A stretch of 35,349 nt of DNA from Planctomycetaceae bacterium (GTDB taxonomy: Bacteria > Planctomycetota > Planctomycetia > Planctomycetales > Planctomycetaceae). The DNA is taken from the NCBI GenBank assembly GCA_002726205.1, contig PBSL01000001.1:93389-128737 (forward strand), in the 5' to 3' direction. A program made the translations under genes and the position numbers. Below, piece after piece: positions 1-35,349 of this stretch (positions are counted from its first letter, which is position 1; each line of letters opens with the position of its first letter). Below the pieces are notes generated by a model. It was not told the DNA's origin and ran no database searches. It saw only the letters and a list, made by a program, of their open reading frames with translations.

Positions 1-596
1 TGTTCGCTGCCGCCGGCATCGACCATCAACGCCACCTCGTCGCCCACGGTTTCACGCGCGGTTCGAACGAGCAATTCATCGGTGGCGCGATCCCGCCGCC
101 CAAAGGGCCTCCAGCCAAGTTTGATCGCCCGAAAGCCCCTTGCGACCGTCTGTTCGAGTGCCGTTTTCAGCGGCCCCGGTTCATCAAAAAGGATCGAACC
201 GTAGGGACGAATTCGATCGCGGAAGTTTCCGCCCAACAACCGTGAGACCGGTTGTCCGCAAGCCTGTCCCATCAGGTCCCAAAGCGCTATGTCGATGCCA
301 CTGATGGCGTGCTCGACGGATCCGCCCCGCCCTTGCCAAAAAGTCGATTCACGCAGCCTGTCGCTGACCCGTTCCGGTTCCACGGCCGACTCGTCTTTCA
401 GTATCGGCCACAGAAGTTCCACCGCGCCCTCGACGAGTTTCCCCGAGGTGAAACAACTGCCCATCCCGACCAGCCCGTCTTCGCTGGTCAGTTGAACGAG
501 CGTGTGCAGATTCTCTTCGGCCGCGAGGTCCTGGACCCAACCCCCGTCGACGGTGGCTCCGGTCAACGGAATCAGTTCGAGTTCAGTGATGCGCAT
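1..596 (-). CDS. Mandelate racemase/muconate lactonizing enzyme family protein (partial, C-terminus off the left edge)
   Basis: Reading the minus strand from ATG at 596 gives a protein starting MRITELELIPLTGATVDGG that stays open to the window edge (about 198 residues). It contains the enolase-superfamily capping domain, with HAISGIDIALWDLMGQ typical of the family, followed by the start of the barrel: AIKLGWRPFGRR, where the K-x-K catalytic segment lies in relatives, and LMVDAGG, whose Asp is the first Mg2+ ligand. Such enzymes abstract a proton alpha to a carboxylate, in sugar-acid dehydratases, racemases or cycloisomerases. The remaining metal ligands and the catalytic His/Asp lie outside the window, so substrate cannot be judged. 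The membrane protein upstream ends 69 bases away on the same strand. Family confidence is high; exact function unknown. Confidence 0.85.
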   Translation of the reverse strand, partial: MRITELELIPLTGATVDGGWVQDLAAEENLHTLVQLTSEDGLVGMGSCFTSGKLVEGAVELLWPILKDESAVEPERVSDRLRESTFWQGRGGSVEHAISGIDIALWDLMGQACGQPVSRLLGGNFRDRIRPYGSILFDEPGPLKTALEQTVARGFRAIKLGWRPFGRRDRATDELLVRTARETVGDEVALMVDAGGSE

Positions 597-665
597 CGTG
601 TCGAACCGCCTGTCACACAAAGGGCACCAACAGCCAGTGCTACCGTTTCCCTCATCCTAGCGACG

Positions 666-2054
666 TCACCGGTCGTGTCGAGACGACCCACCAACATCTT
701 CGCCGAGTCCGGTGCCAACCGGCACGTGTGATCCGATCGGCTCGTACCAACCTGGGCCCGGATCACCAGCACCCCGGGCCGTCACCGAGGCCAATCTGGG
801 ACGGAACACGACCAACAGCAACAGGGGCAAATACCAGAGCACGTAGATTCCGCCCTGGTGCGAATACCAGAACTGGGTGGCCACCACCAGCGCCGCAGTG
901 TGTGAAATCAGATGTTCGAGCGTCTTACGACGTGGCCAGATCGTGAGTACGCCCAGCAAGACCAGGAAGACCACGATCACGGGAATCCGGTAGGCGAGGT
1001 TTCCCGAATTCCAGAAACCCACGACCGCCCCCCCTTCGGTAATCTCATTCCCCTGGAATTCTCTGACCACCCCGTCCATCGCAGCACCCAGCCGTAGCGA
1101 AAACAGGGGCACATCTGGCGAGGTCAATGCCACGACACCGACCAGTAACGTTCCCCCCACCCCCACCACAGCCAAGGCAAACAGAAAGCCGCGTTTCCTC
1201 TCGTAATAGACACACCACAAAGGCAACAGAAACAGGAATACAGGCAGTAGTACCAGTGACCCGCAGGCCAGGCCCATCAGAGCTCCGGCCAGCAGGGGAC
1301 GTTGGACACAAACAAATGCCCAGACACACAGCGCGGCCGGCAACACGTGATTCACTTCACCCACGTCATAGGTCGTGCACGGTATCAGGAGATAGAGTGT
1401 CGCCATCGCCACCCCCTGCCGGCGATCCCCGAAGTGATAGCGACCAACCAGGTACAGTCCAATCACCACGGCCAGATGGCCGATCACCGGGATGATCCGC
1501 GCCGCCAGTTCAGCGGCATCCGGCGCCATCCACTTCGCCACCGCGGCGGCTGCCGCGCCAGCTGCCGCCGCTGTCGGCCCCCCCTCAGCAGGCGGAATGT
1601 CCTGACCCCGCAACACACCTTCTCCCTGGGTCACCGCGGCCCGAGCCGATGACGACGGCGGATCAACGATCACCTTCGACATCACGAACGCAAAGGCTGA
1701 AACACCGAGAAACGCCAATCCCTGCGCCACGAGATTCGGCTCGATCAACGGCCGTCGTTGAAACAGTGAATCGCTGAGGAGCCGGACCAAAACCAGTCCC
1801 GAGATCCCAAAAAGCCAACTCGTACCCAGTGTCCGCAACAGGTGGTAACGATCCGGCCATTCGTCGACACTGATCCCCAGCCGCTCGGGCTCAGAGAGCA
1901 ATAGCCCCGGGGCCAGGCTAAGCAGCAACAAAATATCCAGGTTCCGCAACGACCAGATCCGGCCAAAACGGAAAAAGACCGCGATGATCAACAGCAGCGA
2001 CAGGTAAAACCATGTCGGCGCATTGACCTCATATCCGGTCAAGAAATCTTGCAT
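666..2054 (-). CDS. Polytopic integral membrane protein of unknown function
   Basis: A 462-residue very hydrophobic protein with about 10-12 predicted membrane segments, for example around residues 15-32, 38-55, 73-95, 110-130, 186-205, 235-285, 290-312 and 355-420. A non-hydrophobic insert at about residues 131-185 holds an alanine-rich run (PTAAAAGAAAAAVAKW) and Pro/Ser-rich sequence, so it is probably a flexible loop. The many segments and the short charged loops recall GT-C/GT87-type polyprenyl-phosphate glycosyltransferases, but I see no diagnostic acidic motif in the first loop, so this is only a possibility. The C-terminal 40 residues are hydrophilic and Gly/Pro-rich. The ATG at 2054 is the only good start before a long divergent intergenic region with a candidate promoter at 2234-2261. 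Confidence 0.75.
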   Translation of the reverse strand: MQDFLTGYEVNAPTWFYLSLLLIIAVFFRFGRIWSLRNLDILLLLSLAPGLLLSEPERLGISVDEWPDRYHLLRTLGTSWLFGISGLVLVRLLSDSLFQRRPLIEPNLVAQGLAFLGVSAFAFVMSKVIVDPPSSSARAAVTQGEGVLRGQDIPPAEGGPTAAAAGAAAAAVAKWMAPDAAELAARIIPVIGHLAVVIGLYLVGRYHFGDRRQGVAMATLYLLIPCTTYDVGEVNHVLPAALCVWAFVCVQRPLLAGALMGLACGSLVLLPVFLFLLPLWCVYYERKRGFLFALAVVGVGGTLLVGVVALTSPDVPLFSLRLGAAMDGVVREFQGNEITEGGAVVGFWNSGNLAYRIPVIVVFLVLLGVLTIWPRRKTLEHLISHTAALVVATQFWYSHQGGIYVLWYLPLLLLVVFRPRLASVTARGAGDPGPGWYEPIGSHVPVGTGLGEDVGGSSRHDR

Positions 2055-2233
2055 CGTCCAGCGTCACCGTGAGGCTCGCGTCGGCCAACGACGCCATCCT
2101 CTGCGACCCGTCCCCCAGTGGAATTGTCTCGCCTGCCGGCGAAAAAGACTGCAGTCGACACCCCAACCGGTATCACACTCCAGCGCCTGACCCTTGTTCC
2201 GTTCGTTCGCAATCAACGAAAGCGGTACGTATA

Positions 2234-2261
2234 AGCATACGGGCAACCACGTGGAACTCAA
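2234..2261 (-). promoter_or_regulatory. Candidate sigma70-type promoter for the membrane protein gene
   Basis: Read on the minus strand, TTGAGT (complement of 2256-2261) is followed after 16 bases by TATGCT (complement of 2234-2239). Both boxes match the sigma70 consensus at four of six positions. It would give a leader of about 170 bases before the ATG at 2054. A moderate match only. Confidence 0.3.
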
Positions 2262-2329
2262 TCCTCATCGGCCACCAGCTCAATCCCGACACCGAGTCCT
2301 GCCTTCGTGCGACTCGTCAATGCCCCCCG

Positions 2330-2346
2330 ATTGGCAAGGTGCCAAT
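2330..2346. promoter_or_regulatory. Perfect inverted repeat (possible operator) upstream of the tatA promoter
   Basis: ATTGGCA-AGG-TGCCAAT is a perfect 7-bp dyad with a 3-base centre. It ends five bases before the -35 box TTGACA at 2352, a placement typical of an activator or repressor site. It could also form a short hairpin, but it lies upstream of the likely transcription start, which favours a DNA-binding site. Confidence 0.4.
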
Positions 2347-2351
2347 TTGCG

Positions 2352-2379
2352 TTGACAATCCCTTCGAGCGGACTAAAAT
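2352..2379 (+). promoter_or_regulatory. Strong sigma70-type promoter upstream of the tatA pair
   Basis: A perfect TTGACA (2352-2357) is followed after 16 bases by TAAAAT (2374-2379), five of six matches to TATAAT. This is one of the best promoter matches in the window. Transcription would start near 2386, leaving a leader of about 220 bases before the first tatA gene at 2609. The leader holds an 8-bp stem-loop and further palindromes. Confidence 0.6.
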
Positions 2380-2448
2380 ACGTGTATTCCGCTCAACTTC
2401 CCTGCTGCTTCAGTGGGTCAATCGAGTGGACATCCGTTGGGATCCTGC

Positions 2449-2467
2449 CTTGAACCAGGGGTTCAAG
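2449..2467 (+). promoter_or_regulatory. Perfect stem-loop in the tatA leader
   Basis: CTTGAACC-AGG-GGTTCAAG is a perfect 8-bp inverted repeat with a 3-base centre, lying about 65 bases downstream of the predicted transcription start. No U-tract follows, so it is not a standard intrinsic terminator. It may be an RNA structural element or a protein-binding dyad. Confidence 0.4.
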
Positions 2468-2608
2468 AGCCGCGGGCAACCGGTTGTTCACCTCCATGGT
2501 GCTGACCGCATCGGAGAGCGGCCCCCCGCCTGTGGTATCGTCGGGCTGTCGGCAGACCGGCGCCGCAACACTTCACCGAGATTTGACGTCTAGCAAGGCA
2601 ACGCCACA

Positions 2609-2800
2609 ATGATCGCTGGCCCCTGGCAAATGCTGATCGTCCTTGCGATCATCCTGCTGCTCTTTGGCGGCAAACGGATCCCACAGGCGATGCGTTCACT
2701 CGGCCAGAGTATCACCGAGTTCAAGAAGGGGATCAAGGAACCAGAAGCCGATGACCGGCCCGACTCAAACGCCGATTCTGACCCACCCACCCCGTCCTGA
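2609..2800 (+). CDS. tatA: Sec-independent protein translocase subunit TatA/E
   Basis: A 63-residue protein with the complete TatA architecture. A short N-terminal region (MIAGPWQ) and one membrane helix (about residues 6-21, LIVLAIILLL) come first. The conserved FGGKRIP hinge follows, then an amphipathic helix (QAMRSLGQSITEFKKGIKE), then a short acidic tail. TatA oligomerises in the inner membrane to form the passage for folded twin-arginine substrates. The length is short but normal for TatA/TatE. It is followed after 40 bases by a second tatA-like gene; no tatC is in the window. The ATG at 2609 is preceded by AAGG about 10 bases upstream. Confidence 0.9.
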   Translation: MIAGPWQMLIVLAIILLLFGGKRIPQAMRSLGQSITEFKKGIKEPEADDRPDSNADSDPPTPS

Positions 2801-2840
2801 ACTTCACGCCGCATACCTCACCACGCAGACGAGACTCACC

Positions 2841-3233
2841 ATGCTCACTTCCCTCGCCTTTATTAGCCCGGGTCCGTGGGAAATCGGGATCTTTCTTGTC
2901 ATCGCTCTTCTCATGTTCGGCAAGAGGTTGCCCGAAGTCGCTCGCAACATGGGGAAAGGCCTTACGGAATTCAAGAAAGGGATGCGGGGAATCGAGGAAG
3001 ACGTCCACAACTCAGCCTCGTACGACGCGGACCCGACGGCCGACCGTCCCCACACCGATGATTCCCTCGACAACGTCTCGGCACCCAAGTTCGAACCGCC
3101 GACAGCCGCAAGCCTGCCCGACGATTCCACCGCAGCCGACGACCAACCCGACGACCAACCCGACGACCAAGCCGACGACGACCCAAGCGACACCGCTGCG
3201 GCCGATCGCTCCGACCCTGATACGCTGGCCTGA
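2841..3233 (+). CDS. tatA: Second TatA-like translocase subunit with long acidic tail
   Basis: A 130-residue protein. Residues 12-30 (PWEIGIFLVIALLMFGKRLP) form the membrane helix and the FG hinge. EVARNMGKGLTEFKKGMRGIEEDV is the amphipathic helix, very like that of the neighbouring TatA. The last 75 or so residues are strongly acidic and low complexity, with a DDQP repeat near residues 98-112. The hinge and helix look more TatA-like than TatB-like, but a TatB role is possible since the two lie in tandem and neither is labelled by sequence alone. The start at 2841 is chosen because it begins just before the membrane helix; an upstream in-frame extension would place unrelated charged sequence in front of it. 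It converges on eda with only 11 bases between stops. Confidence 0.88.
   Translation: MLTSLAFISPGPWEIGIFLVIALLMFGKRLPEVARNMGKGLTEFKKGMRGIEEDVHNSASYDADPTADRPHTDDSLDNVSAPKFEPPTAASLPDDSTAADDQPDDQPDDQADDDPSDTAAADRSDPDTLA
3136..3171 (+). repeat. Three tandem copies of a 12-base unit inside the second tatA gene
   Basis: The unit CCGACGACCAAC occurs at 3136-3147 and 3148-3159, and with one change at 3160-3171, followed by a degenerate copy. In the reading frame it encodes the D-D-Q-P repeats of the acidic tail. Because the unit is a multiple of three, copy-number change would keep the frame. Confidence 0.8.
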
Positions 3234-3244
3234 TCACGGTCCAC

Positions 3245-3895
3245 TCAGCTGGCGGCTCTGGCCGTCGCCACGGCTGCGACGTAAGCTTCCGCTTGTGATC
3301 GAATCCGCTCCATATCCCCGTCGGCGACGGCCTGCGATTCGACCAGTGCGCTGCCCAGGCCCACGGCGCACGCCCCCGCCGAGATAAAGTCGCCGATTGT
3401 CTCGAGATTCACCCCTCCGGTGGGCAACAGTCGAACCTGCGGAAGTGGCCCATGCAAGGCTTTCAGGTACCCGGGCCCCCCCACGTCGGCCGGAAACACC
3501 TTCACGATGTCGGCACCCGATTCCCAGGCCGCTACGACTTCCGTCGGTGTCAGCGCTCCGGGCATAACCACCTTGTCATATCGACGGCACAACGTGATCA
3601 CATCCCGATTCACGTTCGGCGCCACGATAAACTCGGCACCGGCCAACAACGCCGCACGTGCACTCTCCGGATCGAGCACCGTGCCGGCCCCCAGCAGGAT
3701 CTTCTCGCCCAGCGACCGCTTTACCGCGGAGAGGATCTCGAGGACTCCGGGAACCGTAAAGGTGACTTCGATCACGTCGATTCCTCCGGCGTACAACGCC
3801 TCGGCAACACCGACGAGCTGTTCACCAGAGGAGGCCCGGATGATCGCGACAATTCCGCCGTCCAGGACACGCTGCAAGTCACTCTGACGGCTCAT
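3245..3895 (-). CDS. eda: KDPG/KHG aldolase (2-dehydro-3-deoxy-phosphogluconate aldolase family)
   Basis: A 216-residue class I aldolase of the KDPG/KHG family, which cleaves 2-keto-3-deoxy-6-phosphogluconate (or 4-hydroxy-2-oxoglutarate or the galactonate analogue) to pyruvate and an aldehyde. Family marks in order are: GIVAIIR near residue 14; IEVTFTVPG, with the general-acid/base Glu at 43; GAGTVLD near 70; MPGALTPTE near 111; IVKVFPADVGG, with the Schiff-base Lys at 132; and LPTGGVN. The ATG at 3895 is chosen because GGGAG lies about 9 bases upstream; the longer frame would overlap the end of the preceding gene. That gene ends 28 bases upstream, so the two are probably cotranscribed. Substrate cannot be assigned precisely; the enolase-superfamily enzyme nearby suggests sugar-acid catabolism. 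Confidence 0.9.
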   Translation of the reverse strand: MSRQSDLQRVLDGGIVAIIRASSGEQLVGVAEALYAGGIDVIEVTFTVPGVLEILSAVKRSLGEKILLGAGTVLDPESARAALLAGAEFIVAPNVNRDVITLCRRYDKVVMPGALTPTEVVAAWESGADIVKVFPADVGGPGYLKALHGPLPQVRLLPTGGVNLETIGDFISAGACAVGLGSALVESQAVADGDMERIRSQAEAYVAAVATARAAS

Positions 3896-3923
3896 TACCC
3901 GGTCTCCCTTCGTTTCCGATTTC

Positions 3924-4409
3924 TCATTCGCATGCCGCGTACTTCTCGGCATATTCCAGAACCCAGAGATCAATGTTCTCGGCAAAACTTTCTGTATCGA
4001 CTTGCCCCAGCAACTGATAACGCGACCGATTGAACACCTCGCGATTGCGGATGGTGGCCTTGGCGACCAGTTCCACGATAGCTGCGTCCGATAGTGGACG
4101 GATCAACAGTTGCAGGCGACTGTACTGGTTAGCGGCCTTGCGGTCTGCTCCGACAGAAATGTCGTCGCGATTGATCGACGCGCCCCAGCCCTCTTCTCCC
4201 ACGATCGATTCATATCGGAAACCTGGAAACTGATCGGCCAGGCGCTGCAGGCATTCCACGATTCGCTCCGACAGCTCCAGTCGGTACTGGGAATGCAGCG
4301 CCTTGCGGTCCTCAGCCGAAAGCGCCTTCTTCGCTTCTTCACGTCCTCGCGCATCGCGGGCGTGTTCACCTCGCTGTACCGCCTGCCGAAGTCGTTCCTG
4401 AAAATCCAT
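3924..4409 (-). CDS. Conserved-looking cytoplasmic protein of unknown function
   Basis: A 161-residue soluble protein that I do not recognise. Residues 1-35 are highly charged and probably helical (FQERLRQAVQRGEHARDARG, then EEAKKAL). The middle has a compact alpha/beta look (FRYESIVGEEGWGASINRDD). The C-terminal part (LQLLIRPLSDAAIVELVAKA, then TIRNREVFNRSRYQ) is amphipathic. No signal peptide or membrane segment is visible. ATG at 4409 is preferred; a TTG codon directly before it (4410-4412) is an alternative. GAGAGA lies about 12 bases upstream. It probably shares a transcript with eda, from the candidate promoter at 4443-4471. Confidence 0.75.
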   Translation of the reverse strand: MDFQERLRQAVQRGEHARDARGREEAKKALSAEDRKALHSQYRLELSERIVECLQRLADQFPGFRYESIVGEEGWGASINRDDISVGADRKAANQYSRLQLLIRPLSDAAIVELVAKATIRNREVFNRSRYQLLGQVDTESFAENIDLWVLEYAEKYAACE

Positions 4410-4442
4410 CAATCCGGTTCTCTCATGACGGGAAATGCCGTG

Positions 4443-4471
4443 ATTCTAGAATCCATTCCACCCGCCTGCAA
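4443..4471 (-). promoter_or_regulatory. Candidate promoter for the unknown gene and eda, overlapping a 12-bp palindrome
   Basis: On the minus strand TTGCAG (complement of 4466-4471) is followed after 17 bases by TAGAAT (complement of 4443-4448). The -10 box lies inside the perfect palindrome GATTCTAGAATC (4442-4453), which could be an operator covering the -10 region. The predicted start lies about 30 bases before the ATG at 4409. Confidence 0.4.
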
Positions 4472-4537
4472 CGGCCCGCACACAGTGCGTTTTGCTGCTC
4501 TGATTGGATCAAGCCTACTCAATCGACCCGCCAGAAC

Positions 4538-4566
4538 TTGCCGCCTGGCACAATGGCCTCAATAAT
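4538..4566 (+). promoter_or_regulatory. Candidate promoter for the SHOCT-like membrane protein gene
   Basis: TTGCCG (4538-4543) and AATAAT (4561-4566, five of six matches) are separated by 17 bases. Transcription would start near 4573, which places the upstream GTG at 4575 at the very 5' end of the message and favours the ATG at 4602 as the true start. Confidence 0.4.
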
Positions 4567-4601
4567 CTCAAAGAGTGCCCCGACACACGTCCGCGATCAC
4601 C

Positions 4602-4913
4602 ATGAACCTTTATCCGCCTCAAATACAACCTGTCTCCTTACTAGCCCTTCGCCCGACTTCATCAATCTGGAGTTTTCTGCCGACGATCGCCTGCCTTGTC
4701 GGCATCCTGTGCGTTCTTCTGATCATTGCCTTTGCGATCCGAAAGCGATTTCGTCAATCCGAAGTCGCAGGTGACGATCGAATCGAGGAAATGCTCGTCG
4801 AGTACCAAGAAATGCGCCGTCAGGGTGACCTCACACCCGAAGAATTCCGATCCATCAAGAACCGGCTGCTTCTCTCGCGCGAACGCGAATCACGCCAAGA
4901 AGCTCACGATTAG
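4602..4913 (+). CDS. Small single-pass membrane protein with SHOCT-like C-terminus
   Basis: A 103-residue protein. One hydrophobic segment spans about residues 22-46 (SFLPTIACLVGILCVLLIIA) and is followed by the positively charged stop-transfer RKRFR. The C-terminal segment has the pattern of SHOCT/oligomerisation tails found at the ends of many bacterial membrane proteins (EEMLVEYQEMRRQGDLTPEE, then FRSIKNRLL). That tail has no known catalytic function and is thought to mediate oligomerisation. The ATG at 4602 is preferred over GTG 4575. The clpX gene starts 62 bases downstream; a link is not shown. Confidence 0.75.
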   Translation: MNLYPPQIQPVSLLALRPTSSIWSFLPTIACLVGILCVLLIIAFAIRKRFRQSEVAGDDRIEEMLVEYQEMRRQGDLTPEEFRSIKNRLLLSRERESRQEAHD

Positions 4914-4920
4914 GCAGTTC

Positions 4921-4948
4921 TTGACGATCAGGCAGACCGGGCTACCGT
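4921..4948 (+). promoter_or_regulatory. clpX: Weak candidate promoter for clpX
   Basis: TTGACG (4921-4926, five of six) is followed after 16 bases by TACCGT (4943-4948), which keeps only the T-A and final T of the -10 consensus. It lies between the previous stop at 4913 and the clpX start at 4976, so clpX may have its own start site as well as readthrough. Confidence 0.3.
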
Positions 4949-4975
4949 TACTCCGAATGACACACAGGACAGGAA

Positions 4976-6262
4976 ATGCCTTCCGGTCAAGATTTCACGC
5001 CGACGAAACGCGGATCCACCGGCAAGAAGAACGCGAACTGTTCTTTTTGTCGAAAGAGTTATCGTGAGGTTGGCCCCCTCGTTGAGGGCCCCGACGATGT
5101 CTACATCTGTGGTGAGTGCATCGAACTCTGCCAGTCGATCCTCGACCAGGAACATCGCCGACGCGGCGACCCCCGCCGCCTCTTCACCGAGGTCCCCACG
5201 CCCCGCCAGATCGTTGAGCATCTCGAGCAGTACGTCATCGGCCAGGAGCATGCCAAGAAGACGCTCGCCGTCGCAGTCCACAATCACTACAAGCGGTTGC
5301 TACATCACGAGCAGTCCGACGACGACGTCGAACTCGAAAAATCCAACATCATGCTCATCGGCCCGACCGGGTGCGGTAAGACGCTGATGGCCCGAACGCT
5401 CGCACGATTTCTGCAGGTCCCCTTTGCCATAGGCGACGCGACGACCTTGACTGAAGCAGGTTATGTGGGCGAGGACGTCGAAAATCTCCTGCTCAAGCTC
5501 CTCCACGCAGCAGATTTCGATATCGAGGCCGCACAACGGGGCATTCTCTTCATCGACGAGATCGACAAGATCGGGAAGACCAGTAGCAACGTTTCGATCA
5601 CCCGGGATGTCTCCGGCGAAGGCGTCCAGCAGGCGCTGCTGAAAATGCTCGAAGGAACCGTGGCCAACGTTCCTCCGCAAGGAGGCCGCAAACACCCTGA
5701 GCAGCAATACATCCAGATCGACACGACAAACATCCTGTTCATCTGTGGCGGCACGTTTGTTGGTCTCGAAGATATCATCGCCAAACGACAGGGCACGCGA
5801 ATGATCGGGTTTGGCCAGCAGATCGAACAGGATGTGGCTGAACAGCAGCGCCGCGAGTTGCTCGGGGATGTCACCGTCGACGACATCCTCGAATTTGGTC
5901 TCATCCCGGAACTCGTCGGTCGCCTTCCGGTCCTCAGCAGCCTGCTTCCTCTCGGAGAGGAGGACCTGGTCCGCATCATGACCGAGCCGAAGAATTCCCT
6001 TGTACGCCAGTTCCAGAAGTTCTTCGAACTCGAGAATGCCGAATTGACGTTCGCCCCCGAATCCCTGCGCGAAATCGCACGCAGCGCAATGACCAAGGAC
6101 ACCGGAGCGCGCGGCCTGCGGAGTGTAATCGAGGCGGCGATGTTTGAGATTCTCTTCGAGTTGCCCGAGCAGGAAGACGGTCGCAAGTATGAACTGACGG
6201 CCGAGATGGTCCGTGGCGAGGAACACATGTTCCCCCAGCAGGATGATTCGGCGGCTGCCTGA
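4976..6262 (+). CDS. clpX: ATP-dependent Clp protease ATP-binding subunit ClpX
   Basis: A 428-residue AAA+ unfoldase of typical ClpX length. The N-terminal zinc-binding domain has Cys22-x2-Cys25 and Cys45-x2-Cys48. The Walker A motif GPTGCGKT is at 129-136, the pore-1 loop GYVG at 162-165, Walker B ILFIDE at 190-195, the RKH loop GGRKHPEQQ near 237, and the ClpP-docking IGF tripeptide (MIGFG) near 277. Sensor/arginine residues are in [11 protein letters not shown]. It therefore keeps everything needed to unfold substrates and pass them to ClpP, which is not in the window. ATG at 4976 is supported by the AGGA just upstream. A long antisense open frame over the gene is a codon-bias shadow. Confidence 0.97.
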
Positions 6263-6280
6263 GCCGAGCAGGGGCTGCGT

Positions 6281-6310
6281 TTGTGGACCCGCGGATCCAC
6301 CCGCTATCAT
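6281..6310 (+). promoter_or_regulatory. Candidate promoter with near-perfect 18-bp palindrome in the spacer, before the FHA gene
   Basis: TATCAT (6305-6310, five of six) is preceded after 18 bases by a weak TTGTGG (6281-6286). The spacer and part of the -35 are occupied by GTGGACCCGCGGATCCAC (6283-6300), an 18-bp palindrome with one mismatched pair. A dyad within a long spacer is the arrangement used by MerR-type regulators, but no regulator gene is adjacent. The FHA gene starts at 6356. Confidence 0.3.
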
Positions 6311-6355
6311 GGGTGCGCCCGGTTCTTCCACATTCCTACATCCAAACAACTCACC

Positions 6356-7309
6356 ATGGATGTCCGCCTCGAGGTCCTCCACGAACAGGCGCGGCACCGC
6401 GAGGTGTCACTTTATCGTGACACGCTGATCGGCCGTGGTCGCGATTGCCAATTGCGAATCCCCGTCGAGGAGGTCAGCCGACAACACTGCCGCCTGAGTT
6501 TCGACGGTGAGCGACTCCTGCTGCGAGATCTCAGCAGTTCCAACGGCACAACGCTCGAGGGAAAGCGGATTCCCGCCGATCGCGATTTGCTGGTTTCTGA
6601 TGGAGACACCATCACCGTCGGCCCAGTGTCTTTCGTCGTCCACCTCAACACTTCGCAGACCACTTCGCCACAATCCCCAACGAACATCCCACCCGTCAGT
6701 CTCGAGGACACGGCCGAATTCAACGTCATCCCTGAACTCGAAACCGACAACACCAATCTTGTCGCCGATGAGAACGACCCGGCATCCCCGGCGGACGCTG
6801 CCTCTCCGTCACCGCCCCCTGCGGAAATCCAACGGGATGTTCCCCTCGTCGACGAAGCCGGCCCCGACGACGAGGGAGACTCGATCGTCGACCTTCAATT
6901 GAGCGCGTCTCCTGACCACGAAACAGAACCTCCCGACTCGTCAGCTGATGAACCCGAGGATCCCATCGCCACCGATGGCGAAGACGCTGCGGATGTCGCC
7001 GAGGCGCCCCACAAGTCCCGTTCCTTGTTTGGACTGTTCCGCCGCGGCCAGCCGTCCGCGGACGAGGACGACACGATCGACGAGGATGAGCTGATTGAGG
7101 AAGTCGGCGAGGATCCCCCGGCAGAGGACTTGTCCCCAGATCCTGAAGTTCTTTCTTCCTCGGAAGAGAGTTCCGACGACCACGCCGCAGGACAAGATGA
7201 CGACGATCACGATTCGTTCGAATTCCATCAAACCAGCGACGAAACTGATGACAACGAGCCAGTCGACGACGACAACCTGTCGGATTTTCTTGGACAATTC
7301 TCCGAATAG
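6356..7309 (+). CDS. FHA-domain protein with long acidic C-terminal region
   Basis: A 317-residue protein. The N-terminal FHA domain (about 23-95) carries the conserved LIGRGRDCQL, SRQH (Ser41, His44) and SSNG (61-64) motifs that bind phosphothreonine peptides. The remaining 220 residues are low complexity, Asp/Glu/Ser/Pro-rich and presumably disordered, with one basic island, SRSLFGLFRRGQ, near residues 221-232. No catalytic domain or membrane segment is visible, so it probably acts as a phospho-dependent adaptor; the partner kinase is not in the window. The ATG at 6356 starts immediately at the FHA fold; an earlier frame start at 6281 would add unrelated residues and lies in the candidate promoter. 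The Nramp-like gene starts 15 bases downstream. Confidence 0.88.
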   Translation: MDVRLEVLHEQARHREVSLYRDTLIGRGRDCQLRIPVEEVSRQHCRLSFDGERLLLRDLSSSNGTTLEGKRIPADRDLLVSDGDTITVGPVSFVVHLNTSQTTSPQSPTNIPPVSLEDTAEFNVIPELETDNTNLVADENDPASPADAASPSPPPAEIQRDVPLVDEAGPDDEGDSIVDLQLSASPDHETEPPDSSADEPEDPIATDGEDAADVAEAPHKSRSLFGLFRRGQPSADEDDTIDEDELIEEVGEDPPAEDLSPDPEVLSSSEESSDDHAAGQDDDDHDSFEFHQTSDETDDNEPVDDDNLSDFLGQFSE

Positions 7310-7324
7310 CAGCGAGACGACTCA

Positions 7325-8641
7325 ATGAACAACCCGGTACCCACCGCCAAGAGCCCGTTGCCGGAGCTGCGATTGCGTCAATCCGGAAAATGGTACCGCC
7401 GCCTCGGTCCCGGTCTGATCACCGCCTGTGTCGTGATCGGTCCCGGCAGCATCACCACTAGCTCCCAGGTCGGATCGACTCACGGTTTTTCGTTGACCTG
7501 GGTCGTTCTGGTGGCGGTGGTCTTCATGCTGACCTTCATGCAATTGGGTGCCCGACTCGGTGCGGTTTCCGAGCAATCACCTGCCGACCTTATTACCGAA
7601 CGCATCGGCCGTTGGTTGGCCGCGTTGATCGGCATCGGCACCTTCTTCATTTCCGCTTCCTTCCAATTCGGCAACAACCTCGGTGTCGATGCCGCCTTCA
7701 AGGAACTCTCCAAGGACATCTTTTCCCTGGAAACCCAGGCCGTTGTCGCCCCCTGGCTCGATTACACGATTGTCGCCTTCAACGGGTTCGCGATTGCGTT
7801 CCTGGTGGCATTCAAAAACCTCTACCGGGCCCTCGAACGGCTCATGATGTGTTTCGTGGGCGTGATGCTGGCCTCTTTTGCTCTGAATCTCGGTTTTGCA
7901 TTGGCCAACATGACCATCCCGGCCGAGGCTGCTGCGCCGGCCGCGGAAGAACCGTTGCTTGATTTTTCCCTGCTGGGGCTGGTGGGCACCACATTTGTCA
8001 TCACCGCCGCCTATTACCAGTGCTACCTGGTTCAACAGAAGGGCTGGACCAAAGACGATGTTGCAGACGGCATGCGAGATGCTCGTGTCGGTTCTGTACT
8101 AATGGCGTTGATCACCCTGATGATCATGTGTACGGCCGCCGCAGTCCTCCAGGGCAAGCAGTTGCAGAATTACACGGAGGTCTCTTCTCAACTCGCCCCA
8201 CTCTTTGGCGCATGGGGTCGTCCACTCTTTTGCATCGGCCTGTTTGCCGCTGCCTACTCCTCGTTCCTGATCAATTCGATGATCGGTGGTTTTATTCTCG
8301 CCGACGGGCTGGGCCTGGGCAGTCGCCCGGAACAACCGGCACCGCGGATCATGACCATCGCCGTTCTCCTGATTGGCATGGCTGTCGCCCTGTTTGTCAT
8401 CAAAGCCGGCTTCAATGCGGTGCCGGCCGTAGTCGCTGCCCAGGCCGTAACCGTTCTGGCTGCCCCGTTGACTGCCGGCGCTTTGATCTGGATGACCAAT
8501 CGGAAAGACATCATGGGAGAAGATACAAACCGCCCCGGCACGAACATTTTGGCCTGCTGCGGCCTTGTATTGCTGCTTGCCATGGCTCTCTACACGGCCG
8601 TCGCCAAGGTTTGGCCACGCCTCTCCGAATGGATCGCTTGA
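7325..8641 (+). CDS. Nramp-family divalent-metal transporter homologue, divergent metal site
   Basis: A 438-residue polytopic protein with about 11 membrane helices and the Nramp start LRQSGKWYRRLGPGLITACV. In canonical Nramp proteins helix 1 has the DPGN motif and helix 6 an M-P-H motif that bind Mn2+/Fe2+. Here helix 1 reads VVIGPGSITTSSQVGS (Asp to Gly, Asn to Ser) and helix 6 reads VITAAYYQCYLVQQ with no Met-Pro-His. The LeuT-like fold is probably kept, but the substrate is likely not a classical transition metal; Nramp-related Mg2+ transporters are known to have altered sites, and a changed function is possible. It follows the FHA gene by 15 bases and probably shares its transcript. Confidence 0.88.
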   Translation: MNNPVPTAKSPLPELRLRQSGKWYRRLGPGLITACVVIGPGSITTSSQVGSTHGFSLTWVVLVAVVFMLTFMQLGARLGAVSEQSPADLITERIGRWLAALIGIGTFFISASFQFGNNLGVDAAFKELSKDIFSLETQAVVAPWLDYTIVAFNGFAIAFLVAFKNLYRALERLMMCFVGVMLASFALNLGFALANMTIPAEAAAPAAEEPLLDFSLLGLVGTTFVITAAYYQCYLVQQKGWTKDDVADGMRDARVGSVLMALITLMIMCTAAAVLQGKQLQNYTEVSSQLAPLFGAWGRPLFCIGLFAAAYSSFLINSMIGGFILADGLGLGSRPEQPAPRIMTIAVLLIGMAVALFVIKAGFNAVPAVVAAQAVTVLAAPLTAGALIWMTNRKDIMGEDTNRPGTNILACCGLVLLLAMALYTAVAKVWPRLSEWIA

Positions 8642-8677
8642 CCTGCTTTTCGCCCGACCCGCAAGGAACTTCCGACC

Positions 8678-9079
8678 GTGACCGATTCGTCGTCAAATGA
8701 ACTACTCCAGCTCAGCCGCCAACTCCTCGATGCCATCGACGCGCGTGACTTGCCGGCGTATGAGGAACTCTGCGATCCAAGCCTGACGGCCTTTGAACCC
8801 GAGGCTAGCGGCCACCTCGTCGAGGGTATGGCGTTTCACGAATTTTATCTCTCAGACGGCCCCGACGAGTTCACGAGGCAATCCACCATCAGTACACCTC
8901 ATGTGCGACGCCTCGGAGAGGTAGCCATCGTCAGCTATGTACGACTCCTTCAGACGACAGACGGCCAGGGAGTTCACGCGACCGATGCCATGGAAGAAAC
9001 GCGGGTCTGGCACCACCTCGACGGGCGTTGGCAGCACGTTCACTTTCACCGATCCCCGGCCGGACTCACTTCGCCCTAG
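8678..9079 (+). CDS. Stand-alone CaMKII association (hub) domain-like protein
   Basis: A 133-residue single-domain protein. Its core matches, from memory, the association domain that makes the 12-14-subunit hub of animal Ca2+/calmodulin-dependent kinase II: DPSLTAFEPEASGHLVEGMA (residues 33-52) with FHEFYL following, then PHVRRLGEVAIVSYVRLLQ, DGQG, and EETRVWHHLDGRWQHVHFH (106-124). The fold belongs to the SnoaL/NTF2-like cone superfamily. There is no kinase domain, so this would be a free hub or small-ligand-binding protein. The start is GTG at 8678, with AAGGA about 10 bases upstream. It lies 36 bases after the Nramp-like gene and is probably in the same operon. The family assignment is strong; the biological role is unknown. 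Confidence 0.88.
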   Translation: MTDSSSNELLQLSRQLLDAIDARDLPAYEELCDPSLTAFEPEASGHLVEGMAFHEFYLSDGPDEFTRQSTISTPHVRRLGEVAIVSYVRLLQTTDGQGVHATDAMEETRVWHHLDGRWQHVHFHRSPAGLTSP

Positions 9080-9160
9080 ACCACTCGACCGCCCGAGCGT
9101 CCTCGTCAGACATTTTCTCGGGAATCCGATTCCTCGGCTTTCGCCGGCGTCGATGACGGT

Positions 9161-9166
9161 TAGACT
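9161..9166 (+). promoter_or_regulatory. Possible -10 box directly before the DUF1598 gene
   Basis: TAGACT matches the -10 consensus at four of six positions and ends nine bases before the ATG at 9176. No good -35 box is visible at 16-18 bases. If used, transcription would start within a few bases of the ATG. Confidence 0.2.
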
Positions 9167-9175
9167 GACATCAGG

Positions 9176-10501
9176 ATGTGTTCGAACAACACCACGTGTC
9201 TTGCCCTGTTGACGGCCAGCTTCTGCTGCCTCTTCCCCGACAACGCCTTGTCTCAGGTTGGCGGAATCGAAGTCGATTCGCGGGGTGTCCTTCGGCATGC
9301 CACCGTCTCGGCAGCCGAACGTCGACTCTCGCGTCCTGCAAAGTCTCTCGCGAGGCCGTCGACCACACGCGCACTCTCATTGAAACGGCTCGAACAGGCC
9401 ATCTCTGTCCACGTCAAACGCGGCGAGTCGTTGCCCCCGGAACTGAGATTTCTCGGTGGTCTACAGCGGATTGACCAAGTGCTCTTGTATCCCGAACTCG
9501 AGGATGCCGTGCTCGTCGGTCCCGCCGGTGGTTGGAAGCGCCTGCCATCTGGAGAATTTGTCGGTACCGACAGCCACAGGCCCCTCCTGGAACTTGACGA
9601 CCTCGCCTTGGCACTTCGTTTTGTGCACTCGCCATCGACACAGGATGGTTTCATTGGCTGCTCGATCGACCCCACCCTCTCCGGACTGCAACGGTATGCG
9701 AAGTACATGAAGGGACTTTCCGGACGCCTGGACGCGTCCCGGATCCGTACATTGATTGCTGGCATGCAGCACAGCATCGGCCACCAACAGGTGCGAGTCT
9801 TTGGTGTCCCCGCAGACACCCGATTCGCCTGGAAGCTGGTTGCAGCCGACTACCGACTCAAACGCATCGCCATGGGTTTCGACAACGTCCCCGTCAAGGG
9901 GTTTACCAGTTACATGGACTTGCTCTCCCGTGCCAACCGGGCTGCCACCAGGACACAGCACCGTTTCTGGTTCGTCGCAACTTACGATGATCTCACGCGA
10001 GCACCTGATGGACTGGCCTGGCAATTTACCGGCCCCGGGCTCGCGGTTCGCACTGCCGCGCGATCTGGCGGCAAGGATAAGGAAAAGGCCACACCGATTG
10101 CCCGTCGCATGGCATCGACCCTGACCGAAGCACTTCCGGAACTCTCCCGACTGACACCTGTCTTTTTCGAACTGCAGAACCTCGTTCGCCTGTCAGTCGC
10201 TGCCGAGATCCTGCTCAACGCTCCGATCGGCGACACCACGGGGCGTTGGAGTTCACGTGTTCTGGTTGATCCGGATCGCTACCGGCCCGCCCGCCGGACC
10301 ACGCCAAGACAGGTGCCTTCACTGGGCGCGGTTCGCAAGGCCCGGGGACGAAACTGGATCTTCAGCATCAGCGGTGGTGTGCAGATCGAACCCGCGCCGG
10401 TTGGGAACCCGAAGTTCGGCACGATCGATCGACGTTTGCCTGCAAGACGCGCCGCGTCGCGATCAAGAATAGCGACGACCGCTCACTGGTGGTGGGATTA
10501 A
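9176..10501 (+). CDS. Exported DUF1598-type protein
   Basis: A 441-residue protein. The N-terminus (CLALLTASFCCLFPDNALSQ) looks like a signal peptide. The body carries blocks I associate with DUF1598, a family I know from planctomycetes: LPPELRFLGGLQRIDQVLLY, ELEDAVLVGPAGGW, GCSIDPT, FGVPADTRFAWKLVAADYRL and KRIAMGF, and near the C-terminus WIFSISGGVQI. The function of the family is not known. The last 50 residues are Arg-rich. The ATG at 9176 lies about ten bases after a TAGACT box (9161-9166), so the message may be almost leaderless. Its TAA stop shares TTAA with the convergent lysC stop. Confidence 0.8.
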   Translation: MCSNNTTCLALLTASFCCLFPDNALSQVGGIEVDSRGVLRHATVSAAERRLSRPAKSLARPSTTRALSLKRLEQAISVHVKRGESLPPELRFLGGLQRIDQVLLYPELEDAVLVGPAGGWKRLPSGEFVGTDSHRPLLELDDLALALRFVHSPSTQDGFIGCSIDPTLSGLQRYAKYMKGLSGRLDASRIRTLIAGMQHSIGHQQVRVFGVPADTRFAWKLVAADYRLKRIAMGFDNVPVKGFTSYMDLLSRANRAATRTQHRFWFVATYDDLTRAPDGLAWQFTGPGLAVRTAARSGGKDKEKATPIARRMASTLTEALPELSRLTPVFFELQNLVRLSVAAEILLNAPIGDTTGRWSSRVLVDPDRYRPARRTTPRQVPSLGAVRKARGRNWIFSISGGVQIEPAPVGNPKFGTIDRRLPARRAASRSRIATTAHWWWD

Positions 10502-12300
10502 ATCTGGAACGCGTGGGCCAGACAACGATGTCCCTCACCGCCGTCTGCCAGATCCACCACGACGCTGACGCGGATTTCGCTGGTATTGATCATCTGGATA
10601 TTGATTCCCGCCTCACCCAGCGCGTGAAACATCTTCGCCCCCACACCGGTGTGGCTTCGCAGCCCAATACCGATCACCGACAGCATCGCGATGTCACGTT
10701 CAAATCCGACAGTCGCCTCCCACTGTTCGGCGACTTCCCGCACCAGCAGCAAGGCTGGATCCAGATCACGGCGAGGTACGGTCAGCGACAGACTGGCACA
10801 CCCGTCTTCTCGCGATGAACCTGCACCGGCCTGATTCTGGACGATCAGGTCGACCAGGATGCCGCCTTCGGCCACGGCCGAAAACAACGTTGCCGCAACC
10901 CCGGGCATGTCGGGAACATCCCGCACGGTGATCCGACTCTGCTCATCATCGAGAACCACTTCGCTGACGACGATATCTTCCATCCTTGCCAGTCGAGACA
11001 CGACCTCTCGCTCAATCTCATCTCGCCCGACATCGCCACCGCCTGGTCCCTTCTCCAACCCAAAGCCGACCGCGGGTGATTCGAGCTGTTCCTCGTGCAG
11101 GCCAAATCCCTGATGTACTGCCTCGATTGCCTGTTCACCACAGTCACGATCCACCAGCACCGACACCTTGATCTCGCTGGTCGTGATCATCAACAGATTC
11201 ACGCCCACCTCCACCAGTGATCGAAACATGTGAGCGGCGACCCCCGTGTGTGATCGCATCCCCCGTCCGACAGCCGAAACCTTCGACATCTCCGACACGT
11301 GTTCGACGCTTCCCTGCCCGATGTCGGTCACAGCAGCCCCTGCCGCTTCCAGTGCGACCGGCAGATTCGCCTCGGGAACGGTAAACGAGACTTCCGCCAG
11401 GCCACCCCGCCCGATGTCTTGCACAATCATGTCGACGGGAAGTTTTTGTTCTTCCAATCTGGAAAAGATCCGGCTCATCACACCTGGTCGATCTGGCAGA
11501 CCGACCAATCCGACACGCGCTTCCTCGCGGGCCAACGCCACACCGGTCACCAGTGGTGGACTTTCCTCGGATTCCGGAGCGATCAACGTCCCTTCGCCAT
11601 CGCAGTGGGCCGGTCTCACCCGAACTGCCACCTGGTACTTCTTGGCGAACTCTATCGACCGGGCGTGCATCACACCCGAGCCAAGGCTGGCCAGTTCAAG
11701 CATTTCGTCGTAAGAAATCCGTGCCAGTCGCCGCGCCGCCGGCACACACCGCGGGTCCGTGGAAAGCACGCCCTCAACGTCGGTGTAAATCTCGCAGACA
11801 TCCGCCTGCAACACCGCCGCCAGAGCTGTCGCTGTGGTATCGCTGCCACCACGCCCCAGCGTCGTGATATTCAGATCGTCATCGATACCCTGGAAGCCAG
11901 CTGCAATGACAATCCGGCCGCCTTCCAGTGCCTCCCGCATCCGCCGCGTCGAGATCTCGATGATCCGGGCTTCGGTGTGAGCCGAATCGGTTCGAATTCC
12001 GATCTGCCCACCGGTCAGGCTGATCGCCTCCGCCCCCTCCGCAGCGACTGCCATCGCCATCAACGCCACGGATTCCTGTTCGCCAGTCGACAGCAGCATG
12101 TCCATTTCCCGCGCCGAGGGCGAGTCGGTGATCTCGGCTGCCAGTTGCACCAGCTCATCGGTCTTCTTTCCCCTCGCACTGACCACCATCACCACCTGAT
12201 GGCCGGCGGCCTGCGTTGCCACGGCCTTGCGCGCCGCAGCTCGTATCCGCGCCGGGTCAGCGACACTTGTGCCGCCGAATTTTTGGACGATCAGTGACAC
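10498..12300 (-). CDS. lysC: Aspartate kinase with four ACT domains
   Basis: A 600-residue aspartokinase, the ATP-dependent first step from aspartate to lysine, threonine, methionine and diaminopimelate. The kinase domain starts with SLIVQKFGGTSV and includes TLGRGGSDTTA and the substrate-binding STGEQES. The C-terminal half has two ACT pairs instead of one: RVGLVGLPDRPGVMSRIF with VGRGMRSHTGVAAHMFRSL, then ITVRDVPDMPGVAATLF with IGIGLRSHTGVGAKMFHAL. Each pair ends in ITTSEIKVSVLVD or INTSEIRVSVVVD. This layout is known from cyanobacterial aspartokinase and implies feedback control by lysine and/or threonine. GTG at 12300 is preferred because family members begin at SLIVQKF; ATG at 12330 would add ten residues. 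Hairpins lie just upstream. Confidence 0.95.
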   Translation of the reverse strand: MSLIVQKFGGTSVADPARIRAAARKAVATQAAGHQVVMVVSARGKKTDELVQLAAEITDSPSAREMDMLLSTGEQESVALMAMAVAAEGAEAISLTGGQIGIRTDSAHTEARIIEISTRRMREALEGGRIVIAAGFQGIDDDLNITTLGRGGSDTTATALAAVLQADVCEIYTDVEGVLSTDPRCVPAARRLARISYDEMLELASLGSGVMHARSIEFAKKYQVAVRVRPAHCDGEGTLIAPESEESPPLVTGVALAREEARVGLVGLPDRPGVMSRIFSRLEEQKLPVDMIVQDIGRGGLAEVSFTVPEANLPVALEAAGAAVTDIGQGSVEHVSEMSKVSAVGRGMRSHTGVAAHMFRSLVEVGVNLLMITTSEIKVSVLVDRDCGEQAIEAVHQGFGLHEEQLESPAVGFGLEKGPGGGDVGRDEIEREVVSRLARMEDIVVSEVVLDDEQSRITVRDVPDMPGVAATLFSAVAEGGILVDLIVQNQAGAGSSREDGCASLSLTVPRRDLDPALLLVREVAEQWEATVGFERDIAMLSVIGIGLRSHTGVGAKMFHALGEAGINIQMINTSEIRVSVVVDLADGGEGHRCLAHAFQI

Positions 12301-12340
12301 ATCTACACCAGAATCTCGACAAGCCAGCATCATCGACCAT

Positions 12341-12360
12341 CATCGGCGGCTCCGCCGATG
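12341..12360 (-). promoter_or_regulatory. lysC: Perfect stem-loop in the lysC leader
   Basis: CATCGGCG-GCTC-CGCCGATG gives a perfect 8-bp GC-rich stem with a 4-base loop (9 bp if the loop closes fully). It lies 40 bases before the GTG start of lysC, directly after a possible -10 box. It would sit at the 5' end of the message, where it could stabilise the transcript, act as an operator, or regulate translation. Confidence 0.4.
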
Positions 12361-12362
12361 TG

Positions 12363-12368
12363 AGAATA
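12363..12368 (-). promoter_or_regulatory. lysC: Possible -10 box for lysC
   Basis: On the minus strand the sequence reads CGCTATTCTCA, giving TATTCT as a -10 candidate (four of six) without a clear -35. A very similar block, GTGCTATTCTGAC, precedes the Ldh-family gene, which is the main reason for noting it. Confidence 0.25.
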
Positions 12369-12444
12369 GCGGTTTACGCGCAGGCTGGGCAGCGTCGCGC
12401 CCTTCTGAAAAACACCGCCGCCGACGTTTCGCTCTCCCTGGCCG

Positions 12445-12475
12445 GCGGTTCGTCACCCACGGGGTGCCGAACCGC
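12445..12475 (-). promoter_or_regulatory. Long imperfect hairpin between the amidotransferase-like gene and lysC
   Basis: The outer arms GCGGTTCG (12445-12452) and CGAACCGC (12468-12475) are perfectly complementary. The inner arms CACCC (12454-12458) and GGGTG (12462-12466) close on a 3-base loop, with a single mismatched pair between them. This gives a 13-bp stem of very high stability. It starts about 20 bases after the stop of the amidotransferase-like gene (12496). There is no adjacent U-tract on the minus strand (GTTTTTC comes about 30 bases later), so it is either a non-canonical terminator or part of a regulatory lysC leader. A run of nine C at 12480-12488 lies beside it. Confidence 0.45.
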
Positions 12476-12495
12476 CCTGCCCCCCCCCACGCCGA

Positions 12496-13293
12496 TCAGG
12501 CGGCACGCCTTCCGGCGATCCGCGCCGGCGAACGCTTCTTCCGCTGGAATGGGACAACCGCCGGTGCTCCGCTGGCCGCGTCCAGAAAGGCCTCGAACAC
12601 CTGCATGTCCAGCGCGCTGGCCGATTCATTCTCGGGATGCCATTGCACACCCAGGCAGAACCATCGCTCATCGTCGACCTCGATCGCCTCGACCACTCCG
12701 TCGGGGGTTCGTGCTGACACGAGAAATCCCTCGGCAGGCCGTTCGATCGCCATGTGATGTTGGCTGTTGACGCGAATCTCACCCGGGCCGTAGATCGCGT
12801 CCACCCGCGTTCCCGGCTCAATCTCCAGGACGTGTCGCAGTGTCGATTCTACCGCATCGCGATGCAGAATGGATTTCGGCACGTCCTCGGCGACATGTGC
12901 GTGCAGCGTACCGCCACAGACCACGTTGAGCGTTTGCATTCCTGCCCCGACCGCGAGGATCGGTAAACGCAAGTCAACGGCCAACTGGCAAAGTCGCCGA
13001 TCGAAATCCTCGCGACGCTTGACCATCGGACGAGACATCGGGTGAGGCTGGATGCCAAGTCGGATCGGATCCAGATCGAATGAACAACCTGACAGCACCA
13101 GGCCGTCGAGTTTCTTGAGCAGTTGTTTCAGATCGGCGTCTTCGGCCAGGGGGGGAATCAGCACGGGTATCCCACCGCTGGCGGCCACGCTGTCGTAATA
13201 GCCGCTGTTGAACCAACTCAACGCCCCGGCTCTCGGCTCCTTCTTCGCTGCCCGATAATCGCCGTTGATCCCGATCCATGATTTTCCACTCAT
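12496..13293 (-). CDS. Class-I glutamine amidotransferase-like (peptidase C26/PuuD) protein lacking the nucleophile cysteine
   Basis: A 265-residue protein with the full-length fold of gamma-glutamyl-GABA hydrolases. Marks are WIGINGDYRAAK at the start, GGIPVLIPP, LDGLVLSGCSFDLDP, PILAVGAGMQTLNVVCGGTL, VNSQHHMAIERP and LGVQWHPENE. The C-terminal His and Glu of the triad are kept (WHPE), but the nucleophile elbow, G-I-C-R-G-M-Q in active relatives, reads AVGAGMQ. Cys is replaced by Gly and Arg by Ala. It is thus probably inactive as a hydrolase, or altered, perhaps a binding protein. ATG 13293 is chosen because AAGGAG lies 8-9 bases upstream. The basic C-terminus (RKKRSPARIAGRRAA) is unusual. 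A promoter match is found some 340 bases upstream. Confidence 0.85.
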   Translation of the reverse strand: MSGKSWIGINGDYRAAKKEPRAGALSWFNSGYYDSVAASGGIPVLIPPLAEDADLKQLLKKLDGLVLSGCSFDLDPIRLGIQPHPMSRPMVKRREDFDRRLCQLAVDLRLPILAVGAGMQTLNVVCGGTLHAHVAEDVPKSILHRDAVESTLRHVLEIEPGTRVDAIYGPGEIRVNSQHHMAIERPAEGFLVSARTPDGVVEAIEVDDERWFCLGVQWHPENESASALDMQVFEAFLDAASGAPAVVPFQRKKRSPARIAGRRAA

Positions 13294-13531
13294 CTCCAAG
13301 GCTCCTTCCAGAAATCGTGCGCTTCCCTGCGCACCGAGAAATGTCGTCGCCATGCCGACCGCGACACAAACGACCACAACTGAGCCGCTGCCCATCCGGA
13401 CCAGGCGGCCGTGTGTTCAGCCGAGACCAGAACCGACGGCATCCACGCCTCGGTTCGACCAACTTTCCGCACCCCGCGGCGAACATACACGCACGTATGC
13501 TCCAACCCCGGCTGCGACAGCGCCGTGACAA

Positions 13532-13549
13532 CAACGGCAACAGCCGTTG
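13532..13549 (-). promoter_or_regulatory. Perfect stem-loop in the leader of the amidotransferase-like gene
   Basis: CAACGGC-AACA-GCCGTTG is a perfect 7-bp inverted repeat with a 4-base loop. It is the second hairpin in the predicted leader. No U-tract follows on the minus strand, so a terminator is not indicated. Confidence 0.4.
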
Positions 13550-13581
13550 GGCGTAAGCTGGCATTCCCTTGCTCCCTGCCT

Positions 13582-13598
13582 GACGGCATCCTGCCGTC
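13582..13598 (-). promoter_or_regulatory. Perfect stem-loop near the 5' end of the predicted leader
   Basis: GACGGCA-TCC-TGCCGTC is a perfect 7-bp inverted repeat with a 3-base centre. It lies about 30 bases downstream of the predicted transcription start of the minus-strand promoter at 13635-13662. Confidence 0.4.
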
Positions 13599-13634
13599 GA
13601 ATCAGTCACTTCCATGCAACTGACAACGTCGAAG

Positions 13635-13662
13635 ATGCTACCGCGCAATCCCGGAGGGTCAA
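13635..13662 (-). promoter_or_regulatory. Sigma70-type promoter for the amidotransferase-like gene
   Basis: On the minus strand TTGACC (complement of 13657-13662, five of six) is followed after 16 bases by TAGCAT (complement of 13635-13640). The same -35 box and spacing occur at 32390-32417 (TTGACC-16-TAGGAT). It would give a leader of about 335 bases to the ATG at 13293. Confidence 0.5.
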
Positions 13663-13681
13663 GAAGCAGTCTGCGTTTTCG

Positions 13682-14947
13682 TTAAGTTTTCTCTTCTTCG
13701 TTTTCCGACGTGGCCGTTCCGCCGAAGTGATCCTCTTCGCATGTCGACGGTGGGTTTACGGGCTGCAGCGTGCTGCTGTCGGCCACCGCATCCGGCAGAA
13801 ACCATGCTCCCAGTGCCGAGATTGCCACGAAGGGAATGAACGCCCACACGGCGCATTGAGGAGCATTGATGTCGCGAAAATGCGCGGTGAAACCGACCTC
13901 AATCAAGCCGCCGCCGCCCCAGGCCAGGCCCATCGTCATTGCCGAGGCCAACCCCGCTCCGCGAGGAAACATCTGTTGTGCATAGGAGACCATCGTCGGC
14001 GTGGTGCCCCACAATACCAGACCGGTCGGAAACAGCATCGTCAAGAACAACCAGGTCGGACATTCCTGCCAACCCAACACTGCGAGGAACGGCAATCCGA
14101 TCAACGGACAGGCGATCAGGAAACTCCGTTCCCAACCCTGCCGAAACAGCATCGCCATCAACAGCATCCCCAGACTTCCGGAAACCAGAAACGCCGATTG
14201 AACGTAGCCAATCTCCAACGGACCAAAACCGCGATTGGCCAGCGTGAAGGCCACGATCTTGGCCAGTCCCATGTTCGGCACAAGGCGAAGGGAACACACC
14301 AGCAGCAGGAAGAGAGCCAGGCCGAGCCGCCCGTCGAACATCTCTTTGACACTAAGAGCCGCTCGCGTCGTCGGGGGCAACCTACGGCCTTTCAGCCGCG
14401 AACGCATTCCCCAATAAAGAAGTGGCACCAGACACACCAGGCCCGGCATCAGTCGCGCCAGTCCATCCAAGCCCCAGGCCTTCACCACCAGCCCGCTGAG
14501 AGTGGGTCCGATGGCAAGGCCCAGCGACCCACCCAGCATGAAGATCGACAATGCTCGCGTACGATTCTCCGGCAGCAAGCTCCCCACGGTGACGGCGGCT
14601 TCCGGGTGAAACGCCCCCACAGCCACACCACCGACAATGAACAAACCACACAGCAACGGCACCCTGCCGGGATTCACTGCCGGGCCGATTGCTGTCAGAC
14701 AGACCACGGCGAGCAAGGGCGCACCGATGATCAGCGCGCCCATCCGCCGACGATCTCGCAGGTAACCGAAGACACCCTGCGCCAGGGAAGTCGGCATTGC
14801 CTGCGAGAGCATTACCACGACCAGGCTGGCCCCGGCCAATCGACATTCGATGGTGATTTCGTTCCAGATCGGTGAAACCAGCAGCGCGCTGGTGTCGACG
14901 ACCGTGTGAATCAACGCCAGGCAGATCAACGGCAGATAACGGTTCAT
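13682..14947 (-). CDS. Major facilitator superfamily transporter (fosmidomycin-resistance-like)
   Basis: A 421-residue membrane protein with about 12 helices and a central hydrophilic loop around residues 185-210 (RSRLKGRRLPPTTRAALSVK). VGAFHPEAAVTVGSLLPENR, after helix 4, resembles the A-x-F-H-P-x-A segment of the Fsr branch of the MFS, which exports small molecules. The C-terminus (EEDHFGGTATSENEEEKT) is a short acidic cytoplasmic tail. Its ATG overlaps the stop of the M81 peptidase gene by ATGA, so the two are translationally coupled. Substrate unknown; it could export or import a peptide or product related to the upstream peptidase. Confidence 0.85.
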   Translation of the reverse strand: MNRYLPLICLALIHTVVDTSALLVSPIWNEITIECRLAGASLVVVMLSQAMPTSLAQGVFGYLRDRRRMGALIIGAPLLAVVCLTAIGPAVNPGRVPLLCGLFIVGGVAVGAFHPEAAVTVGSLLPENRTRALSIFMLGGSLGLAIGPTLSGLVVKAWGLDGLARLMPGLVCLVPLLYWGMRSRLKGRRLPPTTRAALSVKEMFDGRLGLALFLLLVCSLRLVPNMGLAKIVAFTLANRGFGPLEIGYVQSAFLVSGSLGMLLMAMLFRQGWERSFLIACPLIGLPFLAVLGWQECPTWLFLTMLFPTGLVLWGTTPTMVSYAQQMFPRGAGLASAMTMGLAWGGGGLIEVGFTAHFRDINAPQCAVWAFIPFVAISALGAWFLPDAVADSSTLQPVNPPSTCEEDHFGGTATSENEEEKT

Positions 14948-16461
14948 TGAACCGACGATCCCATTTCTCCCGGGCCAACGACGCCCGGATCGAGTGGGTA
15001 AATCGGACGACGCAGCTTGCGATAGTCGAACGCTGCGAAGTCGGGACGATGGATTCCCGGCGTGTCGGCATCAAAGATCGTCCCGGCCAACGGCCCGATA
15101 TCCGCTCGGAAATGAACCGCGCTCTTGACCACCAGCAGTCGTTTCTCGGCCGGCTCCACACCAACGATCCGAACCATCTCCCTGTCCAGCAGTTGCATCC
15201 TGCGGCTGCCAACGACAACCTCCACGCCGCCGATTTCCAGTACGGCCATCGCACCCAAGTCACCTGGACAACCGCGTCGCATCGGACCGCCAAATTGGAA
15301 TCGACCGTTTCCGAGCCTCTTGACACGGCAACGCGCCTTCACGGTCTCCCCGTGAAAAGCATCCGTCTTGCCGCCGATTTCGAACTCGGCCTCGCCTCCC
15401 TCACCCACCTCGTGGGCCCGCCTTGCAGTCTCGGGATCGTACAAAACACCAACCACACCTCCCTGGAAATCGGCGTCAATCATCGCCGACAGCGCAACGG
15501 TCCCGTCACAGGGAGCACCGCCGCCGGGATTGTCGGAACCGTCTGCCAAGATCACCAACCCGTCTGCGGTCTCTTTCGCAAACCGCATCGCCTCCTCGAC
15601 CGTGGTCAAGTCCGGCTGAAGATCATCTCGCAATCCCCACAAACGTGCAGCCAGCTCCTCAACTCGTGCCTCTGCCAGAGCCTGATCCCCGTTGGCTGTC
15701 ACCAATGCCGTAACACCAGCGTCACGGATATCTGCGAAAGGAAAGCCCATCGCGATCGTCGCGGTGACGATGCCCTCTCCCTGCTCCAGCTGATGCAATT
15801 CCTGAATCAGGCCGCCCATCGGCTCCCGCAGCGTGCATTGCATCGGTGGCATCGTCAACAACGGCAGCTGCCGGTATGCCTGGCAGGGGCGTACTTCACC
15901 CGAGACGATCTGATGCAACACCGAGATGGCCTCCCGGCCACGCTCGTTCATGTCCACGTGTGGGTAAGTGTCGTAGCCAATCAGGCAATCGGATTTCTCC
16001 GCCATTGTCCGTGTGATATTGGCGTGCAGGTCCAGTGTCACCAGGATTGGCATCTCGGATCCGACTAGCTCTCGAACGGCGGTGATGATTGCGCCTTCCG
16101 CGTCTTCCTCCTGGTCTGTGACCATCGCTCCGTGCAGGTCCAAAGCCACGGCATCACAGGAACCTGCGGCGGCGATCCGATCCAGCAGCAACTGCAACAT
16201 GTGTTCAAACGCAGCCCCCTCGACAGGCCCGGCCGGCTGCGCCCGAACATTGATCACCGGCTCAATCTCTATTCCGCGGGCGGCGGCTTCGTCGAGATAT
16301 CCGCCATGAACCGTTCCCGTCCCCAGGTACATTTCCCGCAACAGGTCGCCGCCCTGAAGCTCATCCCCACAGTCGCTGTCCCGTTGAAAATCCGCCAGCG
16401 TTGTCGGAACTGTGGCAAAGGTATTGGTTTCGTGTTGGATTCCACCACTGACAATTCGCAT
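14944..16461 (-). CDS. M81-family metallopeptidase (MlrC-like)
   Basis: A 505-residue protein matching the MlrC/M81 family, whose founding member degrades linearised microcystin; most members act on unknown peptides or small amides. Family marks are IQHETNTFA at residues 8-16, VALDLHGAMVTD, LVTLDLHANITRTM (zinc-site region), GYDTYPHVDMNERG, TMPPMQ, ADGSDNPGGGAPCDGT and GVLYDPETA. The start at 16461 is fixed by a perfect AGGAGG about 7 bases upstream. It begins 11 bases after the ABC exporter stop and overlaps the MFS start by ATGA, forming a three-gene unit. No signal peptide, so it is probably cytoplasmic. Confidence 0.92.
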   Translation of the reverse strand: MRIVSGGIQHETNTFATVPTTLADFQRDSDCGDELQGGDLLREMYLGTGTVHGGYLDEAAARGIEIEPVINVRAQPAGPVEGAAFEHMLQLLLDRIAAAGSCDAVALDLHGAMVTDQEEDAEGAIITAVRELVGSEMPILVTLDLHANITRTMAEKSDCLIGYDTYPHVDMNERGREAISVLHQIVSGEVRPCQAYRQLPLLTMPPMQCTLREPMGGLIQELHQLEQGEGIVTATIAMGFPFADIRDAGVTALVTANGDQALAEARVEELAARLWGLRDDLQPDLTTVEEAMRFAKETADGLVILADGSDNPGGGAPCDGTVALSAMIDADFQGGVVGVLYDPETARRAHEVGEGGEAEFEIGGKTDAFHGETVKARCRVKRLGNGRFQFGGPMRRGCPGDLGAMAVLEIGGVEVVVGSRRMQLLDREMVRIVGVEPAEKRLLVVKSAVHFRADIGPLAGTIFDADTPGIHRPDFAAFDYRKLRRPIYPLDPGVVGPGEMGSSVQ

Positions 16462-16472
16462 CAACACGCCTC

Positions 16473-18218
16473 CTATAACGCGATGTCTTCTCGGACCCGA
16501 CACAATCGCACGAACTGGGCTTGGTTGGACAACAACTCGGCATACGTTCCGGTTTCTACCACCCGCCCGTCCTCGAGCACCACGATCCGGTCGGCCGCCA
16601 TGATCGTCGAGAGTCGATGTGCCACGACCAGAACGGTTCGACCTTCCGTGGCCCGCCTGACCGCCTCCTTGATCTTCAATTCCGTTTCCGTATCGACTGC
16701 ACTGGTCGCCTCGTCCAGGACAAGAATCGGTGCGTCTTTCAACAAAGCCCGCGCAATCCCGATCCTCTGTTTTTGTCCCCCCGAGAGACGGACCCCACGT
16801 TCTCCGACCAGTGTCTCCAGCCCATCCGGCAACGATTCCACGAATGCCTCGACCCCGGCCACGCGAATCGCTTCAGAGATCTCCTGGGCATCCGCCTCGG
16901 GTCGTCCGATCAGCAGGTTCTCCAGAATACTGCCCGAAAACAGGAACACATCCTGCGACACCATCGCGATCTGTTCGCGCAGCCATGCCATGGGCAGGTT
17001 GCCCACGTCGGCTCCGCCGATCCGCACACACCCAACGCCTGGCTCGTAAAACCGCATCAACAATTGACAGGCAGTCGATTTTCCAACACCGGTCATCCCG
17101 ACCAGCGCAACCGTCTCGCCTTCATCGACGCGAAACGAGATCTCCGACAGCACGGGTATGCCTTCCTCGTAGGCAAATGACACCTCGTCGAACTCGATCG
17201 AAAACTGCGGTTCGGTCGGTATCGCCGCACCCGGTCGGTCAACGATTTCCGGAGTTTTCTCCAGCAGCTCGAACACGCGTTCGGCACTCGCGGCAGCTTT
17301 CTGCAGATTGTCGGTCAATGAGGCCAACCTGAGAAACGGCTGCACGATCCGTCCCAGGTACATCAGGAATACGACCAGATCGGCCACCGGAACGGTCAAT
17401 CCGCCCCCTGCTCCAGGTTCGGTCGTCATCCAGCCGCCGGCCCAGACAATCAACACGAGCCCCGCACCGCTGGCCATCTCGATGACTCCTGCCGGAACCA
17501 ACGACCAGCGATTTGCCTCGATGATCCGGTCACGATATTCACGACTGGCATCCTCGATTTGTCCGGCCATCCGAGTCTCGCGTCGGAACGACTGGATCAC
17601 GGCCAACCCCGAAACGTGATCCTGGATCCGGGCGCTGACTTCGGCAAATTGCGTTCGAACACCTCGCCATAGATTGCGACTGCGACGGGTGATCACAAAC
17701 ACCAGTACAGCAATCACGGGCACCGGCAGCAGGGCAACCGCAGCCAATTCTGGGTTGATCATGAACAACACGGTGCTCATTGCCATCGGAACAACCAGAG
17801 CAAGCATCGTCTCCGGAATGCCGTGGGCAATGTAGTCTTCGATCGCCGCCACGTCACCGATGGTCCGCGCTACCAGGCTTCCCGAATGCCGCTTCCCCAG
17901 GTATTTCGGTGACATCTTCTGCAGGTGCTGATAGACCGACAGCGACAACCGGTGCAGAGTCCGGTAGGCCGCAACGTGCGAGGACAGCCCGTACAGGTAG
18001 CGGGTCACACCGCGGAGCAGATACATCACGGCGATCAGGCTGCCGAGCAACCAGAAACTGCCCGCAGTCGACGGAGCTTCCAGCCAAAGGATCATCTGCC
18101 GTATCAGCAGCGGAGGGACAAGTCCCAGGGCCGTAAAGGCCAGCCCGCACACGACCGAGAAAATCATCAGGCGGCGTTCACCAGCCAACGCCCGCCAGAT
18201 CCGAGAGGCAAATCGCAC
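16473..18218 (-). CDS. ABC exporter, fused permease and ATPase (MsbA-like half transporter)
   Basis: A 581-residue type-I ABC half-transporter. The N-terminal six-helix domain starts with FASRIWRALAGERRLMIFSV and includes YQHLQKMSPKYLGKRHSGSL, the coupling-helix region. The ATPase domain has Walker A GMTGVGKST (around residue 375), the Q-loop VSQDVFLFSGS, signature LSGGQKQR, Walker B ILVLDEATSAVD and H-loop VAHRLST, so it should be active as a homodimer. The GTG at 18218 is preferred because AAAGGAG lies 9 bases before it. An in-frame ATG at 18239 (MRKELFYV...) contains that ribosome site in its own codons and is the alternative. Substrate class (lipid, peptide, drug) cannot be told from sequence. 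Confidence 0.92.
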   Translation of the reverse strand: MRFASRIWRALAGERRLMIFSVVCGLAFTALGLVPPLLIRQMILWLEAPSTAGSFWLLGSLIAVMYLLRGVTRYLYGLSSHVAAYRTLHRLSLSVYQHLQKMSPKYLGKRHSGSLVARTIGDVAAIEDYIAHGIPETMLALVVPMAMSTVLFMINPELAAVALLPVPVIAVLVFVITRRSRNLWRGVRTQFAEVSARIQDHVSGLAVIQSFRRETRMAGQIEDASREYRDRIIEANRWSLVPAGVIEMASGAGLVLIVWAGGWMTTEPGAGGGLTVPVADLVVFLMYLGRIVQPFLRLASLTDNLQKAAASAERVFELLEKTPEIVDRPGAAIPTEPQFSIEFDEVSFAYEEGIPVLSEISFRVDEGETVALVGMTGVGKSTACQLLMRFYEPGVGCVRIGGADVGNLPMAWLREQIAMVSQDVFLFSGSILENLLIGRPEADAQEISEAIRVAGVEAFVESLPDGLETLVGERGVRLSGGQKQRIGIARALLKDAPILVLDEATSAVDTETELKIKEAVRRATEGRTVLVVAHRLSTIMAADRIVVLEDGRVVETGTYAELLSNQAQFVRLCRVREDIAL

Positions 18219-18295
18219 GTAGAATAGCTCCTTTCGCATCGAGTGTCTCAGATTCCTATTCGCGGAACAACAAAGCCCCCGATCTGACGACTCGT

Positions 18296-18301
18296 TACAA
18301 T
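18296..18301 (+). promoter_or_regulatory. tsaE: Possible -10 box for tsaE
   Basis: TACAAT matches TATAAT at five of six positions and lies 19 bases before the ATG at 18321, so transcription could start near 18308. No good -35 box is seen at 16-18 bases upstream. Confidence 0.3.
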
Positions 18302-18320
18302 TCAACCCCTCCAAGAGAGC

Positions 18321-18857
18321 ATGCTGTCTTCCCGCCGGCCCCCCTCATTTTTCCTCGGCAAACCCGTGACGACCTGGTCCTACAACGCCGATTCCCAGAC
18401 CCAGACGCATCGCCTGGGCCATTCTCTCGGCCACTTTGCCGACACCGGTCTCGTTGTGGCCATCTCCGGAGAACTGGGAGCCGGGAAAACCCTTTTCGTC
18501 CGCGGCGTCGTCGACGGGCTTGGCGGTTCGCCTCGTGACGTCAGTAGCCCGACTTTCGTGCTGCTGCAACATTACGAGGCTCGGCTTCCGATTCATCATG
18601 CCGACGCCTACCGCTTGAGGTCGGAGAACGAGTTTCTCGACCTGGGAACCGACGAATGGCTCGGGCACGGCATCACTCTGATCGAATGGGCCGATCGAAT
18701 CAGCGGTTGCCTTCCGGCGAATCATCTTCACCTGAGAATCACGGTCACCGGTGAAACCAGTCGCCAACTCCAGTTCACCGCGAATGGGACCGAGACCGTC
18801 AAACTGGTCGATCGCCTCGCAGAGCACTTCCAGCCGATCAGCGACCGCCGTCAATGA
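18321..18857 (+). CDS. tsaE: tRNA N6-adenosine threonylcarbamoyltransferase complex ATPase TsaE
   Basis: A 178-residue P-loop ATPase that works with TsaB and TsaD to make the t6A modification at position 37 of ANN-decoding tRNAs. The marks are AISGELGAGKTLFVRGVVDG (Walker A), SSPTFVLLQHYEA, the HHADAYRL motif with its conserved Asp, and LIEWADRI. The first 15 residues (SSRRPPSFFLGKP) are not typical of the family; a GTG at 18366 is a plausible alternative start that removes them, though it has no clear ribosome site. tsaB and tsaD are not in the window. The stop overlaps the convergent small membrane protein gene by 7 bases. Confidence 0.93.
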   Translation: MLSSRRPPSFFLGKPVTTWSYNADSQTQTHRLGHSLGHFADTGLVVAISGELGAGKTLFVRGVVDGLGGSPRDVSSPTFVLLQHYEARLPIHHADAYRLRSENEFLDLGTDEWLGHGITLIEWADRISGCLPANHLHLRITVTGETSRQLQFTANGTETVKLVDRLAEHFQPISDRRQ

Positions 18858-19297
18858 CCGTTTGCTTCGGCCGCTTCGGTCCTCGACGGACCGCAACAGC
18901 CCGTCAATTGCACCGCACCACAGATGAACATCAGGCTGAACAGTCCCGTGACATACATCATCTTCTCGATGTAGCCGTTGAGGTTCATCAGGCCCAACAC
19001 CGGATCGGCGGCCCCGGGATCCAGTTGTTGCCAGGCGACGACCATCACCACGCCAAGCAGCACGATTCCGATCCAGCCCCCCCGGAGCATCACCTGTCGT
19101 AAACGTGTCCAGTCGACGGCGAACAGCCAGAAAACACACCAGATCAGCAGCGGCATCACCGGCGTTGTAAGAATCAGGCCGCCAAGCTCAACCACGATCA
19201 GATAGAGTTGTTCGACGATCTGCCACAGCGCCAACAGAATGTTGTCCAGTGTCCCCCATCCGGTCAGCGCGACTTCCACGGATTCGCTCATTGCCAT
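18851..19297 (-). CDS. Small multi-pass membrane protein of unknown function
   Basis: A 148-residue protein. It has an amphipathic N-terminal part (LDNILLALWQIVEQLYLIVV) and at least three membrane segments: LILTTPVMPLLIWCVFWLFA, GIVLLGVVMVVAWQ, and MMYVTGLFSLMFICGAVQL. The C-terminus is short, with paired Cys (TGCCGPS). I do not recognise the family. ATG 19297 (MAMSES) is chosen; ATG 19291 or GTG 19321 cannot be excluded because no ribosome site stands out. The Ldh-family gene ends 100 bases upstream and may be cotranscribed. Confidence 0.65.
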   Translation of the reverse strand: MAMSESVEVALTGWGTLDNILLALWQIVEQLYLIVVELGGLILTTPVMPLLIWCVFWLFAVDWTRLRQVMLRGGWIGIVLLGVVMVVAWQQLDPGAADPVLGLMNLNGYIEKMMYVTGLFSLMFICGAVQLTGCCGPSRTEAAEANGH

Positions 19298-19399
19298 TGA
19301 TCCCAGTTCGCCCCGTTGCACCGACCGACGCCGGACCTCTGAATTAGCACAAACCGCAGACCGACGCCAGCCAGCCGTTTCGGTCGGGATCCTCCTGGC

Positions 19400-20446
19400 C
19401 TAGACATCCTGCAGCGACACACCAAGCCCACTGGCCAGCTCCTGGATCTGACGCCAAGTTTCGTCGGGCACTTCCACACCGTTGGCGGCCCGTTCGGCCA
19501 TCCGTTGCATCTCGATCTCACCAGGCATCAAGATTTCGTCGACTCCGGGCAACTTCCTTGCGCCCTTGATGTGTGCGATGTACTTCTCGAGGTGTTGCTG
19601 AAACTCATCGATTCCGATGAACGTCTCGATGTCGACCAGGTACATCCAGACCCCGTTGGTGCCGGGAGGCAGGTCGGTCCGGCAGACGCCAAATCCGGAG
19701 AGCATGCCGCCGAAGACATCGATCATCACGCTGAGCCCGTACCCCTTGAATCCCAGGTTCCCGCCCAGCGGCAGAATCGCACCTCCCGGCGTGGCATAAT
19801 AGGTCGCCGGGTCGGTTGTCGGCTGTCCCTCGGAATCAATCAACTGTCCTTCCGGAACGGGCACTCCCTTCTGGTATGCGACCCGCACCTTACCCTCGGC
19901 AGTCGCACTCGACGTCATATCCAACACCATCGCATCGTCTCCCCAGGGCGCTGCAATCGTGATTGGGTTGGTCCCCATTCGCCCCTGCATCCCCCCATAC
20001 GGGGCCACGCCACCCGAGGCGGGGCCGTTCACGACCATCATCGCCGCGAGTTTTTGGTGGGCGGCCTGCTGGGTGTAGGAGCCCAGACGGCCTACATGGT
20101 TGCAGTTGCGGATGAAGATCGTCGCCGTGCCAGCCTCACGGGCCTTGGCGATCCCCAGAGCCAGTGCCTGAGAAGCCGTCACCTGGCCAAAATTGAAACG
20201 ACCGTCAATGTGGAGGAACGCTGCTCCCTCCTTGATGATTTCCATCTGGGAACCGGGGCGGATCACCTTCTTCTCGACATACTCCACATATTGCATCAAC
20301 CGCATCACTCCGTGACTGTCGTGGCCCACCAGGTTGGCCCCTTGCAACTCGGCAGCGACCAACCGGGCGTCCTCGGGACTGGCTCCGGCCGCTTCGAGTA
20401 CTCGCGAAGCAATCACTCCCAACTGATCGGCCTGAAACGTCGGCAT
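19400..20446 (-). CDS. Ldh-family (malate/L-lactate/sulfolactate-type) NAD(P)-dependent oxidoreductase
   Basis: A 348-residue member of the Ldh_2 family, a fold unrelated to classical lactate dehydrogenase, which interconverts 2-oxoacids and 2-hydroxyacids such as malate, ureidoglycolate, sulfolactate or 2,3-diketogulonate. Family motifs are LVGHDSHGVMRLMQYV, FNFGQVTASQALALG, FIRNCNHVGRLGSYT, GRMGTNPITIAAP, LDMTSSATAEGKVRVA and NLGFKGYGLSVMIDV. The start at 20446 is chosen because AGAGGA lies a few bases upstream, while the longer frame would run into the regulatory dyad. The exact 2-hydroxyacid is not predictable. Confidence 0.92.
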   Translation of the reverse strand: MPTFQADQLGVIASRVLEAAGASPEDARLVAAELQGANLVGHDSHGVMRLMQYVEYVEKKVIRPGSQMEIIKEGAAFLHIDGRFNFGQVTASQALALGIAKAREAGTATIFIRNCNHVGRLGSYTQQAAHQKLAAMMVVNGPASGGVAPYGGMQGRMGTNPITIAAPWGDDAMVLDMTSSATAEGKVRVAYQKGVPVPEGQLIDSEGQPTTDPATYYATPGGAILPLGGNLGFKGYGLSVMIDVFGGMLSGFGVCRTDLPPGTNGVWMYLVDIETFIGIDEFQQHLEKYIAHIKGARKLPGVDEILMPGEIEMQRMAERAANGVEVPDETWRQIQELASGLGVSLQDV

Positions 20447-20509
20447 GATGTCCTCTTTGTCAATCCGTACTGGCCGGCGAACCCGCCACCGGCCCTTCCG
20501 CGGTTCCCA

Positions 20510-20532
20510 CGAGGTGTCAGAATAGCACCTCG
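20510..20532 (-). promoter_or_regulatory. Dyad enclosing a possible -10 box before the Ldh-family gene
   Basis: CGAGGTG (20510-20516) and CACCTCG (20526-20532) are perfect inverted repeats separated by nine bases. On the minus strand the centre reads CTATTCTGA, so a TATTCT box sits exactly between the arms. This would suit an operator covering the -10 region, about 70 bases before the ATG at 20446. It could also be a hairpin between the divergent Ldh and scpA genes. Confidence 0.4.
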
Positions 20533-20592
20533 GCCGGGAAGCGTCGATTCTCCGTTTGATCCCTCGCCCAGACAACGTTAAAGTCCCGCACG

Positions 20593-21408
20593 ATGCATAC
20601 ACTCTCCTACCGCGTCGAGCACGACCTGTTCACCGGGCCTCTCGACCTCCTGCTTTATCTGGTCCGCCGTAACGAGGTCCCGATTCTCGACCTGCCGGTC
20701 GCCGAGATAGCCCACCAATTCCAACGATTTCTCGATGTCCTCGGCATCATCGACATCGATCTCGCCGGCGATTTTGTCGTGATGGCCAGCACGTTGACCG
20801 AGATCAAGAGTCGCCTGGTCCTTCCCCGACCCGAGGAACACGTTGAACCGGAAATTGAGGTGGATCCTCGCAGTGACCTGATCCATCAACTGCTGGAATA
20901 CAAGAAGTTCCGGGACGCGGCCCGCACCCTCGAGCAGCGCGCTGCCGAGTGGCAGGAGCGCTATCCCCGGCTCTCCAATGATCGCCCGTCGGCCGACCGT
21001 GACGTCTCTCTGGATCGGATCAAGGGCGTTGAACTCTGGGACCTCGTCAGTGCTCTCGAACGCGTGCTCAAGAACATCGAGGCCAAGGAAGAGGCCCGCA
21101 TTCTCTATGACGACACACCGATCACTGTGTATACACAGCAAATCGGTGACCGGGTCTGCAGCGAAGGCCGCGTCGCCTTCACTTCACTGTTCACCAACAC
21201 CACGCTTCGCAGCAAGATCATCGGCATGTTCCTGGCCATCCTGGAGCTGCTCCGACACCAGGCTTTTCGAGCGGAACAATCCTCCGAATATGGTGAGATC
21301 TGGATCCTGCCGCCTCTCGAGCCGGCGACTTCTCCGGAAGGCACCACCGGCCCGACCGACCAATCGACATCACCGCCGGCCCCACCCGGCGCAATCGACG
21401 GCGAGTGA
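20593..21408 (+). CDS. scpA: Segregation and condensation protein A
   Basis: A 271-residue kleisin that bridges the SMC head domains and binds ScpB in the bacterial condensin. The N-terminal part is highly typical ([20 protein letters not shown], then the [20 protein letters not shown] block). The C-terminal winged helix is [20 protein letters not shown] with [14 protein letters not shown]. The tail after residue 245 is Pro/Thr-rich and not conserved. scpB and smc are not in the window. uvrB starts 29 bases downstream and is likely cotranscribed. ATG 20593 is the natural start. A weak promoter-like TTGATC lies about 30 bases upstream. Confidence 0.95.
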
Positions 21409-21437
21409 CACTGCCGACGGTATTCCGAGGTCGCTCC

Positions 21438-23498
21438 ATGACCGCTTTTCAACTGGTCAGTGATTTCCAACCGGCCGGTGATCAACCCCAGGCGATCGAC
21501 GCACTCGTTCGCGGGATCCAGGCCGAACAACGTGATCAGGTTCTGATGGGTGTCACCGGTTCAGGCAAGACGTTCACGATGGCCAACGTCATCGCCGAAC
21601 TGAATCGCCCCGCCCTGATCCTCTCGCACAACAAGACACTTGCCGCGCAACTTTACAGTGAATTTCGCAACTTCTTCCCCAACAACGCCGTCACCTATTT
21701 CGTCAGCTACTACGACTACTACCAGCCCGAAGCCTACATCCCCCAGCGTGACATCTACATCGAGAAGGATGCCTCGATCAACGAGGAAATCGATCGCCTC
21801 CGCTTGCAAGCCACCAGCGCATTGGTCAGCCGCCGAGACGTGATTGTTGTTTGCAGCGTCAGTTGTATCTACGGCCTCGGCTCGCCCAAAGATTACCTGG
21901 AAATGATGGTCCCGCTTGAAGTCGGGGCTACGATCGATCGCGACCGCCTGCTGATGAAACTCGTCGACATCCACTACGACCGCAACGATCTCGAACTCGC
22001 CCGGGGGAAGTTCCGTGTCCGCGGCGATGTGGTCGAGTGCTGGCCCGCTTACGAGGAAATCGCCTACCGCATTGAACTCTGGGGTGACGAGATCGAAACG
22101 CTGGCCTGGATCAACCCGTTGACCGGGGACGAACTGCGCCGGGAGGACCAGATGTACATCTACCCGGCCAAGCATTTCGTGCTGCCGCCCGAACGGATTG
22201 AAAAAGCGGCCAATGAAATCCAGTCTGAATTGGACACACGACTCGAAGAACTTCGCGGCGCCGGAAAACTTCTCGAAGCCCAAAGACTTTCCGCACGGAC
22301 CCGCTATGACCTGGAACTGATCCGCGAGACCGGTTTCTGTCCGGGCATCGAGAACTACAGTCGCGCTCTCGACGGTCGCCGCCCCGGGGAACCACCCAGC
22401 ACACTACTCGACTTCTTCCCCGACGATTTCCTGCTCTTCATCGACGAAGCACACGTGACGATCCCGCAGGTCCGGGGGATGTTTGCCGGCGATCACTCCC
22501 GCAAGACCACGCTGGTCGAACACGGTTTCCGGTTGCCGATGGCCCTGGACAATCGTCCGCTGCAGTTTGACGAGTTTGATAACCGCCGCAGACAATCGAT
22601 CTATGTATCGGCCACTCCCGGGGACTGGGAACTGGAACGCACCGCCGGGGAAATTGTACAGCAAGTCATCCGTCCCACCGGCCTTCTCGATCCGGTCCTG
22701 CACGTCGTGCCCGCCCGTGGGCAGGTTGATCACCTGGTACTGGAGATCCAGAAACGCGCCGCCCGGGAGGAACGTGTCCTGGTGACGACCCTGACAAAAC
22801 GTCTCGCGGAAGATCTCACCGTCTACTTCAAGGAGCAGGGTCTCAAGGCTGCCTGGCTCCATTCGGAACTGGACGCCATCCAACGTGTCACCGTCCTACG
22901 GGAACTCAGAGAAAAGACCCACGACGTTGTCGTTGGCATCAACCTGCTTCGTGAGGGTCTTGATCTGCCCGAGGTCTCGCTGGTCGCCATCCTCGACGCC
23001 GACAAGGAAGGCTTCCTTCGCAGTGCGACGAGCCTGATCCAGACCATCGGACGATCGGCACGACACGTCAATGCCGAGGTAATTCTCTACGCCGACCACG
23101 TCACCAAAAGCATGCAGAAAGCGATCGACGAAACGCTCAGGCGCCGTCAACGACAACTCGCCTACAATACCGAACACGACATCACCCCCGAGTCGATCCA
23201 CAAGGCGATTCGTCGTGGAATCGAGGAAGAGGTCGAAGGACGGCAGATTGTGATGCGGACTTCCGGGTCGTCGACCGACGAGGAATTCACCTCCCGTGAA
23301 CTTCTCCTGGAACTCGAGGCGCAGATGCTCGCGGCCGCCGAGGACCTTGACTTTGAACGCGCCGCCGAGATCCGTGACCGCATCCGCACACTCGAACATG
23401 GCCCCGACACCGGTTCGCCGACGGCATCCAAACGGGGTTCGCGGAGTACGGGTCGCCGCACTCGTGGGCGACGACACCCAAAGTCGGAGCGCCCCTAG
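21438..23498 (+). CDS. uvrB: Excinuclease ABC subunit B
   Basis: A 686-residue UvrB, the damage-verifying helicase-like subunit of nucleotide excision repair. Walker A GVTGSGKT is at 38-45, the beta-hairpin [20 protein letters not shown] follows, the DE-x-H box is IDEAHV, motif V/VI is [11 protein letters not shown], and the C-terminal UVR motif ([20 protein letters not shown]) binds UvrC. The tail is basic ([16 protein letters not shown]). ATG 21438 is chosen: it has GAGG about 8 bases upstream and begins at the conserved [14 protein letters not shown]; a GTG at 21405 overlapping the scpA stop would add 11 residues. The stop shares CTAG with the convergent SDR gene. Confidence 0.97.
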
Positions 23499-24505
23499 AG
23501 CAGCCCTTCCTTGCGGCACCAGTTGATCGTCTCGGCCATCCCCTCGGAGAATTCCACGCGGGGGGCATACGACAACTCACGCCGCGCCTTGCCGATGTCG
23601 AAGTCGAGATTCAGCCCCAGGAATTTGATCTTGGCGCTCGAGAGCAACGGAGCCTCTGTCTTTCCGAGCAAACGCCACGTCCGCTCCATGCCCCGCGCCA
23701 AAGCCCTGGCCAACCAGAGCGGAACCGAACCGGTCGGCTCGTCCAATCCAGCTTCCCGGGCAATCGTCCCGATGAACTCTCGCTTGGTAACAAGTCGTTC
23801 ATCGGTGATGTTGAAAACCTCCCCAAGCACATCATCCCGGGAAATCGCCAGGAACACGGCATCAACCAGGTTCCCGACATATGTATTGTTCATCAGTTGT
23901 TCACCGGACCCGAGAAATTTCACCGCCCCGGCCTGCAGTCGCTCCAGCAACCGCGGCACCACCGTCCGGTCGCGACTTCCGTAGACGAAACCTGGCCGGA
24001 GCACCACGACCGGGCAGCCACCGCTTGATCTTGCGAGCACCAGGTCTTCGGACTCAACTTTTGTCAGCGTATAGCCGTCGATCCCTTCTCGATCAGGCTC
24101 TTCAGTTTCATCGGTCCCGTGGTGATCTCGCGCCTCGTAGACACCCAGGGAACTGATGTGAATGAAACGTTTCAATGACCCACCGGCCTCGGCTTCATCG
24201 AGCAGCCTCTCGACTCCTCGGACATTGACTTCGCGGTAATCCTCAACAGGCCCCCAGTCCCCCACCTTCGCCGCGCAGTGCACGATCACCGAAACCCCCG
24301 CGACAGCCCGTCGCAGCGACTCGCCGTCGGCCATGTCCCCTGACACGACTTCAGCCCCGAGGTCGTCGAGCCATCCCGCGGCCGCTGGCTGCCTGACAAT
24401 CACGCGGGTCTCGAGTCCCTCACGCACCGCCCGTTCGGCCACGTGACTGCCGACCAGTCCGGTCGCACCCGTCACCAAAACGCGATCCCCTGCCCCCAGC
24501 TCCAT
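23495..24505 (-). CDS. Extended SDR, NAD-dependent epimerase/dehydratase family
   Basis: A 336-residue extended short-chain dehydrogenase/reductase. [12 protein letters not shown] is the nucleotide-binding motif, HISSLGVYE supplies the catalytic Ser, and [13 protein letters not shown] the catalytic Tyr and Lys (Y-x3-K). The overall shape resembles the 3-beta-hydroxysteroid dehydrogenase/isomerase-like or nucleotide-sugar epimerase branches; the substrate is unclear. ATG 24505 is supported by GAGGAG 6 bases upstream; a GTG codon directly precedes it. It follows murG by 54 bases on the same strand, so may be part of the mur transcript and could serve envelope or lipid synthesis, though that is only context. 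Confidence 0.9.
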
Positions 24506-24559
24506 CACTTGCTCCTCACACGGTTGCCGTCGCCGGAAACAACCCTCGTCGACACTTGC

Positions 24560-25654
24560 TTATGCCGCCTTCAGCACAGACAGATCTTCGCTCAACACGC
24601 TGGCCACAGCCGCCGCCGCATCGGGTTGACTGATGTTTCTCATCGCTTCTCCCAGTCGCCGGCGATCCTCCCGTGAACCTAGCAGGACGCCCACCTCTCG
24701 CACCAGCCCCTCGATCAGCGCATCTCGACCAGACGTCTCCTCGACGATCCTCGCCGCTCCTCGCCTCACATACCACATCGCATTCGCTCGCTGATGGTTG
24801 TCAGTCGCCAAGGGATACGGAACCACGATACCCGTGCTTCCGGCACAGGCCATCTCGGCCAGTGTGGTCGCCCCCGCCCGCGCCACCACCAGATCGGCCG
24901 ACTCCAGCCATTGCTGTACATTCTCCAGGAATGGTTCGACGCGTGCCCGGACACCGGCGGCCCGATAGGCGCGGCGTATCGCCGCCGTGTCACCTCGCCC
25001 ACATTGATGCACCACCTGCCAACCCGACGGCACCACCAGGCATTTGGCCAGAACTTCAGGCATGGCCCCATTCAACGAGCGGGCACCCTGGCTGCCACCC
25101 AGCACCAACACGACAGAGTCGCCGGCCACTTTTTCGGTGTCGACCCGGCAGTAACGGACCGGGTTGCCCGTCCAGCGGCAGTCCCGCGTTCGCGGCAGGC
25201 AGTGTTGGGTTTCCTCAAAAGACACGCACACCCGGTCAGCCCAGCGACTCAACAATCGCGTTGCCCGACCGGGAACCACGTTCTGTTCCAACAATGTAAT
25301 CGGGATCCGTCGACGAAATGCGGCCCATACCAACGGCGCGCTGGCGTAGCCACCGAGACCGACGACCGCCGTGGGCCTGAACTGTTCGATCACCGTCGAG
25401 GCCCGACGACAGGACCGCCAACCGCACCAGAGTGAACGCAGCGGACGACGGCGCAAGTCGCTCGAGGAAACAGCGGGCACGTCGAAATAGTCGAACCCCC
25501 GGACCAGGGCCTGCGACCGCTCAAGTTTCGACCCGGTTCCCACGAACCCGATCCTCGCCACGTCGCCCATCAGTCTTTCTGCCACGGCAATCCCGGGGAA
25601 CAAGTGTCCACCCGTTCCCCCGCCGGCAAACAGCACACGTGCCGTTTCGGACAC
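24560..25654 (-). CDS. murG: UDP-N-acetylglucosamine--N-acetylmuramyl-(pentapeptide) pyrophosphoryl-undecaprenol GlcNAc transferase
   Basis: A 364-residue GT-B glycosyltransferase that adds GlcNAc to lipid I to make lipid II on the inner face of the membrane. The N-terminal G-loop GGGTGGH is at 11-17, the second G-loop is VLGGSQGARSLN, and the donor-site region includes ADLVVARAGATTLAEMACAG and PYPLATDNHQRANA. GTG at 25654 is chosen because GGAGGA sits six bases upstream, matching the family's start just before the first beta strand; the longer frame adds unrelated Cys/His-rich residues. It lies 185 bases after mraY; no ftsW or murD intervenes. Confidence 0.95.
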   Translation of the reverse strand: MSETARVLFAGGGTGGHLFPGIAVAERLMGDVARIGFVGTGSKLERSQALVRGFDYFDVPAVSSSDLRRRPLRSLWCGWRSCRRASTVIEQFRPTAVVGLGGYASAPLVWAAFRRRIPITLLEQNVVPGRATRLLSRWADRVCVSFEETQHCLPRTRDCRWTGNPVRYCRVDTEKVAGDSVVLVLGGSQGARSLNGAMPEVLAKCLVVPSGWQVVHQCGRGDTAAIRRAYRAAGVRARVEPFLENVQQWLESADLVVARAGATTLAEMACAGSTGIVVPYPLATDNHQRANAMWYVRRGAARIVEETSGRDALIEGLVREVGVLLGSREDRRRLGEAMRNISQPDAAAAVASVLSEDLSVLKAA

Positions 25655-25839
25655 ACCGCATCCTCCAACCACCGAGTTCGCCGCGGGAGTATCGTGGAAT
25701 CGACATTCGGCGCACACCCCTTTCTCTTTACCGACAGCCGCCGCAACGGTCCCAGCTCACTCGGTACCGCTCCCCTGGCCGGCAGCTCGTCTTTCCTCGC
25801 CACTTGTTCCTGGACGCCATGCCACAACTTCGCTTCGCC

Positions 25840-26943
25840 TCATCTCACCTTGAGGCTGGCAACGGCGACTACCGCCAGCAACACCGATCCAATCCAGAAA
25901 CGCACGACGATCTTGGATTCGTTTTCCCCGCGAAACAACAGGTGATTGTGCAGGGGACTGCAGGCAATCACCCTGCGGCCGAGCAGACGAAACGACACGA
26001 CCTGAAGGATCACGCTGAGTGTCTCCACGACAAAGACTCCACCCACCACGACCAACAACAACTCCTGCCGGGTGACCAACGCCGCCATTCCCAGCAATGC
26101 CCCAATCGGCAACGAACCCGTGTCACCCATGAAGACCTGCGCTGGATGACAGTTGAACCATAAGAACCCGAGCATTGCACCAACCAGGCCGCCCATCACG
26201 ACGGTCAACTCGCCACATCCGGCCATGTAGGGGATGCTCAGGTACTCAGCGATGACGCTGTGTCCCGAGAGGTAGCACAACGCCGCAAAAGCCGTTGACG
26301 CAATCACCATGCAACCGCTGGCCAATCCATCGAGACCATCCGTCAGGTTCACGGCATTGGAGCTGCCGACGAGTACGAGCATTGCCCACGCCACGAATCC
26401 GGACCCAAGCCACATCGATGAATCACCGATCGGCCAGATCAAAACCAATCCACCGGGGCGTTCAGCCAGGACGTCGTACAACCCCCATGCCAGACCCAGC
26501 GACAGCACCAGTTGCAGAACAAATTTCGTTCGGGCCCGCAATCCATTCCGGGAAGAACTCAGCTTGATCCAATCATCAACCGCACCCAACGCAGCAAAGC
26601 CCAGCGCCGTCAGCACCGACAACTGCACGAACCGGTTCCCCAAGTCGCCCCACAACAGCACCGCGATGACAACGGCAGCCACGATGAACAAACCACCCAT
26701 CGTCGGCGTGTTGTTCTTCTTGAACTGCAGTTCGTTGAGCCGCTCCGAATCACTGTCGACGCGTTCGCAAAATCGCACCTTCAGCCACCGAATCGCGAAG
26801 GGTCCCAACAGCAAAGCGAGTGCAAAACCGGTCACGCTGGCCAACGCCGTCCGCGCCGTCAAGAACACGCGGCTGTCGCCGGTCGTGTACAGTTCCATCC
26901 GGTCCAGCAGCGGGCTGAACCGATTCAGCAGCCATACCAACAT
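25840..26943 (-). CDS. mraY: Phospho-N-acetylmuramoyl-pentapeptide transferase
   Basis: A 367-residue polytopic enzyme transferring phospho-MurNAc-pentapeptide from UDP to undecaprenyl phosphate to give lipid I. The marks are FKKNNTPTMGG near residue 75, ALGAVDDWIKL with the catalytic Asp pair, NLTDGLDGLASG, and HPAQVFMGDTGSLPIG, all diagnostic of MraY. About ten membrane helices are visible. ATG 26943 is chosen because the family starts just before the first helix (MLVWLLNRF); AGGTG lies about 6-9 bases upstream. It is 205 bases after murF, a wider gap than usual for this cluster. Confidence 0.96.
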   Translation of the reverse strand: MLVWLLNRFSPLLDRMELYTTGDSRVFLTARTALASVTGFALALLLGPFAIRWLKVRFCERVDSDSERLNELQFKKNNTPTMGGLFIVAAVVIAVLLWGDLGNRFVQLSVLTALGFAALGAVDDWIKLSSSRNGLRARTKFVLQLVLSLGLAWGLYDVLAERPGGLVLIWPIGDSSMWLGSGFVAWAMLVLVGSSNAVNLTDGLDGLASGCMVIASTAFAALCYLSGHSVIAEYLSIPYMAGCGELTVVMGGLVGAMLGFLWFNCHPAQVFMGDTGSLPIGALLGMAALVTRQELLLVVVGGVFVVETLSVILQVVSFRLLGRRVIACSPLHNHLLFRGENESKIVVRFWIGSVLLAVVAVASLKVR

Positions 26944-27148
26944 CTTCGCACCTGGCCCACCGTCCCGGGATTGCCTTTCCACCGCCAAGCAAACATGTAA
27001 GGAGGCCCTGCCACCGAGCGACAACCGACGTAACGGACCCAAACGCTACGTAAACTCGATTGCCCAAAGTGCTCCTGCCAATTCTGAAATCGACAGTGCC
27101 ACGGATTCCCGCAAACCCTGAGCAAGCGGCAGGACCTCGTGTTCTTCC

Positions 27149-28525
27149 TCATGCCGAGTCCTCCGTCTCCTTCAGCCACGCCACAACACGCTCCATCCGC
27201 TCCCGACGCGCCCCCTTGATCAACACGGTGTCTCCGGCCTCAAGCCGTTGCCCCAACCCGTCTTTCAATGCGCCGATCGATCTGCTCGCGTGGACCTGAT
27301 CTCGCGCCATGCCGCATTCAACTGCCGCCGAAGCAATCCGGTCGGCCCAGACGCCCACGGCCCACAATTGCTCTATCCCGCAGCGGGCAGCGTATCCACC
27401 GATCTCGGCGTGGCACGCTTCGGCTTCGTCGCCGAGTTCCGCCATGTCACCGAGGATCAGGATTCGACGACCGCTGGTTCTCCAATTCCCCAACAATTCG
27501 CAGGCCGCCAGCACCGACTCGGGACTGGCGTTGTAGGTGTCATCGATGACCGTCCAAGCGTGGCCCCACTCCACCCGGCATCGTCCCCTCGCCGTCCGAA
27601 ACCCTGTCAGCGCTTTCGCCGAGTCCTTATCAGCTATTCCCAGCCACCTTGCGACTGCCACAGCCGACAAAGCCGCCGTCAAGAAGTGGCGTCCCGCCAC
27701 ATTCAATCGAAATTCCTGCTGCTCAATGCGAAACTCAAGAACGTCCCCCTCATGCGATACGTCACACGCGCTGATGTCAGCCGACGTCCCTTCACCTACC
27801 CTGACCACGTCCACCGCCCGGCCCGATACCGACTCCAGCAACCCCGAACAGGCGTCGGGAACGACCATCAGTCCTCCATCCGACACCGCCTCCAGCAATC
27901 GAGCCTTTTCTCGCACCAGCATCTCGACCGAGCCGAATCCGCCCAGGTGGGCGCGACCGGTGCCGGTCAATACCACCACCCGCGGTGCGGCCAGGGCTCC
28001 CAGGGGAGCCATCTCACCTGGTCCCGACACACCAACTTCCAAGACCGCAAATCGATCTTCCGGATCCAGCCTCAACAGGCTCAACGGAAGCCCCACGTGA
28101 TTGTTGAAATTTTCGGGGCTCTGTTTGCCGGTTCCCAACGTTTCCAGGACACAGTGGATCATCTGCCGGGCGGTCGTCTTGCCGGCACTGCCGCTGACCG
28201 CAACCCGCACCGCTGGGCACTGCTCGCGATTCCACGACGCCAGTTCCCACAGCGCGCTGAGCGGATTTCTCACGACGATCCGCGGTACCAGACATCGCGT
28301 TTTCAATCCTCGACTCGCCACCACACCACCGGCCCCTCGTCGAGCAGCATCGTCGACGAAATCGGCACCATCACATCTCGCCCCCGGCAGTCCAACGAAC
28401 AACTCCCCCTTTTCAACGGCCCTCGAATCGGTGACGACCCCGGTGATCATCGGATCCAAATGGCCAGCCGGTTCCACCTCTCCTTCGATCACGGCGGCGA
28501 TTTCTGAAAGGCCGATCGGTTTCAT
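27149..28525 (-). CDS. murF: UDP-N-acetylmuramoyl-tripeptide--D-alanyl-D-alanine ligase
   Basis: A 458-residue Mur ligase that adds D-Ala-D-Ala to UDP-MurNAc-tripeptide. The ATP-binding loop SGSAGKTT is at about 111-118. FNNHVGLPLSLLRL is the substrate-binding segment, AVLEVGVSGPGEM follows, and DTYNASPESVLAA is the conserved C-terminal region, with RILILGDMAELG in domain 3. The residue usually Asn in the N-x-G-x-A-H-L-E segment is changed (TGTGRAHLGGFGS), a mild divergence. The ATG overlaps the murE stop by ATGA, so translation is coupled to murE. Confidence 0.96.
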   Translation of the reverse strand: MKPIGLSEIAAVIEGEVEPAGHLDPMITGVVTDSRAVEKGELFVGLPGARCDGADFVDDAARRGAGGVVASRGLKTRCLVPRIVVRNPLSALWELASWNREQCPAVRVAVSGSAGKTTARQMIHCVLETLGTGKQSPENFNNHVGLPLSLLRLDPEDRFAVLEVGVSGPGEMAPLGALAAPRVVVLTGTGRAHLGGFGSVEMLVREKARLLEAVSDGGLMVVPDACSGLLESVSGRAVDVVRVGEGTSADISACDVSHEGDVLEFRIEQQEFRLNVAGRHFLTAALSAVAVARWLGIADKDSAKALTGFRTARGRCRVEWGHAWTVIDDTYNASPESVLAACELLGNWRTSGRRILILGDMAELGDEAEACHAEIGGYAARCGIEQLWAVGVWADRIASAAVECGMARDQVHASRSIGALKDGLGQRLEAGDTVLIKGARRERMERVVAWLKETEDSA

Positions 28526-30120
28526 TGCTTCTCGGCCTTCCGGGATTGCCACGGATGTCTCGACAGTGCCGCCCGCACGACTTCCCTGTCGTCGAACCGC
28601 AGCCTTCTTCCGCCGACGGTCTGGTGTGTCTCGTGCCCCTTGCCTGCAACCAGCACGCAATCACCGGCACGAGCCAGGCTCAAGGCTCTGTCAATCGCCA
28701 CCCGTCGATCTTCCTCCACCAGCGGTTGCCCTCCAGCGTCTTCGACACCGCTGGACACTTCGGCCAGGATCCGTCGGGGATCCTCCGATCGCGGATTGTC
28801 GCTGGTGACGATGCAGACATCCGCGGTGGCCGCGGCCGCTCCCAGCAGCGGCCGCTTTGACCTGTCTCGATCACCGCCTGCCCCGAACACGCAGATCACT
28901 CGCCCTTTGGTCACGCCCTGCAATTCGACGAGCGCGCGACGCAACGCATCGTCGGTATGTGCATAGTCGACAAACACGTCAAACGGCTGCCCACAACGGA
29001 CAGCCTCCATACGACCGGGGATGCTCCCGAGCCGGGCAATCCCCGCCACGATCGAATCCCGATCAGCACCAAGATGTTCGGCGACAATCATTGCCGCCAG
29101 GATGTTCAGGATGTTGTGTCGGCCAACTAGCGGCGTAACCATTTTCAGGGCTTGCCCGCCGCTTGGCCGCACCACGAATCGGGTTCCCTCCGCTGACTCC
29201 GATACGATTTCAGCCCTCACATCGGCCTCCGCCGCGATCGCAAACGACACTTGTCGCCCCAATCCATTCGCTGCATCCACCAGCTTCGACACCGATTGAT
29301 CTTCAGCATTCCAGACCACGCAGCCGGTGGATCTGCACATGCCAAGGATTCGCGACTTGGCCGACATGTAGCTCGCCGCGTCACCGTGATAGTCGAAGTG
29401 ATCCTGCGTGATATTGGTTATGACCGCCGCCTCGAGCTCCACGCCGGCGGCACGATCCTGGTCGAGTGCGTGGCTCGACAATTCCATGGTGGCATGAGTT
29501 GTCCCTCGCGAAACCATCGACGCCAACCAGGTCGACAACGCTCGGGGTCCCGGCGTCGTCAATTCCGCCTGTTGCGTGTAACCACCATCGTCATACTCAA
29601 TCGTGCCCAGCAGACCCGTCGACAGGCCCATCGCCTGCAGAATCGAGCGCAACAACCAACTGACGGTCGTCTTGCCGTTTGTGCCGGTGACTCCGACCAG
29701 CTTCAGCCGACGACTCGGCTCCCCGGCAATGCACTGACAGACCCGCGCATAGGCCCAGCGAACGTCGGGGACAACGCACTGCGGAACCTTCGCCTTCGGT
29801 AATGCCCGTGGCACCAACAACGCTCCCGCGCCACGTTGCAAGGCCTCGTCGACGAACATCAGTCCATCATGCCGGCCTCCACGTACTGCAGCAAACAGCG
29901 TCCCGGGGACGCAGGCACCACTTTCATCGGTGGCATCCCTCACGCGAACGTCACCACAGCCGACAAAACTCGCGACCGGTAACAAACGCCGTAGACTGAC
30001 GGTCGCCGGCCGACAAATATCGCGGATCGTCAACGTCAGAGGCCTCCCTGCCAGCGATCGCCGCCACCGGACTCGGTCTTCGACAGCCGCGAGCCGCTGC
30101 CTTCCTTGACCTGGTGTCAT
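28522..30120 (-). CDS. murE: UDP-N-acetylmuramoyl-tripeptide synthetase
   Basis: A 532-residue Mur ligase adding the third amino acid of the stem peptide. VGVTGTNGKTTVSW (residues 142-155) binds ATP, TTPGPRALSTWLASM and MELSSHALDQDR are substrate segments, and ITQDHFDYHGD follows. SDNPRSEDP contains the D-N-P-R motif that marks meso-diaminopimelate-adding MurE. The first 30 residues from ATG 30120 are basic and atypical. A TTG at 30033 with a strong GGGAGG nine bases upstream would start at residue 30, just before the conserved part, and is a serious alternative. A promoter match lies at 30143-30170, so this is probably the first gene of the mur transcript. Confidence 0.95.
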   Translation of the reverse strand: MTPGQGRQRLAAVEDRVRWRRSLAGRPLTLTIRDICRPATVSLRRLLPVASFVGCGDVRVRDATDESGACVPGTLFAAVRGGRHDGLMFVDEALQRGAGALLVPRALPKAKVPQCVVPDVRWAYARVCQCIAGEPSRRLKLVGVTGTNGKTTVSWLLRSILQAMGLSTGLLGTIEYDDGGYTQQAELTTPGPRALSTWLASMVSRGTTHATMELSSHALDQDRAAGVELEAAVITNITQDHFDYHGDAASYMSAKSRILGMCRSTGCVVWNAEDQSVSKLVDAANGLGRQVSFAIAAEADVRAEIVSESAEGTRFVVRPSGGQALKMVTPLVGRHNILNILAAMIVAEHLGADRDSIVAGIARLGSIPGRMEAVRCGQPFDVFVDYAHTDDALRRALVELQGVTKGRVICVFGAGGDRDRSKRPLLGAAAATADVCIVTSDNPRSEDPRRILAEVSSGVEDAGGQPLVEEDRRVAIDRALSLARAGDCVLVAGKGHETHQTVGGRRLRFDDREVVRAALSRHPWQSRKAEKQ

Positions 30121-30142
30121 CGCACTGTCTGTTGGGGCGCGA

Positions 30143-30170
30143 ATTTTGAGGATTCTCTGCCGGGTGTCAA
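30143..30170 (-). promoter_or_regulatory. Promoter for the murE-murF-mraY-murG cluster, with dyad over the -35
   Basis: On the minus strand a perfect TTGACA (complement of 30165-30170) is followed after 16 bases by CAAAAT (complement of 30143-30148, four of six). The -35 lies in CGGGT-TGAC-ACCCG (30161-30174), a 5-bp inverted repeat that could be an operator. Transcription would start near 30136. Confidence 0.5.
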
Positions 30171-30259
30171 CCCGTGATTGTCCCGGAGGGAACCCACTTG
30201 ATCCCACCGGGTTCGCAGGCCACGATAAGTCCAACCACACTCGTCGTGAGCAAACACAG

Positions 30260-31312
30260 ATGGCAACCACGCCGCAGCGTTACCCTGAAATCTCCGTCTC
30301 GGGAACCCCTCGCGAACTCGGCCGGCAGATCGGCGAAGCCGCCCGCGAAATGATCCGGGCCTTCTGTGACATCGCGCTCCAACGAATCAACCTGACCGCC
30401 AATGTCACACGCGAGCAGTCCCACGCAGTCGCCGCCTCCTGCCTGGATATTGCCCGGCGATACAATTCTCCATTGCTCGATGAACTCGAAGGAACTGCCG
30501 AAGCTGCCGGTGTCGAACTGATTGACCTCATGCTCTTGCAGGTCCGCAATCAGCTGACTGCCGAATCCGAATCCGGCTGCACATCGTTGTCGCTTCAGCC
30601 GAATCTCGTTGCCCAGAACTGGGACAATGACCCGGCACTCGACGATTTCACGATTGTTCTCACCCGCCATCCCAACGATCGGCCGTCCCTGACCACGCTG
30701 ACACAGGCAGGCCTGATTGCCTACATCGGGTTCAACGACTCCGGTATCGGAGCCTGCCTGAACACCCTGCCTGCCCCGTCGCGTGCAACCGGCGTCCCGC
30801 ACTACTTCACGCTAAGAGATCTCTACGAACAGACGTCTCTTGCCGATGCGATCGAGTCGATCAGGCGGGCTCAGAGGGCAATCCCGGCCAATATTATCCT
30901 GGCGACACCGCAGGGACCCGCCGACCTGGAGGTGACCATCGACGACGTGCACGTACTGACCTCGGCCTCCGACCTCGACGTCACACACACCAACCATTGC
31001 CTGCATCCCGACCTCCTGCCGATCAATGACCGTTTCCCCGAATTGATCCAGTCGCATTCACGCAAAAAGCGGATCGACGCGTTACTTTCGGCAGCGGGCG
31101 CTGGGAACAGCATTGAGGCGATCAAAACCGCGCTCCGCGATCACGACGGACATCCCTATTCCATCTGCCGACACCCCAACACCGACCCCGAGACGGGATT
31201 CTGGACGACCGTTTTCTCGGTCATCATTGAGCCCTCTGCCCGAAGAATGCACGTCTCACGCGGCACACCGTGTGATCGCCCCTACGAGGTCTACGAAATG
31301 TCGGCCACCTAG
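30260..31312 (+). CDS. C45-family autoproteolytic acyltransferase/hydrolase
   Basis: A 350-residue protein of the penicillin acyl-CoA:isopenicillin N acyltransferase (C45) type within the Ntn-hydrolase superfamily. GTPRELGRQIGEAARE at the start is the usual G-x3-E-x-G opening. ESESGCTSLSL holds the likely nucleophile Cys107, which becomes the N-terminus after self-cleavage. QNWDNDP follows, and IGFNDSGIGACLNTL is a conserved loop, with THTNHCLHPDL further on. The members hydrolyse or transfer acyl groups on amides; the real substrate here is unknown and beta-lactam synthesis is not implied. ATG 30260 is chosen. The stop shares CTAG with tilS. Confidence 0.88.
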   Translation: MATTPQRYPEISVSGTPRELGRQIGEAAREMIRAFCDIALQRINLTANVTREQSHAVAASCLDIARRYNSPLLDELEGTAEAAGVELIDLMLLQVRNQLTAESESGCTSLSLQPNLVAQNWDNDPALDDFTIVLTRHPNDRPSLTTLTQAGLIAYIGFNDSGIGACLNTLPAPSRATGVPHYFTLRDLYEQTSLADAIESIRRAQRAIPANIILATPQGPADLEVTIDDVHVLTSASDLDVTHTNHCLHPDLLPINDRFPELIQSHSRKKRIDALLSAAGAGNSIEAIKTALRDHDGHPYSICRHPNTDPETGFWTTVFSVIIEPSARRMHVSRGTPCDRPYEVYEMSAT

Positions 31313-32361
31313 TCGGCCGACGAAACGGTTGCAGGACTCCGGCATTCTAGCCGCACAACAGAACCGTCGCGGCGGGCCAGTACGTGGCCGGGGAGATCGG
31401 CGGCCGCGTCGCCTCTCACGACCCCGGCCAGACTTTGCCAACGGTCAAACCCCATCGCCTGGCGAGGCCATCCCTGGCGGACCCACAACTGCTTCAAGCA
31501 GGCCCGAATCAATGGTTCTGGCTCGTCGGCGAGATCCACGATCGAGAGACGAATCAGGGTTTCCGTTTGCTCGAGCACACACGCGTTCAACAGCCGCTCG
31601 ACCTGGGCCGCGACAATCTGATCAGCCTCATCGGCCAGGCGAGCCAACCGCACAACCGCCTCGCGCACGCGCGGATTGTATTCTCGCTCCAGTGTCGGGA
31701 TCAGCTCATGACGGATCCGGTTTCTCGTCCAACGCGTCTGACGATTCGACTGGTCTTCACACCACTCCTGGTCAAGTGAAGTCAACCACTCGACGATCTG
31801 GTCACGCGACACGTCCAGAAGAGGCCGGATCAATTTCTGCTGGCCATCGATGACCGCACAATCGGACATACCCCGCAGACCACTCAACCCCGTGCCACGC
31901 ACGATGTGGTGCAAAACTGTTTCCACCTGGTCATCGCGGGTGTGAGCCACTGCGATCGCACGGCAATCGTGACGACCCGCCATTGCGATCAATGCCTCGT
32001 ACCTTCGTGCTCGTGCCGTCTCCTCGGAGAGATCACCGTCGCTGTCGACTCGCTCGACCTCACAGATCACAGCGAGATCGTCACACAGTTGCTCGACCCA
32101 ACCCGCCTCTCGATCCGATTCCTCACCGCGTAAACCATGATTGACATGTCCGACGACAAGTCGCAATCCAAGACTCCCCCCCACAGCGGCCATTCCCCGT
32201 AGAAGTGCTACGCTGTCGGCACCGCCGGAAACGCCTACCAACACGGTACTTGCGCTATACCCGTGGCTTTCGATCCAGGTTCCAATCCGCCCCTCAAATG
32301 ATCTTTCCAGCTGTTGAGTGGACGGCATGGGCATTCCCGTCATGGTATCGGTCGGTGCCAT
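31309..32361 (-). CDS. tilS: tRNA(Ile)-lysidine synthase
   Basis: A 350-residue N-type ATP pyrophosphatase that converts C34 of the AUA-reading tRNA-Ile to lysidine. The PP-loop SGGADS is at 45-50. VGHVNHGLRGEESDREAGW, AVAHTRDDQVETVLHHIVRG, RPLLDVSRDQIVEWL and TRWTRNRIRHELIP are family blocks. It is at the shorter end of the family: the C-terminal domain found in E. coli-type enzymes is only partly present. The ATG at 32361 has AGG nine bases upstream; later in-frame ATGs (MTGMPMPS) are possible and would remove up to 11 residues. Confidence 0.94.
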   Translation of the reverse strand: MAPTDTMTGMPMPSTQQLERSFEGRIGTWIESHGYSASTVLVGVSGGADSVALLRGMAAVGGSLGLRLVVGHVNHGLRGEESDREAGWVEQLCDDLAVICEVERVDSDGDLSEETARARRYEALIAMAGRHDCRAIAVAHTRDDQVETVLHHIVRGTGLSGLRGMSDCAVIDGQQKLIRPLLDVSRDQIVEWLTSLDQEWCEDQSNRQTRWTRNRIRHELIPTLEREYNPRVREAVVRLARLADEADQIVAAQVERLLNACVLEQTETLIRLSIVDLADEPEPLIRACLKQLWVRQGWPRQAMGFDRWQSLAGVVRGDAAADLPGHVLARRDGSVVRLECRSPATVSSAD

Positions 32362-32389
32362 TCTAGCCAGCCTGTCTCCAGGGGGACCG

Positions 32390-32417
32390 TTGACCGAGTC
32401 GCGGTCTGTGCTAGGAT
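32390..32417 (+). promoter_or_regulatory. Sigma70-type promoter upstream of the small ORF and rny
   Basis: TTGACC (32390-32395, five of six) and TAGGAT (32412-32417, four of six) are separated by 16 bases. Transcription would start near 32424. The same -35 box and spacing occur at 13635-13662 on the minus strand. Confidence 0.5.
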
Positions 32418-32426
32418 GACCGAGTC
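32391..32426. repeat. Direct repeat of ten bases flanking the promoter core
   Basis: TGACCGAGTC occurs at 32391-32400 and again at 32417-32426, 26 bases apart start to start. One copy overlaps the -35 box and the other the predicted start site. This could be a pair of operator half-sites or chance. Confidence 0.4.
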
Positions 32427-32525
32427 AATCCATCCATACAAGAGACCAATCCAGTCAGCGACTGGAACTCGTCAGAACGCTGTCGCATCGTCATTTTCCG
32501 CTGGACCCGCCTTTGGGCACCCAGG

Positions 32526-32750
32526 ATGTCTGTGATTCCCGTTGAGATACTGTTTTGGGCGCTGATCCTGCTGATCGGCGTTGCATTGGAGTGGGCTTAC
32601 GCTTCGGTGGGGCGTTGCCCGTCGGATCAGTTTTCCCGTTCCAATGACGTCCCTCGTACCAGGCTTCTCAACGTCGATCATTTTCTCCCGTTCTTTCTTG
32701 CCGGTGGGTCTTTCCTCCGGCCCGTGGGAACGGACGGCTGCCGGCGATAA
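32526..32750 (+). CDS. Possible small membrane protein
   Basis: A 74-residue frame starting MSVIPVEILFWALILLIGVA with one clear hydrophobic segment (about residues 5-27), downstream of a good promoter. The second half is not recognisable. No ribosome site is apparent before the ATG, and codon use is not clearly like its neighbours. It may be a real small gene or a chance frame in the rny leader. Confidence 0.25.
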   Translation: MSVIPVEILFWALILLIGVALEWAYASVGRCPSDQFSRSNDVPRTRLLNVDHFLPFFLAGGSFLRPVGTDGCRR

Positions 32751-32836
32751 CACGCCGACGCAGTTGACTCGCGGATAATGCGATCGGCCGTCGCCTGACG
32801 GTTCTCCCTCGCTGCCATTGCGAAGGAGTTAGCCCG

Positions 32837-34405
32837 ATGCTTCTCGCCGTCGAACTCACCGTCCCGTGGGCCCTCGGAATTGGCCTAGTCGCTCTCCTCG
32901 TAGGGGTCGCGGGCTCCTGGTTCATGGAACGCGCCCGCCGCCTCGCCACCAATCAACGACGTGAGGACATCCTCCAAAACGCCGAACGCGAGGCCGAAAC
33001 TCTCAAGAAGACTCTTGAATTGACCGCCAAAGAGGAGTTGTTACAGCGGAGGTCCGAAATGGACGAGGATCACAATCGTACCCTCGACCAACAAAGGCAA
33101 CGCGATTCTGACCTGGAAAGACGCGAATCCACACAAGAAGAACGCGAAGCCGACTTCAAGAAGCGTGAGCGGATGCTCGAGGTCACGCAGAAGAACCTCG
33201 CCGATCGTCAGAAAGGCCTAGACGCTCGCGACAACGAACTCGAACGTCTTCTCCAGGAAGAACAGGAACAACTCTACAAGATCAGCGGACTGTCGACCGA
33301 AAATGCCACCGAACTGCTTCTCGAACGATTGCAGCGCACCCTGAAGGAGGAGACCGGGGCCGAAGTCCTCAAGTGGGAAGCAGAACTCAATGAAAAGAAG
33401 GATGAACTGGCCCGCGAAATCGTCGGCATGGCGGCGCAGCGTTGTGCATCAACACACACATCCGAATTGACAGTTTCCACCGTCGACATACCCAACGACG
33501 AGATCAAAGGCCGGATTATTGGCCGCGAGGGACGCAATATCCGGGCCTTCGAAAAGGTGACCGGAGTTGATGTGATTGTCGACGACACGCCTGGTGTAGT
33601 CGTCGTCAGCGCCTTCGACAAGGTTCGACGAGAGACAGCTCGTCTGGCCCTCGTCAAGTTGATTCAGGATGGGCGCATTCATCCCACCCGCATCGATGAA
33701 GTGGTCTCGGAGACGGAAAAAGAGATGGACGCCCACATCCGAAAGCTGGGACAGGAGGCCTGCCAGGAACTTAGCGTCGCCGGACTCAATGAACGTCTGG
33801 TTCATCTCGTTGGCCGACTGCACTTCCGCACAAGTTACAGCCAAAACGTCCTCAAGCACTCGATCGAAGTTGCAGTCATTTCCGCTCTGTTGGCCGATCA
33901 ATTCGGCCTCGACACGACACTCGCTCGCCGTTGCGGCTTTTTGCATGACATTGGCAAGGCCGCCGATCATGAGATGGAAGGCGGTCATCCCGCGATTGGC
34001 GCCGAGTTGCTTAAGCGATACGGCGAGGGGGAGGAAGTCGTGCATGCCGCGGCGGGGCATCACGACGACATTCGCGTGGATCACCTCTACACCGTCCTTG
34101 TTGCCGCCGCCGACGCCGTTTCAGCCTCGCGGCCCGGTGCGAGGCGAGAATCGCTCGAACGATACGTGCGGCGCCTCGAAGATCTCGAAACCGTCGCCTG
34201 CGGCTTCCCCGGTGTGCGTCAGGCCTATGCCGTCCAGGCCGGACGTGAAGTCCGTGTCGTGGTTGACTCGGGAAAGATCAACGATCGAGAGGCGGCCACC
34301 GTCTGCAGGGAGATTGCAAAAGCGATCGAGGAAACGATGACATATCCTGGTGAAATTCGCGTCACGGTTCTGCGAGAAACTAAGGCTGTTGAATACGCGA
34401 AATAG
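32837..34405 (+). CDS. rny: Ribonuclease Y
   Basis: A 522-residue membrane-anchored endoribonuclease that initiates mRNA decay. One N-terminal helix (about 10-29) is followed by a long coiled coil (about 35-205). The KH domain carries [12 protein letters not shown] (225-236), and the HD domain has LHDIGK (369-374) with His341 in VLKHSIEVA and Asp425 in AAADAVSA. Length and domain order are standard. GAAGGAG lies 9 bases before the ATG at 32837. The last 26 bases overlap the convergent hemD-like gene. Confidence 0.97.
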
Positions 34406-35210
34406 CCTCGGCCAACGTCTCGCGGACCAACGGCCCCATCTTCGGCTTCTTCGGCTCGACATCGACCTGCAAACCAGCCTGCCGCAGAGCCTCAGAGGCC
34501 GTGGGACCGACCGATCCAATCACACACTCTTTGGCAGCCTGTCGCCATTCCGCCGACAGCCCCAGACTCTCGGCAATCTCCAGAACGTTCGAAAGTTGGT
34601 TTGCACTCGTGAACAGCAACACGTCGAAACCACCCTCAACCGTTCTGCGAATTCCAGACTCCAATGGTCGCCTGTCATCCGGAAGGCACCAGCGATAGAC
34701 GGGAACCGGCAGCACACGCGCTCCGCCATCCCGCAGAGCCTGATAGAACGCGTCGTTTGCGATCCCATATTCCTGAACCGCAATCGTTTGCCCAGCGACC
34801 GCTTCGAGTCCGCACAACGCTGTGACCACTTCCCGCCACGTATTCGGCTCATCGGCCTGCGCATCAACACCCAGGCCCCACTCCCTGAGCACGACCCCCG
34901 GTTTAGGACCTCGCGTCACGATCAGACAACGCTCCAACAGGGTGACGAACTCGTCGTCTGGGCATTCAGTCGAAATGGCGGTCCGCAGCGCGCGGGCACC
35001 AACCCCCGTCAGAAACACTACAACGTCGACGTCCCCATCACGTAGTGACCGTAAGAACTGCAATGCCGCGGGGTTTTCGTCGAACGGAATTTCCCGCATC
35101 GAAGCCACCACCGTCGGGCAGGCGCCCTGTTTGCTGATCAACGCCTCCATCTCTGTCTGCCTACGGCTCTCGAAACTCAAAACCCGCAGAACCACGTCTG
35201 TTTGTTCCAT
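34380..35210 (-). CDS. hemD: Uroporphyrinogen-III synthase (HemD) family protein
   Basis: A 276-residue two-lobed HEM4-type protein that cyclises hydroxymethylbilane with inversion of ring D in heme, siroheme and cobalamin synthesis. [20 protein letters not shown] opens the first lobe, [17 protein letters not shown] carries the typical T-G-x-x-A segment, [18 protein letters not shown] follows, and [20 protein letters not shown] and [20 protein letters not shown] close the second lobe. Sequence conservation in this family is low, so the name rests on these segments. ATG 35210 is chosen; the longer frame has no better start. No other heme gene is in the window. Confidence 0.85.
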
Positions 35211-35302
35211 GTTCGCCAGGCCCTTTGCGTTCTGATCGATTCTATCCTCAAGTCCGCCCCGGGTGCAGTCTTGCATCAATACAGGCTACCGCTTCCATCA
35301 GC

Positions 35303-35332
35303 TTGACCCTTCGAGGCGGTCCCCCGTATCCT
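35303..35332 (+). promoter_or_regulatory. Weak candidate promoter facing the right window edge
   Basis: TTGACC (35303-35308) is followed after 18 bases by TATCCT (35327-35332, four of six). It would drive a plus-strand gene beyond the window; nothing in the window tests this. Confidence 0.2.
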
Positions 35333-35349
35333 GCCCCTGTTTGCCATTG

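Follow-up and report, generated by a model that had tools for sequence, protein, structure and literature searches.

The window, by which we mean the whole stretch of 35,349 nucleotides analyzed here, carries a run of genes on the forward strand around a small open reading frame (ORF) at positions 8678 to 9079. The run begins with clpX (4976 to 6262), named from the Pfam matches of its product to the zinc finger and AAA domains and a frequent upstream flank of related loci in other genomes. It continues with a gene for an FHA-domain protein (6356 to 7309, with ATG at 6356), identified by its N-terminal FHA domain (PF00498, 62.5 bits) and its position, and a gene for an Nramp-like transporter (7325 to 8641; PF01566, 189.4 bits), followed by the small ORF. 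After a gap (9080 to 9175), it ends with a gene for a DUF1598 protein (9176 to 10501; PF07643, 87.7 bits), which also lies downstream on the same strand in two other genera, g60 and g76 (g, L, and f numbers denote our genera, loci, and families). The FHA protein has a long acidic linker, a basic/aromatic patch, KSRSLFGLFRR, and the C-terminal tail DDNLSDFLGQFSE (7268 to 7306), a motif of the D-x-L-x-x-F-L type recognized by eye in the translations. An earlier note on this DNA had placed the Nramp and FHA genes next to the ORF; both are indeed present but upstream of it, the order being FHA-Nramp-hub, and the gene downstream is that for DUF1598.

The ORF at 8678 to 9079 opens with GTG, about 10 nucleotides 3' of an AAGGA seen by eye that is plausibly its ribosome-binding site, and encodes a protein of 133 amino acids. 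As judged by profile matches and a predicted structure, this protein is a kinase-free, free-standing CaMKII-type hub (association) domain. CaMKII_AD (PF08332) matches residues 7 to 129 with 129.6 bits (E value of 1e-37; cutoff, 22.1), the single PF08332 match in the host genome, and all motifs that led the earlier note to propose such a domain (FEPEASGHLVEGMAFHEFY, DGQG, and EETRVWHHLDGRWQHVHFH) are encoded by the ORF. Only the hub and related NTF2-like Pfam models match the protein, with neither a kinase domain nor a calmodulin-binding segment, in keeping with the claim that no kinase is present. Could the likeness to CaMKII be superficial and the protein a generic member of the DUF4440/SnoaL-like families? 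DUF4440 (PF14534, 51 bits) and SnoaL_3 (PF13474, 33 bits) do exceed their own cutoffs, but CaMKII_AD is ahead of DUF4440 by ~79 bits, and ring and pocket residues are kept in the protein. A phmmer search of the PDB returned 26 distinct sequences at an E value of ≤1, of which 19, all those below 1e-20, are CaMKII-type hubs (E values of 2.8e-36 to 6e-22), and the remaining 7 are unrelated (E values of ≥0.056). Given these profile scores, PDB matches, and conserved residues, we consider the generic identity ruled out for practical purposes, with hardly any credence left to it. An AlphaFold2 model built from 18 aligned hubs (mean pLDDT, 89.2; pTM, 0.84) gave 312 PDB matches in Foldseek at an E value of ≤0.001, and the best 50 of the 312, each a CaMKII-type hub from an animal or from Chlamydomonas, have TM scores by query length of 0.81 to 0.91. 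The profile comparison and the structure prediction, both proposed in the earlier note, thus bear out its assignment. The identity to human CaMKII-delta is 49%.

An alignment was made of 87 distinct hubs from bacteria and two from humans, together with four weak PF08332 paralogues of the phylum. Residue numbers of CaMKII-alpha were placed on the alignment by hand from the alpha sequence. This numbering agrees with the beta row, which has Leu at 434 and Cys at 469, as PMC11199487 and PMC12148480 give for beta. According to these papers, F394 and Q436 are among the residues on which lateral contacts in the CaMKII ring depend, a histidine network makes the vertical contact (PMC11199487), and the core of the pocket that binds GHB consists of H395, R433, R453, and R469 (PMC12148480). 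The corresponding residues of the window hub are F53 (F394, lateral) and H54 (H395, pocket) at 8834 to 8839, R89 (R433, pocket) to Q92 (Q436, lateral) at 8942 to 8953, R109 (R453, pocket) at 9002 to 9004, and H122 (H466, vertical), H124 (H468, vertical), and R125 (R469, pocket) at 9041 to 9052. None of the eight differs in any of the 87 bacterial hubs, and together they make up half of the 16 positions that never vary among them. Five of the six residues of the vertical network (T378, H420, T452, H466, H468, and S470) are kept in the window hub, the sixth, H420, being replaced by R77; Arg occupies this position in 77 of the 87 bacterial hubs. Hydrophobic contact positions are partly variable among them, with L415 mostly Ala or Ser, and position 464 is His in all 87 and Asn in both human rows; I464H is among the six changes of a human alpha hub mutant in the PDB, found among the Foldseek matches. 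None of the four weak paralogues has the pocket residues or the F394/Q436 pair; T452, H468, and S470 are common to them too and do not discriminate hubs. As read from the alignment, ring contacts and pocket set the hubs apart from the weak paralogues and appear to be under equal constraint. By analogy with its Pirellula homologue, for which such an assembly is reported, the window hub probably assembles into a two-tier ring of at least 12 subunits.

Hubs are widespread in the family of the window (f1), with a PF08332 match at an E value of 0.001 in 113 of 170 genomes and a gap separating the scores. Strong hubs, scoring >90 bits, occur in 100 f1 genomes of 35 genera, one in each. A phylum-wide draw of 294 genomes contained 15 with a match at an E value of ≤1e-12, the genome of the window included, and 13 of these exceed 120 bits; two of the matching genomes belong to family f36 (L184 and L185). 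Among 17 hub relatives in a scan of genome_contigs, 16 are titled planctomycete metagenome-assembled genomes (MAGs) and one "uncultured bacterium." No relatives were found in viral_contigs or in 72,556 plasmid records, which argues against a hub carried by viruses or plasmids.

To describe the neighborhood, ORFs were called and clustered in 60 hub regions extending at most 7 kb to each side, 57 from f1 and 3 from other families of the class, covering 38 genera. The regions were chosen by hand among the strong hubs, with at least one for each genus found, several in some, and some ending at a contig edge. FHA and receiver-like (REC) profiles were built from the first clusters, so that very diverged copies may escape them, and the neighbor counts are raw counts of loci and genera, uncorrected for kinship. 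A gene with an N-terminal FHA domain lies upstream of the hub on the same strand in 19 of the 60 loci and 11 of the 38 genera, and the FHA protein of the window is a relative of these. The distance to the hub match is 31 to 228 bases in 16 of the 19 loci and 1.4 to 1.6 kb, holding an Nramp gene, in the other 3. The pairing recurs in 5 of 12 further hub regions of f1 (L198 to L202). In 7 of the 19 loci, from 4 genera (g9, g30, g65, and g75), clpX is missing from the flank examined, which is only 1.2 kb at L067 and short in g65; the FHA-hub pair therefore seems to survive relocation. The D-x-L-x-x-F-L type tail, identified by eye, is found in 15 of the 19 hub-neighboring FHA proteins; its occurrence also in genomes without a hub and its lack in g58, which has the full gene order, weaken the idea that it serves as a dock for the hub.

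The earlier note had missed a second neighbor, a receiver-like gene encoding a protein of ~124 amino acids, which follows many hubs and is absent from the genome of the window. Within 1.2 kb downstream of the hub and on the same strand, it is found for 50 of the 100 strong hubs in 14 of the 35 genera, 47 of the 50 lying within 270 bases, as measured between profile matches rather than start and stop codons; in g67, a PanD-like gene stands between the two. Of the other 50 strong-hub genomes, 31 carry REC at a different place or on a separate contig. A strong match is lacking in the remaining 19, and in 14 of these, including that of the window, there is no match at all. The gene is not tied to hubs, with matches in 143 of 170 f1 genomes (133 at an E value of ≤1e-12), hub present or not. 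The receiver assignment of its product is a remote one: among 8 members, 6 match PF00072 below the cutoff (best, 23.6 versus 30.2 bits), 2 do not match, and none passes. Against the PDB, the profile of the REC-like protein retrieves chains of the two-component receiver type, 25 at an E value of 0.1, the best being 3luf (1.9e-5). Like a receiver domain, the protein has an invariant Asp at the expected phospho-acceptor place, whereas the switch Thr and Lys seem changed, both as seen by eye. Single-sequence structure prediction was uninformative (pLDDT, 36).

The full FHA-hub-REC order is found in g2, g21, g33, g58, g68, g76, and part of g34. FHA is absent upstream in 41 of the 60 hub loci and REC is not near 50 of the 100 strong hubs; neither stands beside the hub in 20 of the 38 sampled genera; one of these is g34, other species of which show the full order. 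No FHA or REC neighbor was seen for hubs of other families (L092 to L094, and L184 and L185 of f36 in 8-kb regions). At three loci of g26 and g67 (L044, L070, and L102), the hub is flanked on one side by a polyprenyl-synthase-like gene and on the other by one resembling PanD (aspartate decarboxylase), both named by eye. A crude kinase-loop motif was met in 8 of 777 called ORFs around the 60 hubs, none directly adjoining the hub, so that no kinase was found directly beside a hub by this motif.

What of the Nramp-like gene, which the earlier note had included in the unit? Among 77 hub loci, in which a few genomes occur twice, it lies between FHA and hub in 3, namely, L090 and L091 of g76 and L103, the window; at L044, a distant Nramp gene is on the other strand, 5 kb away. 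The FHA-hub part of the order suggested for a conservation check thus recurs across genera, but the transporter was seen between the two only in the genus of the window and g76, so that a role as partner is not supported. The hubs of g76 are nearest to the window hub among those compared (65% and 61% identity), and their order, clpX-FHA-Nramp-hub-REC-DUF1598, is identical to that of the window apart from REC, whose place in g76 corresponds to the gap at 9080 to 9175. A profile search found no match to the REC-like gene anywhere in the genome of the window, a 96% complete assembly. These orders are most simply read as an insertion of Nramp in an ancestor shared with g76, with later loss of REC in the genome of the window.

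The FHA-REC pairing also occurs without a hub. We chose 40 f1 genomes lacking a strong hub and examined the region downstream of clpX, which was found in 39 of them. For three of the 39 (L104, L116, and L141), this region was shorter than 0.9 kb. In 9 of the 39, clpX is succeeded by a codirectional FHA gene, and in 6 of the 9 (L106, L108, L109, L123, L137, and L138), REC comes after FHA with no hub between. L143 and L154 each hold a further FHA-REC pair, apart from clpX, bringing the abutting pairs to 8 genomes without a strong hub, from 5 genera. FHA and REC persist without the hub and therefore do not need it. Of 40 regions examined around REC genes that are not near a hub, two of them with less than 0.4 kb upstream, a single one showed an FHA gene abutting REC. 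We write the recurring unit as FHA-(hub)-REC, the hub being dispensable to the order; in the family of the window, the unit is commonly found beside clpX.

How might a kinase-free ring serve such a unit? We propose, with about even confidence, that the multivalent ring serves an FHA/REC signaling module, and we infer that the hub and the FHA protein physically work together. The hub ring would be a multivalent platform that supplies valency, gathering noncovalently the FHA protein as reader of phosphothreonine and, where present, the atypical receiver. The FHA domain would read phosphothreonine put on proteins by Hanks-type kinases of the cell, presumably some of those behind the 27 Pkinase matches; with these and 16 FHA matches in the host genome (4.86 Mb), such targets are plausible. 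Weak one-to-one recognition could in this way become strong many-to-many binding via the ring, with the atypical receiver, where kept, acting as a second client or a regulator and a small carboxylate or acidic peptide tuning the arginine-lined pocket. In the genome of the window, where the receiver would have been lost and the Nramp-like gene lies between FHA and hub, the FHA-hub half alone would be left.

Two other explanations of the data deserve consideration. The ring might be of the ketosteroid-isomerase/SnoaL type and act as an enzyme or bind a ligand. Its invariant His and three Arg would then form an active or binding site for a small carboxylate, with ring assembly being no more than architecture and the neighbors at most regulatory. 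The identity of the pocket in 87 of 87 hubs, though there is no kinase to hold, speaks for such a function, as does the correspondence of the CaMKII cavity, with three conserved arginines inside, to the active site of related enzymes (PMC4859805). Hubs without FHA or REC neighbors are common, and at L044, L102, and L070 (g26 and g67) the genes forming a run with the hub look, by eye, like those for a terpene cyclase, a polyprenyl synthase, and PanD. However, invariance is no less strict at F394 and Q436 than in the pocket, and both neighbors with a fixed position are signaling-type domains rather than members of one metabolic pathway, so that we regard an enzyme or ligand-binding protein of this kind as somewhat unlikely. 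Less probable still, in our estimate, is that the FHA-hub-REC order is a slowly decaying relic of one ancestral locus beside clpX, with the hub functionally unlinked. As in inherited synteny, clpX, FHA, hub, and REC recur together with a convergent aspartokinase-like gene (named by eye), and FHA and REC are each often away from the hub. Against mere descent, FHA-hub pairs are found with no clpX in the flank examined in g9, g30, g65 (where little flank was available), and g75, and hub-REC pairs have other flanks in g60, g62, g63, and g67, in the last with the PanD-like gene between; moreover, the genes are codirectional, and their gaps are mostly short. On the reading that we prefer, a ring serving FHA and REC, the recurring cluster hints at what hub rings may do without a kinase.

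The hub of the Pirellulaceae MAG PLA7 (L003, positions 6019 to 6390) shares 60% identity with human delta, whose median identity to 73 bacterial hubs is 47%, compared with a median of 52% between the window hub and the others. In an unrooted tree, the human delta and beta hubs join L003 with an ultrafast bootstrap value of 91; the data set has only two human rows and lacks an outgroup, and the deep nodes are weakly supported. This grouping is compatible with a transfer between bacteria and the animal line, whichever way it went, or with ancient common ancestry, and is silent on direction. That the pocket is conserved without exception in hubs lacking a kinase suggests that the fold has bound ligands since early on and that this ability is no by-product of the isoform found in brain. 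A broader scenario, which we put forward tentatively and consider rather unlikely as a whole, is that these rings are multivalent phospho-signaling scaffolds for FHA readers and atypical receivers, with an Arg/His pocket gated by carboxylates. Scaffold and pocket would then have existed without a kinase, and the ring would have been acquired or shared by animals and later fused to a kinase. If so, the pocket to which GHB binds in the CaMKII of the brain would be a remnant of an earlier function in sensing.

Kinase-less hub genes are said to occur in some green plants and bacteria. The free-standing hub of Pirellula sp. SH-Sr6A is reported to be a 14-mer (McSpadden 2019, as cited in PMC9120016). 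Searches of the open-licence literature, in the portions accessible, returned no report on the gene neighborhood or on an FHA or receiver partner of the algal or bacterial free-standing hubs and no answer as to the role of a kinase-less CaMKII hub. The earlier note had called a hub paired with an FHA protein unusual for a bacterium; the pairing recurs across genera, but the kinase-less bacterial hub as such was already known (PMC9120016). Compared with the hubs of animal CaMKII (human alpha, beta, gamma, and delta), the window hub shares the fold, F394/Q436, H466/H468, and the pocket residues H395, R433, R453, and R469. It differs in the lack of a kinase, regulatory segment, or linker, in Arg for H420 and His at 464, and in a pocket loop (residues 58 to 68) that contains no Trp and therefore has no equivalent of W403. 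A kinase-less, single-domain organization is common to the window hub and those of Chlamydomonas (6of9) and Pirellula, the latter, like the window, from a planctomycete. With a free-standing planctomycete hub already on record as the Pirellula 14-mer (PMC9120016), what is new here is the gene neighborhood: the FHA-hub-REC unit offers a concrete list of partners for a kinase-less hub, in a family that includes closed genomes.
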